A stretch of 58,408 bases of DNA from contig MIAA01000029.1 of assembly GCA_001830425.1 (NCBI GenBank), positions 1 to 58,408 on the forward strand. The letters run 5' to 3'. Shown piece after piece: positions 1 through 58,408 of this stretch. The notes under the pieces are model-generated. The model saw only the letters and a program-made list of their open reading frames with translations. It made no database searches and was not told the DNA's origin. How positions within the stretch are numbered: the first letter of the stretch is position 1; every line of letters begins with the position of its first letter. Origin of the DNA: Rhodospirillales bacterium RIFCSPLOWO2_02_FULL_58_16. Lineage in GTDB: Bacteria > Pseudomonadota > Alphaproteobacteria > Rhodospirillales > 2-02-FULL-58-16. The translations under genes were made by a program, and so were the position numbers.

Positions 1-82
1 TGAACAGGGCTTTGGCGGCATGATCAGCAACCGGAATACACCTTAACTTCGCCGCCGAACTGTCCAAACAAGTAGGACCACC

Positions 83-1399
83 TCAAGCCTTCAAACAGAT
101 GACGATAAAATCAGAGAGTGTGTCCCACATGGATTTCAGATGGTGGTCCGAAGGGTAGAAATTTTTGTGATGCACATACCCGTTAAGAGTATTGGCGGAC
201 AGAATCGGCTCGGCATTTTCGAACTTTTTTAAATCATCGTGGTACTTCTTATCAATGGTATCCGCCGAGTGCATGTGATTGAGCGCCTTCATGAACTTCT
301 TGGCGAGTTTGTCACCTAAGTTGACCGTAGTAACGGACTGGCGATCTATGTAGTTCCCCACTGCTAATTCCAGCAGCACACGAAAAAGAACGGCAATGGC
401 ATTATCATGTTCGCCAAATTTCAGATGGAATTTAAGCTCGTTCCATATGTCTATAGCCCGTTTGGTGTGGGACAGGGAAACTAGTCCATCACCATCTTCA
501 AGGCGAATTAGCGTCTTTCGGGTTTTCGGCTTGTTGAACGTGTTGTTAGGCAATATGCCTTCTGTAGATTTGGCTATGGGCTTCAAGGTCTTAAAGTTCT
601 TGTTCTTGGTGAGAGAATCCTCAGCAGTAGGCAGAATATCCTCAGTCTCTAGAAGGTCCAGGTATTCCTTCTTGCCTTTGTTGCTCCAGATATCTTCAAG
701 AACAATTTTTTTGTCGATCAAGTCTTTCACAATGCGGGACAAGGCCGCCATCACTTTGTTCTCATCATGCGTGAGTTCCACATGGCTTTTCGATATCGAA
801 ATCCCAACGCGGTTACGAAACGACTCTGACGACAGAAGACGATTAAGGTTAGATCGTGGAACCTTCGCGGACTGCCCAATATGGCCACCTTCCTTGAGCT
901 TATTCTCAATATCTTCGGCGACATTTACAGCCGTCTTCTTGCCGGTACGGCGGACGAAATTGGATTTGGCTTCCGCATCCCACTGGCTTTGGCCGACGCC
1001 GCTCTGCCCACCCGTATGGCGGCGATGGAGAATTTCGTCGATCTGATCCCGGTCCTTTTCGATCCGGCATGCGATTTTATCTGGAAACTCTCCCTGCCAT
1101 TGATCGCGCAGCCCCTGGAAGAACTCACGCCAATCTTCAGATGGGGCATGGTTTGGTTTATTCAAAAGCTTGAGGCAAGTGATCCGACGGTTACCGTCGT
1201 ACACGACGAACGTATCATTATTGTGATGAACCAGCGGCGGTTCATAAATTTTGCGCTCGCCAACAATATCCTTGGCTAGGTTTCGCATATGATCCGCCCG
1301 GTGAGTAAGAAGCCATTCGATAGCCGCAGATTCATCAACCAGTTCCCCGTGACGGTCATTAGCTTTGTTTATGAGTAAATCGTCCAACGCAACATTCAT
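83..1399 (-). CDS. ParB/Srx-like N-terminal domain protein, possible defence gene
   Basis: The N-terminal third carries a ParB-like motif, DGNRR at about residues 68–72, followed by a short helix (ITCLKLL); this is typical of the ParB/sulfiredoxin nuclease fold. The rest is unrecognised. The C-terminus is rich in His, Lys and Tyr (VHHKNFYP region), in a style common in accessory or defence proteins. A GTG start 30 bases upstream is possible, but AGGAGG lies 11 bases before the ATG at 1399, so that start is preferred. The gene stands alone, is visibly AT-richer than its neighbours and is followed by a repeat cluster, which suggests horizontal transfer. The molecular function is unknown; the ParB-like assignment is from motif only. 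Confidence 0.65.
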   Translation of the reverse strand: MNVALDDLLINKANDRHGELVDESAAIEWLLTHRADHMRNLAKDIVGERKIYEPPLVHHNNDTFVVYDGNRRITCLKLLNKPNHAPSEDWREFFQGLRDQWQGEFPDKIACRIEKDRDQIDEILHRRHTGGQSGVGQSQWDAEAKSNFVRRTGKKTAVNVAEDIENKLKEGGHIGQSAKVPRSNLNRLLSSESFRNRVGISISKSHVELTHDENKVMAALSRIVKDLIDKKIVLEDIWSNKGKKEYLDLLETEDILPTAEDSLTKNKNFKTLKPIAKSTEGILPNNTFNKPKTRKTLIRLEDGDGLVSLSHTKRAIDIWNELKFHLKFGEHDNAIAVLFRVLLELAVGNYIDRQSVTTVNLGDKLAKKFMKALNHMHSADTIDKKYHDDLKKFENAEPILSANTLNGYVHHKNFYPSDHHLKSMWDTLSDFIVICLKA

Positions 1400-1569
1400 T
1401 GACGAGATTGCCTCCTGACACGCTCTCACGCTTTTCTACAGCTATGAGAAGAGTTCCAATTCTTGATACCCGATGCGGACTGTGGGTAGATATGATTAAT
1501 CACAAATATCACAAAAGATGCAAGGAAGATGGAAAAATAAATAAACAGATCGACAACCTGTCCAACCAA

Positions 1570-1665
1570 AACCCCTCCTGACCTCCCCTTCGTAAGGGGA
1601 GGAATTCTTTCGAAGCGGCACCGGCGCTTTCCCCTCCTTACGAAGGAGGGGAGGTTGCTGCAAAT
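1570..1665. repeat. REP-like double hairpin (CCCCTCCTT family)
   Basis: Two near-identical palindromes occur here. The stem CCTCCCCTT/AAGGGGAGG spans 1582–1602 and the stem CCCCTCCTT/AAGGAGGGG spans 1631–1651. The same hairpins recur near 13.5, 13.8, 18.26, 22.46, 42.65 and 58.3 kb, nearly always between genes, so this is a dispersed intergenic repeat. Confidence 0.8.
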
Positions 1666-1840
1666 ACCCCTAACGCCCGGCGCGTTGACCGGAATAAGCA
1701 CTGTTTTATGAAACACAGAGGCTCAGAGGCTCAGAGACACAGAGAAAGATAGAAAGAAAAAGAAAAAGCAGGAAGAAAACTTTGCTTAATTTCTCTGTGC
1801 CTCTGTGATCAAAACGTACAGGCCGATAACTCCCTCTTCG
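1666..1840. repeat. CACAGAG-type dispersed repeat, copy A
   Basis: The stretch has purine-rich CAGAGGCTCAGAGG runs in its first half and CTCTGTGCCTCTGTG in its second, making a loose long inverted repeat. It matches 13616–13790 in inverted orientation almost end to end, including unique flanking words such as GGCCGATAAC and GCGCGTTGACCGG. No gene is visible between 1400 and 1892. Confidence 0.75.
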
Positions 1841-1892
1841 ATAAGGGGGAGGATTTTCTTCTCCCGATAGACGAAGCAGAGATGGCTGGAAA

Positions 1893-2780
1893 TCACCCGG
1901 CGAAGCGGTAGGTCAATATTTTATAAGCCAGTTTCGCCGCCAGGAAATCGCAGGAGTGGAGGCCGTCGATGGGGGCGAGTTCGCAAATATCGGCGCCGAC
2001 CACGTTCGCCGTCCGGCAAACGCCTCTGATGATCGGCAGCACGTCGTCCCACAACAAGCCGCCCGGCTCCGGCGTGCCGGTGGCGGGCATCAGGCTTGAG
2101 TCAAATCCGTCGAGGTCGAAGGTCAGGTAAACCGGGCGACCGGCAAGACTGGAAATGATCTCCTGAACATTCCATTCCCGGCGATCCTTCGCCCACCAGG
2201 TGTTGATGCGGCGGCGATTCTCATCAAGGTATGAAGCCTCGCCGGCCGATATGTTGCGGATGCCGACGGCGACCAGGGACAGGCCGGGATTGTCCAGGCA
2301 CCGCCTCATGGCGGCGGCGTGGGAATAGGGTTCGCCCTCATAACCGTCCCGCAGGTCGGCGTGGGCGTCGAACTGGAGGATGACGAGATCGTCATGGCGT
2401 TCGGCAAAGGGACGGATGGCCCCCGCCGTCAGGGAATGTTCGCCGCCGAGGACGAGGGGAAATTGATTATCGGCGAGGATTCCCTCGATGATCCCTTCCA
2501 ACTGAGCAAGCGCCGGGCGGATTCCTTCGGCGAGAGGAAAGGGGGCCATGGTTGCCGGCCGGAATTCGCGGCAAGGTTCGCGCCACAGTTCCTCGTCGAA
2601 TAATTCCACCTGATGCGAGGCACGGATAATCGCCTGCGGCCCCCGCGCCGTGCCGCCGCCGTAACTGACCGACCCTTCCAGGCCGAAGGGAACGACGGTC
2701 ACGCCCGGCTTGCCCTCGGCGGCTTTCGCATCTTCGTCGCGCAGGCCGAGGAAGCCGTTTTCCGGGGGAAGAAAATTCAT
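1893..2780 (-). CDS. speB: agmatinase / ureohydrolase-family protein
   Basis: Manganese-dependent ureohydrolase of 295 residues, the usual family length. All metal-binding motifs are present: GGEHS (His115), DAHAD (Asp138, His140, Asp142) and FDLDGFD (Asp222, Asp224). The family hydrolyses guanidino compounds to urea; agmatine to putrescine is the most likely reaction, but formiminoglutamase, guanidinobutyrase or arginase specificity cannot be excluded from sequence. The start codon overlaps the tyrS stop by one base (TAATG), so the two genes are probably translationally coupled although their functions are unrelated. Confidence 0.85.
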   Translation of the reverse strand: MNFLPPENGFLGLRDEDAKAAEGKPGVTVVPFGLEGSVSYGGGTARGPQAIIRASHQVELFDEELWREPCREFRPATMAPFPLAEGIRPALAQLEGIIEGILADNQFPLVLGGEHSLTAGAIRPFAERHDDLVILQFDAHADLRDGYEGEPYSHAAAMRRCLDNPGLSLVAVGIRNISAGEASYLDENRRRINTWWAKDRREWNVQEIISSLAGRPVYLTFDLDGFDSSLMPATGTPEPGGLLWDDVLPIIRGVCRTANVVGADICELAPIDGLHSCDFLAAKLAYKILTYRFAG

Positions 2781-4030
2781 TAAACCACCTTCACCAGGGC
2801 GTGGCGCTTCTTGCCGGCGGATAGTTTTACAATGCCGTTGACGGCGTCTTTTGTCGTCACTACCTGAGTTTCATCAGTTATGGCGATGTCGTTCAGGCGG
2901 GCGCCGCCGCCCCTGATCAGGCGTCTGGCCTCGCCGTTGGAGGCGCTGAGGCCGGCGCGTTTGAACAGGTCGAAGGCGTGGATGCCGGCCTCCAGCTCGA
3001 CCGGCGATGCCTTGATGGTGGGCAGATCGTCGCCCTGCGTTCCTTCCTCGAAGGTCTTGCGGGCGGTTTCCGCCGCCGCCGCCGCCGCTTCCTGGCCGTG
3101 GCACATGGCGACGGCATGGTCGGCCAGCACTTTTTTGGCCTCATTGATCTCGGCCCCCGGCAGCGCTTCCAGGCGGGCGATCTCGTCAAGCGGCAGTTCG
3201 GTGAACAGGCGCAGGAATCTGCCGACATCGGCGTCCTCGACATTGCGCCAGTACTGTCGATAGTCGTAGGGGCTGAGCATGTCGCCGTTCAGCCATACGG
3301 CGCCGTCCGCCGTCTTGCCCATCTTGGCCCCGGACGAGGCGGTCAGCAGCGTCGTGGTCAGCCCGTATAATTCAAAGCCGCCGGCGCGCCGACCCAGCTC
3401 GATGCCGTTGATTATGTTGCCCCACTGGTCCGAGCCGCCCATCTGCAGGACGCAATTATTGCGCCGCGCCAGCTCCAGAAAATCGTAGGCCTGGAGAATC
3501 ATGTAGTTGAATTCCAGGAAGGTCAACGGCTGCTCGCGCTCAAGGCGCGTCTTGACGCTGTCGAAGGTGAGCATGCGGTTGATGGTGAAGTGACGCCCCT
3601 GGTCGCGCAGGAAATCAATGTAGTTGAGCTTGTCCAGCCAGTCGGCGTTGTTAACCATGACGGCGTCCGTCGGCCCGTCGCCGAAGGCGAGGAAGCGGGA
3701 GAATACCTCCTTGATGCCGGCCATATTGGCGGCGATGTCGGCCTCGGTCAGCATCTTTCGCGACTCATCCTTGCCGGAAGGATCGCCGACCTTGGTGGTG
3801 CCGCCGCCCATCAGCACGATCGGCTTGTGGCCGGTCTGCTGAAGCGCCCTCAACAACATGATGGAGACCAGCGAACCGGCGTGCAGACTGGGCGCCGTGC
3901 AGTCAAAGCCGATATAGGCGGTAATGACGCCGTTCGTCGCCAGGGCGTCCACAGCCTCTATATCGGTGCATTGATGCAGATAGCCGCGCTCGACGGCGAC
4001 GCGGATAAAGTCGGAACGGGCAGCGGCCAT
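2780..4030 (-). CDS. tyrS: tyrosyl-tRNA synthetase
   Basis: Class I aminoacyl-tRNA synthetase of 416 residues that charges tRNA-Tyr in the cytoplasm. The HIGH-like motif reads HAGS (residues 50–53) in the Rossmann domain, the tyrosine/ATP-binding segment GGSDQWGN lies at about 198–205, and the KMSKS loop reads KMGKT (236–240). The last ~65 residues form an S4 RNA-binding domain ([13 protein letters not shown]) that contacts the tRNA. It is divergent from anmK with a 74-base gap that must hold both promoters, and is followed directly by speB with a one-base overlap. Confidence 0.97.
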
Positions 4031-4104
4031 ATCTCGTCCTTGCGGAAAGTATGTGTAATTATCACAATCATGCGCACCCTACAACGGCAGGACAGGACTG
4101 ATCA

Positions 4105-5142
4105 ATGAAGGCCTTGGGATTGATGAGCGGCACTTCGCTGGACGGCATCGACGCCGCCATCATCGACACCGACGGCGAGCGGGTGCTTTCCTTCGGCCCG
4201 GCGCTGACTATCCCCTACGCCGACGATTTCAGGGAGCGCCTTCGCAACGTGCTTGCGGGAGGCGAGTCGGCGATGGTGGAGCGGGAACTGACCCTGTTGC
4301 ACGCCGAGGCGGTGAAGCGGCTGCCCTATAAAGACGTTGAACTTGTCGGCTTTCACGGCCACACGGTGGAGCATCGGCCTGCTGACGGCGTTACTCGCCA
4401 GATCGGCGACGGCGCCTTGCTGGCCAAGGAAATCGGCATCCCGGCAGTCGGCGATTTCAGGAGTAACGACGTTGCCGCCGGGGGCGAAGGAGCGCCGCTG
4501 GCACCCCTGTTCCATGCCGCTTTGGCGCGGAATCTGGAAAAGCCGCTGGTCGTTCTTAATATCGGCGGCGTCGCCAACGTCACCTGGATGGGGACCGGCG
4601 GCGAGTTGTCGGCTTTTGACGCCGGCCCCGGCAACGCCCTGATTGACGACCGGCTGCTCAAGACTACCGGGCGACCGATGGACAAAGACGGCGCCTTGGC
4701 CCGCTCCGGCAAAACGGACGAGATGATCGTGGCCGGATTGTTGGCCCATCCCTACTTCAACAAGCCGCCGCCCAAATCTCTGGATCGCAATGACTTTAAC
4801 GCCGATGAAATTGCCCGTCTTTCCCCGGCGGACGGAGCGGCGACGCTGACCGCCTTCACGGTGCAAGCCATAGCCGCCGCCGTCAAACATCTGCCCGCGC
4901 CGCCGAAACGCTGGTTGGTTTGCGGCGGAGGCCGCCGCAATAAGTTCATGATGGACAGCCTGAACGAGGCGCTCGGCGGAAACGTCGAGGCGGTGGAAGC
5001 CGAAGGCTGGAACGGCGACGCCCTGGAAGCCCAGGCCTTCGCCTACCTTGCCGTCAGATCGCTGATGGGCCTCCCCTTGAGTCTCCCCGCCACCACCGGA
5101 GTCGGCAAGCCGACGACCGGCGGGGTATTGCATCGACCTTAA
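4105..5142 (+). CDS. anmK: anhydro-N-acetylmuramic acid kinase
   Basis: Kinase/hydrolase that converts 1,6-anhydro-MurNAc released during cell-wall turnover to MurNAc-6-phosphate, a cytoplasmic step in peptidoglycan recycling. The 345-residue protein opens with the ASKHA phosphate-binding signature LMSGTSLDGID (residues 6–16) and contains NIGGVANVTW and FDAGPGNALID, all diagnostic of the family. It is divergently transcribed from tyrS. The stop is followed within eight bases by a MITE-like repeat. Confidence 0.95.
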   Translation: MKALGLMSGTSLDGIDAAIIDTDGERVLSFGPALTIPYADDFRERLRNVLAGGESAMVERELTLLHAEAVKRLPYKDVELVGFHGHTVEHRPADGVTRQIGDGALLAKEIGIPAVGDFRSNDVAAGGEGAPLAPLFHAALARNLEKPLVVLNIGGVANVTWMGTGGELSAFDAGPGNALIDDRLLKTTGRPMDKDGALARSGKTDEMIVAGLLAHPYFNKPPPKSLDRNDFNADEIARLSPADGAATLTAFTVQAIAAAVKHLPAPPKRWLVCGGGRRNKFMMDSLNEALGGNVEAVEAEGWNGDALEAQAFAYLAVRSLMGLPLSLPATTGVGKPTTGGVLHRP

Positions 5143-5149
5143 CGGCGCG

Positions 5150-5369
5150 CTAGAGCGGTTTGCGATCAGATTGGATCATCTGCGTTACAAATTGCCGTCA
5201 TTGCGACCGTGAGAGCGTCAGCGACACGGGAAGCAATCCAGTGGCCGGTGGCGCTCTCTGGATTGCTTCGTCTTGCTTCGTCGCTCCGCTTCTCGCAATC
5301 CTCGCAAAGACGGTTAGGCGTGGCCCACAGCGGCCCTGAGCGATTGCAATCAATCCTGACGCTCTCTAG
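5150..5369. repeat. MITE-like element, copy 1
   Basis: About 220 bp bounded by CTAG at both ends. Its core (CATTGCGACCGTGAG… to …CTCGCAAAGACGG) is shared with 13203–13419 and 42401–42612. The right end carries the family terminus (CAATCCTGACGC in this strand). The left terminus is divergent (GAGCGGTTTGCGATC), so this copy is the least symmetric. Its terminal CTAG overlaps the TAG stop codon of the gene at 5366–6013. Confidence 0.8.
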
Positions 5370-6013
5370 GCCGCTATGTTGATGGCCTCGTCCAGGTAAT
5401 CGTCAATGTGTCCGCACAAGATGGGGAGATGGTCATTGAAGAAATGGTCGCCGTTCTTGATCACCCTGAAGTCGATAGTGATGTTTTTCTGAGATGACAT
5501 TTTGGCCACCAGCTTTTCTACGGACGACATGGGAATCACGTCGTCTTTGTCGCCGTGAATGATCATCCCCGAGGCCGGACACGGCGCCAGGAACGAAAAG
5601 TCATGAAGGCTGGCCGGAGGCGATACCGAAATGAAGCCGTTGATCTCGGGGCGACGCATCATCAACTGCATGCCGATCCAGGCGCCGAACGAAAAACCGG
5701 CGATCCAGCACAGCTTGGCGTTGGGATTATGGGCCTGCATCCAGTCCAGGGCCGAGGCGGCGTCGCTCATTTCGCCGTGGCCGCTGTCGAATTTTCCCTG
5801 GGAGCGGCCGACGCCGCGAAAGTTGAAGCGCAACGTCGAAAACCCCCGGCGCACGAAGGTCTGGTACAAGGAATAGATCACCTTGTTGTTCATGGTGCCG
5901 CCGTGCTGCGGGTGGGGATGCAACAAAAGAGCAATCGGCGCATTGGGCTTCTTTGAGTGACTGTATCGGCCCTCAAGGCGTCCGTCGGGACCGTTAAAAA
6001 TAATTTCAGGCAT
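5366..6013 (-). CDS. alpha/beta hydrolase
   Basis: Cytosolic 215-residue hydrolase of the dienelactone hydrolase/YpfH-like size class. It has a nucleophile elbow GFSFG (Ser108), an HPHPQHGG oxyanion-region segment near residues 32–39, a likely acid Asp in HGDKDD (about 156–158) and His190 in NGDHFF, so the catalytic triad is complete. No signal peptide is seen. The substrate is unknown; conserved relatives are annotated only as alpha/beta hydrolases. The stop codon TAG lies inside the CTAG terminus of the adjacent repeat, so the repeat may have set the present C-terminus. Confidence 0.85.
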   Translation of the reverse strand: MPEIIFNGPDGRLEGRYSHSKKPNAPIALLLHPHPQHGGTMNNKVIYSLYQTFVRRGFSTLRFNFRGVGRSQGKFDSGHGEMSDAASALDWMQAHNPNAKLCWIAGFSFGAWIGMQLMMRRPEINGFISVSPPASLHDFSFLAPCPASGMIIHGDKDDVIPMSSVEKLVAKMSSQKNITIDFRVIKNGDHFFNDHLPILCGHIDDYLDEAINIAA

Positions 6014-6126
6014 GTTTCTCCAAGGTATTCATTCTGGTTTTCGGGCGGAAAAAGCTTTCGGAAGCGGGCAAACCCGACTAATCAACTCAGGGATTTTAAA
6101 CTGCGCAGAACGAAGGGCATCCGTGA

Positions 6127-6159
6127 AAGCTTGACTAAAATAGTCGGATATATTATATT
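6127..6159 (+). promoter_or_regulatory. cysE–isc operon promoter with IscR type 1-like operator
   Basis: A −35 TTGACT (6131–6136) and −10 TATATT (6154–6159) are separated by exactly 17 bp. Overlapping the −35 is the palindrome GACTAAAATAGTC (6133–6145) followed by GGATAT. The known enterobacterial IscR type 1 core is GACTRWWWYAGTC, which this matches at every position; the flanking half-sites match partly. IscR is encoded two genes downstream, so autoregulation by [2Fe-2S]-IscR is the natural inference. Confidence 0.75.
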
Positions 6160-6255
6160 CAAACAGACCTGCAAGACATTCACGCCCGACCCCGTAAAGG
6201 GACGGGCGCATATGGCGAAAACTCTCAAGCATGTCCATAAGATAGAGTAGGGCCG

Positions 6256-7011
6256 ATGTTTTTCAAGAGATTTAAAGAAGATATAGATTCCTTTATGGCC
6301 CGCGACCCGGCGGCGCGGACGCGCATGGAGGTGTTTTTATGCTATCCCGGCCTGCATTCCATGATGCTGTACTATCTGAGCAACGCCTTGTGGTTGCGCG
6401 GATGGCGGCTGTCGGGGCGGATGATTTCCCAGTTCGGCCGGATGTTGACCGGAATCGAGATTCATCCCGGAGCGCGCATCGGCAAACATTTGTTTATTGA
6501 TCACGGCGCCGGGGTGGTTATCGGGGAAACTTCGGATATCGGCGATGATGTCACTATCTATCAGGGAGTGACTCTCGGCGGCATCTCGCCGGCGGTGGAT
6601 TCCAGAACTCAGGTTGATAAAAAGCGCCATCCGACGCTCGGCAACGGCGTCATTATCGGTTCCGGCGCCCAGATTCTAGGCCCCATTCTTATCGGCGAGG
6701 GCGCCCGCATCGGCGCCAACTCCGTTGTTCACAAAGACATACCGCCGGGGGCGACGGCGGTAGGCATCCCGGCCCGCATAGTTATGCCCCGCGACAAAAA
6801 CAAGCCGAAGGAATTCGTCGCTTACGGCGAACCGGTCGAGGGCTGCCCCGATCCGGTGCTACAGGTTATTGAAACCCTGCAAAGCCGGGTGGCGACGCTG
6901 ATGAAGCGCGTTGATGAACTGGGAAAAGACGGCCCGAAGGGCAAAAAACCTCAACGCCCTAAAAGCAGCCGCAAAAAATCTTCCGTCGTTATCCCCGGCG
7001 GCAACCCATGA
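6256..7011 (+). CDS. cysE: serine O-acetyltransferase
   Basis: Makes O-acetylserine from serine and acetyl-CoA, the carbon skeleton for cysteine. Of 251 residues, the first ~60 form the helical SAT N-terminal domain, followed by a left-handed hexapeptide-repeat beta-helix (roughly 70–160) with the catalytic HGAGVVIGE segment and IYQGVTLGG. The last ~50 residues are a Lys/Arg/Pro/Ser-rich extension ([16 protein letters not shown]) that is not needed for the fold. It is the first gene after the IscR-type promoter and only 19 bases precede iscR, so cysteine supply and Fe–S assembly appear to be co-transcribed. Confidence 0.95.
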
Positions 7012-7030
7012 TTGATGAAGGAGACGGTAA

Positions 7031-7504
7031 GTGAGACTTAGCACCAAAGGACGCTACGCCGTTATGGCCATGGCCGATCTGGCTTTTCATTCTTCAGACA
7101 AACCGGTCACCCTTGCCGAAGTCGCGGAACGCCAGGCGATATCCCTTTCCTATCTTGAACAGTTGTTCGGCAAGCTGAGAAGAGGCGGTCTGGTGAAAAG
7201 CGTACGCGGTCCGGGCGGCGGATATATGCTGTCGCGTGAAGCTGCCGATACAAGGATTTCCGACATCGTTCTGGCGGTGGACGAGCCGATCAAGACGACC
7301 CGCTGCCGGGACGGCGACGTCGCCGGTTGTCAAGCCGACAAAAGCCGGTGTCTGACCCATGATTTGTGGCAGGAACTGGGCAACCAGATATATCTGTATC
7401 TCAACTCCGTTTCCCTTGCCGACATTTGCGAGCACCGGGTGCTGGGCACCAGCGGTCTGCTCTTCCGCGACAGCCGGTCCGAGCCGATGGCGGCGGTGCA
7501 GTAA
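7031..7504 (+). CDS. iscR: Rrf2-family Fe–S regulator IscR
   Basis: DNA-binding regulator of Fe–S biogenesis, 157 residues. The N-terminal winged helix opens LSTKGRYAVMAM. Cluster ligands are Cys92, Cys100, Cys107 and probably His110 (RCLTH), with spacing slightly wider than the E. coli C92/C98/C104/H107. Translation starts at GTG with GGAG upstream; no ATG precedes the conserved N-terminus. It lies between cysE and the desulfurases in one operon, and a matching operator overlaps the promoter at 6127–6159, so it most likely represses its own transcript when clusters are abundant. Confidence 0.93.
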   Translation: MRLSTKGRYAVMAMADLAFHSSDKPVTLAEVAERQAISLSYLEQLFGKLRRGGLVKSVRGPGGGYMLSREAADTRISDIVLAVDEPIKTTRCRDGDVAGCQADKSRCLTHDLWQELGNQIYLYLNSVSLADICEHRVLGTSGLLFRDSRSEPMAAVQ

Positions 7505-7515
7505 AGCGGGCTTAC

Positions 7516-8604
7516 ATGAAGAATAACGCTGTTTACCTGGATTATAACGCTACGGCGCCGGTCAGGCCGGCGGCGGCTTCGGCGGTGGCCGAGGCGATGG
7601 CCATGATCGGAAATCCTTCATCGACGCACAGCTTCGGACGCGCCGTGCGCAAGGCCGTCGAACAGGCCCGCGAGCGTGTCGCCGCTCTTGTCAACGCTCC
7701 GACCGGCGTTATTGTATTCACCGGCGGCGGAACCGAGGCCAATAATCTGGCCTTGAGAGGATGTGGAAGGCGCGCCCTGGTTTCCGCCGTCGAGCATGAT
7801 TCCGTGCTGTCGGCGGTCCCCGATCCCATCCTTATTCCGGTTGACGGTGACGGTCTGGTCGATCTTGAAGCTTTGAAAGCCTTGCTGGCCGGCGAAGCGC
7901 CCGCCGTGGCGTCGGTGATGCTGGCCAACAACGAGACCGGCGTAGTGCAGCCGATTGCCGCCATTGCCGAGTTGGCGCACCGCTTCGGCGCTCTAATCCA
8001 TTGTGACGCCGTGCAGGCGGCGGGCAAGATTCCCGTAGACATGGCGGCTCTCGGCGTCGATATGCTTTCGATCTCGGCCCATAAGATCGGCGGGCCGCCG
8101 GGCGTCGGCGCCTTGGCCGTCCTTGACCATGTAGCGTTGAAGGCTGTCGCCAGGGGCGGCGGGCAAGAGCGCGGCCTCAGGGGAGGCACCCTGAACGCGC
8201 CGGGCATCATCGGTTTCGGCGTCGCCGCCGACCTCGCCGGCGAGGGACTGAACGCTTTTGCCGGCCTGTCGGGATTGCGCGACGATCTTGAGCGCGAGAT
8301 TATCAGAATGGCGCCCGGAGTTAAAATCTTCGGCGCCGGAGCGCGACGCCTTCCCAACACCAGTTATTTCTCAAGGCCGGGGCGGAGCAACGACACGCAG
8401 GTAATCAATCTTGATCTGGCGGGGGTGGCGATCAGCGCCGGCTCCGCCTGCTCTTCGGGAAAGGTCAAGGCGAGCCATGTTTTGACGGCCATGGGCGTCG
8501 ATGGCGAACTGGCGTCCGGCGCGATCAGGGTAAGTCTGGGCTGGACCAGCACCGCAGACCATGTAAAACGCTTCCTGGCGGCATGGAACAGGAGGGCGGC
8601 ATGA
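7516..8604 (+). CDS. NifS/IscS-like cysteine desulfurase (first of two)
   Basis: PLP-dependent class V aminotransferase fold, 362 residues. The key residues are intact: His94 (VEHDS), Asp164 (HCDAVQAAG), the PLP lysine Lys190 (SAHKIGG) and the persulfide cysteine Cys312 in SAGSACSSG. It is shorter and clearly divergent from the IscS encoded next, so it is a paralogue and not a duplicated copy. It may supply sulfur to another acceptor or work with IscS. The start was placed at the ATG giving the conserved YLDYNAT N-terminus. Its stop overlaps the iscS start (ATGA). Rickettsia isc operons also carry two desulfurase genes in tandem. Confidence 0.9.
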
Positions 8605-9860
8605 GTAAAAAAGGCGGAAACGGAGCCTCCGGACTGAAAGTCGGAAGTCGGGATCATCCGATTTATCTGGACTATCAGGCGACGACGCCGACCGATCCGC
8701 GTGTCGTTGAAGCCATGTTGCCCTATTTCTCGGTGATGTTCGGCAATCCCCACTCGCGCAGCCACCGCTACGGCTGGGAGGCCGAGGCGGCGGTGGAGAA
8801 GGCGCGCGCTCAAGTCGCCTCCATCATCAACGCCAACCCCAAGGAGATCATCTTCACCTCCGGCGCCACCGAGTCCAACAATCTGGCGATCAAGGGCGTG
8901 GCCCATTTTAACAAGGACAAGAAGAACCACATCATTACCTGCGTCACCGAACACAAGTGCGTACTCGATACCTGCCGGCATCTGGAGCAGGAGGGATTCA
9001 GCGTCACCTATCTGCATGTGCGGCCCAACGGGTTGATAAACCTTGAAGACCTGAAGGGAGCGATGACGGAAAAGACGGTGATTGTTTCCATCATGTCCGT
9101 CAATAACGAGATCGGCGTCATCCAGCCGATCAAGGAAATCGGCGCCCTTTGCCGCGAACGCGGAATTTATTTCCACACCGACGCCGCCCAGGCGGTGGGC
9201 AAGATACCGCTGGACGTGGAGGAGATGAACATCGACCTGATGAGCATCTCCGGCCACAAGATTTACGGGCCGATGGGCATCGGCGCTCTTTTCGTGCGTC
9301 GCCGTCCACGGGTGCGCCTTCAGGCGCTGTTCCATGGCGGCGGCCAGGAGCGCGGCATGCGCTCGGGCACTCTGCCGACGCCGTTGTGCGTAGGCCTCGG
9401 CGAGGCCTGCGCCATTGCCGAGGCCGAAATGGATGCCGAGAGCGAGCGCCTGGGCATGCTTCGCAAGCGCTTTGAAGACGCCATTAACAAGCGGTTGCCT
9501 GAAATCTATCTCAACGGCGACAGCGAACATCGCATCCCCGGCAACCTCAACTACAGCTTTGCCTATGTTGAGGGCGAGGGCCTGATGATGGCGATCAAGG
9601 ACCTGGCCGTTTCCTCCGGCTCCGCCTGCACCTCGGCATCCCTTGAGCCGTCATATGTGTTGAGGGCGCTCGGCGTCGATTCCGACATGGCCCATACTTC
9701 CCTGAGGATCGGCATGGGCCGTTTCACCACCGAGGAAGAGGTTGACTACGCCGCCGATAAAATCGCCGTTGAGGTCGAGCGGCTGCGCAAGATGAGTCCG
9801 TTGTGGGAGATGGCGCAGGAAGGGATCGATATAAAGTCCATCAAATGGGCTGAACACTAA
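8601..9860 (+). CDS. iscS: cysteine desulfurase IscS
   Basis: Releases sulfur from cysteine as an enzyme persulfide and hands it to IscU. Of 419 residues, the family landmarks are TEHKC (His118), Asp194 (FHTDAAQ), the PLP lysine Lys220 (SGHKIYG) and Cys343 in [13 protein letters not shown], which is the long flexible-loop form typical of true IscS and mitochondrial NFS1. Compared with E. coli IscS it has ~15 extra N-terminal residues. The ATG at 8601 has AGGAGGG six bases upstream and overlaps the previous stop by four bases; an in-frame ATG at 8583 lacks this ribosome site. Confidence 0.96.
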
Positions 9861-9900
9861 GAACCGGACCCGGAAAGCCGGCTGAATATGGAGAACGAAA

Positions 9901-10308
9901 ATGACATACAGCGACAAGCTTCTTGACCACTATGAAAATCCCCGCAACGTCGGGTCAATGGACAAGTCCGAAGATAACGTCGGCACCGGACTGGTCGGCG
10001 CCCCGGCCTGCGGAGACGTTATGAAACTGCAAATCAAGGTCGGCGCCGACGGCATCATCGAGGACGCCAAGTTCAAGACTTTCGGCTGCGGCTCGGCCAT
10101 CGCTTCAAGCTCGCTGGTTACCGAATGGGTCAAGGGCAAGTCGTTGGACGAGGCCGCCAGGATCAAGAACTCTGAGATCGTCTTTGAACTGTCCCTGCCG
10201 CCGGTTAAAATCCATTGCTCTGTTCTCGCCGAGGAAGCCATCAAGGCCGCCATCTCCGACTACAAGGCCAAAAATGCCGGTAAGGAAAAAATCGAGGCCG
10301 CTGAATGA
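9901..10308 (+). CDS. iscU: Fe–S cluster scaffold IscU
   Basis: Scaffold on which [2Fe-2S] clusters are assembled from IscS sulfur. The three ligand cysteines are present: Cys37 (APACGD), Cys63 (FGCGSA) and Cys106 (KIHCSVLAEEA). The LPPVK motif bound by the chaperone HscA is at residues 99–103. Length 135 is normal with a short charged C-terminal tail. GGAGAACGAAA precedes the ATG. The last four bases overlap iscA. Confidence 0.97.
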   Translation: MTYSDKLLDHYENPRNVGSMDKSEDNVGTGLVGAPACGDVMKLQIKVGADGIIEDAKFKTFGCGSAIASSSLVTEWVKGKSLDEAARIKNSEIVFELSLPPVKIHCSVLAEEAIKAAISDYKAKNAGKEKIEAAE

Positions 10309-10646
10309 ACGTCCGCCCGCCCGCAATGTCATTGACCGACGCCGCCGCCAAGCGGGTGAAGGCAATGCTCGACGCGCGCGGCAAGCCTTCCGTCGGGGTG
10401 CGCATCGGAATCAGGACCAAGGGCTGTTCCGGCATGTCCTACACCCTGGAATTTGCCGACGAAAAAGGCCCTTTCGACGAGGTGGTGGAGGACAAGGGGG
10501 TGACCATCCTCATTGACCCCAAGGCGACCATGTTTATCATCGGCACCGAAATGGATTTCGTCGAGGAACAGTTGAAATCCGGGTTCGTCTTCACCAACCC
10601 CAACGAAAAAGGACGCTGTGGCTGTGGCGAGTCATTTAACGTCTGA
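10305..10646 (+). CDS. iscA: A-type Fe–S carrier IscA
   Basis: HesB/IscA-family carrier of 113 residues that receives clusters or iron and passes them to [4Fe-4S] targets. The three conserved cysteines are Cys41 (KGCSGM) and Cys105/Cys107 (GRCGCGESF). The start overlaps iscU (ATGA) and the end overlaps the hscB start by 29 bases, showing tight translational packing within the isc operon. Confidence 0.95.
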   Translation: MNVRPPAMSLTDAAAKRVKAMLDARGKPSVGVRIGIRTKGCSGMSYTLEFADEKGPFDEVVEDKGVTILIDPKATMFIIGTEMDFVEEQLKSGFVFTNPNEKGRCGCGESFNV

Positions 10647-11265
10647 ACCGGAAAAACATGATGGCGTCGCCGTCTGCTGGTCATGCAAGGGGCCGGTAGC
10701 GGCCGGCGCTCTTTTTTGTTCCACCTGCGAGGCGGTGCAGCCGCCGGGCCGGATGGATCACTTTGCGCGGCTGGGGCTTGAGGTCACCTTCGATCTGGAC
10801 ATCAAGGAGCTTGAGCGCCGCTATTTTGATATGCAGCGGCGTCTGCACCCCGACCGCTTCGCTTCCGGGTTGCCGCGCGAACGCGCCCTCTCCCAACAGC
10901 AGGCGGTCAGCCTGAATGATGCCTATGACTCCCTTAAGGACCCGTTGAGCAGGGCTGATTATATGGTTCACCTGAAAGGCACCGAAGTGCTGCCCGAGGG
11001 CTGTAATCTGGTTAACGATATGGACCTTTTAACTGAGACGATGGAACTGCGGGAAGCGTTGGCCGACGCAAAAACCACAGGCGACGTGGACAAGATCGCC
11101 GGGCGTGCGGCAAACGATATAGAGCATTGCATCCGGGAACTTTCCGCATACTTTGCCGGCAACGACCTGGAATGCGCCTGCAAGCTGACGACCCGTCTCA
11201 AGTATCTCAGGAAGCTGGCTGAAGAGGCCCGCCTGTGCCGGGTCAAGATAGCCGCCGCAAGATAA
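10618..11265 (+). CDS. hscB: J-domain co-chaperone HscB with N-terminal four-cysteine module
   Basis: Co-chaperone that brings IscU to HscA and stimulates its ATPase. The J-domain has HPD at residues 77–79, followed by the C-terminal helical IscU-binding domain to residue 215. The unusual part is at the front: CWSC…FCSTC (Cys20, Cys23, Cys34, Cys37), a probable zinc or metal site. E. coli HscB lacks this, but human mitochondrial HSCB (HSC20) carries a comparable pair of CxxC motifs. The GTG start at 10618 lies inside iscA, preceded by AAGGA; starting later would remove the cysteines. The stop overlaps hscA by one base. Confidence 0.93.
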   Translation: MAVASHLTSEPEKHDGVAVCWSCKGPVAAGALFCSTCEAVQPPGRMDHFARLGLEVTFDLDIKELERRYFDMQRRLHPDRFASGLPRERALSQQQAVSLNDAYDSLKDPLSRADYMVHLKGTEVLPEGCNLVNDMDLLTETMELREALADAKTTGDVDKIAGRAANDIEHCIRELSAYFAGNDLECACKLTTRLKYLRKLAEEARLCRVKIAAAR

Positions 11266-13145
11266 TGGAACTTCTGCAAATTCATGAGCCGGGCGAAACT
11301 CCGCTTCCTCACGAGGGAGAAAAGGATGTCGCGGTCGGCATTGACCTGGGCACCACCAACTCGGTAGTCGCCGTCAGTTTCGACGGCAAGCCGGAAGTGC
11401 TGCGCGACGAGAGCGGACAAGCCCTTGTTCCTTCAGTCGTCGCCTACGCGCCCGACGGCTCGGCCATTGTCGGCAGTTTGGCCAGGATGCTGCTGCTGGA
11501 CAGGCCGGAGAGCGTGGTCTGCTCCATCAAGCGTCTGATGGGACGCGGCATCGACGACGTCAAGAGCCTGGGCGGCTCCTTTCCTTTCGCCATGGAGCCG
11601 GCGATTGAGGGCGAGTCCGCCATGATCCGCCTTAATGTCGCCGGCCACAGATTGAGTCCGGTAGAGATTTCCGCCGATATCCTGAAAGCCTTGAAAGAGC
11701 GTTCCGAGGATTATCTGGGCGCCCCCGTAAAACGCGCCGTCATCACCGTGCCTGCTCACTTCGATGACGCCGCTCGCGCCGCCACCAGGGACGCCGCCCG
11801 CCTCGCCGGTCTGGAGGTGCTGCGGCTGGTCAGCGAGCCGACGGCCGCCGCTCTCGCCTATGGCCTGGACAAGGAAGCGGAGGGACTGTTCGCCGTCTAC
11901 GACCTGGGCGGAGGAACATTCGATATCTCATTGCTGCATATGGAAAAGGGCGTGTTCCAGGTGATCGCCACGGGCGGCGACGCCGCCCTCGGCGGCGATG
12001 ACTTCGATCACGCCGTCGCCGAACATTTTTTCGGCGAGCGGAGCGGCAAAAACGGCGAAAGCCGCCTCGACAGCTCCGACGCCAAGGTGATGCTGATGAC
12101 GGCCAGGATGGTCAAGGAATGTCTGACCGGGCAGGCCGAGGGTGAATGGAAGATCGAGGCGGACGGCAAACTCACCAGCCACCATCTGGGTCGCAAGCAA
12201 CTGGAGACCATGATCAGGCCTCTGGTTGACCGCACCATCGCTATCTGCCGGGGGGTGCTGGAAGACGCCGGGGTGACCGCCGGCGACATCAAGGGAGTGG
12301 TGCTGGTCGGCGGCTCGACCCGCGTGCCTCTGGTGCGCCGTTGCGTCAAGAATTTTTTCGGCAAGGAGCCGCTGGCCGATATCAATCCCGACGAGGTTGT
12401 CGCCATCGGCGCGGCGCTCCAGGCCGAGGCGCTGACCGTCGGCTCCGACACCCTGCTGCTGGATGTCACCTCGTTGTCGCTGGGCATTGAGACCATGGGT
12501 GGATTGGTGGAAAAGATCATTCCGCGCAACACGCCGATCCCGGTGGCCAAGGCCCAGGAATTCACCACCTATCAGAACGGCCAGACGGCGATGTCTATCC
12601 ATGTTCTTCAGGGCGAGCGCGAGATGGTCGGCCAGAACCGTTCTCTGGCCCGCTTCGATCTGCGAGGCATCCCGCCGATGACAGCCGGCGCGGCCCGCAT
12701 CAAGGTTACCTATACGGTGGACGCCGACGGCCTGCTGACGGTCGGCGCCCGGGAGGAAATGACGGGCGTCGAACAAACCATAACGGTCAAGCCCACCTAC
12801 GGCCTTTCCGAAAACGAAATGACCGAGATGCTGTATGCCGGCATGAAATACGCCAAGGAAGACATGAACCTGCGTCTGCTCGCCGAGTCAAGGGTCGAGG
12901 CCAGACGCACCATCAACGCCGTTATCTCGGCCGTTGATGTTGACCGCGATCTGCTGGACGAAGAAGAGATAAGACATATCCGCCAAGCCGTGGAAACTCT
13001 TTCCAAGGCCATCTCAGGCGACGACAGGGACGCCATCATGATCCGCGCCGAAGAACTGGAAGCGATAACCAAGCCCTTCGCCGAAAAGCGCATGGACCGC
13101 AGCATCCGCAACGCCCTCAAGGGCGTCAGCGTCGATAAATTGTAG
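11265..13145 (+). CDS. hscA: Hsp70-type Fe–S chaperone HscA
   Basis: Specialised Hsp70 that releases clusters from IscU. The 626-residue protein has the nucleotide-binding signatures [24 protein letters not shown] and [12 protein letters not shown], then the substrate-binding domain starting near SLGIETMGG. The start TAATG overlaps the hscB stop. It is the last gene of the operon here: the fdx gene usually found downstream is absent, and the sequence runs straight into 690 bases of repeats. Confidence 0.96.
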
Positions 13146-13159
13146 GAGCAATAGCCGTA

Positions 13160-13202
13160 AAGAATGACTCTGAAAAATCCTCCCCCTTGCTTCAAGGGGG
13201 AG
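13160..13202. repeat. AATGACTC/CCCCCTT hairpin element, copy 1
   Basis: GCCGTAAAGAATGACTC followed by the stem CTCCCCCTT/AAGGGGGAG. The same unit occurs at 42355–42400 and, inverted, at 22505–22562. It may terminate hscA transcription by its hairpin, but no U-run follows. Confidence 0.65.
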
Positions 13203-13419
13203 CTAGGGCGCGTCAGGATTGATCAGGATCACCCGCGTTACGAATTGGCGTCATTGCGACCGTGAGCGTCAGCGACACGGGAAGCAATCCAGTGGTGGCG
13301 GCTCTTTCTGGATTGCTTCGTTCTGCTTCGTCGCTCCGCTTCTCGCAACCCTCGCAAAGACGGTGAGGCATGGCCCACAGCGGTCTTGAGTGATCCTGAT
13401 CAATCCTGACGCGCCCTAG
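13203..13419. mobile_element. MITE-like element, copy 2 (best preserved)
   Basis: A 217-bp element with a perfect 29-bp inverted repeat at its ends (13203–13231 and 13391–13419, beginning CTAGGGCGCGTCAGGA). TA lies at both outer edges, as expected of TA target duplications made by IS630/Tc1-mariner-type transposases. There is no open reading frame inside. The core is shared with copies 1 and 3. Confidence 0.8.
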
Positions 13420-13459
13420 TGGAGTGACTCCTGCAAATGTTTCCTTCGCTTCGCACAAT

Positions 13460-13535
13460 TTAACCCCTCCTGGCTTCCCCTTCGTAAGGGGAGGAATTTT
13501 TCCCCTCCTTACCAAGGAGGGGCAAGGGGAGGTTA
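13460..13535. repeat. REP-like double hairpin
   Basis: Same arrangement as at 1570–1665: a CCCCTTCGTAAGGGG palindrome followed by CCCCTCCTT/AAGGAGGGG at 13502–13522. It sits between a MITE copy and the inverted CACAGAG repeat. The whole 13146–13834 gap holds repeats and no recognisable gene. Confidence 0.75.
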
Positions 13536-13615
13536 ACTCCCTGATCTTCCGGCCTAAGCCGGACTTCACCGAGATAGGAATCGTCAATCAGTGACAATCC
13601 ATTAGAGAGGGGTAT

Positions 13616-13826
13616 GAAGAGAGAATTATCGGCCTGTGTGTTTTGACACAGAGGCACAGAGGCGCAGAGAAGACCAAGCGAAGTTTTCTTCCTGCTTTTT
13701 ATTTTCTCTATCCTCCTCTGTGTCTCTGAGCCTCTGTGTTTCATAAAACAGTGCTTATTCCGGTCAACGCGCCGGGCATTAGGGGCATCGGCGGCAACCT
13801 CCCCTTGGCAAGGAGGGGAAAGCGCG
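13616..13826. repeat. CACAGAG-type repeat, copy B, with attached hairpin
   Basis: An inverted copy of 1624–1840. Matching runs include TTATCGGCCTGT, the ACACAGAGGCACAGAGG block, GTTTCATAAAACAGTGC and GGTCAACGCGCCGGGC, then a CCCCTTGGCAAGGAGGGG hairpin, in the same order as the reverse complement of copy A. The two copies flank about 12 kb containing the isc operon. Confidence 0.75.
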
Positions 13827-13834
13827 GAGGCAAT

Positions 13835-15157
13835 TCAACCGTCTTCCATGCTCAGGTAGGCGGGGCTTAGCTGGCCCATCGACAGCATGAGTTGATAGAC
13901 GGCGATCATTTCATCGTAGGAGGCGGTGGTGAAGTTGATCTGGGCGTTGTTGACCTCGCTCTCCGCGTCGAGGACGTTGATCACCGTTTCCTTGCCCGCT
14001 TCCCGCAGTTTTTTTCTGGAGTCATAGACTTCGCCGGCGATGTTCACGGCGTTTTCGAGCAGCGTCAATCTCTCGCGGGCGGTGACCAGAGCCTGCCATG
14101 ACAATCTGGTCTGTTCGATCACCTTGCGCGTCGCCAGGTCGAAGTTATCCATGCTGGCGCTGTAGTCGTAGGCCGCCTGGGCCAAGCCGGCCTGGGTCGT
14201 GAAGCCGGTGAACAGGTCCCAGTTGGCCCTGACTCCGACGTTGTAGTCCCGCCGCGTTCCCAGCGTGCTGTTTTTGTGTTTCTCATAGTTCCACGAACTT
14301 ACCATATCCACTACCGGAGAATACTCCGACATCACGGCTTGTTTGGACTCACGCGCCACTTCAATGTTGGCGCCGGAGTTGCTTATGGCCGGGTTCTTTT
14401 CGCGGGCTACGCGGATGGCCGTTTCCAGATCGCTGGGGATCATTTCAATCGGCGGCTCCGGGTCGGTCATGGCGTCAATGTCCGGCGCGTGATTAAAGTT
14501 CTGCGTATATGTGCTGACGGCGTCCTCAAGCTGCCCCTCGAAGCTGACGCGGCGCTCCTTTGAAAGCTGAAGGCGCGACTTGGCCTGCAACACGTCAACG
14601 GCAATGCCCGAGCCGCGCTGCACCCGTTCGTCCTCAAGGTTAAGCTGACGATGGATGTTAATTTCGTTGTTGCGGGACAACTCGATCAGACGCCTTTGCC
14701 GCAAGACGTTGATATAGGAAACCGTCCCCTGGAACAGGGTGTTCTGGCGCGTTCCTTCCAGGGTTAGCTGGGCGACGCTGGTAGCCAATTGCGCCTTCTT
14801 GTAGGTGGATTGAGTCAGGTTGCCGTTATACAGATTCTGACTGATCGTAAGGCCGGCAATGTTGTGCGTACGGCTCCACGTTTTGCCGCCGGGCGTGGAT
14901 GAACGGGTGGACGGGTTGTCGATTCTTTCGGTACCCACGTCTCCGCTCATGGAAATCTTGGGCAGATACCCGGCGCGGGCCTTGTCAATTCCCATGCGGG
15001 AAGCTTCAACAGCGTTCTGACCGGCCCTGACCTCGGGATGATCGTAAACAATCGTGCGCAACTCCTTTTCAAGGGAGGAGGCAATCGCCGTCGACGCGGC
15101 GCTTAATGCCGGCGCCGCAAACGCCATGAACACGGCAAATTTACGAAATCTCCTCAA
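13835..15157 (-). CDS. TolC-family outer-membrane efflux/secretion protein
   Basis: 440-residue outer-membrane channel of the TolC/AggA type used with type I secretion or RND efflux pumps. An N-terminal signal peptide (hydrophobic to about residue 25, ending AIASS) is followed by two repeats of the TolC helical domain. The usual elements are there: LRTIVYDHPEVRAG near the N-terminus, ISQNLYNGN in the first half and WDLFTGF in the second, and a C-terminal VINVLDAESEVNNAQ. No inner-membrane pump or adaptor gene is next to it, so the partner is unknown. It is divergent from the molybdopterin oxidoreductase. Confidence 0.9.
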   Translation of the reverse strand: MRRFRKFAVFMAFAAPALSAASTAIASSLEKELRTIVYDHPEVRAGQNAVEASRMGIDKARAGYLPKISMSGDVGTERIDNPSTRSSTPGGKTWSRTHNIAGLTISQNLYNGNLTQSTYKKAQLATSVAQLTLEGTRQNTLFQGTVSYINVLRQRRLIELSRNNEINIHRQLNLEDERVQRGSGIAVDVLQAKSRLQLSKERRVSFEGQLEDAVSTYTQNFNHAPDIDAMTDPEPPIEMIPSDLETAIRVAREKNPAISNSGANIEVARESKQAVMSEYSPVVDMVSSWNYEKHKNSTLGTRRDYNVGVRANWDLFTGFTTQAGLAQAAYDYSASMDNFDLATRKVIEQTRLSWQALVTARERLTLLENAVNIAGEVYDSRKKLREAGKETVINVLDAESEVNNAQINFTTASYDEMIAVYQLMLSMGQLSPAYLSMEDG

Positions 15158-15210
15158 GAATCCTCCCGACGCCCGGACTCACTCCTACCTGTAGGCCTGC
15201 ATACGGCGCA

Positions 15211-15240
15211 ATTACACACTATATAATGTATGTATAACAA
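15211..15240 (-). promoter_or_regulatory. candidate divergent promoter region
   Basis: An AT-rich island in the 202-base divergent gap. On the minus strand, TTGTTA (15235–15240) and TGTAAT (15211–15216) are 18 bp apart and could drive the TolC-like gene. On the plus strand a perfect TATAAT (15222–15227) lies upstream of the oxidoreductase but lacks a good −35. Confidence 0.35.
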
Positions 15241-15359
15241 AATATGGAGTCAATTAAAAAAATGTTGGCTATATATGGATGCCGACGCGGGCAGGAAGAA
15301 CATTGCGTCTTGCGGCGCGGATGAGCATTATCTGACGAGGATTTTTTTGAGGATTTACA

Positions 15360-17450
15360 GTGTTCAGACCGCCTTTGCGCGACGCCATCGTTCACAGCGT
15401 CTGCCCCCACGACTGCGCCGACACCTGTAGCATCCTGTCCCACGTCGAGGGGGGGAGGCTGGTCAAGGTGGAAGGCAACCCTTCCCATCCGGTGACGCAG
15501 GGTTACCTGTGCCGCAAGTTCTCGCGCATCCAGGAAAGGGTCTATGGCGACGACAGGCTTCTCTATCCGATGAAGCGCGTCGGCAAAAAGGGCGGCGACG
15601 ATTTTCAACGGATATCCTGGGACGAAGCAGTCGGGACCATCGCCGAACGGTGGAAGGAGATCATCGCCGATCAAGGCACGGACGGCGGCCCCCGCGCCAT
15701 TCTTCCCTTCAACGGCTCCGGGACCGAGGGTCTGGTCCACGGCGACATCGTCGGCAAGCGGTTCTTTAACCGGCTGGGAACCATCCAACTGGTGCGCACC
15801 ATCTGCACCAGGGCCGGACGCACCGGCTTTCGCTACACCATGGGCAGTTCGGCGGGGGCCGACCCCACCGCCGCCGGCAACGCCAAGCTGGTTATCTCGT
15901 GGGGCATCAACACCGCTTCCACCAATATTCACCAGCACTCTTTTTTCAAGGACGGACGCGACGGCGGCGCCCGGCATGTCATCGTCAATCCTTTGCGGAT
16001 CAAGGGCGCGGATTCCGCCGAAAGAGTCATCCAGCCGCGACCCGGCAGCGACGCCGCCCTGGCCCTGGGCATGATGAACGTCATCATCGGGGAGGGCCTG
16101 TATGATCGGGATTTTGTCGATCATTTCACCCACGGCTTTGAGGCGTTGAGGGAGCGCGTCTTGGAGTTCCCGCCGGACAGGGTTGAGGCCTTGACCGACA
16201 TCCCCGCCGCCGAGGTGGTAGAGTTCGCCGAACTCTATGCCGCCGAACCGGCCTCGTTCATTTATGTCGGGCCGGGTTGCCAGCGTCACTCCAACGGCGG
16301 CATGACGCTAAGGGCCATTACCTGCTTGCCCGCCCTTACCGGCGCCTGGCGCCATAAGGGGTGCGGCGTCTACTATCCCACCAGCACCGTATTCCCGGTT
16401 GACTGGCATCCCCTCGAAGGGGAAGAACTGAGGCCCAATCCGCCCGCCGGCTACAACATGATTCATCTGGCGCGGATGCTCGGCGGTCCGGGGCCGCGCA
16501 TCCGCAGTCTGTACGTCTACAACGGCAATCCGGCGTCGGTGCTTTACAACCGGAGTCGGCTGCTGACGGGGCTGGCCCGCGACGATCTGTTCACCGTCGT
16601 TCACGAGAGGAACCTTACCGACACCGCCCGTTACGCCGACATCATCCTGCCGGCGACCAGCCAGTTCGAGCAGGCGGACATTCTGTTTTCCTATTACAAG
16701 CCGAGTTTGCTTTTGAACAATCAGGCCATCGAGCCGCTGGGGAAATGCCGCTCCAACCGCGAGACCTTTGCCCTGCTGGCCGAGGCCATGGGCTTCAAGG
16801 ATACCTGCTTCAAGATGGATGATTGGGATATAATCAAGGAAGTTCTGGCCATCGACCATCCGGCGATCAACGCTATTACTCTGGAAACTTTGCTGGCCGA
16901 CGGCTGGGCGCCGGCCGAGGTCAAGTCGGGCCATGACCATTACCTGGACGGAAGTTTTCCCTCGCCTTCGGGGAAAATTGAATTTTATTCACAAAAGATG
17001 GCGGATGACGGCTATGACCCGCTGCCGGCTTACACTCTCCTTAAGGAATGCATTGAGACCACGCCCGAACTGGCGGCAAAATATCCTTTGTTTTTTATCA
17101 CTCCGTCAGCCCATTCCCTGCTTAACGCCAACTATGGGCAGGACGCCGGTTTCGTGGCGCTGGAAAAGCGTCCCACCATCATTATCAATCCGCAAGACGC
17201 CGCCGGGCGAGGCATCAAGGACGGTGAAATGGTGCGGGTATTCAACGACCGGGGCGCTTGCCTGCTGTGGGCGCATGTCGAGGACCTGGTAAAGGCCGGA
17301 GTCGTCGTCAGCCGGGGCCAGTGGTGGGACCGCCACTACCCCGACGGCTGCAACGCCAATCACACCACTCCCGACTTTCCCGCCGACATGGGAGGAGGCT
17401 CGTCCTTTAATACCAATCTGGTGCAGGTGGAGCGGGTCGATGGCCGTTGA
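15360..17450 (+). CDS. molybdopterin oxidoreductase (DMSO reductase family)
   Basis: Catalytic subunit of a bis-MGD molybdenum or tungsten enzyme, 696 residues. The N-terminal [4Fe-4S] motif is intact (Cys15, Cys19, Cys23, Cys51). The central domain binds the cofactor, and the C-terminal molydopterin dinucleotide-binding domain begins near FFITPSAHSLLN. No Tat signal is present, so it is probably cytoplasmic. Substrate is not predictable. No Fe–S or membrane partner subunit is adjacent, which suggests a soluble single-subunit enzyme. The start is GTG with GAGG eight bases upstream. The last 11 bases overlap the following TIM-barrel gene, a strong sign of coupled expression. Confidence 0.88.
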   Translation: MFRPPLRDAIVHSVCPHDCADTCSILSHVEGGRLVKVEGNPSHPVTQGYLCRKFSRIQERVYGDDRLLYPMKRVGKKGGDDFQRISWDEAVGTIAERWKEIIADQGTDGGPRAILPFNGSGTEGLVHGDIVGKRFFNRLGTIQLVRTICTRAGRTGFRYTMGSSAGADPTAAGNAKLVISWGINTASTNIHQHSFFKDGRDGGARHVIVNPLRIKGADSAERVIQPRPGSDAALALGMMNVIIGEGLYDRDFVDHFTHGFEALRERVLEFPPDRVEALTDIPAAEVVEFAELYAAEPASFIYVGPGCQRHSNGGMTLRAITCLPALTGAWRHKGCGVYYPTSTVFPVDWHPLEGEELRPNPPAGYNMIHLARMLGGPGPRIRSLYVYNGNPASVLYNRSRLLTGLARDDLFTVVHERNLTDTARYADIILPATSQFEQADILFSYYKPSLLLNNQAIEPLGKCRSNRETFALLAEAMGFKDTCFKMDDWDIIKEVLAIDHPAINAITLETLLADGWAPAEVKSGHDHYLDGSFPSPSGKIEFYSQKMADDGYDPLPAYTLLKECIETTPELAAKYPLFFITPSAHSLLNANYGQDAGFVALEKRPTIIINPQDAAGRGIKDGEMVRVFNDRGACLLWAHVEDLVKAGVVVSRGQWWDRHYPDGCNANHTTPDFPADMGGGSSFNTNLVQVERVDGR

Positions 17451-18297
17451 TCGGGAAAAAGAAGCCGCCCTGATTCATCGGGGCCTCAACCGGGTCGAAT
17501 TCTTCGATCTCACCACCGGGGAAGCGGACGGTCTGCAAGACATTCTCGACTCTATGGCCGGAGAAGGACGCCGCCGCTTCAGCTTTCATGCCCCTGTCAT
17601 CCGCCCCGATTATTTCCCTCATTCCGGGGTCACCTGTTTTTTCCTCAACGAGGACGAGGCCAAGCGGCAGCTTTCTTTCCGGCTGCTTGATCATACCATG
17701 GAGGCGGCCCGGCGGTGGGGCGCCGAATATGTGGTCACTCACCTCACCTTCGGCCCTACCGATTCCAAAGATCAGGCGACGGCGTTGAGACTGGCCGGCG
17801 ACGCCTGCCGCCGCATGGCCGGGATGAGCCGCGACTACGGCATTCCCCTCGACCTGGAGTTCGCCGCCTATTCAAACGCCTTTAACCGCGCCGACCTGTT
17901 CGCCGAGGCGGTAGCCCCGCACCCGGAGCTTGGAGTGTGCATTGATGTCGGCCATGCTTTTCTCGGCGCGATCAGGCGGCAACGGGACTATCTGGAAGAT
18001 ATCGCCGCCTTGGCGCCGCGAACCCGCTCCCTGCATTTATGGAACAGCCTGGGCGAAGAACACACCAAACGCCATCATCACACGCCGCTGCATCCCTCGC
18101 AGAAACCGGACGAGGGCTGGATCGACATTGAAAAGACGATGGCGTTGGTCCTTCACGAAAATCCACGGGTCAACATTATCTATGAATACCCGGTTGACGC
18201 GGTAACGACGGAGATTCAGGAAGGATACGACTGGATCGCGGACATGGTCTCGCGGCCCCTCCTTCGCAAGGAGGGGCCGGGGGAGGATTTTTCCTAA
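17440..18297 (+). CDS. xylose isomerase-like TIM-barrel protein
   Basis: A 285-residue protein of the sugar-phosphate isomerase/AP-endonuclease family 2 superfamily. Likely metal-binding segments are FSFHAPV, VVTHLTFG, LDLEFAAY, CIDVGHAF and LHLWNS, in the order expected round the barrel. It overlaps the molybdopterin oxidoreductase by 11 bases, so the pair probably acts in one pathway, unknown here. The last ~14 residues (RPLLRKEGPGEDFS) are encoded by a REP-like hairpin, so the native C-terminus was probably altered by repeat insertion. The stop overlaps that of the convergent gene. Confidence 0.8.
   Translation: MAVDREKEAALIHRGLNRVEFFDLTTGEADGLQDILDSMAGEGRRRFSFHAPVIRPDYFPHSGVTCFFLNEDEAKRQLSFRLLDHTMEAARRWGAEYVVTHLTFGPTDSKDQATALRLAGDACRRMAGMSRDYGIPLDLEFAAYSNAFNRADLFAEAVAPHPELGVCIDVGHAFLGAIRRQRDYLEDIAALAPRTRSLHLWNSLGEEHTKRHHHTPLHPSQKPDEGWIDIEKTMALVLHENPRVNIIYEYPVDAVTTEIQEGYDWIADMVSRPLLRKEGPGEDFS
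18253..18279. repeat. REP-like hairpin inside a coding sequence
   Basis: A perfect 12-bp stem (CGGCCCCTCCTT/AAGGAGGGGCCG) with CGC loop lies within the 3' end of the TIM-barrel gene. It is the only copy of this family in the window that lies inside an intact reading frame. It sits between two convergent genes and could act as a bidirectional mRNA 3'-end structure. Confidence 0.8.
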
Positions 18298-21200
18298 ACC
18301 GGCGGGCGCCTGGCGCTCAACTGATCCTTGCAATGGGTGATCCACTGACGGGTCAGCTTTTCATGTACGCCGTTTTGCGCCAGACGCTGGTGCAGGGCGT
18401 CGAAATCAACGAAGTCGATATCCTGATCCTGCTCGAAGCACGAGAAGACCACCGTTTCCTCGCCGGTCTCCGGGTTGCGGTGGGGTTGCAGGCACTGAGC
18501 GCAGATTTCCTTCATCATGCATTGCATCGGAGAGTTGATGGAGGCGATGCCCTTGTGGCCGGGCTTGAGGAACTCCTTGAGCACCGAATGGCGGGCCTCG
18601 CCCACCGCCCTCATCATGAAGTGAGAACCGATGGCGATGATGTGATCGACCTCGTTCAAGGGGATGCTCACCTCGCCCAGTTGGCCCGTGGCGTAGGCCC
18701 TCATCGCCTGCACCACGTTGCCGACGAAGGTCTTGTCCTGGGGGCGTCCGGGCGTGAAGCCGGGGCCGACGTCGCAGCACCAAACCACGCAATCCGAGTT
18801 GGACTCGATGTGATCGATATAGAAACGGTCGTTCATGCCCTTGTAGGCGGCGAAATAGAGCACCCTGGAACCGGCCTTGTGGAAGGCCAGATTGATGTCC
18901 AGCAGCACCGCGTTGCCCAGTCCGCCTCCGGCCAGCAGCACCGTCTCGCCGCCGGGGATGTGGGTAGGCGCTCCCGTCGGTCCCATCAGAACGACATGCT
19001 CGCCGACCTGCAGGTGGGGGATGATATTGGTAGAGCCGCCCATGTTCATCGAGATAACTGAGACCTCGCCTTTCTTGGCGTCAACCAGGGCGCCGGTCAG
19101 CGCCACGCCTTCCATGGCCAGCGTCGTATCGTTGATGACTTCCGAGTTGGCGATGTAGTTCTGTAAACGGAAAAACTGTCCCGATTTATACATCTTGGCG
19201 GCCAATGGGGCGTAAACCCTGACTTCGACCACGTTGGAGGCCAGACGTTTGACGCTCCTCACCACCGGACGAAGACCGTCATTCAGGGTTTTGATCAGGG
19301 CGTCGGGGTTCGGCTTGGAGACAGGCAACTTGGCCAACATGCGATCAACCACCACGAACCCCTGCTTGGCGCTGGCGATGGCTTTGACCACGTTGCCGGC
19401 ATAGTCGGGATGCAGGTCGCCGAAGAAGCTCATCGAGCGCCCGTCCTTGTAGATTCTGGTCAGCACATTGGGCGTTTCGGGCTTGGCCGACCACTCGGGC
19501 TTCACCTTGTTGCCGTTCTCGTCCAGAGCCTGGAAGTACTTGCCGTCCAGTTCGGTGAAGTCCGGGTATTCGCGCTTCAGCACCGTGTTGGGCTGGGTGC
19601 CGGCGGCGATCAGCACCGAACGCGCCGGAAGCGAAGTTATTTCGCCGGTAGGCACGGGCCTGCCCTTCTCGTCGATTCTCTGTTTCTCCAGACGTATCGC
19701 CTCGACGTGATTGTATTTATCAACCTCGATAGCCGTCGGCGCCAGCAGTTCGGCAAAGCGGATGCCCTGCTCGAAGGCCTTGATTATTTCCTCGTGGTTG
19801 AGGCTGTAGCTGGGCGATCCGGTCATGCGGCGACGGTAGGCGATAGTGGCGCCGCCCCACGAATCAAGCATGGTGATGAAGTGCGGCTCGCGGCCTTCCT
19901 TGGCCGCCGCTTCACGCTCTTCCCTGATGGCGCGGCCATGGGTGATGAACTCGTCGGCGATGAGTTTTTCCTCTTCGTTCCACGAAGAGCGCACCGCTTC
20001 CATGCCGTTCTTTTTAGACAGTATTTCGTAACGCTCCAGGAACTTCTCCACCTGACGCACATAGTAGGCCAGAACCTCGGTGGCGGAATCGATGGCGGTC
20101 AGACCGCCGCCGATGATCACCGCCGGCAGACGGACCTGCAGGTTGGCGATGGAGTCCTTCATGGCGGCGCCGGTAAGTTGCAGGGCCATCAGCAGGTCGG
20201 AGGACTGACGTACGCCCCTGGCCAATCCATGAGGAACCGACAGGAAGGTGGGCTTGCCCGCGCCCATGGCCAGCGCCACATGGTCAAAGCCCAGATCGAA
20301 GGCCGATTCGGTGGTGATGGCGCTGCCGAAGCGTACGCCGCCGTACATGGCGAAGCGGTGGCGGCGCTCCATCAGAAGGCGGACAACTTTCAGGAAGTTC
20401 TTGTCCCAGCGAACGGTGATGCCGTATTCGGAAACGCCGCCGAAGCCGGCCTGGATGCGTTTGTCCAGCGGCTCCCACAATTCCTGAATATCCTTGATGG
20501 GTTTGAACGGGCAGCGTTGTCCCGACTGATCGACGCCGGATATTTCGGGGGCCAGCGGCTCGATCTTCAGGCCGTCGATGACTACCGTCGTGTGGCCCTC
20601 GTTCATCAGGAAGTGAGCCAGCGAGTACCCGGCGGGGCCGGCGCCGACGATCAGCACCTTGCGCCCGGTGTCCGGCTTGGAAAGCGGACGTTTGATGTTA
20701 AGCGGATTCCAGCGGGTCAACATGCTGTAGATTTCAAAGCCCCACGGCAGATTCAACACGTCTTTCAGAACGCGGGTTTCGACCTGCGGAATGTTGACCG
20801 GAGTCTGCTTTTGATAAATACACGCCTTCATGCAGTCATTGCAGATACGATGTCCGGTGGCCGCTACCGTCGGGTTATCGACGACGATGACGGCCAACGC
20901 GGCGACGGCGTTGCCCTCCGTCTTGGCCTTGTGCATCTCGGAAATCTTTTCCTCAAGCGGGCAGCCGTTCTGGGGGACGCCGAGCGGGGAATGAGTGAAC
21001 TTTTTCGAGTCCTTTTCGACCATGCCGCGTGAGCAATAATCCCGTCCCCGGTCATGGCAGATAACGCAGTAGTTGGCCTCGTCCAGCCCCCCTATCAGAT
21101 CGGCGCCGTGGTCGGTGAGGGCAAAGGCGTCACGGTTATAGTGATGACATTCCTTGCTGTTCATCCGCATCATTTCGATGCCGTGATCATCGAAGGTCTC

Positions 21201-21800
21201 AAACGGCGTCAAATGGTCGAAGTCGATCTTTTCAGGCTTCTTGAACAGGATGTCGTCGAAGTGGCGTTCATGGCCGTCGTGAGTGAACGCCGCCCAGGCG
21301 GCGTAGCGGGCGGCCAGATCGAGGGATTCGGCGTTGGCTTCCTCGTCCTTAAGCCACGCGGTGACGTTCCTGGCGTAGGCGATCTGATCGAAAGTTCCGC
21401 CGAAACGCACGGTCAGGTCGGCTTCCAGCGCCGGGCCGTTGAAGCCGGCGGCGTCTTCAGGCTTGTGAGCCTTGATGGCGCGGCGCTGAACGAACAGGCG
21501 CTTGCATGAATAGAGATCATCCAGGTCGCGATGGCTTTTGGCGAGCGCCGCCAGTTGGGCCTCGATTCCGAACAGGCTGCCGATAAAGGCTTCCAGGTGA
21601 GGCGCAAGTTCCAGTATCAGATCGGACTCCGCCTTTTTGTCCAGACTGCCCGGATCGGCGCGGGCCGCCGTCAGACGGTCGGCCAACGCGCCGTCGGCGC
21701 CCGCCAGTTTCCCGACAAACGTCCTGTCGATGAAAGACAGGCTGTCCTCCGCGTAAAGGTCCTCGAATACTAAATCATGTGCAAGCTTGAGATCAGTCAT
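18294..21800 (-). CDS. giant fused Fe–S flavoprotein: GltD/NfnB-like plus PyrK/NfnA-like oxidoreductase
   Basis: A 1168-residue soluble protein. Residues 1–230 are unrecognised and mostly helical. Next come two cysteine clusters, Cys245/248/256/280 and Cys320/323/327, as in the Fe–S domain of GltD-type enzymes. The NAD(P)/FAD disulfide-oxidoreductase fold starts at VGAGPAGYS (386–394), with a second dinucleotide site at IIGGGLTAIDS. From about residue 850 there is a ferredoxin-reductase/PyrK-like module (FFRLQNY, AGGGLGNAV) ending in a four-cysteine motif (CMMKEICAQC…C) near 1105–1135. This is the domain set of NfnAB transhydrogenase joined in one chain, so electron exchange between NAD(P)H and ferredoxin-like carriers is inferred. 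Confidence 0.8.
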   Translation of the reverse strand: MTDLKLAHDLVFEDLYAEDSLSFIDRTFVGKLAGADGALADRLTAARADPGSLDKKAESDLILELAPHLEAFIGSLFGIEAQLAALAKSHRDLDDLYSCKRLFVQRRAIKAHKPEDAAGFNGPALEADLTVRFGGTFDQIAYARNVTAWLKDEEANAESLDLAARYAAWAAFTHDGHERHFDDILFKKPEKIDFDHLTPFETFDDHGIEMMRMNSKECHHYNRDAFALTDHGADLIGGLDEANYCVICHDRGRDYCSRGMVEKDSKKFTHSPLGVPQNGCPLEEKISEMHKAKTEGNAVAALAVIVVDNPTVAATGHRICNDCMKACIYQKQTPVNIPQVETRVLKDVLNLPWGFEIYSMLTRWNPLNIKRPLSKPDTGRKVLIVGAGPAGYSLAHFLMNEGHTTVVIDGLKIEPLAPEISGVDQSGQRCPFKPIKDIQELWEPLDKRIQAGFGGVSEYGITVRWDKNFLKVVRLLMERRHRFAMYGGVRFGSAITTESAFDLGFDHVALAMGAGKPTFLSVPHGLARGVRQSSDLLMALQLTGAAMKDSIANLQVRLPAVIIGGGLTAIDSATEVLAYYVRQVEKFLERYEILSKKNGMEAVRSSWNEEEKLIADEFITHGRAIREEREAAAKEGREPHFITMLDSWGGATIAYRRRMTGSPSYSLNHEEIIKAFEQGIRFAELLAPTAIEVDKYNHVEAIRLEKQRIDEKGRPVPTGEITSLPARSVLIAAGTQPNTVLKREYPDFTELDGKYFQALDENGNKVKPEWSAKPETPNVLTRIYKDGRSMSFFGDLHPDYAGNVVKAIASAKQGFVVVDRMLAKLPVSKPNPDALIKTLNDGLRPVVRSVKRLASNVVEVRVYAPLAAKMYKSGQFFRLQNYIANSEVINDTTLAMEGVALTGALVDAKKGEVSVISMNMGGSTNIIPHLQVGEHVVLMGPTGAPTHIPGGETVLLAGGGLGNAVLLDINLAFHKAGSRVLYFAAYKGMNDRFYIDHIESNSDCVVWCCDVGPGFTPGRPQDKTFVGNVVQAMRAYATGQLGEVSIPLNEVDHIIAIGSHFMMRAVGEARHSVLKEFLKPGHKGIASINSPMQCMMKEICAQCLQPHRNPETGEETVVFSCFEQDQDIDFVDFDALHQRLAQNGVHEKLTRQWITHCKDQLSARRPPV

Positions 21801-21980
21801 GGTCTCCGCGTCTCCGCCGTTTTATAAAAGCCGGGATGAATGCCAAGAGGTAGTCTATGGCCGCGCACGAAAATATAAGAGCATTATTCAGAGTCAAACA
21901 CGAAATATGCAATTACGCGTTTTTTTAAGTGATTTGTTTGCCGATATGCCGGATTTTTATCCCCAACAAGGAGGCCGACC

Positions 21981-22409
21981 ATGATTTTTAATAAAAAATA
22001 CGCGGGCGATGTCACCCCGAAACAAGCGTGGCAAATGCTCGGCGAGGACGCTTCGGCGGTGTTGCTGGACGTGCGTACGCAGGCCGAGTGGACCTTCGTC
22101 GGCGCTCCCGACTTGAGCAGTTTGGGCAAGCAGCCCGTCTTCGTGCAATGGCAGACCTTCCCGGAGATGCGCCCTAACTCCGAGTTCGCTCAACAGGTCG
22201 CCGGTTGCGGCGTCGGCGAAGAGAACACGGTGCTTCTCATCTGCCGGTCGGGCAAGCGTTCCCTGGACGCGGCCAGGGCATTGACCTCCCTCGGCTTCGC
22301 CAAGTGCTACAACATCGCCGCCGGCTTTGACGGCGACCGCGACCCGGCCAACCACCGGGGGACGCTGAACGGCTGGAAAGCGGACGGCCTGCCCTGGGGA
22401 CAGGGGTGA
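21981..22409 (+). CDS. rhodanese-like sulfurtransferase
   Basis: Single rhodanese domain of 142 residues. The active-site loop is CRSGKRS with catalytic Cys88, and the domain opens with LLDVRTQAEW. No signal peptide is present. Rhodaneses carry persulfide sulfur between enzymes; the natural donor or acceptor is unknown. It is divergent from the fused Fe–S flavoprotein with a 180-base shared upstream region, and has a strong AAGGAGG ribosome site. Directly after its stop begins a composite repeat that is also found after the cytochrome gene at 57871–58263. Confidence 0.9.
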   Translation: MIFNKKYAGDVTPKQAWQMLGEDASAVLLDVRTQAEWTFVGAPDLSSLGKQPVFVQWQTFPEMRPNSEFAQQVAGCGVGEENTVLLICRSGKRSLDAARALTSLGFAKCYNIAAGFDGDRDPANHRGTLNGWKADGLPWGQG

Positions 22410-22414
22410 GGCCA

Positions 22415-22562
22415 TCGGCCATTGAATATTGACCTATGGCGGCCCCGGCAATTTCCCCTCCTTACCAAGGAGGGGTCAGGGGAGGTTGTTGCAACGACCC
22501 CCTCTAACTCCCCCTTGAAGCAATGGGGAGAATTTTTCGGAGTCATTACTTTACGGCCACTG
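22415..22562. repeat. composite repeat: ATTGACCTATG leader, REP hairpin and inverted AATGACTC element
   Basis: Contains CCCCTCCTT/AAGGAGGGG (22455–22475), then GTCAGGGGAGGTTGTTGCAACGACCCCC, here noted only by its start, then an inverted AATGACTC/CCCCCTT element. The first part recurs at 58264–58335 and the middle recurs inverted at 42613–42665. It fills the convergent gap between the rhodanese gene and proB. Confidence 0.7.
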
Positions 22563-22578
22563 GTATAAAAGATGCACC

Positions 22579-23709
22579 CTAAACCAGCACCAGATCATCG
22601 CGATGGATCATCTCGTCGCGGCCGCGATAGCCGAGGATGCCTTCGATTTCCTTGCTCTTGTGACCGAAAATAAGACGGGCGTCCCGCGACGAATAGGCGC
22701 TTAAGCCTCTGGCGATCTCATTGCCCCTGACGTCCCTTACCACTACCGCGTCGCCGCGTTCGAAATTGCCGTCAACGGCGGTGACGCCGGCGGGCAGCAG
22801 GCTCTTGCCGGAGCCGAGCGCCTTTAATGCGCCGTCATCGACGGTGAACGAGCCGTGAGTCTTGAGGCCGCCGGCAATCCAGCGTTTGCGCTCGGTGTGC
22901 GGATTAACTCCGGGCAGAAACCAGGTATGCCGCGCTCCTTCTTCCAGGCGGCGCAAGGGGTGTTCCGGCTTGCCGTCGGCGATGACCATGGCGCAGCCGG
23001 AAGCCAGGGCGATCCTGGCGGCGGCCAGCTTGGTCACCATGCCGCCGGTGCCGTCGCCGGGCAAGGCGCAACCGGCCATGCTCTCGATTGCGGGTGTGAT
23101 TTCGTGAACCTCGTGGATGAAGGCGGCGTCCTTGTTGCGGCGCGGATCATCGCTGTACAGGCCGTCAATGTCCGACAGCAGGATCAGCGCGTCGGCGCTG
23201 ATCATGGCGGCGACGCGGGCGCTGAGGCGGTCGTTGTCGCCCATGCGGATTTCGTCGGTGGCCACCGTGTCGTTCTCGTTGATCAGCGGCGCCGCGCCCA
23301 GACGCAGCAATGTTTCCAGGGTATTGCGGGCATTCAGGTAGCGGCGGCGGTTCTCGCTGTCCTCCAGCGTCAGCAGCACCTGAGCCACGGTTATATCATG
23401 ACGGGCCAGTACTTCCTGATAGGCATGGGCCAGACGCACCATGCCGGTAGCCGCCGCCGCCTGTTTTTCTTCCAGAAGCAGGACTCCGGCGGGAAGGCCC
23501 AGATGGCGCCTGCCGACGGCGACGGCTCCTGATGAGACGATAATCACTTCCTGGCCGCGCCCGCGCAAACGGGCGATATCGTCGGCCAAGGCCTCCAGCC
23601 AGCTCCGGTGGACGGCGCCCCGCGCCTCATCGACGAGCAGGGCGGAGCCGATCTTGACGACGATCCGCTTCGCCTTCGCCAGACGATCAGTTTGTTGTTT
23701 GCCGGTCAT
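22579..23709 (-). CDS. proB: glutamate 5-kinase
   Basis: First step of proline synthesis: phosphorylates glutamate. Of 376 residues, the first ~260 are the amino-acid kinase domain ([34 protein letters not shown]) and the last ~100 a PUA domain ([19 protein letters not shown]). The ATG at 23709 overlaps the obgE stop as ATGA, which favours it over an upstream in-frame start. It is the fourth gene of rplU–rpmA–obgE–proB, a common alphaproteobacterial order. Confidence 0.95.
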
Positions 23710-24734
23710 CGGTCGCCTTCCGATTGCGCGTTGTCGCAAGCATCGCCGGAAGCGCGAACAACGGCAAGCAGTTCGCGTAGCGCTTCCTTGACGCCGACGC
23801 CCGACACCCCGGAGATGACGGCAACTTCGCGGCCTGCGGCTTTGGCCAGCAAAGCGCGCTTTTCTTTTATATCCTCCGGCATCAAGGCGTCACATTTGTT
23901 AAGGGCGACGATCTCTGTCTTGGCGGCGAGATCGCTGCTGTAGGCTTCCAGTTCCCGCCTTATGGCGACATAGGCTTCGGCGACGTCTTCCAGGGTTCCG
24001 TCCACCAGATGCAGCAGCACCCGGCAACGTTCCACATGGCCGAGAAAGCGCGTTCCCAGTCCGGCGCCTTCGCTGGCCCCCTCGATCAGGCCGGGAATGT
24101 CGGCAATAAGGAATTCGTCCTCGTCCACATAGGCGACGCCCAGGTTGGGATGCAACGTAGTAAAGGGATAATCGGCGATCTTGGGCCGGGCGTGGGAGAC
24201 CGCCGCCAGAAAGGTGGACTTGCCGGCATTGGGCAGCCCCACCAGACCGGCGTCGGCGATCAGCTTGAGACGCAGCCACACCCACATCTCCTGCCCCGGC
24301 CAGCCGGCGTCGGCGCGCCGGGGGGCGCGATTGGTGGACGACTTGTAATGAAGATTGCCGAAGCCGCCGTCGCCGCCTTTGAGCAGGATTTGACGCTGTC
24401 CGACTTCGGTAAGGTCGGCGATGACCGTTTCCTTGTCATCGTCGAGAATCTGGGTGCCGGCGGGAACCTTGATTATCACGTCCTCCGCCTTGGCGCCGTA
24501 GCGGTCCTGTCCCATGCCGTTAGCGCCGCGCTTGGCCTTGAAGTGCTGGCGATAGCGAAAGTCGATCAGCGTATTAAGCCCGTCAACGCACTCGACGACG
24601 ATGCTGCCGCCGCGACCGCCGTCGCCGCCGTTGGGACCGCCCAAAGGAATATTGGCCTCGCGGCGGAAACCGGCGCAGCCGTCGCCGCCGTCGCCGCTCT
24701 TGATGAATATCTTGGCTTCGTCGAGAAATTTCAT
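23706..24734 (-). CDS. obgE: Obg-family GTPase
   Basis: Ribosome-associated GTPase acting in late 50S assembly and stress control, 342 residues. The glycine-rich Obg fold ([12 protein letters not shown]) is followed by the G domain with P-loop GLPNAGKST, switch [11 protein letters not shown] and NKCD. The C-terminus is short. The ATG at 24734 has GGAG upstream and gives the conserved MKFLDEAKI start; a TTG 15 bases earlier is unlikely. It lies downstream of the rpmA terminator, so expression may depend on read-through. Confidence 0.96.
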
Positions 24735-24753
24735 CGGCTCCAACCCCAATCCG

Positions 24754-24785
24754 CAAACAAAAAGGGGAATGACAAGTCATTCCCC
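24754..24785 (-). terminator. rho-independent terminator after rpmA
   Basis: A perfect 10-bp stem (GGGGAATGAC/GTCATTCCCC, 24764–24785) with a two-base loop. Read on the minus strand it is followed by TTTTTGTTT. It lies between rpmA and obgE and probably attenuates transcription, giving more ribosomal protein than GTPase. Confidence 0.85.
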
Positions 24786-24814
24786 CCGGTACGACCCGCA
24801 CTCCTGATTCTATC

Positions 24815-25072
24815 TCAGGAATCCGGCGCTACGTTAACAAAAACCTTGCCCGCCGCCTTTGTATGGAACCTGACACGGCCTTTCTCGACGGCGAATATGG
24901 TGTGATCCTTGCCCATGCCGACGCCGGAACCGGGATGATATTTGGTGCCGCGCTGGCGAATGATAATATTGCCGGGAATCACCTGCTCGTCGCCGAACTT
25001 CTTGACGCCGAGACGCCGACCCGCCGTGTCGCGCCCGTTGCGTGAACTGCCGCCTGCTTTTTTATGCGCCAT
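24815..25072 (-). CDS. rpmA: 50S ribosomal protein L27
   Basis: Large-subunit protein whose N-terminal tail reaches the peptidyl-transferase centre. The 85 residues show the usual [15 protein letters not shown] start and [10 protein letters not shown] core. The N-terminus needs no pre-cleavage, unlike that of Firmicutes. It is encoded six bases after rplU. Confidence 0.98.
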
Positions 25073-25078
25073 CTTGCC

Positions 25079-25561
25079 TTACTCCTTGGACTTGTCAGCC
25101 GCCTTGGCGACTTTTTTGGCCGGGGCCTTGGCTTTTGCCTTAGGCGCGGCGTCCGCCTTCACTTTAGGCGCTTTCGCTTTAGGCGCGGCCTCCGCCTTTA
25201 TTTCCACGACAGGCGCGGCTTCCGCCTTTGCCGTCGTCTTTTTGCCGGAAGCGCCGATATCCTTGATGCGAAGCACTGTCTGGTGCTGGCGATGTCCGGC
25301 CAACCGGCGATAACCCTTGCGGCGCTTTTTCTTGAAAACGATGATCTTGTCGGCACGTGACTGTTCTATGATTTCGGCGTAAACGGCAACCTTGTCGAGA
25401 AGCGGCGCGCCGATAACCGGCGCCTTGCCGTCTTCTACGATCATAAGCACATCGTTTAACTCGACGGCCGAACCGGGCGCGCCCCTTAACGTCTCAACGA
25501 TGATGACATCGTTGGCGGCCACCTTATACTGCTTACCGCCGCTTTTGATGACTGCGAACAT
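25079..25561 (-). CDS. rplU: 50S ribosomal protein L21 with Ala/Lys-rich tail
   Basis: Residues 1–103 form a normal L21 (FAVIKSGGKQYKV; KKRRKGYRRLAGHRQ). A low-complexity tail of about 55 residues follows, rich in Ala, Lys and Pro, resembling histone H1-like tails. Such tails are seen on L21 in several alphaproteobacteria; their role is not established. It is the first gene of its operon, with a good promoter at 25630–25657. Confidence 0.97.
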   Translation of the reverse strand: MFAVIKSGGKQYKVAANDVIIVETLRGAPGSAVELNDVLMIVEDGKAPVIGAPLLDKVAVYAEIIEQSRADKIIVFKKKRRKGYRRLAGHRQHQTVLRIKDIGASGKKTTAKAEAAPVVEIKAEAAPKAKAPKVKADAAPKAKAKAPAKKVAKAADKSKE

Positions 25562-25629
25562 GATCGTACCTTATAAACAGTTGATGCGGGCGTCGGCGAC
25601 TCCGACCGAGGCCCGTGCAAAGAGGCGGC

Positions 25630-25657
25630 AATATACCCCTAAAAACCTTGATGTCAA
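25630..25657 (-). promoter_or_regulatory. sigma-70 promoter of rplU–rpmA–obgE–proB
   Basis: On the minus strand there is a perfect TTGACA (25652–25657), 16 bp spacer and TATATT (25630–25635), placed about 70 bases before the rplU start. Confidence 0.75.
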
Positions 25658-25690
25658 CGCCCATTAACTGCCGGAATGACGAGCCATATC

Positions 25691-26105
25691 TCAGCTCATC
25701 GCCTTTAGCGCCAGGTCGGCAAAATCAAGCGGCTTGTGCAAATGATGCTCGATCACATCCGCCATTATGCTCAAATCCATTTTCTGATATTCATGCGCCA
25801 CCACATTGCGAAACCCCACCATGCCTTTCATGTTCTTCATCATCTCAGCGGGGATCAGAGTGGCGCGATGCAGCAAAACAAAGGCATCGGCGCTGTCCTG
25901 CGGCAAACCCAATTTCTTGCTTTTAATAAGATGGTTGGCGACGTCTATAGTCAATATCAGCAATTCTTTGCAGATTCATGGCGATGGCGTCCTGCCTGAG
26001 ATAGTCTGTCTCGAAGGGCGTATCGCTTGCCATTGCATAGTAGGTGCGTATCTGACTTAGGCGCCGCTCAATGCTGATCTTCTTGTTCAGAATAATCTCG
26101 TTCAT
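25691..26105 (-). pseudogene. hepT: HepT-like toxin, frameshifted
   Basis: The N-terminal part (MNEIILNKKISIERR to NLQRI) and the C-terminal part (IDVANHLIKSK to the end) are in different frames and meet at about 25950–25965. Compared with the usual HepT spacing NLQR-x5-ID, there is one base too many. The C-terminal part keeps the RNase/AMPylation-target motif Rx4HxY as RNVVAHEY. In intact systems HepT is a HEPN ribonuclease silenced by MNT, which AMPylates the motif tyrosine. The start overlaps mnt (ATGA). The shift could be real decay or a sequencing error. Confidence 0.8.
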
Positions 26106-26515
26106 ACGTTGTAAAACCTCCCGCTACGCAATCCCTCCGCCAACACCTGGGCGCGCTCCTCATTGAGTTTCTGATAATAAGAAAGGGTCAACATTTCGAA
26201 CTCGTCCGCCGCATATTCGTCGGCCATGTAAATACGCCGTTCCGCCATGATGATCTCCTTCTGAAAAACAGTGGAGACACAGCGCAGATTGAGCAAATCC
26301 ACATTCCTTCCCAGCAACAATTCCAGATCGCCGTGTAATTGACTCATCATCAAATGGCCGACCCGCTTTGATGTTTCCGGCGGCAGCAACACCGCTATGT
26401 CCACATCGCTGTTCGGCCACTCGTTCCCGGCGCCGTAAGAACCGAACAGATAAATAGCCTGTGTGCCGGGATAATGGCGAATGATTGTTTCGACAATGCC
26501 CTCCATAGGAGTCAC
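26102..26515 (-). CDS. mntA: MNT-family nucleotidyltransferase antitoxin
   Basis: Minimal nucleotidyltransferase of 137 residues with the full catalytic signature GSx10DxD (Gly25, Ser26, Asp37, Asp39). In MNT/HepT systems this enzyme adds AMP groups to HepT and neutralises it. The start chosen is GTG at 26515 because GGAGGTGAT lies seven bases upstream; the ATG at 26506 is the alternative. The last 40 residues (MADEYAADEFEML…) resemble the HEPN-contacting tail of the family. It is partnered with the frameshifted hepT, so the antitoxin has outlived or still controls a broken toxin. Confidence 0.88.
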   Translation of the reverse strand: MTPMEGIVETIIRHYPGTQAIYLFGSYGAGNEWPNSDVDIAVLLPPETSKRVGHLMMSQLHGDLELLLGRNVDLLNLRCVSTVFQKEIIMAERRIYMADEYAADEFEMLTLSYYQKLNEERAQVLAEGLRSGRFYNV

Positions 26516-26651
26516 ACCATCACCTCCACGATGGTCATGGGTGACGATACGCCCGGCGGGGAAGGGGTATAAGGGGGCCGCATTGTCGCCCGTTGATTTA
26601 GGCCGTGGGTAACCCGGTTCCAACGTCGAATAATGAAAAATATGTTTTTCT

Positions 26652-26663
26652 GCATTGCAATGC
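26652..26663. promoter_or_regulatory. 12-bp palindrome in mnt/pntAA divergent gap
   Basis: GCATTGCAATGC is a perfect palindrome about 95 bases before pntAA and 137 bases before mntA. It could be an operator; the sequence alone does not show for which gene. Confidence 0.3.
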
Positions 26664-26757
26664 TTGCGTTTATGCGGAGTTGGTAGCATAAAGCCGGGTC
26701 GTATCTTCCAGGAAGGTCGGATCATACTTTCCAATAGGGAAAGCCGGGGAAAAAAAC

Positions 26758-27972
26758 ATGAAAATTGCCATACCCAAGGAATGCTGCCGGGGCGAGACGC
26801 GAGTCGCGGGTTCACCCGATGTCGTAAAGAAGTTATGTGGTTTCGGTTTTGACGTCATCGTTGAGACGGGGGCCGGCGAACACGCCGCCTTTACCGACGA
26901 CGCCTTCAAGAGCGCCGGAGCGACCATCGCCAAGGACGCCGAAGCGACGCTGAAACATGCCGACGTCATACTTAAAATTCGCGGCCTCACCACCGACGGC
27001 GACGACAACGAGTTGTCGATGGTGAAAAAGGGCGCCGTCCTCATCGCCCATATCCAGGCGATGACCAACGCCGGAGACGTGCAGGCCTACGCCGACGCCG
27101 GCGTCACCGCCTTCGCCATGGAGCTGATGCCCCGCATTTCCCGCGCCCAGTCTATGGATATCCTGTCTTCGCAAAGCAATCTTGCGGGCTATCGCGCCGT
27201 GCTGGACGGCGCGGTCGAACTTCCCTGCGCCTTCCCGATGATGATGACCGCCGCCGGCACCGTGCCGCCGGCCAAGGTGTTTGTAATGGGGGTCGGCGTC
27301 GCCGGATTGCAGGCCATCGCCACCGCCAGACGCCTCGGCGCCGTAGTCACCGCCACCGACGTCAGGCCGGCCACCAAAGAGCAGGTGGAAAGCCTCGGCG
27401 GCAAGTTCCTGGTCGTTGACGCGGAAATGGAAAAAGACGCCCAAACCGCCGCCGGCTACGCCAAGGTAATGCCTCCTGAGTACTTCGCCAAGCAGAAGCA
27501 GGTGGTGTCCGAGCATATCAAAAAGCAGGACATCGTTATTACCACCGCCCTGATTCCCGGTCGCCCGGCTCCGGTGCTGGTTACCGAGGACATGGTCAAG
27601 TCAATGAAAGCCGGCTCGGTGATCGTCGATCTCGCGGTCGAAGCCGGCGGCAACTGCCCGCTGTCGGAACTCGGCAAAGTGGTGACCAAATACGGCGTCA
27701 AGATCGTCGGCCATGAAAACGTTCCCGGACGTCTCGCCGCCGACGCCAGCGCCCTGTTCGCCAAGAACCTGCTCAACTTCATCTCGCCCCATGTGAACAA
27801 GGAAAAGAAGACTCTTGATTTCAAGTGGGATGACGAAACAGTTACCGGCACCCTTGTCACCCGCGACGGCAAGGTGGTGAACGAGGCGGTGAAAGCCGCC
27901 GCCTCTTCCGATGATGCCGCGCCCAAAAAACACGCAGCTAAAAAGCATTCGGCTGACAAGAAGGGGAAATAA
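26758..27972 (+). CDS. pntAA: NAD(P) transhydrogenase subunit alpha part 1
   Basis: Soluble NAD(H)-binding domain I of the proton-translocating transhydrogenase, 404 residues. It contains the alanine-dehydrogenase-like fold with the Rossmann glycines [16 protein letters not shown] and the following TDVRP. The C-terminus ends in a Lys/His-rich tail ([14 protein letters not shown]) beyond the usual domain. It is the first of three genes, the split form found in Rhodospirillum rubrum and other alphaproteobacteria, and two bases separate it from pntAB. Confidence 0.95.
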
Positions 27973-27974
27973 TC

Positions 27975-28403
27975 ATGGATTCGGCAACCATCGCAAACAG
28001 CGCCAAGATCGTCGCCGCCGACGCGGCTAAACTGGCCGAAAGAGCCGCCGGCGTAGCCAACGACGCGGTCGACTTCGCCGCCGGGGTAGGTCATGCCGCA
28101 GGAACGCCGTTCCTTGAGCTGTTCACTATCTTCGTGCTGGCCTGCTTCATCGGCTTTTACGTCGTGTGGAGCGTCACGCCGGCCCTGCATTCGCCGCTGA
28201 TGAGCGTCACCAACGCCATCTCCTCGGTGATTATCGTCGGCGCCCTGATCGCCGTCGGCCCCGCCAAGATGGACTTCTCCAAGGTCATGGGCTTCCTGGC
28301 GGTGATTCTGGCGTCGGTCAATATCTTCGGCGGCTTCATCGTCACCAACCGGATGCTGGCCATGTTCAAGAAGAAAGAAAAGAAGACAGGAGCGGCGTCA
28401 TGA
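27975..28403 (+). CDS. pntAB: NAD(P) transhydrogenase subunit alpha part 2
   Basis: Small membrane subunit of 142 residues with three transmembrane helices (around 40–60, 65–85 and 95–120), forming half of the proton-conducting domain II. The N-terminal 35 residues are a soluble, Ala-rich lead-in. The end overlaps pntB by four bases (ATGA). Confidence 0.92.
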
Positions 28404-29800
28404 GCGGCACGGTAACCGGTTTCGCATATCTGGCCGCAGGCGTCCTGTTCATCATGGCGTTGCGCGGCCTGAGTTCGCCCGCGTCGTCGCGCAAGGGCAA
28501 TATGTTCGGCATCATCGGCATGGTGATCGCCATTGCGACTACATTGTTGAGTCCCGGCGTGGTCAGCTTCGGCATGATCGTGCTCGGCATCGTCATCGGC
28601 GGAAGCATCGGCGCCGTCGTGGCGCAGAAAATTCAGATGACGGCGCTGCCTCAGCTTGTCGCCGCCTTCCACTCGCTGGTCGGCCTGGCTGCGGTGTTCG
28701 TCGCGGCGGCGGCGTTTTTCCATCCTGACGCTTACGGACTCGGCGCAAGCGGCAGCATTCCCGCCGGCAGTCTGGTCGAGATGGCCCTCGGAACCGCTAT
28801 CGGCGCCATCACCTTCACCGGGTCGCTGATCGCTTTCGGCAAGTTGCAGGGAGTGTTGGGCGGAGCGCCGACCACCTTCCCCGGCCAGCACTATCTTAAT
28901 GCCGCCATCGCCGTGGCTATCGTCACCCTGATTATCTGGATGACGGCGAGCGAGTCGGCTGTGGCCTTCTGGATGTTGGTCGCCATGTCGTTCCTGATCG
29001 GCTTTTTGCTGATCATTCCCATCGGCGGCGCCGACATGCCTGTCGTGGTGTCGATGCTCAACTCCTACTCGGGATGGGCGGCGGCGGGCATCGGCTTTAC
29101 GTTGTCCAACACGGCGCTGATCGTGACCGGCGCCCTGGTCGGATCGTCGGGCGCCATCCTCAGCTATATCATGTGCAAGGGCATGAACCGCTCCATCATC
29201 AACGTGTTGCTGGGCGGCTTCGGCGGTGAAGTAGCCGGTCCCGCCGCCGGCGGCGACGGGAAAGAGCGTTCCGTCAAGTCGGGAAGCGCTGAAGACGCCG
29301 CCTTTTTGATGAGCAACGCTGGCAAGGTTATCATAGTGCCCGGATACGGCATGGCGGTGGCCCAGGCCCAGCACGCCCTGCGCGAAATGGCCGACAAGCT
29401 GAAGGCTCGCGGCGTCGAGGTGGCCTATGCCATTCACCCGGTGGCGGGGCGCATGCCCGGCCACATGAACGTGCTGCTGGCCGAAGCCAACGTGCCGTAC
29501 GATGAGGTCTTCGAACTGGAGGAAATCAACCACGAGTTCGCCACCGCCGACGTCGCCTACGTCATCGGCGCCAACGACGTCACCAACCCGGCGGCCAAGA
29601 CCGATCCCACCAGCGCCATCTACGGCATGCCGATCTTTGACCTGGAGAAAGCGGGGACCACCCTGTTCATCAAGCGCTCCATGGCCACCGGCTACGCCGG
29701 CGTCCACAACGAACTGTTTTTCAGCGACAAGACCATGATGCTGTTCGCCGACGCCAAGAAGATGACCGAGGAAATCTGCAAGGCGCTGGACCACATGTAA
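28400..29800 (+). CDS. pntB: NAD(P) transhydrogenase subunit beta
   Basis: 466 residues: about eight to nine transmembrane helices of domain II, followed from about residue 285 by the NADP(H)-binding domain III with [11 protein letters not shown] and the [11 protein letters not shown] segment. With PntAA/PntAB it uses the proton gradient to move hydride from NADH to NADP+, supplying NADPH. A strong terminator follows the stop. Confidence 0.96.
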
Positions 29801-29824
29801 GCGTCATACGCATCGACAAAGACA

Positions 29825-29857
29825 AAACGGCGGGATTTGAAACCCCGCCGTTTTTTT
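29825..29857 (+). terminator. rho-independent terminator of the pnt operon
   Basis: A ten-base stem (AAACGGCGGG/CCCGCCGTTT) with a nine-base loop, running into seven T residues at 29851–29857, 25 bases after the pntB stop. Confidence 0.93.
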
Positions 29858-29950
29858 GTCGGCCCCCGCTTCTGGAAATTCACGTTTCAAGACTTGCCCA
29901 TAAACCTGTATAGTATCAACAGCGAACAACCACGCGGAGCAGGCGAGTTC

Positions 29951-30223
29951 ATGACCAAGGATCCGTTCGCCCTATCGTACTCGCGCACCTGGAGCCGTCC
30001 CGACGGGGTCGATGACGATGCCCTTATCGCCTCCGTCCTGGACAGGCCGACCTTTGAAGGCCTGGCGAAGCTGTGTCTGAAATTCGGCGAGGATCGGGTG
30101 TGGAAGATTCTTGACGAGTTATCCGGCGATCCGAAAGCGCGTCCTGAAGCCATGATCGAATCGCGGCGCATGCTGGAAAACATCCGCAAGGGATTTGGCC
30201 GTGCATCCCGACAAACTGCCTGA
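29951..30223 (+). CDS. small protein upstream of AbiEii-type remnant
   Basis: A 90-residue soluble protein, helical, with no confident family. Its position directly before, and overlapping by 23 bases, the start of an AbiEii-like nucleotidyltransferase fragment matches the short partner proteins often encoded before AbiEii toxins. The length and the pattern of a ‘…VLDRPTFEGLAKL…’ helix pair recall DUF6922-type partners, but this is a weak resemblance. If so, it is an orphan antitoxin-like gene. The ATG at 29951 was chosen because the upstream extension overlaps the pnt terminator. Confidence 0.55.
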   Translation: MTKDPFALSYSRTWSRPDGVDDDALIASVLDRPTFEGLAKLCLKFGEDRVWKILDELSGDPKARPEAMIESRRMLENIRKGFGRASRQTA

Positions 30224-30305
30224 CGCCACGCGGCGCGTACTTTCGGACCTTTCCGAACTGCCCGCCATCGGGGAGTTCATCCTCATCGGCGGCACGGCGA
30301 TGCGG
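30201..30305 (+). pseudogene. AbiEii-like nucleotidyltransferase, N-terminal remnant
   Basis: From GTG at 30201 the reading frame gives about 34 residues ending EFILIGGTAM, which matches the start of AbiEii/AbiGii toxins (the LxGGTAL signature). Homology stops at once after GGTA; the following residues are low-complexity Arg/Pro/Ser and no DxD catalytic motif follows. It is a truncated toxin. Confidence 0.6.
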
Positions 30306-30500
30306 CGGGCGCCGTCGACACCGAGTCCGGCCCGGTCAAGACGGCAGCCAAGGCCGTCGCCGCCGGCCGCGCCGAGCTTGATCATCACTTGTTGTGGACG
30401 AGCAGGAATGCTTTTCCGCCTGCCGGGCGGACGAAGTAGGTGCTGTTGCCGGAGAGTCTGAAGTTGTAGACGGTCATCGCCGCATCGCCTTCCCCGGCTG
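30306..30500. other. non-coding or decayed segment with a 30-codon minus-strand frame
   Basis: No intact gene is seen. On the minus strand 30385–30477 encodes a 30-residue frame (MTVYNFRLSGNST… ending LLVHNK) with GGAAGG upstream of its ATG. It reads like the C-terminal part of a larger protein. It could be a micro-protein or a fragment; there is not enough to decide. Confidence 0.3.
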
Positions 30501-30647
30501 CAATCGCTCGACCTCTTGGCAACTCAGGTTTCCGACCTTTCGCCCCTGTTCGGACTCAAGAAAATTAAATACCTGAATATCAGGGATACAAAAGTTACCG
30601 ACCTCGGCCCCCTGGCCGACATGCCGGGGCTGGAAATCATTCGTTGA
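30501..30647 (+). pseudogene. leucine-rich-repeat (internalin-like) C-terminal fragment
   Basis: The frame ending in TGA at 30645–30647 reads about one and a half LRR units: [18 protein letters not shown], then [17 protein letters not shown]. This is the L-x-P-L-x-x-L…L-x-L pattern of internalin-type repeats. No start codon or N-terminal part is nearby, so it is a remnant. Confidence 0.6.
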
Positions 30648-30716
30648 CGCAGAACCAGACCGGCCCTGTCCAAAGCCTCCCAGGGCAATCGCTCGAAGGA
30701 GATTGTTCCTGCTTTT

Positions 30717-30814
30717 ACCGTCATGGCCGGACTTGATCCGGCCATCCACGCCTTTTTTGCCTTGGCGACAAACAACAAAGACGTGGATGCGCGGGTCAAG
30801 CCCGCGCATGACGA
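30717..30814. repeat. long inverted-repeat intergenic element (GTCATGGCCGGACTTGATCC type)
   Basis: Arms GTCATGGCCGGACTTGATCC / GGGTCAAGCCCGCGCATGAC lie about 98 bp apart end to end with CCACG…ACGTGG inside. This is an imperfect palindrome of a kind widespread between genes in alphaproteobacteria. No gene lies between 30648 and 30933. Confidence 0.65.
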
Positions 30815-30933
30815 ACAAGAAGGGCCATTGTGAACGACTCTTTAGCTATTATGAAGACGTTCATTCGATTGCCCTGTCCAACGTCCCTCCTCCGCCATTG
30901 ACACTTTCTCCCCCGTCGCTCATGTTTCGGGCC

Positions 30934-31779
30934 ATGACCCATGATCACTTGAAAACCGTTGTCGAAGCCGCCTGGGAAGGCCGCGCCGAGATCAATTACG
31001 GCGCGACGGGCGAAGTGCGCGAGGCCGTGGATGAGGCCTTGCGCCTGCTTGACGGCGGGCAGGCGCGGGTGGCCGAGCGCCGGGGCGTCGGCAAGTGGAC
31101 GGTCAACCAGTGGCTCAAGAAGGCGGTGCTGTTGTCGTTCCGCCTCAACGACATGAGGGTTATCCCCGGCGGGGCGGGAGAGTCCGTCTGGTTTGACAAG
31201 GTTTCCTCCAAGTTCGACGACTGGGACGAGGCGCGCTTTCGCCAGGCCGGATTTCGCGCCGTGCCTGGCTGCGTGGTGCGCCGTTCCGCCTATATCGCGT
31301 CGGGCGTGATTCTTATGCCGAGTTTCGTCAATCTGGGCGCCTATGTCGATTGCAACGCCATGATCGACACCTGGGCGACAGTCGGCTCGTGCGCCCAGAT
31401 CGGCAAGAACGTGCATATCTCGGGCGGCGCCGGCATCGGCGGCGTGCTGGAGCCGTTGCAGGCCGGCCCCACCATCATCGAAGACAACTGCTTCATCGGC
31501 GCCCGCTCGGAAGTCGCCGAGGGCGTCATCGTCGAGGAAGGGGCCGTCCTGTCGATGGGCGTTTACCTGGGGGCCTCGACCAAGATTATTGATCGCGCAA
31601 GCGGCGAGGTCCATCAGGGGCGGGTGCCGGCCTATTCGGTGGTTGTGCCGGGAAGCCTGCCCGGCAAGCCTATGGCCGACGGCTCGCCGGGGCCGGGGCT
31701 GTATTGCGCCGTCATCGTCAAGACGGTGGACGAAAAAACCCGCTCCAAAACCTCGATCAACGACCTGTTGCGGGAATGA
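30934..31779 (+). CDS. dapD: tetrahydrodipicolinate N-succinyltransferase
   Basis: Lysine/diaminopimelate pathway enzyme, 281 residues, close to the usual length. A helical N-terminal domain ([13 protein letters not shown]) is followed by a left-handed beta-helix (from about residue 105; [31 protein letters not shown]). The start at 30934 matches the family N-terminus; an ATG 12 bases earlier is equally lacking a clear ribosome site. The stop overlaps dapE (ATGA), giving consecutive succinylase-pathway steps in one transcript. Confidence 0.96.
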
Positions 31780-32924
31780 TTGATCCCCTTGAACTGAGTC
31801 GGGCGCTTATCCGCTGTCCCAGCGTCACTCCCGAAGACGCCGGCGCCCTTGATGTCCTGACCAAGGCGCTGGAGGGAATCGGCTTTACCTGCCGCCGCCT
31901 GAAGTTCTCGACGGACGGGACGCCCGACGTTGACAACCTGTACGCCCGCATCGGCTCGGCGGCGCCCAACTTCTGCTTCGCCGGACATACCGACGTGGTT
32001 CCCGCCGGAGACGGATGGAGCCACGGCCCGTTTGACGGCGCGGTCTCCGGCGACAGGCTGTACGGGCGCGGCGCGGCGGACATGAAGGGCGCCATCGCCT
32101 GCTTTGTCGCCGCCGCCTCCCGCTTCATCAAAGAAAAGGGCGTCGATTTCGGCGGCTCGATCAGCCTTATGATCACCGGCGACGAGGAAGGTCCGGCCGT
32201 CAACGGCACAGCCAGGATACTGGAATGGGCGAAAGAACAAGGTGAAACCATCGACGACTGCGTGGTCGGCGAGCCGACCAATCCGAAACAGATGGGCGAC
32301 CTGATCAAGATCGGCCGCAGGGGCAGTCTCAACGGACGCCTTACCGTGTACGGAACGCAGGGCCATACCGCCTATCCCGAACTGGCCGACAACCCGATTC
32401 CCCGCCTGATGCGGATGATGACGGTGCTTAATTTCGCCCAGTTGGACGACGGCGTGGCCAAGTACTTCGACCCGACCAGGGTGGCGATCACTTCTTTTGA
32501 CGTCGGCAATCCTACAACCAACATGATTCCGTCAAAAGCCGCAGCCGCCTTCAATATCCGCTTCAACGACAAGCATACCGGCGAACGCCTGATCGAGAAT
32601 ATAAAACAACGCTTCGACAAGGAGCAGTGCCGCTACGAGCTTGAGACGGAAATCTCGGGCGAGGCCTTTCTGACGCGGCCCGGCCCCCTCAGCAAGCTGG
32701 TTTCCGCCGCCGTTGAAAAGGTCACCGGGCGGACGCCGGATTACGGCACAGGCGGCGGCACCTCGGACGCCCGCTTCATCAAGAACTATTGCCCGGTGGT
32801 GGAGTTCGGCCTGATTGCCGAGACCGCGCATAAAGTCGATGAACATGTCGCCGTCGCCGATCTGGCGACCTTGACCGGAATTTACCAGGCGGTGCTTGAC
32901 GGTTATTTCCAAGAAGGCCGTTGA
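31776..32924 (+). CDS. dapE: succinyl-diaminopimelate desuccinylase
   Basis: Dizinc M20-family hydrolase of 382 residues that removes succinate to give LL-diaminopimelate. Zinc and catalytic residues are in place: His71 and Asp73 ([10 protein letters not shown]), Asp102 (GRGAADMKG) and the TGDEEGP glutamates at about 137–138, with the dimerisation domain in the middle. The start overlaps dapD and the stop overlaps the next gene by one base. Confidence 0.96.
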
Positions 32925-33484
32925 TGATCCAAGAAGCCCTCAGGTCCCTTTACGGCGCTTACCGGCTGGCCCGTCGCGACGCCGGCGGCATGGCCTTTTT
33001 CAACACTACCATCGACGGATTTTGGCGTTCTTTCCTGGCGGCGGCAATCATCGCCCCCTTCTATATACTGCTGCTGTACATACGCTTTAACGCCGGCGAG
33101 ATGAACGTCCATCCTTACAGGTTCGTTGCGGTGGAGGCGATTTCCTACGTCTTGTCGTGGGTGACGTTCCCGGTGGTTATGATCTCACTGGCCAAGTTCC
33201 TGGAGCGGGAAAAGAATTACCTTGCCTACATTGTCGCCTATAACTGGGCGTCCGTGCTGCAAAACGCGCTCTATTTGCCGCTGGCGATGCTGATGGTCAA
33301 CGAACTGTTGCCGGCCGGCATGGCAAGCGCGTTGAGTCTTATCGTTTTTCTGATGATCATTTTCTACACATGGTTCGTCGCCAGGACGGCGTTGAACGTC
33401 AGCGGCGGCATCGCGTCCGGCATCGTCGTTCTGGATTTGGTTATCTCCGTCTTCATCAACGCCACCGCCGAAAGCATGTTTTAA
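32924..33484 (+). CDS. inner-membrane protein in the dapDE operon
   Basis: 186 residues with about four to five hydrophobic helices (roughly 35–55, 68–92, 105–130, 133–155, 160–180) after a short cytoplasmic N-terminus. The size and helix layout recall Yip1-like proteins, but no motif settles it. It follows dapE with a one-base overlap (TGATG), so it is co-translated, yet no link with lysine synthesis is evident. Confidence 0.7.
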   Translation: MIQEALRSLYGAYRLARRDAGGMAFFNTTIDGFWRSFLAAAIIAPFYILLLYIRFNAGEMNVHPYRFVAVEAISYVLSWVTFPVVMISLAKFLEREKNYLAYIVAYNWASVLQNALYLPLAMLMVNELLPAGMASALSLIVFLMIIFYTWFVARTALNVSGGIASGIVVLDLVISVFINATAESMF

Positions 33485-33488
33485 TATG

Positions 33489-34055
33489 TCACTTCTTTTT
33501 CTCCATGACTTTCCTGATTCGTTCGAGTTCTTCAACAACCGGATCTAACTCTCCCTCGGAGCCTATATACGGACGGAGATCAACTCGGTTCACTTCTTCG
33601 GCCTTTTTTCCAAGGAACTCATATGTGGCCGTAACATTAAATTGCGTAGGAGAAACATCGGGCTGCGCGCTTTTGCCGAAAAGTACCCAGCCCGGCCCAA
33701 GAGCAAAAATTAGTTCGGCTCCTGGTGGAAAGCAATCGATAGGGGTCGAAAATGCACTCTTGCTCCGAAGGTTTTTGTCAGCACCATCTTTCTCGCCATA
33801 CTGAAAAAAATCACGATCAAGAGTAAGATGAAGATTACGCGCACCCATTCGCCCGGTGTTTTTCACTCGGAGATAAAGAAACGGCGTATGGGGTCGAATG
33901 AAAGGTGCAACGGTAATGTATGGGCGCAGCATTGCTTCTGATTGATCGCGTACAGCCTCCATAGAAGCCTCGCTCGCCTTCGCCATGCGATACGTCAAAT
34001 AGGCATATATCGCGGTGATTAACACAAGAAGGGCGGTCAGAGACTCAATTACCAT
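33489..34055 (-). CDS. membrane-anchored protein of unknown function
   Basis: 188 residues: one N-terminal transmembrane helix (residues 4–22), a short coiled segment and a beta-rich soluble domain (LRVKNTGRMGARNLHL, a CARDB-like ‘VKNTG’ strand). The last 25 residues are charged and helical. The gene is AT-richer than the neighbours and sits beside vapBC, which suggests an accessory insertion between dapE and truA. GGAGG precedes the ATG. Confidence 0.6.
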   Translation of the reverse strand: MVIESLTALLVLITAIYAYLTYRMAKASEASMEAVRDQSEAMLRPYITVAPFIRPHTPFLYLRVKNTGRMGARNLHLTLDRDFFQYGEKDGADKNLRSKSAFSTPIDCFPPGAELIFALGPGWVLFGKSAQPDVSPTQFNVTATYEFLGKKAEEVNRVDLRPYIGSEGELDPVVEELERIRKVMEKKK

Positions 34056-34144
34056 GCAGCCTCCGTGTGGTATCCAGTTCGGTAGGATGGAAAAACGTAG
34101 CGCCTTCTGCCGTATAAAGTTCTCCGGTACATGTCACCGCCACT

Positions 34145-34531
34145 TTACGATTGCTTTACGCTTAACAGGTAAGGAATAGCGACGAAGGAATGGCGAGCCG
34201 GATCAAAGTCCTTGCTGTTGCGAGTCGCCAACATCAACCGGCGGTTGATTGCCACAGCGGCCTGCAAGGCATCCGGCAATTTCCAGCGATGTTCGCGGCG
34301 CAGACTTGCGGCCAGATCGGCATCATCTTCGGTCAATGCATGAGTTGGAAAAAGGTTGAGAAAAGCCTTGGCCTGCACCTCGCCCACGGCGTCGAATCCG
34401 GTCAGCACTTCGGCTCGCGTTATGACGGAAACAGCCGCCGATTCGTGGTTTTCCAATAGAAATCCGGTCGCCTCAGATCGCCCATTGAAATGGTCGATCA
34501 AGATGACTGAATCCAGAAGATAGCCGTTCAA
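34145..34531 (-). CDS. vapC: VapC-type PIN-domain toxin
   Basis: Mg-dependent ribonuclease toxin, 128 residues. PIN acidic residues are visible: Asp7 in LLDSVILID, Glu41 in ITRAEVLTG, Asp near residue 87 in LPDALQAA, and NSKDF in place of the last acidic site. VapC proteins of this group cleave tRNA or rRNA; the target is unknown. The start overlaps the antitoxin stop by four bases. Confidence 0.88.
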   Translation of the reverse strand: MNGYLLDSVILIDHFNGRSEATGFLLENHESAAVSVITRAEVLTGFDAVGEVQAKAFLNLFPTHALTEDDADLAASLRREHRWKLPDALQAAVAINRRLMLATRNSKDFDPARHSFVAIPYLLSVKQS

Positions 34532-34785
34532 CGCCTACTCCACTCGTCGCGCAGGTGTTGCTGCACAACAAGTCCATCCTTACCCTGCCAAATGCCGCTG
34601 GTGAGCCACGCCAATTTCTCGAAGGATTGCGTCACATGGCTTTTCGCCTTTTGGGCTTCCGCCTTTTTGCGGTAAAGTTGCAAAGCCCGACGCACCACTT
34701 CCGTTTGTGGAACATGCTCCACCTGCGCCCGGCGGGCGAGCCAGTCTCGTTCTTCAGGTTTCAGGCTAATAGTTGTACGTTGCAC
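34528..34785 (-). CDS. vapB: ribbon-helix-helix antitoxin (VapB-like)
   Basis: 85 residues. The N-terminal RHH fold (TTISLKPEERDWLARRA…TEVVRRALQLY) should bind the operon promoter, and the Trp/Lys-rich C-terminal half (FEKLAWLTSGIW) should wrap VapC. The start is GTG with AGGAG eight bases upstream. It is the first gene of the pair, which allows autorepression. Confidence 0.8.
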   Translation of the reverse strand: MQRTTISLKPEERDWLARRAQVEHVPQTEVVRRALQLYRKKAEAQKAKSHVTQSFEKLAWLTSGIWQGKDGLVVQQHLRDEWSRR

Positions 34786-34907
34786 GGTCTAACTCCTCGC
34801 GTGATGTCAATATCGCAAGCATATTATCAATCCGCATGTCGATAGCAATCTTCTGCCATTATCCCGTATTTGCAACCGGAGTAAAAGACACGTTTACGTC
34901 ACCCTCG

Positions 34908-35645
34908 CTAATATATCACTTTCACCAGATACAGGCCTTGCGCCGGGGCGGTGGGGCCGCCGGCGGAGCGGTCGCGGGCTTCAAGGGCGACGCGCACGTC
35001 ATCGACGGTCCATTTGCCCTCGCCGACCAGTTTCAGCGTGCCGACGAAATTACGCACCTGACGGTGCAGGAATGAACGCGCCTCGGCGCGGATAGTGATC
35101 TCATCGCCTCGGCGCTCCACATCCAGCGCGCTCACGGTCTTGACCGGCGACTTGGCCTGGCAAATGACGGCGCGGAAGGTGGTGAAGTCGTGTACGCCCA
35201 CCAACGCCTTTGCAGCCTGGTCCATTGCCCCTGCATCCAGCGGAACCGGAACCCACCACTTGCCGCCGCGATTCAAGGCGGGAGGCGAACGCCTGTTGAT
35301 GATGCGATAGCGATAAACGCGCCCGACGGCGTCGAAGCGGGCGTGAAAATTACCGTCGGCGATTTCACAGCCGAGCACCGATACCGGCGCCGGCTTGAGG
35401 TGAAAGTTGATGGCGTCGCGCACGGTGTCGGTCCTGAACTCGCGGCCGAGGTCGAAATGGGCGACCTGTCCGAGGGCATGAACGCCAGAATCGGTGCGCC
35501 CGGCGCCGAAAACGGTAACGGCCTCATGACTGAACTTGCCGATGGCTTCCTCAATCGCCTGCTGCACCGAGCCGGCGTTTTCCTGGCGCTGCCAGCCGGC
35601 GAACCCGCCGCCGTCGTATTCGATGGTGATTTTATAGCGCGGCAT
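34908..35645 (-). CDS. truA: tRNA pseudouridine(38–40) synthase
   Basis: Converts uridines 38–40 of the anticodon arm to pseudouridine. The 245-residue protein shows [14 protein letters not shown] with the catalytic aspartate, [16 protein letters not shown] and the [15 protein letters not shown] segment. In many alphaproteobacteria truA follows def–fmt; here it stands alone beside a toxin–antitoxin pair. Confidence 0.96.
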
Positions 35646-35745
35646 GGCCTTCTTTTACCTGTGTGCCTCTCATGCTTCGATAGTTTTGTCGGAAAATTTG
35701 TGTATAATCGCCGCTCTTGGGAGAAACTCAAGGCTTGGGGGAAGC

Positions 35746-37695
35746 GTGGGGAAGGATAACAGAGGTCAGCAACGGCATAAAGTTATGTCTCCCGCCAAAA
35801 TCGAAACCGAGGGCCGGGGCGGGGAGGGCGTGCTTCACGATATTTCGTTTGACGGGGCGTGCATCGGCGTCGGCTTCGAGGCGCCTCTCAACGCAAAAGT
35901 GAAGATCAGCGTCGAGGGATTCGGCGAACTTACAGGCAGGGTTGTTCGTCGCAAGAAGCGGCTTGGGATCAGATTCGACACCGCTCCCGCCGAAGCGGGC
36001 GCTCATGAGGAGAATATTCTTCGGCTGATCAAGACGGCCTCGTCGCGAAAGCTGGTGATGGTTGTCGAGGATTCCGCGACCCAGACCGTCACCCTGCGGG
36101 CGATCCTTGAAGAGGAAGGCTTCAAGGTGTTGTGTCTGGCCAGCGCCGAGGACGCCATGAGCCTGCTGCGCTCGACAATGCCGGATATCATGATCGTCGA
36201 TTACCGGCTGCCGGGAATTAATGGCGACGAGTTGTGCCGCCGTCTGCGGATGAACATCAACACCCAAGGCATTCCTGTTCTGATGCTGACCTCGAATACC
36301 GAAGACGGAAGCGAGGTGAGGGGGCTTGAAAGCGGCGCTGACGATTATGTTTCAAAAAATGAAGACCATGAAATTCTTTTGCTGCGCATCCACTCGCTGC
36401 TGATAAGAGGCCACAAAGAAAACCTGTTGATGGACCTTTATGCTCCCTTGTTTCATCGCCCTCGCGTCCTCGTTATCGACGACAGTCCGACCTTTCTTGA
36501 GCGCCTGAAGGATGATTTAAGCGACGATGAATACACGGTCGAAGTCACCACCTCGCCCAGAAAAGGACTGTCTCTCGCCAAAAAAGGAGCCTTTGATTGC
36601 GTCCTCATCGACATGGTGATGCCTGACATAGAGAGGGGAATCATGGCTCGTCGTCTGGTGGAGGACCGCAAAAATTCCGGTCATTCCTACGTCATCATCG
36701 CCTTAAGCGCCTTTGAAGAGAAGGGAAACGTGGCCCAGGCCCTGGAGGCCGGCATCGACGATTTCGTCGGCAAGTCGGCGGGCATCGATGTATTGAAGGC
36801 AAGGATTAAATCATCGCTTCGTCAGATGTTTCTGCGCCACCAGCGCCAGGAGATCATCCATGAACTTCACCGCCATAAGGATGAGTTGGAGCAAGCGGTG
36901 GAAGAACGCACCAAGGCGCTTCGGCAGGAAATAGTTGAGCGCAAACGCATGGAAGCGGAACTGCGCCTTGCCAAGAAAGAGGCTGAAGCGGCAAGTAACG
37001 CCAAATCCCATTTTCTCGCCAACATGAGCCACGAACTGCGCACCCCGCTGACGGCGATTATCGGCTTTTCCGAGGCGATAAAAACAAGCATGTCAGGCAC
37101 CGTCACGACATGGGACCCTGAAAAATATATGGACTACATTGATCATATTTTCACCTCGGGTCACCATCTGCTCACCATCATTAATGATGTCCTTGATATC
37201 TCCCGCATCGAGGGAGGAAAGGTCGATCTGGAAAAGAGCCATGTCGATATCGGGGAGCTGCTGGAAAAATCCTGGGATTTTTTCGGGGTGGAGGCGGGCA
37301 AAAAACGAATTATGTGGCGGATGGATGTTCCGAACGACGTCGCGCCTGTTTATGTCGATAGACGACTGATAAGCCAGACGCTCCTTAATTTGTTTTCCAA
37401 CGCGGTAAAATTTTCGCCTGACGACGGAACAATTACCGTAACCGTAGCCGAGCAGGCCGGCGGCGGCATATCCATCACCGTGTCCGATACCGGCATCGGC
37501 ATCGCCAAGAAGGACCTTTTGAGGGTGCTTGAGCCTTTCGGTCAGGTGGAGACGGCCTTTACCAAGAACTATAAAGGCTCCGGTCTGGGGTTGCCCCTGG
37601 CCAAGTCTTTCATGGAACTCCATGGCGGCTCCCTTGACCTTAGAAGCGAGCTTGGCAAGGGGACATCGGTGATCCTCAGCCTGCCTTCGGGATAG
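35746..37695 (+). CDS. PilZ–REC–REC hybrid histidine kinase
   Basis: 649 residues. The N-terminal PilZ domain has both c-di-GMP-binding motifs, RGQQR (RxxxR) and DISFDG (DxSxxG). Two receiver domains follow, with phospho-acceptor Asp in VDYRLPG and IDMVMPD. After a coiled coil (about 365–425) come HisKA (SHELRTP, about residue 435) and HATPase (NLFSNAVKFSP, DTGIGI, GSGLGL). No membrane segment is present, so it is cytosolic. It should join c-di-GMP sensing to phosphorelay. The start is GTG at 35746 with GGGGGAAG upstream, just ahead of the PilZ motif; a TATAAT lies at about 35703–35708. Confidence 0.88.
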   Translation: MGKDNRGQQRHKVMSPAKIETEGRGGEGVLHDISFDGACIGVGFEAPLNAKVKISVEGFGELTGRVVRRKKRLGIRFDTAPAEAGAHEENILRLIKTASSRKLVMVVEDSATQTVTLRAILEEEGFKVLCLASAEDAMSLLRSTMPDIMIVDYRLPGINGDELCRRLRMNINTQGIPVLMLTSNTEDGSEVRGLESGADDYVSKNEDHEILLLRIHSLLIRGHKENLLMDLYAPLFHRPRVLVIDDSPTFLERLKDDLSDDEYTVEVTTSPRKGLSLAKKGAFDCVLIDMVMPDIERGIMARRLVEDRKNSGHSYVIIALSAFEEKGNVAQALEAGIDDFVGKSAGIDVLKARIKSSLRQMFLRHQRQEIIHELHRHKDELEQAVEERTKALRQEIVERKRMEAELRLAKKEAEAASNAKSHFLANMSHELRTPLTAIIGFSEAIKTSMSGTVTTWDPEKYMDYIDHIFTSGHHLLTIINDVLDISRIEGGKVDLEKSHVDIGELLEKSWDFFGVEAGKKRIMWRMDVPNDVAPVYVDRRLISQTLLNLFSNAVKFSPDDGTITVTVAEQAGGGISITVSDTGIGIAKKDLLRVLEPFGQVETAFTKNYKGSGLGLPLAKSFMELHGGSLDLRSELGKGTSVILSLPSG

Positions 37696-37697
37696 TT

Positions 37698-39884
37698 ATG
37701 CCTCCTCCCTTTCCCGGCAAAGAGCAAATCCTTGAGTTCATCAACGACAGTCCCGGCAAGGTCGGCAAGCGGGAGATTGCGCGAGCCTTTCATCTGACTC
37801 CCGGACAGCGGATTCGGCTGAAGCAGGCATTGCGCGAGCTGGAAGACGAGGGGGCGCTGGGCCGCAAGCAAAATCGGCGCTATTTCGCAGGCAAGCTGCC
37901 GACGGTGGCGGTGCTGGAAGTGTCGGGAACCGACCTGGACGGCGAGGTAATGGCCAGGCCGCTCAACTGGGAGGGAGAGGGCGAACCGCCGCTTATCTAC
38001 ATGGCGCCCGAAAAGCGCGGGCATCCGGCGCTGGGGATCGGGGACAAGGCGCTGGCCCGGCTTTCACGGTCAGGCGGCGCTTATGAGGCGCAGGTGATCC
38101 GCCGCATATCTTCGGCTCCTTCAATGGTGCTGGGAGTTTACGCCGTTGACGGCAAGCAGGGCCGGATCAGGTCAACCGACCGCCGCGCCAGGAATGATCT
38201 GATGGTGGCCGCAGAGGACGCCAAGGGCGCCGTGCGGGGCGATCTGGTGCGCGCCGAGGTGCTGCCCGGCCGTCGGTCGGGGCTTCAGAGGGCGCGGGTG
38301 GTGGAGCGCATTGCCGCCGCCGGACCCAAGGCGGTCAGCCTGATCGCCCTGCATGATCACGGCATCCCCACCGAATTCACCGCCGCCGCCGTCAAACAGG
38401 CGAATGCCGCCGGGCCGACGGCGCTCGGCAAGCGCGAGGATTTGCGTAACCTGCCGCTGGTTACCATCGACGGCTCCGACGCCAGGGATTTCGATGACGC
38501 GGTGTGGGCCGAGCCGGACTCCGCTCCCGCCAATCCGGGCGGCTGGCGGCTTGTCGTCGCCATCGCCGATGTGTCCTGGTATGTGCGCCCCGGCGACGCC
38601 CTGGACAAGTGCGCCTATGAGCGCGGCAACTCGGCATATTTCCCCGACCGGGTAGTGCCTATGTTGCCCGAGGCCCTGTCCAACGGCTGGTGCTCGCTGG
38701 TTCCGGGCGAAGATCGGCCTTGTCTGGCCTGTCATATGACCATCGACGCCGGCGGTAATCTGCGCTCCTCGCGGTTTGCGCGGGGCCTTATGAAATCCGC
38801 AGCCCGCCTTACCTACGAGCAGGTTCAGCAGGCCCGCGACGGCGTTCCTGATCAGGTGACGGCGGAACTGCTGGAGACGGTCATCACGCCCCTGTACGGA
38901 GCCTACGGGCGCCTTCTCAAGGCGCGTGAGGAACGAGGGGTGCTTGAACTGGACCTGCCCGAGCGCCGGGTGATCATCGGCGATGACGGTCAGGTTATCG
39001 ACATCAAGCTCCGTCCCCGCTTTGACAGCCACAAGCTGATCGAGGAATTCATGATCGCCGCCAACGTCGCCGCCGCCCTAACCCTGACCAAGGGCCGGCT
39101 GCCCTGCATGTACCGCGTCCATGACGAGCCTTCGCCGGAAAAAGTCGAGGACCTGCGCCAATTCCTCTCCACCATCGGCATCAATCTGGCCAAGGCGCAG
39201 GTCATCAAGCCGATGGTTTTCAACCGCATATTGCAAAAGGCTGCCGTCGCCGGGAGCGTAACCATGGTCTCGGAAGTGGTGCTGCGCGCCCAGGCCCGCG
39301 CCGAATACTCGCCGACCAACATCGGCCACTTCGGACTGGCGTTGAAAAATTACTGCCACTTCACCTCGCCTATCCGCCGCTACTCGGACCTGCTGGTGCA
39401 TCGCGCTTTGATCTCGGAACTCAATCTGGGCGAGGGCGGGCTTCAGGACCCCGGCGACTTCGCCGCTATCGGCGCGCACCTCGGCGATACCGAGCGTCGG
39501 GCGGCGGCGGCGGAGCGCGACTCCGTCGATCGCTTCACCGCCGGCTTCCTGGCCGAGCGCATCGGCGCCCGCTTCAGCGGCCGCATCAACGGCGTCACCC
39601 GCTTCGGCCTGTTTGTCACCCTTGACGACACCGGCGCCGACGGATTGGTCCCCGTCAGATCGCTGCCCGGCGGACGCTATCAACACGACGAGGCCCGTCA
39701 TATGCTGCGCGAGGTCCGGGGGAAACGCCAATTCCACATCGGCGAGGCGATAGAAGTAACCCTGGTCGAGGCCAACCCGGTCACCGGCGGCATGATCATG
39801 CATCCGGTAGAGAGCAACGGCTACGCCGGCCCGAATAAGAAAGAAAAGCGCGGCGCCGCCCCATCCAAAGGCCGCCGCCGGTAG
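37698..39884 (+). CDS. rnr: ribonuclease R
   Basis: Processive 3'-5' exoribonuclease that degrades structured RNA, 728 residues. The order is an N-terminal winged helix (KREIARAFHLT), cold-shock domains, the RNB catalytic domain with DARDFDDAVWAE (metal aspartates) and HFTSPIRRYSDLLVHR, an S1 domain (FSGRINGVTRFGLFVTL) and a basic tail (KKEKRGAAPSKGRRR). Only two bases separate it from the kinase gene upstream. Confidence 0.96.
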   Translation: MPPPFPGKEQILEFINDSPGKVGKREIARAFHLTPGQRIRLKQALRELEDEGALGRKQNRRYFAGKLPTVAVLEVSGTDLDGEVMARPLNWEGEGEPPLIYMAPEKRGHPALGIGDKALARLSRSGGAYEAQVIRRISSAPSMVLGVYAVDGKQGRIRSTDRRARNDLMVAAEDAKGAVRGDLVRAEVLPGRRSGLQRARVVERIAAAGPKAVSLIALHDHGIPTEFTAAAVKQANAAGPTALGKREDLRNLPLVTIDGSDARDFDDAVWAEPDSAPANPGGWRLVVAIADVSWYVRPGDALDKCAYERGNSAYFPDRVVPMLPEALSNGWCSLVPGEDRPCLACHMTIDAGGNLRSSRFARGLMKSAARLTYEQVQQARDGVPDQVTAELLETVITPLYGAYGRLLKAREERGVLELDLPERRVIIGDDGQVIDIKLRPRFDSHKLIEEFMIAANVAAALTLTKGRLPCMYRVHDEPSPEKVEDLRQFLSTIGINLAKAQVIKPMVFNRILQKAAVAGSVTMVSEVVLRAQARAEYSPTNIGHFGLALKNYCHFTSPIRRYSDLLVHRALISELNLGEGGLQDPGDFAAIGAHLGDTERRAAAAERDSVDRFTAGFLAERIGARFSGRINGVTRFGLFVTLDDTGADGLVPVRSLPGGRYQHDEARHMLREVRGKRQFHIGEAIEVTLVEANPVTGGMIMHPVESNGYAGPNKKEKRGAAPSKGRRR

Positions 39885-39896
39885 TGTCTCAGAAAG

Positions 39897-40175
39897 CTAA
39901 AACATGCGCTTATGGTCGCGGGAGCCGTGAATAACGCGCAAGACCACTATGCCGTCCGGCAAGGGACGATAGAACACCACATAGTTACCATGCGGAAAAC
40001 TGCGCAAACCCTCTTTGATCTCCGAACGATCACGACCGGCGAGCGGGTTCTCCGCCAATAGATGGAGCGTGCCTTGAATTTCCGCCACAAATGAAAAACC
40101 GCGACTGGGATTATCGCGGGCGATATATTCGGCGATGCCGTCCATGTCTGCAATTGCAGATGGTCTAAATATCAG
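39897..40175 (-). CDS. ParE/RelE-family toxin with non-standard start
   Basis: The first ATG is at 40145, but the frame upstream stays open to 40187 and encodes LIFRPSAIAD, the conserved first strand and helix of ParE toxins. The only plausible start that includes it is CTG at 40173–40175, 8–11 bases inside the antitoxin end. The body has GLRSFPHGNYVVFYRPLPDGIVVLRVIHGSRD, typical ParE C-terminal strands, described here by its ends only. Either a rare CTG start is used or a shortened 82-residue toxin (39897–40145) is made. Confidence 0.72.
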   Translation of the reverse strand: MIFRPSAIADMDGIAEYIARDNPSRGFSFVAEIQGTLHLLAENPLAGRDRSEIKEGLRSFPHGNYVVFYRPLPDGIVVLRVIHGSRDHKRMF

Positions 40176-40419
40176 ACGCGACGTCGGTTAATTCAGGATA
40201 TTTTGCGATGAGATTACGGCGGATTTCACCAAAAGCCTCATCCCCGTCCACACAATCGCCGCTTCCTTCCGCTTCATCAATGAGACGGCGAAGCTCTTCA
40301 AGCTTGACCATCTCCTTATCATCGAGAATAGTCACAAATACATGTTGTTTGCCTGAGGCGCCGGATCTGGCTATTTCCTCGGGTAGTTTCTCAACGGTGC
40401 TTTCAATCCTGGTGCTCAT
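40165..40419 (-). CDS. antitoxin of the ParE-like toxin
   Basis: 84-residue acidic protein encoded directly before, and overlapping, the toxin. The central part (VTILDDKEMVKLEELRRLIDEAEGSGD) and the small size fit ParD-like addiction antitoxins, though a clear ribbon-helix-helix N-terminus is not obvious. The assignment rests mainly on the gene pairing. Confidence 0.65.
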   Translation of the reverse strand: MSTRIESTVEKLPEEIARSGASGKQHVFVTILDDKEMVKLEELRRLIDEAEGSGDCVDGDEAFGEIRRNLIAKYPELTDVASDI

Positions 40420-40520
40420 GCGTTTATTTTAGATGCTTAGCCATCTTCGGGCAAATGCAAATTATGGGTCCGCCGCCGGACAGGTTGAATTTTCCGGCAA
40501 AATAGTGGAAAATTACAGGC

Positions 40521-42107
40521 ATGGATCGGTTATTGGAATTTCACCGGCGTTTTGCGCCGGTGCTTGTGCTCGTTGTGGCCGTCGCCTGCGCGCCGACGCC
40601 TGCGCCGCCGGGCGCCGACGAAGCGCCTTTCGCCGGAGATGATGCTGCGGATGTCTTCGCCGCCGGCTACGGCTCTGTCGCCGACAAGTACATCGAAAAG
40701 ATACTGCCGTCCTCGCTGGCGCTGGAGGGCATGCGCGGCCTTGCCTCTATTGATCCCGAATTGTCGGTGACCCGCTCCGGCGATCTCATAGTTCTGGCTT
40801 CTTCCGATGAGAAAACAGCCGACTTCCCGGCGCCCGCCGATAACGACGTGCCGGGCTGGGCGGCGTTGACCGCCGGCGTGGTCGAGGCCGGACGCAAGGC
40901 GTCGAATGAGCTGCGGACGGCATCGCCGGAAAAAATCTACGAGGCGGTTTTCGACGGGGCGCTCTCCAACCTGGATATTTTCTCGCGCTATGCCGGGGCC
41001 GAGGAAGCCGGTAAAAACCGGGCGCGGCGCGAAGGATTCGGCGGCGCCGGCATCACCGTTGACGTCAACGTCAAAGACGGCGTCGTCCGGGTGAAATCGG
41101 TAACGCCCGGCGCTCCCGCCTTCCTCGCCGGCGTCAAGCCGGGAGACCGCATAACCCATGTCGGCGACGTGTCCGTTACCGGCCTCGGCAGCGCTGACAT
41201 CAACAATCAATTGCAGGGACAAATTCATTCCGTGGTGACCATTACCGTGCTTCGCGACGGCGCGGCCGGCCCTGTCGAATTCGTATTGGAGCGAACCCAT
41301 ATAATCCCTCCCACCGTCATTTACGGCTATAAAAAGGGCTTGGTCTTTCTCAAGATCACCGGCTTCAACCAGAACACCGCCGCGTCTCTGAGCGACAAAC
41401 TCGGAAAGGCGCTCCGCGAGCATGGCGGCGAAATCAAGGGGCTGGTGCTGGATATGCGCGGCAATCCCGGCGGACTTCTCAAAGAAGCAATAAAGGCCGC
41501 CGATCTGTTCCTGCGGCGCGGCGATATCGTCAATACGGTGGGCCGCCATCCCCACAGCATCCAGCACTACAAAGCCGACGGCGATGATATGGCCAACGGC
41601 CTTCCGCTGGCGGTGCTGATGGACGGCAAATCGGCTTCGTCCGCCGAAGTATTGGCCGCCGCCTTGCAGGATCACGGACGCGCTGTCATCATCGGCACCT
41701 CCTCTTACGGCAAGGGAACGGTGCAAACGGTTATCAAGCTACCCAACGGCGGCGAGATCACTCTTACCTGGTCACGATTAATCGCTCCCTCCGGGTATGC
41801 CCTGCACGGCCTCGGCGTCCTGCCGGCCGTATGCACCAGCGGTCGGAAAGCCGGCGGGAAATCGGCCATCCTCGATCCGATAGAAAAGAGCAAGACCGCC
41901 ACGGCCATGGAGGATTGGCGCAAAGCGTCTCCCGACGATGCGTCGCGCCGCGAAAAGTTGCATTCGTCCTGCCCGGCGGAGCGGCGCACTCAGGCTCTTG
42001 AGGTTGACGTGGCGCGCCGGTTGCTTCTGGACAACTCCCTTTATGAAAGCGCCCTGGACCTTACGGCGCTCATCGCCGAGGCCGCCGGCGACGCCAAGAA
42101 CCCTTGA
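40521..42107 (+). CDS. ctpA: S41-family carboxy-terminal processing protease
   Basis: Periplasmic serine protease of 528 residues. The N-terminus has a hydrophobic segment ending VAVAC (Cys23), a possible lipoprotein signal although position −3 is Ala. A PDZ domain (GAGITVDV…AGVKPGDRITHVG) precedes the protease domain with the catalytic Ser in DGKSASSAEV and Lys in YGKGTVQ. CtpA proteases trim envelope proteins. The C-terminal ~110 residues after the core are family-variable. Its stop codon forms part of the rpmG −35 box. Confidence 0.9.
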   Translation: MDRLLEFHRRFAPVLVLVVAVACAPTPAPPGADEAPFAGDDAADVFAAGYGSVADKYIEKILPSSLALEGMRGLASIDPELSVTRSGDLIVLASSDEKTADFPAPADNDVPGWAALTAGVVEAGRKASNELRTASPEKIYEAVFDGALSNLDIFSRYAGAEEAGKNRARREGFGGAGITVDVNVKDGVVRVKSVTPGAPAFLAGVKPGDRITHVGDVSVTGLGSADINNQLQGQIHSVVTITVLRDGAAGPVEFVLERTHIIPPTVIYGYKKGLVFLKITGFNQNTAASLSDKLGKALREHGGEIKGLVLDMRGNPGGLLKEAIKAADLFLRRGDIVNTVGRHPHSIQHYKADGDDMANGLPLAVLMDGKSASSAEVLAAALQDHGRAVIIGTSSYGKGTVQTVIKLPNGGEITLTWSRLIAPSGYALHGLGVLPAVCTSGRKAGGKSAILDPIEKSKTATAMEDWRKASPDDASRREKLHSSCPAERRTQALEVDVARRLLLDNSLYESALDLTALIAEAAGDAKNP

Positions 42108-42131
42108 CAGCGCCGCCGTGGCCTGTATGTT
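42104..42131 (+). promoter_or_regulatory. sigma-70 promoter of rpmG
   Basis: A perfect TTGACA (42104–42109), a 16-bp spacer and TATGTT (42126–42131), giving a short leader before rpmG. The −35 box overlaps the ctpA stop codon. Confidence 0.65.
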
Positions 42132-42174
42132 TCGCCGCCTGAGATTATAAAACTTCTTTGAAGAGGGTCGAGCC

Positions 42175-42342
42175 ATGGCCAAATCGGCTACCATCCAGAT
42201 CAAGCTGATCAGCACAGCCGATACCGGGTTCTATTATGTGACCAAAAAGAACCCCCGCACGTCTACCGAAAAGTTTCAGTTCAAGAAGTATGATCCGGTA
42301 GTGCGCAAGCATGTGATGTTCAAGGAAGCAAAGATAAAGTAG
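42175..42342 (+). CDS. rpmG: 50S ribosomal protein L33
   Basis: A 55-residue protein: [14 protein letters not shown] at the start, [10 protein letters not shown] in the middle and [18 protein letters not shown] at the end, the standard L33 of Proteobacteria. It lacks the zinc CxxC pairs, so it is the cysteine-free form. GAGGG precedes the ATG. It is monocistronic, with its own promoter and followed by repeats. Confidence 0.97.
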
Positions 42343-42354
42343 TATCAGCGGCCG

Positions 42355-42400
42355 CAAAAAATGACTCTGAAAAATCCTCCCCCTTGGTTTAAGGGGGAGT
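42355..42400. repeat. AATGACTC/CCCCCTT hairpin element, copy 2
   Basis: Nearly identical to 13160–13202, and likewise joined directly to the left end of a MITE-like copy, so the two elements move or spread as a composite. The CTCCCCCTT/AAGGGGGAG stem may also end rpmG transcription. Confidence 0.65.
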
Positions 42401-42612
42401 TAGCGCGTCAGGATTGATTAGGATCACCTGCGTTACGAATTACCGTCATTGCGACCGTGAGCGTCAGCGACACGGGAAGCAATCCAGTGGCGGTGAATGC
42501 TCCCTGGATTGCTTCGTCTTGCTTAGTCGCTTCGCTTCTCGCAATCCTCGCAAAGACGGGAAGGCGCGGCTCACAGCGGCCTTGAGCGATTGCAATCAAT
42601 CCTGACGCGCTA
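42401..42612. mobile_element. MITE-like element, copy 3
   Basis: 212 bp with an 18-bp perfect terminal inverted repeat (42401–42418 and 42595–42612, starting TAGCGCGTCAGG). It includes TA at each outer edge. Core identical in layout to the copies at 5150 and 13203. No internal gene. Confidence 0.8.
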
Positions 42613-42665
42613 TAGGGGGTCGTTGCGGCAACCTCCCCTGACCCCTCCTTGGTAAGGAGGGGAAA
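42613..42665. repeat. REP-like hairpin, inverted relative to 22.46 kb
   Basis: GGGGGTCGTTGCGGCAACC followed by the CCCCTCCTTGGTAAGGAGGGG hairpin, written here as its arms CCCCTCCTT/AAGGAGGGG. It is the reverse complement of the 22.45-kb copy and lies just after the pleD stop. Confidence 0.7.
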
Positions 42666-42681
42666 GTCTCTGAAAATCCCG

Positions 42682-44052
42682 TCAGGACTCCATAACGACA
42701 CGGTTGCGGCCCTGCTCCTTGGCTTTGTACAGGGCTTGGTCGGCGCGTTCGAGAAGACCCTTGGGAGTGCATGTCCTGTCTCTGGTTTCGCTGATGCCGA
42801 TGCTGACGGTGATGTTTGCCGCGCCTTTTTCGCTTTTTGTCTCAAAGGCGGATTCGGCGATGGTTTCACGCAACCGTTCGGCCACCGTAAAGGCCGTGTC
42901 GATGGAAGTGTCGGGCATAACCACCACGAATTCCTCGCCGCCGTAACGGGCCGCCATATGGAACCCGCGTATATTGTTGGCGATGCGCGACGCCACCTCG
43001 CAAAGCACCTCATCACCCGCCCCATGGCCATGTTGATCATTGACCTGCTTGAAATGGTCGATGTCGATCATCATCAGGGAAACCGGCTTGCCGCTGTCGG
43101 CCATGCGCCTCATCACCGCGTCCAGATGAGTGGACAGATAGCGCCTGTTATGCAGGCCGGTAAGGCCGTCGATAAGGGCCAGCGACACGGTATGCAGGAA
43201 GTTGTCATGAAGACAGTCCTGGTAGCGCTTGCGGCGGACCTGGGTGCGCACGCGGGCCAGCAACTCCTGATGATCAAGGGGACGGGAAAGGTAATCATTG
43301 ACCCCCAGTTCCATGGCCTTGATCAACAACCCTATATTCTCCTCGTCGCCGATCAGGATAATGGGAAGCAGGCGGGTCTCCGTGCGTGAGCGCAATTGCG
43401 ACGCCAGACGCAGAGGAGCCTCGCCGTCGGCGGAAACACTGACGATCAGCACTTCGGCCCCGGCCTCGGCCACCTTGTCGGCAACGTCTTTGGCGTCGGC
43501 GACTACGGTGACGCGATGGCTGTCTTTTTCCAGGGCGTCCTTGATGTTGGCGGTCTGAACGGAGCCGCTGTCCACCAGAACGATATGCGCCCCGCCGATA
43601 TCGCCGGGCATATGTCCGTTTGTCGAGGGGAAACCGAGGTCCCTCGTGGTTTCTTCGCGCATCCGCCACTGGTCAAGCACCTGCTTCACCCTCACCAGCG
43701 ATCCGATCCTGGCGAAAAGCCTTGCATCGCCCACCGGCTTGGTCAGGAAATCATCGGCGCCGCAATCCAGGCCCTTCACCCGGTCGATGGTTTTGCTCAA
43801 TGCCGTCACCATTACTACCGGGATATGGGATGTCTTGGGGTTTGCCTTGATGCGCCGGCACACGTCAAAGCCGTCCATGCCCGGCATCATGACGTCCAGC
43901 AGCACCAGATCGGGGTCATGCTCGTTAACGATTTTAAGAGCCTCAGCCCCGCTGCCCGCCGTCAGAACCTCGTAGTAAGCGCCGTTCAACTTTGCCGCCA
44001 GCACCTTGACGCTGGTGAATATATCGTCAACGACGAGGATGCGCGCCGACAT
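42682..44052 (-). CDS. pleD: PleD-type diguanylate cyclase (REC–REC–GGDEF)
   Basis: 456-residue response regulator that makes c-di-GMP when phosphorylated. The first receiver has Asp53 in LLDVMMPG, the same position as in Caulobacter PleD. The second receiver lacks a phospho-acceptor (VSVSADG), as in the PleD adaptor domain. The cyclase domain has GGEEF at 371–375. The product-inhibition I-site RxxD, expected nine residues before GGEEF, reads RGFH (Arg362…His365), so allosteric feedback may be weakened. It is downstream of divK, as in Caulobacter. Confidence 0.93.
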   Translation of the reverse strand: MSARILVVDDIFTSVKVLAAKLNGAYYEVLTAGSGAEALKIVNEHDPDLVLLDVMMPGMDGFDVCRRIKANPKTSHIPVVMVTALSKTIDRVKGLDCGADDFLTKPVGDARLFARIGSLVRVKQVLDQWRMREETTRDLGFPSTNGHMPGDIGGAHIVLVDSGSVQTANIKDALEKDSHRVTVVADAKDVADKVAEAGAEVLIVSVSADGEAPLRLASQLRSRTETRLLPIILIGDEENIGLLIKAMELGVNDYLSRPLDHQELLARVRTQVRRKRYQDCLHDNFLHTVSLALIDGLTGLHNRRYLSTHLDAVMRRMADSGKPVSLMMIDIDHFKQVNDQHGHGAGDEVLCEVASRIANNIRGFHMAARYGGEEFVVVMPDTSIDTAFTVAERLRETIAESAFETKSEKGAANITVSIGISETRDRTCTPKGLLERADQALYKAKEQGRNRVVMES

Positions 44053-44081
44053 GGACGACCCCTACGTAAAAAATAAATCTG

Positions 44082-44447
44082 TCAGGACGTGAATTTGACG
44101 ACGGTTTCCAGGAAAACGCCTACCGAAATAGGTTTGGCGATATAGCCGTTGCATCCGCCGTCGCGGATTTTTTCTTCATCGCCCTTCATGGCGAAGGCGG
44201 TTACCGCAATAACCGGGATATGCTTGAGGGCGCCATCCGCCTTGAGAATTCTGGTAACTTCAAGCCCGGATATCTCCGGCAACTGAATGTCCATAAGGAT
44301 AAGATCGGGAAGGTGCTCTTTGGCCAATTTCAAGGCGTCGCGGCCGTTGCTGGTTTGCACCGTATTGAAGCCATGGGCCTGAAGCAGATCGTTGAAAAGC
44401 TTCATGTTCAGTTCGTTGTCTTCAACGATCAAGATTGTCTTCGCCAT
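44082..44447 (-). CDS. divK: single-domain response regulator DivK
   Basis: 121-residue receiver protein with no output domain. Acidic pocket EDN, phospho-acceptor Asp53 ([15 protein letters not shown]) and the conserved Lys in AKPISV are present. The sequence around [15 protein letters not shown] is very close to Caulobacter DivK, the cell-cycle and polarity switch. Of two consecutive ATG codons the second (44447) gives Asp53 numbering; GAGG lies eight bases before it. It is followed 29 bases later by pleD. Confidence 0.93.
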
Positions 44448-44569
44448 CATTTATTCCTCGATTCCCGATACGACCCCTGCTGATGATGGATGATTCATCC
44501 GACCGAGTCAAACGACACATTGCCATCCCTTGTCATGATCCGGTCAGATTATTGTGTTATGACCAGCCG

Positions 44570-46963
44570 ATGTTTGTCCGTGACCGTTTCACAACCTTTT
44601 GCTCTGCGAACAGAATCATCGGTCTCGGGTTCTGTCTGGCGGTTGCCGTCGGCGGCCTCTTTGGAGTCTGCTCGAATGCCGCCGCCCAGGATAGCGGCAA
44701 AGCGTCTGCCGCATCGGCTTCGCAAGGGGACAAAAGCTCGCTCAAGACCGCCCGCAACGCTCTTGACGGCGGGCAATTCGGGGAAGCCGCCGAGATTCTG
44801 AGAAAACTCGCCGACAAGGGCAACGCCGACGCCCAGACATTGCTCGGCGACCTTTACCTGACCGGGCGAGGCGTTCCGGCGAATAATTCGATGACCTGGC
44901 ACTGGTACAAGCGCGCCGCCGTGCAGGGCGACGCCGCCGCCCAGTACAAAATCGGCTATATGTACCAGAACGGCATCGGAATTCCCGCCGACCCCAAGGC
45001 CGCCATCGAATGGTACGGCCACGCCGCCAAGCAGAAACTCCCGGCGGCTCAAATCAAGCTGGCCCAGCTTCTCAAATCAAAACATGGTCCTTTCTATCCC
45101 GATATGCTGAAGTTGCTGGGGAAAATTGCCCCACGCAATCCAAGAGCGGCGCTCATCCTGGAAAAAATCGCCGCCACGGGCAGCGCAACCGCCCTGAATA
45201 TCCTCAAGGAACTGCCCTACTCCATCAGGAGATTGAACGGCGCTCCCCCTCCCTCGTTCGGCGACGCCGCCGATAAAGCCATTGCCGATTTCCTGAACGG
45301 CGACCACAAGATGGCGCTGGAAACTTTCACCGCTCTGGCAAACGCCGACAAAGCCGAGGGCTTTTTCGGCCTCGGAATCATGTATAGCGCCGGGGCCGGG
45401 TTGCCGCCCGATTACGCCAAGGCGGCAGAGAATTATCGCAAGGCCGCCGACAAGGGAAATGCCGCCGCCCAGTCCTCCCTGGGACGACTTTATCTTGAAG
45501 GCAGGGGCGTGCCCAAGGACAATACCGAGGCATTAAAATGGCTTATCATGTCCGCCAAGCAAGGCGACTCCGGCGCCGTGAACGCCTTGGGCCTCATGCA
45601 ATGGGAGGGCCTCGGCGTCCCCAAGAACTACGATGAGGCAATCAACAACTTCCGGGTCGCCGCCAAGGAAGGAAACGCCGCCGCCTTCAGCAATATCGCC
45701 AAGGCGTATACTTACGGCAAGGGCGTCCCCAAGGACTTCATCCAGGCCCACCTTTGGCTCAACCTCGCCATAAACCAGGGCGATGAATCGGCGTTAGAGG
45801 CGCGCTCCAAGCTGGAGACGCGATTGTCTTCCGGGCAGATTGCCGAAGCCGAATGGCTTTACCTGGAAAAGATGAAACCGGAACCGGCAGCCGTCGCCGC
45901 CATCGAAAAAATAGACGTCGGCAACGCTACGCCCAAGCAACTGACCAGCCTCGGCATCAGGCGCCAGTACGGACGCGACGTTCCCCAAAGCGACGTTGAA
46001 GCGGTGAAACTGTACCGCGCCGCCGCCGATCAGGGATACGCCAAGGCGCAAAGCAACCTTGCCTACATGTACAAGACCGGGCGGGGGGTCGATCAGAACC
46101 CTATAGAGGCGGCAAGGCTGTACCGTCTGGCCGCCGAGCAGGGGTACGCCAAGGCCCAGAAAAACATCGGCATCATGCACCAGTTCGGAAAGGGCATCCC
46201 CAAGGACGACACCGAGGCGGTGAAGTGGTATCGCATGGCCGCCGAACAGGGGGACGCCAAATCCCAGAACAACCTTGCCTTCATGTACCGATCCGGGCGC
46301 GGCGTTGAAAAAAACTACAAGGAAGCGGAGAAGTGGTATCGTCTGGCCGCCGAGCAGGGACACGCCAAGGCGCAAAAGAGCCTCGGCGTCTTTTACCAGT
46401 TCGGACGCGGCGTTAAAAAAGACAATGCCGAGGCGGCGAAGTGGTACGCCCTGGCCGCCGAACAGGGAAACGCCAAGGCCCAGGGCGATCTCGCCTTCAT
46501 GTACAAGTTCGGCCTGGGCGTCTCCAGGGATTATGAAACTGCGGTCAAGTGGTTCAAAAAGGCCGCCGACCGGAAAGACGCTCGCGGCCAAAAAGGCCTT
46601 GCCGACATGTACCTTGAAGGCAAGGGCGTCGAACGCGATTTTGCCAAGGCGGTTGACCTGTACCTGATGGCGATCGACCAGAATTACGCCAAAGCCCAGG
46701 AAACCCTCGACGACATGATCAAGAAAAGGCTGGGCGCGCCGAAAGATTATGAGAAAGCGGCGGATTTATACCGTGCGGCGGCGGATGCGGGAAAGGCCAA
46801 GGCCCAGAACACCCTCGGCTTGATGTACGGATACGGGCTGGGCGTCGATAAGAACTTCGAGGCGTCCGAAAAATGGCTCCTTCTGGCGAGCAAACAGGGG
46901 AACGCCGAGGCCAAGAGCAATCTTGCCGATCTAAAAAACAGAAAGACGAAGGGTACCTTCTGA
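44570..46963 (+). CDS. secreted Sel1-repeat protein
   Basis: 797 residues. A signal peptide (hydrophobic core GLGFCLAVAVGGLFGV, cleavage near NAAA-QD at about 40) precedes around 18 Sel1-like repeats of 36 residues (pattern A-x2-LG-x-MY-x2-G-x-GV-x-x-D…A-x-x-WY-x-x-AA-x-x-G). The last ten are very regular and alternate ‘…MYK/R.GRGV’ and ‘…QFGKG’ forms, suggesting duplication in pairs. Sel1 solenoids bind proteins or peptidoglycan-associated partners. The start was placed at the ATG giving the signal peptide. The pilin gene follows with a one-base overlap. Confidence 0.85.
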   Translation: MFVRDRFTTFCSANRIIGLGFCLAVAVGGLFGVCSNAAAQDSGKASAASASQGDKSSLKTARNALDGGQFGEAAEILRKLADKGNADAQTLLGDLYLTGRGVPANNSMTWHWYKRAAVQGDAAAQYKIGYMYQNGIGIPADPKAAIEWYGHAAKQKLPAAQIKLAQLLKSKHGPFYPDMLKLLGKIAPRNPRAALILEKIAATGSATALNILKELPYSIRRLNGAPPPSFGDAADKAIADFLNGDHKMALETFTALANADKAEGFFGLGIMYSAGAGLPPDYAKAAENYRKAADKGNAAAQSSLGRLYLEGRGVPKDNTEALKWLIMSAKQGDSGAVNALGLMQWEGLGVPKNYDEAINNFRVAAKEGNAAAFSNIAKAYTYGKGVPKDFIQAHLWLNLAINQGDESALEARSKLETRLSSGQIAEAEWLYLEKMKPEPAAVAAIEKIDVGNATPKQLTSLGIRRQYGRDVPQSDVEAVKLYRAAADQGYAKAQSNLAYMYKTGRGVDQNPIEAARLYRLAAEQGYAKAQKNIGIMHQFGKGIPKDDTEAVKWYRMAAEQGDAKSQNNLAFMYRSGRGVEKNYKEAEKWYRLAAEQGHAKAQKSLGVFYQFGRGVKKDNAEAAKWYALAAEQGNAKAQGDLAFMYKFGLGVSRDYETAVKWFKKAADRKDARGQKGLADMYLEGKGVERDFAKAVDLYLMAIDQNYAKAQETLDDMIKKRLGAPKDYEKAADLYRAAADAGKAKAQNTLGLMYGYGLGVDKNFEASEKWLLLASKQGNAEAKSNLADLKNRKTKGTF

Positions 46964-47349
46964 TGCCCGTAACCGACCCGCCGAAAATCGTAAAATTTTC
47001 AAAGTATCGGAATCTGTCCGATTTCACCAGGGACCTGTTGTCCGGCGCCGCCGGCGTAACGGCGGTCGAGTATGTGGTTATCATCTGCTTTACCGCCGCC
47101 ATGGCCATCATCTCATGGGGCTATCTCGGCGGCAATCTCCAGACCTTGTTCACCAACGTCGGCTGTTATCTTACCGGAAGCGCCAATTGTTCAACCGGCG
47201 ACGAAGAAGATGACGCCGTCGTCGCCGCCGCCGCCGAATCAGACGAAAGCGACGACGACGAGGATGATTCCGATAACCAGGGCGACGACGAAGACGACTC
47301 CGACGAAGATAACGGCGACGACGGCGGAGACGATGAGGAGGAGGACTAA
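46963..47349 (+). CDS. Flp-like pilin with hyperacidic C-terminal tail
   Basis: 128 residues. The core GAAGVTAVEYVVI matches Flp/Fap type IVb pilins: cleavage after Gly31 would leave Glu at mature position 5, then a single hydrophobic helix to about residue 52. Two cysteines (68, 76) follow. Residues 80–128 form an extreme tail in which 31 of 49 residues are Asp or Glu, with Ser, Gly, Asn and Ala and no basic residue. Ordinary Flp pilins end soon after the helix. No tad assembly or prepilin peptidase gene is nearby. It is coupled to the Sel1 gene (TGATG), and its stop overlaps that of the convergent ATP-grasp gene. Confidence 0.8.
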   Translation: MPVTDPPKIVKFSKYRNLSDFTRDLLSGAAGVTAVEYVVIICFTAAMAIISWGYLGGNLQTLFTNVGCYLTGSANCSTGDEEDDAVVAAAAESDESDDDEDDSDNQGDDEDDSDEDNGDDGGDDEEED

Positions 47350-48623
47350 GCGATCTTCCTGTCGATCATCCTGTTGAAGGCGCCGGTAACATTCTGAAGG
47401 TATGGAGTCAGGTAAGGGAACTTGCGGGCATGGCCGAAATGATGGCGCATCGCCGGATTTAGTTCAAAAATCAAAATCCTTCCATCGTCCATGATGTCGA
47501 AGTCGATGCCGAAATAATCAAGCCCGACCGGCTTATACAGCCCTTTAAGACATTCGTATTGATCGTGTCCGATATAGTTCCTGCCGTCGGCCAGGAATGA
47601 TTTTTCATCCTCCATCATCCATTCATTTTGCGTCATAATTTTTGCCCTGTTTTCGCCATGCACGTTCCATGTGGTGTCGATATGGCAAACAACGGGGTAC
47701 AGTTGACCATCGACGCAGAAGAACCTCATCTTCCTGAAGAAGCTGCCGAGGAGCAAACTTTCCACATATTGGATAACGTATAATTCCTTCGCCTGCCCCC
47801 CCTTCACATAGGCCGTCAAGTGATGGGGGGCCGTTATCATCGAGAATGTTCTTCCGGTCTGGCTACCGGGTTCCCTGACCAGAAACGGATAGGCGAAACC
47901 GTTTTCCTCAACGGCTTTTATCAGCGCCCCGCCGTCCGCGCCGTCCGTCGCCAGGCGGACGGTTTTGGGGAAGACGATGCCGTCGATCCCGCCGAGCCGT
48001 CGGTAATTTCTGTCCCTGGAGGTTTCCGCCACCTTGTCGGGGTGGTTGATGAGCGGAACATTCCCCTTGCGGCGAAGAAATTCCGCCAGCGCCGTCAGCG
48101 AGTTAAGTTCCACATCCGGGTCGGCTATGGAGTTGATGATGATGTCGAATTCGGGAATATCATCGCAAGACAGGATATTATTATCCTGAACAAGGAAATT
48201 AATGGTCTCGTATCTGTCCATGTCGGTCAGGTGCGTATCCGAGAAATTGCCGCCGGAAAGCTTGATCTTGTATTGCCCCTTGCTGTTCCTGCCCAAGGTG
48301 TAACGGCTATTGTCGATGCCCCTGACCCGTAATATGCGGGCCGTCGGCTCTTTTCTGCATTTCTTGACGATAAATGGTTTTCGGCGAACGCCCTCGCCGA
48401 GAATCGATGCCGCCGCCTCCGTCTCTCCGCGATAAAAGCGGATCGCCGACAGGAAGATATGCGCCATGGTGTTGTCCGGTTCTGTTTCCAGAACCTTAAG
48501 ACATGCCGCCGCAGCCTCGTCGAATTCCCCTTTTCCGATCAGGGCGCCCGTCGAATTATTATAGAACTCGGCATCGCCGTAAGCGGGCGAAGCGTCAGTT
48601 GTTGTTTTGTCCTGATCGGTCAT
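47346..48623 (-). CDS. TPR–ATP-grasp protein
   Basis: 425 residues. The first ~95 form two TPR-like helical pairs (FDEAAAACLKVLETEPDN; YRGETEAAASIL). The C-terminal ~250 resemble an ATP-grasp ligase: AYPFLVREPGSQTG, then YVIQYV, DYFGIDFDIMDDG and the metal-binding end ILIFELNPAMRH. ATP-grasp enzymes join a carboxylate to an amine, thiol or alcohol through an acyl phosphate. RimK and graspetide ligases use Glu/Asp of proteins as substrate. The substrate here is unknown; the acidic pilin encoded convergently is a candidate by position only. No signal peptide, so it acts in the cytoplasm. Confidence 0.75.
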   Translation of the reverse strand: MTDQDKTTTDASPAYGDAEFYNNSTGALIGKGEFDEAAAACLKVLETEPDNTMAHIFLSAIRFYRGETEAAASILGEGVRRKPFIVKKCRKEPTARILRVRGIDNSRYTLGRNSKGQYKIKLSGGNFSDTHLTDMDRYETINFLVQDNNILSCDDIPEFDIIINSIADPDVELNSLTALAEFLRRKGNVPLINHPDKVAETSRDRNYRRLGGIDGIVFPKTVRLATDGADGGALIKAVEENGFAYPFLVREPGSQTGRTFSMITAPHHLTAYVKGGQAKELYVIQYVESLLLGSFFRKMRFFCVDGQLYPVVCHIDTTWNVHGENRAKIMTQNEWMMEDEKSFLADGRNYIGHDQYECLKGLYKPVGLDYFGIDFDIMDDGRILIFELNPAMRHHFGHARKFPYLTPYLQNVTGAFNRMIDRKIA

Positions 48624-48706
48624 GATTCCACTCTATCCGATTGCAATGTCCCCGTTAAACAGGCAACATTTACGCCATGATAATCCGCTCGGAGCCGCAC
48701 GTTAAA

Positions 48707-50725
48707 ATGCCCGCCGCAAAAAATCGGATCAAGGCGCTGGTTCTGCTCATGGCCGTCGCCGCCATGCCGGCCTGGGGCGCATCCGCCGCCGATCCGCCCC
48801 CGCAGGAAAACAGCGAAGCCGCCGCAGCCGCCAAGGCCGCCAAGGCGCTGGAGGAAGTGCAGGGCGCCCTGGCCGGCGGCGACGACAAAAAAATCGCCAG
48901 AAACCTGGAAGCCCTGGCTAAATCCGGCAACGCCAAAGCCCAGGCCATGATCGGCGATCTCTACCTTGAAGGCAAAGGCGTCGAGGCAAACAACTCAATG
49001 GCATGGCACTGGTACAAACGCGCCGCCGAGAACGAGGACGCAGAAGGACAGTTCAAGCTCGCAGAATTGTACCGCCTGGGCGTAGGCGTCCCCTTCAGTC
49101 TGGCCGGCGCCGCAGAATGGTACGCCAAGGCCGCCGAAAAAGATCACCTTAAGGCGCAAAAGCACCTCGGCCTGCTCTATGCGGGGAAGTTCGGCAGTTC
49201 CAAGGTGGATAAAAAGAAGGCGGAGGAATGGCTGGACATGGCCGCCAAGAAGGGAGATGTCGAGGCGGAGCAAGCCCTCGATGAATTGTACGACAGCGGT
49301 TATGAGTCGCCTTTCAGACAAGGCCGGACCCTTTCCGTTGACGAAGCCGATATTGATACCGATGTCGGATTTATCCACATGGTCATCACCAACGCCATAA
49401 ACGCCATGATCCCGCCGAACGCGACCATGAAAATGAACGGGCCGGTGCGCGTCGCGGAAGAGGACCAGGGCTGGTTCGCCGTTTCCATCCCGGATTTCGC
49501 GTTCGTCAGGAGTGACGGCTCCGGCGTTTCTTTTGCCGAATCCGGTTTAAAGATCAAGCCGGAAGACGGCAATATCAAGGACGCACACGCCTACAGGGTC
49601 AACGTGACCCTGCCGGCGCGGATACGGGCGACCATGGTTGATATGAATAATAGCCGGAAACTGGTCATAACCCACAACCAGAAACGATTTAACGGCCTGT
49701 GGCATCCCGAAAGCAATCGCTTCGCCGAGGCCGATATCGAACTGACGAATATATTGATCAAGGAACCGGAAAAATCGCTGACCGTCGCCGCCGACCGTTT
49801 TGTGATTGCCGGCAACCGGAAGGGAGCCTCCCCCGGAACATCGGGCGGCGTCTACCGTATGGGAATCGCCAAAATTGCCGTCACCACTCCCGGCGTCAGA
49901 TTGGCGTCTCTGGAATCAATGGAAATAACCGGCAACATCGGGGGCTTTGATGACAAAGCCTTTACCGACAACATCAGGCTGATTTCTCAAAACGCCATGC
50001 CCAAGACGACGTCCCGCCTTAGTCCCGACGCATCAAGGGAACTGACAAAAAAGATGGCGCTGACGGCGTTGCGCGCGGCGCCGAATATGGGAGTTGATCT
50101 GAAACTGGTCAACCTGGAAATCAACGATGATAAAGGCAAGTCTGTCGGATCGCTGGGCGGCCTGAACTTCTCCGCCGCATGGGGGCTGGAGATGCCTTAC
50201 GCCGCCCTCTCCCTCGCCTATGCCCACAACAACCTGAAAGCCGCCGACAGCCGATCACAGGCCGTCGCCCCTCACGACGCCGCCGTCAGCATCAAGGTCG
50301 AGCGCTTGCCGATCGAGGCGGTTTTGGAGGCATTGTTTGATCGGCAATCATTTTCTACCGCCGGCATCCGCAGTCTGTCGGCGCAGGCGGGAACCAAAAT
50401 CATCGCCAGGGCCGATATGAACGCCGTCAAGGCCGGCCTCACCCTGGACGGTCTGCTGAAAGCCGACGCCGCGTCCGTCTACGGCGTTTCGGGAGGCTTC
50501 GATCTCGCGGTCAAAGGAATCGACAAAATCAAGGAAGCGGCGACCAAGGACCCCAAAAATGTAGAGCCGATTTTTCTGTTGCTCACGAATATGTTATCCG
50601 ATCTGGCGGTTGCCGGACCCGGCCCCGACGGCGATGATACGGCCAGGTTCCACATCGACATAACCGCCGACGGGAAGGTTCTGATCAACGGAAATGACAT
50701 GGCGACGGCTGCCGCCAACAAGTAA
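48707..50725 (+). CDS. secreted protein with N-terminal Sel1 repeats and unknown C-terminal domain
   Basis: About 672 residues. After a signal peptide (KALVLLMAVAAMPAWGASA) and an Ala-rich helix come three to four Sel1 repeats. The repeat AMIGDLYLEGKGVEANNSMAW, cited by its ends, is nearly the same as in the 44570–46963 protein, so the two share ancestry. From about residue 200 there is a long beta-rich region (WFAVSIPDFAF, YRVNVTLPARIR, SLTVAADRFVI) recalling the repetitive lipid- or envelope-associated DUF945/DUF2125 proteins, but this is not certain. An upstream ATG at 48677 is possible; the chosen one gives a normal signal peptide. Confidence 0.72.
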   Translation: MPAAKNRIKALVLLMAVAAMPAWGASAADPPPQENSEAAAAAKAAKALEEVQGALAGGDDKKIARNLEALAKSGNAKAQAMIGDLYLEGKGVEANNSMAWHWYKRAAENEDAEGQFKLAELYRLGVGVPFSLAGAAEWYAKAAEKDHLKAQKHLGLLYAGKFGSSKVDKKKAEEWLDMAAKKGDVEAEQALDELYDSGYESPFRQGRTLSVDEADIDTDVGFIHMVITNAINAMIPPNATMKMNGPVRVAEEDQGWFAVSIPDFAFVRSDGSGVSFAESGLKIKPEDGNIKDAHAYRVNVTLPARIRATMVDMNNSRKLVITHNQKRFNGLWHPESNRFAEADIELTNILIKEPEKSLTVAADRFVIAGNRKGASPGTSGGVYRMGIAKIAVTTPGVRLASLESMEITGNIGGFDDKAFTDNIRLISQNAMPKTTSRLSPDASRELTKKMALTALRAAPNMGVDLKLVNLEINDDKGKSVGSLGGLNFSAAWGLEMPYAALSLAYAHNNLKAADSRSQAVAPHDAAVSIKVERLPIEAVLEALFDRQSFSTAGIRSLSAQAGTKIIARADMNAVKAGLTLDGLLKADAASVYGVSGGFDLAVKGIDKIKEAATKDPKNVEPIFLLLTNMLSDLAVAGPGPDGDDTARFHIDITADGKVLINGNDMATAAANK

Positions 50726-50774
50726 TGCCGAAGGTTATTAACGGTGCCCCCTATAGCATTAGAAGACGAAGTAG

Positions 50775-50918
50775 TATAACTCACGCAAAGACGCTAAGAC
50801 GCCAAGAAAGACAAAATGGAGAATGGGTATTAAGGAAGTTTTCTTCCTGCTTTTTCTTTTTTCTATCCTCCTCTGTGTCTCTGAGCCTCTGTTGTCATGC
50901 TTATTTCAGGGGTCAACC
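50775..50918. repeat. CACAGAG-type repeat, copy C (partial)
   Basis: The right half (GGAAGTTTTCTTCCTGCTTTTTC then CTCCTCTGTGTCTCTGAGCC, cited in part) matches copy B at 13680–13735. The left half instead carries TCACGCAAAGACGC and TAAGACGCCAAG units. It fills the convergent gap between the Sel1 gene and the kinase gene; no gene is seen in it. Confidence 0.65.
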
Positions 50919-50943
50919 ATTAATGGCCGATGGCATAAGCGCG

Positions 50944-52911
50944 TCATGACAGGGAGATGGTTCTTTCGGGCGGGAAGAGTACGGTCACCGTAGTGCCCTT
51001 GCCGATTTCGCTTTCGATTTCCAGGCGTCCGCCATGCAGTTCGGCAAGGCGATTCGACAAGGACAGCCCAAGCCCGGTCCCTTCGTGGGTGCGGGTCATG
51101 ACGTCGTCCACCTGCCCGAACGGCTTCAGCACCATGGGGATATCTTCGGCGGCAATGCCGCATCCGGTGTCGCTGACGCGCAGGGCAACGGCGCCGTTAT
51201 CATTAACCTCGGCGTCAACGATTACCCGCCCGTGCGGAAGATTGAATTTAATCGCATTGGACAGCAGGTTAAGGAGAATTTGTTTGACCCTGGTCTCGTC
51301 GGCAAGCAAGGGCGGAAGATCTTCGGACATTTCCAGAAGCAGGGTGATTTGACTGCTGTCGGCTGATTTCTGCATCAGCCTCATGCAAGGGACGGCCATC
51401 CTGAGGAGGTTGAACTTCTTTTCATCCAGGGCGAGGGTGCCTTTTTCCAGCTTGGAAATATCCAGAATGTCCGAGATAACATTAAGAAGGTGCTGGCCGG
51501 CATTGCGGATATCGGTCGCATAATCTTTGTATTTGTCCGAAAGCGTCCCGAACATCTCGTTTTTCATCATTTCGGAAAAGCCGATGATGCCGTTCAGAGG
51601 GGTGCGCAACTCATGGCTCATACTTGCCAGAAACCGGGACTTGGCGTAGTTGGCGAGTTCGGCCTCGTCCTTTGCTTTTTTGAGGTCGCGAGTCCTTTCC
51701 TCGACGCGAAGCTCCAGTTCAATATTGGCCTGCCTGAGAGCCTCCTCGGCGTATTCGCGCTCGATGATCTGATGATGCAGGTCATGGGTTCTTTCCTCGA
51801 CGCGAAGCTCCAGCTCGTCATGGGCCGTACGCAGTTGATCCGCAGCTTTCTTGCGCTCGGAGATATCGTTGATGACGGCGCTGAAATAGGACCTTCCTCC
51901 TGATTGCCAGGCGGTTAACGACAGTTCTATGGGAACCTCATGGCCGTTTTTATGCAATCCTGACAACTCGACGGTTTTGCCGACAATGCGGTATTGCCCG
52001 GTGCCGACCGCCCGCGCCATGCCCGCCAGATGCGCCTCCCTGTACCGTTCAGGGATAAGGCGGATCAGGGGTTGACCGATGATTTCACCGGCGCTGTAGC
52101 CGAACGCTTTCTCCGCTCCGGGATTCCATGTAGTGACGTTCCCGTTGTCGTTAATGGAAACGATCATCGCTACGGCGGACGTCTGGCAGATTGAGCGGAA
52201 TTTTTCCTCGCTTTCCTCAAGATCGGTTGCCGCCGCCTCTCTCTGCCGTTCGTAACGCCGGAATATGAAAGCGACGGCGACGGCAAAGGCAATGACGCCG
52301 ACTCCCAGCATGACGGACAGCAAAACAAACTTGTTCAGTTTGTCGGAGACTATTACCTGAAGCTCCGCTTCAAGCAGCTCCGATTGCTCGACGACATGGT
52401 TGAAGTGCAGACCGAATTCCTGGTCGCCGGCGCTTCCAATGGCGTTAGCCTGGGGGGTCAGTTCACGCCGTCGACCGATCCCTTCGATCTCCCCTATGTG
52501 GTGAACGATTTCAGTGACCAGCGCCCTCAGGGAGGGGGCGTCAAGGGGAACATAGACAACCCCTTTTCTAACGCCGCCTTCAAGCATGGCGTCGGCATAC
52601 CATTTTGCATCGGCTAAATGCGACCAAACGTCCTCGCTTTTGACCGACGGGTCGCCCTGGATCATTTCATCGAGCCGCAGGTGAAACAGCGCGATCTCGG
52701 CCTTGATCTCTTGGCTGGCGTTGATCATCGAGCCGATTTGCCGGGAGATGGCGGTTCCCGCTCCGGTTAATGTGCCGAGGACAACGATAATAATGACCGC
52801 CGTCACGGCGGCGGCTATGATCGGGTTCCGTTTTCGTGAAAATAGTCTCTTGCTCGCCATGCTTTGCAAATATCCCGAAAAGGCGCCGCCGAACGGCTGA
52901 TCATAATTCAT
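50944..52911 (-). CDS. membrane sensor histidine kinase with PAS domain
   Basis: 655 residues. Two transmembrane helices (about 29–52 and 193–217) enclose a ~140-residue periplasmic, mostly helical sensor. A PAS domain follows (NDNGNVTTWNPGAEKAFGYS, about 240–350), then two copies of an ELRVEERTxDL coiled-coil motif, HisKA (SHELRTPLNGIIGF, about residue 430) and HATPase (NLLSNAIKF, DTGCGIA, GTGLGLSLS). There is no receiver domain, so it must signal to a separate regulator; the response regulator at 53966–54481 is the nearest candidate. Confidence 0.9.
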   Translation of the reverse strand: MNYDQPFGGAFSGYLQSMASKRLFSRKRNPIIAAAVTAVIIIVVLGTLTGAGTAISRQIGSMINASQEIKAEIALFHLRLDEMIQGDPSVKSEDVWSHLADAKWYADAMLEGGVRKGVVYVPLDAPSLRALVTEIVHHIGEIEGIGRRRELTPQANAIGSAGDQEFGLHFNHVVEQSELLEAELQVIVSDKLNKFVLLSVMLGVGVIAFAVAVAFIFRRYERQREAAATDLEESEEKFRSICQTSAVAMIVSINDNGNVTTWNPGAEKAFGYSAGEIIGQPLIRLIPERYREAHLAGMARAVGTGQYRIVGKTVELSGLHKNGHEVPIELSLTAWQSGGRSYFSAVINDISERKKAADQLRTAHDELELRVEERTHDLHHQIIEREYAEEALRQANIELELRVEERTRDLKKAKDEAELANYAKSRFLASMSHELRTPLNGIIGFSEMMKNEMFGTLSDKYKDYATDIRNAGQHLLNVISDILDISKLEKGTLALDEKKFNLLRMAVPCMRLMQKSADSSQITLLLEMSEDLPPLLADETRVKQILLNLLSNAIKFNLPHGRVIVDAEVNDNGAVALRVSDTGCGIAAEDIPMVLKPFGQVDDVMTRTHEGTGLGLSLSNRLAELHGGRLEIESEIGKGTTVTVLFPPERTISLS

Positions 52912-52980
52912 TTTCGGTTGACATGATAGCCTCGCCTGCCTTCGACTCGCTACGATATGGGATATGAAAGGAGATAGTTG

Positions 52981-53979
52981 TTGCGCACGGCATTATTGAT
53001 CGTCGTTTTTCTTTTAGCCGCCGGGTCGCCCGCCGAAACGGCGGAGCAGCCGGAATTGTCCATGCCCATCGACTGCGATCCCGGCGAGACATGCTGGATC
53101 GTCAACTATATCGACCATGATCCGGGCGAGGGCGCCCGCGACTATGCCTGCGGCAACGTAACCTACGACGGCCACAACGGCGCCGACATCGCCATTGAGA
53201 ATAATGCCGTCATGCGCAGGGGCGTTGCCGTGCTTGCCGCCGCTCCGGGCGTCGTCATCGGTTACCGGGACAGGATGGAAGACATCGACTATCACAAGAT
53301 CGGCGGACGCAAGGCAATCAAGGGAGACGAATGCGGCAACAGCGTTCTCATCGATCACGGCGGCGGCTGGGAGAGCAAGTACTGCCACCTTCGCCTCGGC
53401 AGCGTTACGGTGCGCAACGGCGACAAGGTAAAGCGTGCGCAGAAGATCGGGCTGGTCGGACATTCCGGCCTGTCATCGTTCACCCATCTGCATATATCGG
53501 TTCGCCGCCAAGACCTGCCCGTCGATCCCTTCATCGGCCTTGAGCGTTCGCAGGAATGCGGGCCGGGGGCCTCTCCCTTGTGGGACAAACCGTCGCTGGA
53601 CAGGCTGGCTTATCGCACCGGCAGTATTTATTCCGCCGGGTTTGCCGGCAGGGACCCCGAAATGGAAATGATGGTCGAAGGCGACCTGGCCCGGACGGTT
53701 CTGCCGCGCCTGACGCCCGCCCTGATGTTTTGGGCGGGGGTGTTCAGGGTCAAGGCCGGGGATCGCATCAATCTGAAAATCTTTGCCCCGGACGGAACGC
53801 TGCTCAAGGAAAAGACCTCCACCGTCAACGAGGACCGGTTTCGACGCTTTGTTTTCACCGGCGTCCACCCCGGCAAGCAGCCCCTGGCCGTCGGCGAGTA
53901 TAAAGGAGAAGTCCGCTTGTTCCGCGACGACGCCGATCATCCGCAGCAAATCGTAAAGCGCTCCCTTACGGTTCGCTGA
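52981..53979 (+). CDS. secreted M23-family (LytM-like) metallopeptidase
   Basis: About 332 residues. A signal peptide (LLIVVFLLAAGSPAETAE) is followed by an M23 domain with zinc ligands in GHNGADI (His, Asp) and THLHIS (HxH), then a C-terminal beta domain of ~110 residues. Cysteines at about 33, 39, 58 and 122 suggest disulfide bonds. Such enzymes cut peptidoglycan cross-bridges or activate amidases. Two adjacent TTG codons (52978, 52981) can start; GGAG is seven bases before the second. There is no ATG near the signal peptide. Confidence 0.87.
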   Translation: MRTALLIVVFLLAAGSPAETAEQPELSMPIDCDPGETCWIVNYIDHDPGEGARDYACGNVTYDGHNGADIAIENNAVMRRGVAVLAAAPGVVIGYRDRMEDIDYHKIGGRKAIKGDECGNSVLIDHGGGWESKYCHLRLGSVTVRNGDKVKRAQKIGLVGHSGLSSFTHLHISVRRQDLPVDPFIGLERSQECGPGASPLWDKPSLDRLAYRTGSIYSAGFAGRDPEMEMMVEGDLARTVLPRLTPALMFWAGVFRVKAGDRINLKIFAPDGTLLKEKTSTVNEDRFRRFVFTGVHPGKQPLAVGEYKGEVRLFRDDADHPQQIVKRSLTVR

Positions 53980-54481
53980 TTTTATTCTTGCGATGTTCTT
54001 CGCCGTCGAAGTCCAATTCCCATTTGCGGCGCCGGTCAGGGCCGGTGAAGACGCTGCTTTCGACGAAAGGGCGCGGCCGATCAATGGCGGCATGCATCCG
54101 GCTGACCAGCATCTCAAGTGAAAAAGGCTTGGCGAGAAACTCGCTGACCCCGGCATTGCGGGCCATTTGCACATGGGACGCATCGGCGAACGATGTAATC
54201 AGGATGATCGGCACCTCGTGAATGGAAATATCCTTGCCGGTGCGAACGGTTCGCGTGAACTCAACGCCGTCAATACCCGGCATTTCAAAGTCGGTGATGA
54301 TAAGATTCGGCCAGAATCCGCTTTTTATGGCCGCCAGGGCGTCGGCGCCGTCTTTCGCCTCACGAACTTCCCTGACCGATAATTCATGCAGCATTCCGAG
54401 CAATATTCTGCATATGAATCCGCTGTCATCGACGATCAGCACGCGCAGATTTTTGAAAGGTTTATCGTCCGGTTTCGCCAT
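53966..54481 (-). CDS. CheY-like response regulator
   Basis: 171 residues: one receiver domain (LIVDDSGFICRILLGML; phospho-acceptor in IITDFEMPGIDG; Lys in AKPFS) and a ~40-residue tail with DRRRKWE, a signature shared by many alphaproteobacterial receiver proteins. It has no DNA-binding domain. The ATG at 54481 has AAGGGA upstream; longer in-frame starts lack one. The end overlaps the M23 gene end by 14 bases (convergent). It could be the partner of the kinase at 50944–52911. Confidence 0.88.
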   Translation of the reverse strand: MAKPDDKPFKNLRVLIVDDSGFICRILLGMLHELSVREVREAKDGADALAAIKSGFWPNLIITDFEMPGIDGVEFTRTVRTGKDISIHEVPIILITSFADASHVQMARNAGVSEFLAKPFSLEMLVSRMHAAIDRPRPFVESSVFTGPDRRRKWELDFDGEEHRKNKISEP

Positions 54482-54624
54482 ATCAGGTTCCCTTGTGGAC
54501 ATACGCCGTCGCAATAAATCGTATCGATACCAAAATATCAAGAGGGACAGATTGATAACAGGCATTAATTGGCGTAGAATGGAACTTGCGCGTTTAGACT
54601 TTACCCAGCCGGAGGATCCCTCAC

Positions 54625-54816
54625 ATGTCTGACAAATTAGACGAAAAAATTCGTTATCGCGCCTACACGCTATGGGAGGCCGACGGTTCTCCCGAAGGCA
54701 GGGAGATGGACTATTGGCTGAAAGCGGAGAATGAAATCAAATCGGGCATGGTCCGCGCCTCCGGACCCAAGGCCGCAACGAAGAAGAAAGCTCCGGCCCG
54801 GAAAAAAATAAAGTAA
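54625..54816 (+). CDS. DUF2934 small protein
   Basis: 63 residues. The pattern IRYRAYTLWEADGSPEGRE…YWLKAE is that of DUF2934, a family of unknown function common in alphaproteobacteria. The last 20 residues are Lys/Ala-rich (ATKKKAPARKKIK), hinting at nucleic-acid or acidic-partner binding. GGAGG precedes the ATG. It is the first gene before the cytochrome cluster, 28 bases upstream. Confidence 0.85.
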   Translation: MSDKLDEKIRYRAYTLWEADGSPEGREMDYWLKAENEIKSGMVRASGPKAATKKKAPARKKIK

Positions 54817-54844
54817 TGATTATAAAAAAGGGAGGGATTTATTA

Positions 54845-55219
54845 ATGAACAAGGGACAGTTCCTGGGCTTGGCCGTCATGGTTGCCCTGGCCGGCGGATC
54901 GGCGTCGGCCGGCGCCCCCGACGTCAAGGACGGCGTCGAGGTCTACAATAAGCGGTGCAAGGCCTGTCATGCGATAAAAGCCGGCGACCACAAGAACGGT
55001 CCTTCCCTGGCCGGCGTTTTCGGAAAAAACGCCGCCTCGACGGAATTTCCCAAGTACCTGGGACTCAAGAATAAAAAGGATGTCGTATGGAACGAGGCGA
55101 ATCTGGATGCTTATCTCACCGATCCGACCAAGTTTGTCGGCGAGAAAACCATGGTTTTCAAGCTGACAAAGGCCGAGGAACGCGCCGCCGTTATCGAGTA
55201 TCTGAAGACGTTAAAATAA
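54845..55219 (+). CDS. class I cytochrome c
   Basis: Periplasmic monoheme electron carrier of 124 residues. A signal peptide ends near SASAG (residue 23). The heme site is CKACH (38–42) and Met103 in KTMVF is the likely sixth ligand. It resembles the short cytochrome c2/c552 group. It is the first redox gene of a five-gene electron-transfer cluster and probably exchanges electrons with the tetraheme protein or an oxidase. Confidence 0.92.
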   Translation: MNKGQFLGLAVMVALAGGSASAGAPDVKDGVEVYNKRCKACHAIKAGDHKNGPSLAGVFGKNAASTEFPKYLGLKNKKDVVWNEANLDAYLTDPTKFVGEKTMVFKLTKAEERAAVIEYLKTLK

Positions 55220-55260
55220 TCATCGCCGTAGGCATAAGGTAGTCGGGGGAAAACGCGGCC

Positions 55261-55782
55261 ATGAAGAAGTTCACCGCCAAGTCACATTTTTACCGCCTGG
55301 CGGCGGTGGCAGCCATTGCCTTGGTCGCTTTTCTGGTGATCAAGGCGTGGGCCGTGCCGTCCAGTTGGGTTGATGCGGACGGCAACTGGTATCGCGGCGC
55401 CTCCCTTGATGAAATGCTGGAACAGCCTTTAATCTACGGAGGCAACGAGTCCTGCGTGGAATGTCATAAGGAACAGCACGACGACGTCGGTCAACACGCG
55501 CACAAGGCGTTGTCGTGCGAGTCCTGCCACGGCTCTCTCGCCGACCATGCCCAGGAGGGCAAAAAGATCGCCGACGCCAAGGTCGAAACCACATCCTCGT
55601 GGCAGTGTCTTAACTGCCATGATCGACGCATTACCAAGCCCAAGGACTTCCCGCAATTCGACGGGGTAAAAATCATGGAGCATACGGATATGCACAATCA
55701 GATGCACAATGAAAAGCCCAAGGAAAATGAGGACGTCATGCTATGCACCACCTGCCATAACGCCCACGACCCGAAACCATGA
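55261..55782 (+). CDS. membrane-anchored tetraheme cytochrome c
   Basis: 173 residues. A single N-terminal transmembrane helix (about 13–30) is probably uncleaved, so the protein is tethered on the periplasmic side. Four CxxCH sites are at 65–69 (CVECH), 86–90 (CESCH), 116–120 (CLNCH) and 162–166 (CTTCH). Extra histidines at 80, 81, 141, 145 and 149 could serve as distal ligands. The end overlaps the Fe–S gene (ATGA). The layout cytochrome–Fe–S–NrfD recalls DsrJOP and NrfBCD. Confidence 0.9.
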   Translation: MKKFTAKSHFYRLAAVAAIALVAFLVIKAWAVPSSWVDADGNWYRGASLDEMLEQPLIYGGNESCVECHKEQHDDVGQHAHKALSCESCHGSLADHAQEGKKIADAKVETTSSWQCLNCHDRRITKPKDFPQFDGVKIMEHTDMHNQMHNEKPKENEDVMLCTTCHNAHDPKP

Positions 55783-56591
55783 CGGACCAAAACCCGAATA
55801 AGTTTGAATTTTCCGATCCGGCCGTCGCCGATTATGACGCCCGGCGGGAATTCCTGAAACATGTGCTTGCCGGAACGGCGGCGGCCACCGTCCTTATGGT
55901 GTTCGGACCCGGCGCCGCCGCCCACGGCCCGGAAAGCCCGACCTACAAGAGTCTTGCCAAGGTAAAGCACCGCTACGCTTATGTGATCGACGTCAACAAA
56001 TGTATCGGCTGCGGCAACTGCGTGCGCGCCTGCAAACGGGAAAACAGCGTTCCCGCCGAATTCTTTCGGACCTGGGTCGAACGCTACATTATTAAACGGG
56101 AGGGCGTTTACGTCGATTCCCCCAACGGCGCCCTTGAGGGGTTCGAGCGCGTCAATGAGATTTACCGCAATGACGTCATCAACGCCATGACCGTTCCTAA
56201 AATGTGTAATCACTGCCACAATCCGCCATGCGTCCAGGTCTGTCCTGTCGGCGCCACCTTCAAGTCGCCGGAAGGATTCGTCCTGATCGATAACGGCTAT
56301 TGTCTGGCCTGCGGCTACTGCGTCCAGGCATGTCCCTACGCCGCCCGCTTCATCAATCCGGTCAAGAAGAAATCCGACAAGTGCACCTGGTGCTATCACC
56401 GGGTGATGAAGGGCAAGCTGCCCGCCTGCGTCACCGTCTGCCCGCAAAAGGCCAGGATTTTCGGCGACCTCAAGGACCAGGAAAGCGAGGTGACCAAGAT
56501 TTTCGCTGCGGATCAGTGGATGATCCTCAAGCCGGAGATGAATACCGATCCGACCTGTTTTTATGTCGGCCTGCCGAGGGAGGTTATCTGA
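55779..56591 (+). CDS. Tat-linked four-cluster ferredoxin-type subunit
   Basis: 270 residues. Four [4Fe-4S] sites can be traced: Cys75/78/81/85, 143/146/151/155, 175/178/181/185 and 202/205/217/221, as in PsrB, NrfC and DsrO. An N-terminal RREFLK (Arg22–Arg23) followed by a hydrophobic segment is a Tat export signal, here after an unusually long 20-residue lead. It should sit on the periplasmic face bound to the NrfD protein. The stop overlaps the next start (TGATG). Confidence 0.93.
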   Translation: MTDQNPNKFEFSDPAVADYDARREFLKHVLAGTAAATVLMVFGPGAAAHGPESPTYKSLAKVKHRYAYVIDVNKCIGCGNCVRACKRENSVPAEFFRTWVERYIIKREGVYVDSPNGALEGFERVNEIYRNDVINAMTVPKMCNHCHNPPCVQVCPVGATFKSPEGFVLIDNGYCLACGYCVQACPYAARFINPVKKKSDKCTWCYHRVMKGKLPACVTVCPQKARIFGDLKDQESEVTKIFAADQWMILKPEMNTDPTCFYVGLPREVI

Positions 56592-57790
56592 TGGAAGAGT
56601 TATTGCCCGCCGGGGCGTTGGTGAACTACATCTTCCCCAATAACGCCCATGTCACATGGTCGATCATGATCGTCATCTATCCCTATATCACGGGGCTGGT
56701 GGCCGGCGCCTTCGTTGTTTCCTCCATGTATCATGTGTTCGAGGTCAAGGAGTTCAAGCCGGTCGCCAACATGGCGCTGGTGGCGGCGTTCAGCTTCGGC
56801 CTGTTCGCCGGTCTGCCGTTGCTGGTTCATCTCGGACAGCCGCAGCGATTCTACCAGATATACACCACGCCTCACCTGACCTCGGCGATGAGCATATTCG
56901 GCTACGTTTATTCCAGCTATCTGGTCCTGCTGATGCTCGAAATATGGATGATTTACCGCAAGGTCTTCATCGGGAAATACCGGGAGACCGGCGGCAAGGG
57001 CCTGATGGGGCTGATCTGGTATATCCTGTGTCTGGGCGTCACTGAATACTTTCCGTCCTCGGCAAACAGCGACCGCAAATTCACCAAATTCCTGGCCGGC
57101 ATCGGCATTCCATGGGCTTGCCTGCTTCACGGCTATGTCGGGTTCGTCTTCGGCTCGGTCAAGGCCATCGCCTGGTGGGCGACGCCGTTGCAGCCGTTCA
57201 TTTTCCTGTCCTCCGCCATCGTCAGCGGCATGGCCATACTCTTTCTTATGTACAGCTTCATCACCTGGAACAAAGGATGGAAGTATGATTACCATATGAC
57301 CAAGAAGCTGATGATCACGTTGTGGATCGCCTTTATCATCGACTACGCGATGGAAGTGCTTGAGCTGTCGTTTTTTGTTTATGAACAGGGCCTCCACTGG
57401 AAGACCATCAAACCGCTGCTGGATGGACCTCTGTTCGGTTATTATGTGCTGGGGCAGATGGGGTTTCTTTCGCTCGGCCCCGTTCTGGTGCTGGGCATAG
57501 TTTCACTTCTCGACATTCGGGGAAAGGCGTTGATCTATCTCTCGAATTTCGCCTGCCTGATGCTGGTGTTCCAGGTTCTGGTCATGCGGTTCAACGTGGT
57601 GGTCGGCGGCCAGTTGATCTCGAAATCGGATCGCGGATACGTTGCTTATCATTGGGAGTTGATCGGCAAGGAAGGCATCCTGACGGCGGTGATCATCCTG
57701 TCGATGCCCTTTGTCGTTTATTACGTTATCGGCCGCTTCATTCCCGTTCTAACCGACCCCGGCCAAGAGAAGGCCACCGGCCATCATTGA
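56591..57790 (+). CDS. nrfD: NrfD/PsrC-family integral membrane quinone-interacting protein
   Basis: 399 residues with nine to ten hydrophobic helices, the NrfD fold. The N-terminal segment (WSIMIVIYPYITGLVAGAF, cited in part) and LGQPQRFYQI match the family's quinone-site region. NrfD proteins pass electrons between the quinone pool and a periplasmic Fe–S partner. It is co-translated with the Fe–S gene. No molybdopterin or other catalytic subunit is adjacent in this window. Confidence 0.92.
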   Translation: MEELLPAGALVNYIFPNNAHVTWSIMIVIYPYITGLVAGAFVVSSMYHVFEVKEFKPVANMALVAAFSFGLFAGLPLLVHLGQPQRFYQIYTTPHLTSAMSIFGYVYSSYLVLLMLEIWMIYRKVFIGKYRETGGKGLMGLIWYILCLGVTEYFPSSANSDRKFTKFLAGIGIPWACLLHGYVGFVFGSVKAIAWWATPLQPFIFLSSAIVSGMAILFLMYSFITWNKGWKYDYHMTKKLMITLWIAFIIDYAMEVLELSFFVYEQGLHWKTIKPLLDGPLFGYYVLGQMGFLSLGPVLVLGIVSLLDIRGKALIYLSNFACLMLVFQVLVMRFNVVVGGQLISKSDRGYVAYHWELIGKEGILTAVIILSMPFVVYYVIGRFIPVLTDPGQEKATGHH

Positions 57791-57870
57791 CGTAACGCCG
57801 TCCCTACGGTTAAATGCGCTACGGCATTGCGCGGACCTATGTTCAAACGCTCAAACGGAGGAAAGATTCG

Positions 57871-58263
57871 ATGATTACCCATAGATTTTTAGGCCCGCTG
57901 GTTGCGAGCGCCGCGTTGCTGCTCACCGGAACGTGGTCATCAAATGCGCGGGCGGATGATGCCAGCTTCAAGCATGAAGCCCATCCCATCCTGCTGTTCT
58001 ACTGCGCCTCGTGCCATACGCCGCCTAACGGCGAGGGCTTTGAAAAAAGCGGCCTGGACATAACGACGTATGAATCGATCATGAAAGGCACCAAGCTCGG
58101 CCCGATCATCGTTCCGGGGGATGCGTTCTCCAGCAACATGATGGTCCTTATCGAGGGACGGGCGTCCAAGCAACTCAAGATGCCTCATAACGACCAGGAA
58201 CTGTCGAAGTGGGAAAAGACCATCCTCAGGCGCTGGATCAACCGGGGCGCCAAAAACGATTGA
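57871..58263 (+). CDS. monoheme cytochrome c, PSCyt1-like
   Basis: 130 residues with a signal peptide (to about ARA at 28). The heme motif CASCH (45–49) is embedded in HPILLFYCASCHTPP, and the rest (SGLDITTYESIMKG; GKAS…MPH-type region; ILRRWINRGAKND) follows the pattern of the planctomycete-type cytochrome C domain, also seen in other phyla. GGAGG lies ten bases before the ATG at 57871. It is 80 bases after nrfD and is probably the terminal electron acceptor or donor of the module. Confidence 0.85.
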   Translation: MITHRFLGPLVASAALLLTGTWSSNARADDASFKHEAHPILLFYCASCHTPPNGEGFEKSGLDITTYESIMKGTKLGPIIVPGDAFSSNMMVLIEGRASKQLKMPHNDQELSKWEKTILRRWINRGAKND

Positions 58264-58340
58264 ACATCGGCCTTAATCATTGACCTATGACGGCCCCCCA
58301 CTTTCCCCTCCTTACGAAGAAGGGGAGGTTGTTGCCGATA
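58264..58340. repeat. REP-like repeat following the cytochrome gene
   Basis: ATTGACCTATGACGGCCCC and the CCCCTCCTTACGAAGAAGGGG hairpin (one mismatch from the family, arms cited) match the start of the composite repeat at 22415–22480. It then runs into GTTTTATAAACCACA, which resembles the edge of the CACAGAG element. The remaining bases to the window end show no gene. Confidence 0.65.
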
Positions 58341-58408
58341 CTGTTTTATAAACCACATAGCGTAATTCCGGTGGTCACTCTCCCGAGCCTATAATGCGGG
58401 GTCGCGCA

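Follow-up and report, generated by a model that had tools for sequence, protein, structure and literature searches.

The window, a stretch of 58,408 nucleotides from Rhodospirillales bacterium RIFCSPLOWO2_02_FULL_58_16, constitutes one entire contig (C29) of a genome of 2.73 Mb (G000). It harbours a compact group of genes in which a Sel1-repeat gene precedes a gene for a small pilin-like protein, itself encoded tail-to-tail with a TPR–ATP-grasp enzyme:

44570..46963, plus strand: Sel1-repeat protein of about 797 amino acids with an apparent signal peptide, first gene of the operon (15 Sel1 stretches, E 5e-122)
46963..47349, plus strand: Flp-like prepilin of 128 amino acids (cleavage site at G31, Flp_Fap match of 25.3 bits, C-terminal tail with 31 acidic residues out of 49)
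47200..47346, plus strand: coding sequence of the acidic tail, the last 49 codons before the TAA stop (31 Asp/Glu, no Lys, Arg or His)
47346..48623, minus strand: probable TPR–ATP-grasp ligase of 425 amino acids without an apparent signal peptide (AF2 fold, VIA-align, invariant D374/E387/N389)
48677..50725, plus strand: second Sel1-repeat protein, divergent from the ATP-grasp gene (3 Sel1 stretches)

Counted to the last base, the pilin gene (stop TAA, plus strand) and the ATP-grasp gene (stop TAG, minus strand) overlap by 4 nt. This confirms the convergent, stop-overlapping pair described in the original prediction, together with its remark that such an orientation speaks against co-transcription; the two genes are not co-transcribed. 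The stop codon of the upstream Sel1 gene (TGA, 46961-46963) shares one base with the pilin ATG and, because of this overlap, the pilin gene seems to come second in a Sel1–pilin operon, the shared base suggesting that translation of the two may be coupled. The N-terminal region of the second Sel1 protein is 47% identical to the first over 116 amino acids, its C-terminal part matches no Pfam family and its gene was not seen at the remaining pilin loci; its membership of the system is doubtful.

The small protein possesses a class III-type prepilin cleavage site (G/xxxxEY, where the slash marks the point of cleavage), present as G31/VTAVEYVVIICFTAAMAIISW and followed by a hydrophobic helix; the residues after the glycine, VTAVEY, include Glu5 and Tyr6. 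The Pfam family Flp_Fap (PF04964) matches residues 30-67 with an E value of 1.3e-5, although the score of 25.3 bits is under the gathering score of 32.2 bits; the homologue at locus L036 exceeds it with 37.4 bits. An AF2 model of low confidence (pTM 0.22), used for the helix only, places a helix at residues 29-71 and no structure beyond. Both site and helix agree with the pilin core proposed beforehand, and the description of the tail is likewise borne out: Asp and Glu account for 31 of its 49 residues and basic residues are absent, whereas the second-best 49-residue stretch anywhere on the contig holds 15 acidic residues (41,599 stretches, six frames). The mature part of the pilin (97 residues) contains 32 Asp/Glu and no Lys or Arg, and its last 49 residues include four Ser, no Thr and no Lys.

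Sequence matches of the convergently encoded enzyme are weak (TPR, E 0.0013; ATP-grasp, best E 0.0022-0.005, RimK-like), but its AF2 model (pLDDT 88, pTM 0.86) has a clear ATP-grasp fold, and the initial TPR–ATP-grasp call is upheld. Comparison of the model using VIA-align gave Z scores of 20.1 for RimK, 19.6 for ArgX/LysX, 18.1 for glutathione synthetase (GshB) and near 17 for D-Ala-D-Ala ligase (Ddl), making RimK/LysX the nearest fold of the predicted structure, with a modest separation from those that follow. The putative Mg ligands D374, E387 and N389, assigned by motif rather than by superposition, are invariant in 12 of 12 homologues. Given the ATP-grasp fold and these presumed ligands, the enzyme is likely to be an active carboxylate-amine ligase. 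The comparison with the RimK and graspetide classes drawn at the outset stood in part only: whilst the nearest solved folds are those of RimK and LysX/ArgX, the enzyme falls below the cut-off of the curated RimK model TIGR00768 (16.3-17.4 versus 143.4 bits), the window enzyme matches no MvdC, MvdD or graspetide-maturase model, and the few matches of other members have E values of 0.006 or worse. Charge complementarity between the enzyme and an acidic partner was considered and ruled out, as the enzyme is not basic (net about -5, near zero or negative).

These comparisons bear on the idea, raised in the original prediction, of a graspetide-like maturation in which the enzyme would form ester or amide cross-links between Asp/Glu and Ser inside the tail. 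The enzyme-adjoined pilin tails of the two other genomes described below are Ser-rich (30-31% S/T/K), and the weak MvdC/MvdD/GRASP_SAV_5884 matches in a few members fit the same idea. Against this, those matches lie outside the window enzyme, the window tail has only its four Ser and neither Thr nor Lys, and the substrate would be a membrane-inserted pilin instead of a free peptide. The reading of the pilin as a graspetide precursor was rejected, given that it has no leader, no Thr/Ser/Lys-Glu/Asp core motif and no significant profile match. Cross-linking of this type is judged very improbable.

A pilin profile was searched on 297 genomes of the order, and acidic-tail homologues were found in five of them: that of the window (G000, with two copies), G146, G252, G093 and G101. 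Each of the five has a Sel1-repeat gene immediately before a pilin gene on the same strand (window, L036, L058, L149 and L150), with reading frames that overlap in the window, L149 and L150, and the compared Sel1 proteins, that of L036 left aside, give long alignments with 35-61% identity. Sel1 gene and downstream acidic-tail Flp-like pilin gene form an operon-like unit in these five genomes; the second pilin copy of G000, on contig C42, has no Sel1 neighbour. The charge of the tails is conserved and their sequence is not. G114, a genome of the window's family without the enzyme, encodes a homologous pilin whose tail is of a Ser/Gly type (3 acidic residues in 84), and among the matches listed in a class-wide search of 385 genomes, none outside the window's genome extended into the acidic tail. 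A prepilin peptidase (PF01478) and a Tad-type secretin N domain (PF13629) are found in all five acidic-tail genomes and, on contig C30 of G000, a canonical Flp pilin adjoins a prepilin peptidase. Given this machinery and the presence of a canonical pilin, the acidic-tail protein is probably an accessory pilin.

The unit is part of a triad, Sel1 then acidic-tail pilin with the ATP-grasp gene convergent to it, in three genomes belonging to two families. Besides the window, it is seen at L036/L061 and L058; these further pilin–enzyme pairs (G146/OFTM193 and G252/OFTM364) come from a family other than the window's and are again tail-to-tail, with Sel1 upstream of the pilin. A search for the pair in other genomes had been suggested with the original prediction, which took the link to be positional; its recurrence in three genomes of two families makes it more than that. 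Enzyme and acidic-tail pilin occur together in 3 genomes, out of 13 with the former and 5 with the latter among the 297; the hypergeometric p is 6e-4, a value that ignores shared ancestry. Two genomes, G093 and G101, have the Sel1 and acidic-tail pilin operon without the enzyme, which is thus an optional partner.

Operons of this last kind, and tails in which charge is kept and sequence is not, favour an explanation in which the tail works unmodified as the polyanion of an accessory pilin, through binding of Ca2+ or other cations, repulsion, or docking on basic surfaces. On this view, another job would fall to the ATP-grasp enzyme, whose position would reflect an adhesion or biofilm gene island. 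Topology points in the same direction: an Flp prepilin is expected to insert N-in/C-out, so that the tail lies outside the cytoplasm and apart from a cytoplasmic enzyme. What weighs on the other side is the company kept by the enzyme in other genomes.

A first scan of the genome collection with P0002 alone gave no match and an alignment scan gave 52 loci; since the full-length profile produced many TPR-only matches, the ATP-grasp part alone was used as the enzyme profile. The close clade of the enzyme, with E values of 1e-134 or better versus 1e-59 and weaker for the rest, occurs in 13 of the 297 genomes. Outside the pilin loci it is found mostly at the end of genes for giant acidic RTX or cadherin-like adhesins of the LapG-controlled kind. 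A LapA-type adhesin gene adjoins the enzyme gene in 8 of the 13 genomes, its 3' end being tail-to-tail with the enzyme gene in G069, G188 (on two contigs), G198, G033, G051, G137 and G109, and the two genes being co-directional in G088. The pilin gene lies tail-to-tail with the enzyme gene in G000, G146 and G252, whilst the adjoining gene is CobW-like in G156 (locus L035/L060) and encodes a PEP-CTERM protein in G025 (L043). Stop-to-stop gaps at the convergent loci range from -4 to 109 nt, with overlapping stops in the window, L039 and L035. The adhesins contain 15-23% Asp plus Glu and 1-4% Lys plus Arg, and carry RTX or cadherin-like repeats; about 4% of the genes in the sampled loci are as acidic as these (11 of 273, the adhesins counted in). 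Where the neighbour is an adhesin gene, a dCache-PAS-HD_5 gene beside LapG (PF06035) usually runs in the direction of the enzyme gene, often at a distance of a few tens of nucleotides from it.

Wide occurrence of ATP-grasp homologues without an acidic-tail pilin nearby had been named in advance as an outcome that would refute the pairing. Formally this is the outcome, since most homologues have no pilin nearby; yet the enzyme is paired with an acidic adhesin in those eight close-clade genomes, and what it partners with appears to be the broader group of acidic adhesive surface proteins rather than the pilin alone. The guess that the neighbouring genes belong together is better supported than could be known from the window. 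Tail-to-tail placement with an acidic surface gene in 10 of the 13 close-clade genomes, co-directional in one more, and the existence of two unrelated partner families argue against a tail that functions unmodified beside an unconcerned enzyme, an explanation that we nevertheless regard as a serious possibility, if short of probable.

On the enzyme tree, the window enzyme falls in a clade of 12 rows (support 96/85) comprising eight adhesin rows, three pilin rows and the CobW case, and the pilin arrangement corresponds to two changes. The three pilin-type genomes, G000, G146 and G252, have adhesin genes located elsewhere in the genome, and the enzyme profile found no second enzyme copy in any of them; on these grounds, the enzyme seems to have switched partner between two unrelated acidic surface proteins. 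In G146, a dCache-HD gene is directly convergent with the adhesin gene, with no enzyme gene between. The adhesin gene of G000 runs to the end of its contig, its 3' neighbour lying outside the data, and the sole enzyme copy is on C29; neither LapG nor a giant RTX adhesin is found beside the enzyme in the window, and LapG, dCache-HD and adhesin genes are on other contigs. Adhesin modules without the enzyme are present in G093, G114 and G146. The pairing could also be an inherited accident, in which a convergent junction is kept because breaking it would harm overlapping or tightly packed genes, as the overlapping stops at three loci would allow. However, the junction has not been inherited as a block, the pilin arrangement requiring two changes on the tree and the partner varying between adhesin and pilin from one genome to another, and we consider such an accident improbable.

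Beyond the close clade, several cyanobacterial homologues lie near large RTX proteins: at L085, a gene for an RTX/C-type-lectin protein is tail-to-tail with the enzyme gene, and at L074, L075, L083 and L084 a convergent RTX gene lies within about 1.3 kb of it. In relatives of Kordiimonas, the convergent gene is that of a class I/II aminotransferase, followed by PEP mutase and a ThDP enzyme (a phosphonate-type cluster), and other sister clades have acetolactate-synthase-like gene neighbours. These different neighbours leave room for a small-molecule ligase, the enzyme making a peptide-like compound of the D-Ala-D-Ala, CofF or phosphonopeptide type for surface attachment, with the pilin not its substrate. 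Foldseek, which ranks D-Ala-D-Ala ligases first for the enzyme model, the VIA-align Z scores of 17-18 for GshB and Ddl, near that of RimK, and a CofF profile that matches 8 of 12 members weakly are consistent with this role, as is the sister clade beside PEP mutase, a ThDP decarboxylase-type enzyme and an aminotransferase. In the window's own clade, however, no biosynthetic partner genes recur, the recurrent neighbours being adhesin, LapG, dCache-HD, pilin and Sel1, and the small-molecule role is accordingly rated unlikely.

The mechanism that we favour links the enzyme to its acidic neighbours. The Tad/Flp machinery, whose genes lie at another site in the genome, would handle the pilin as a minor, accessory subunit, the exported Sel1 protein may assist the export or assembly of this pilin, and the acidic tail would form a polyanionic surface that binds Ca2+, other cations or basic surfaces. 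The cytoplasmic ATP-grasp enzyme would be an ATP-dependent carboxylate-amine ligase in the service of acidic surface proteins with an adhesive role; most likely, it would amidate a portion of the carboxylates on their Asp/Glu residues, or conjugate a group to these, ahead of export. In the window's lineage, its gene would have become fixed beside the acidic-tail pilin in place of the adhesin. Taken as a whole, this proposal is tentative, and we give it an appreciable but less than even chance of being right. Modification of the pilin tail itself would be a further step, in favour of which the recurring acidic partner speaks. The type I secretion signal of RTX proteins is C-terminal, so modification in the cytoplasm before export is plausible for a type I secreted adhesin; for the pilin, with its expected N-in/C-out insertion, a cytoplasmic enzyme would have to gain access to the tail ahead of translocation. 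Both the pilin operon and the adhesin locus are also found without the enzyme, which speaks against modification of the tail. RimK is the C-terminal glutamate ligase of RpsF, and both RimK and LysX/ArgX act on carboxylates at protein C-termini. An equivalent C-terminal ligation (glutamylation), as with RimK or LysW, is unlikely here because the partners share no C-terminal motif or defined acidic residue, the pilins ending in D, S, S and G and the adhesins in G, M, T, T, Q, F and E. A broader suggestion, by analogy with tubulin polyglutamylases, is that the TPR–ATP-grasp proteins form an undescribed class that modifies acidic regions of adhesins and pilins before export and switches between unrelated partners; this is speculative and, in our estimate, rather unlikely.

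The association of the enzyme with acidic surface proteins is real and apparently undescribed. It does not appear in the literature searched on ATP-grasp enzymes with adhesins, LapG, RTX or TPR proteins, or on Flp pilins with Sel1 proteins or acidic tails; the work of Iyer et al. (2009) on amidoligases, cited in PMC12096838 and PMC12239564, lay outside this search. The association hints at an undescribed connection of this enzyme family with the stickiness of bacteria. Were the enzyme to modify acidic surface proteins, LapG-type adhesion and Tad-type pili would come under a novel level of control, one that could be tested on two unrelated types of partner. Even without modification, the conserved operon of Sel1 and acidic-tail pilin represents a distinct type of accessory pilin.

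Several known systems resemble parts of this arrangement. In common with the Flp/Fap (Tad) pilins of PF04964, the window pilin has a G/xxxxEY site, a single hydrophobic helix and a short mature protein, in a genome that possesses Tad machinery; it differs in its sub-gathering score, its 49-residue acidic tail and a gene that pairs with Sel1 outside the Tad locus. RimK and LysX/ArgX share with the enzyme the closest fold (Z about 19-20 over 257-271 residues) and the D/E/N Mg-ligand motif, but the enzyme is only 14-16% identical to them, carries an extra N-terminal TPR and a family-specific HxDxxWxVHGxNR motif, and has partners without a common C-terminus. As with graspetide (microviridin-type) ligases, an ATP-grasp gene adjoins a gene for an Asp/Glu-rich polypeptide, although here the partner is a membrane protein lacking leader and core motif and the enzyme has no significant profile match. 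A resemblance to the LapA/LapD/LapG system is seen in relatives of the enzyme whose genes are flanked by those for a giant acidic RTX adhesin and a LapG-type protease (PF06035). In contrast to that system, the protein encoded beside LapG is a dCache-PAS-HD protein with an apparently degenerate HD-GYP domain, the ATP-grasp enzyme is an extra and optional component, and the partner in the window is a pilin. Finally, tubulin polyglutamylases (TTLL) offer an analogy, and an analogy only, in which an ATP-grasp-like ligase acts on the disordered acidic tail of a filament subunit.

The genome that holds the window encodes a second Flp-like pilin with an acidic tail (contig C42, locus L049, about 9731-10100, minus strand), which is 45% identical to the window pilin and whose gene adjoins yajC/secD/secF-like genes; neither a Sel1 nor an ATP-grasp gene neighbours this copy in L049. 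In G114, a genome of the window's family that lacks the ATP-grasp enzyme, a pilin homologue (L112 1495-1929 / L152 5544-5978) carries a long Ser/Gly-repeat tail in place of the acidic one. Within the window, the C-terminal two thirds of the second Sel1 protein (48677-50725, plus strand) have no Pfam family match. On contig C30 of the window's genome, Cas9-like (1076 aa) and Cas1-like genes, assigned by eye (L048 6369-10510, minus strand), are found close to thyA/folA-like genes and a canonical Flp pilin.

Beyond the pilin-associated enzyme, a sister clade is encoded in relatives of Kordiimonas, represented by the following locus:

L070 9737-14650, sister-clade enzyme locus (similar: L067, L071, L072, L082 and L088)

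Here, the enzyme gene and a class I/II aminotransferase gene converge, and adjoining genes encode PEP mutase and a ThDP enzyme that resembles phosphonopyruvate decarboxylase; the locus may specify a phosphonate conjugate pathway. At a cyanobacterial locus (L085 9539-15700), the gene for a homologue of the enzyme lies tail-to-tail with one that encodes an RTX / C-type lectin protein of 1636 aa.

At the following loci of giant acidic LapA-type adhesins, a dCache-PAS protein with an HD_5 domain is encoded beside LapG:

L033 10730-12862, dCache-PAS-HD_5 protein
L034 2796-4921, dCache-PAS-HD_5 protein
L044 10758-13031, dCache-PAS-HD_5 protein

An adhesin locus of G093, an acidic-tail pilin genome that lacks the enzyme, likewise has LapG adjoining a dCache-HD gene; the latter is convergent with the adhesin gene, and no ATP-grasp gene lies between the two (L235 2614-11778). 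In L033, L034 and L044, the HD and HHE/GYP motifs are apparently absent from the HD_5 domain, and the LapG-adjacent protein could be a degenerate c-di-GMP receptor that takes the place of LapD.
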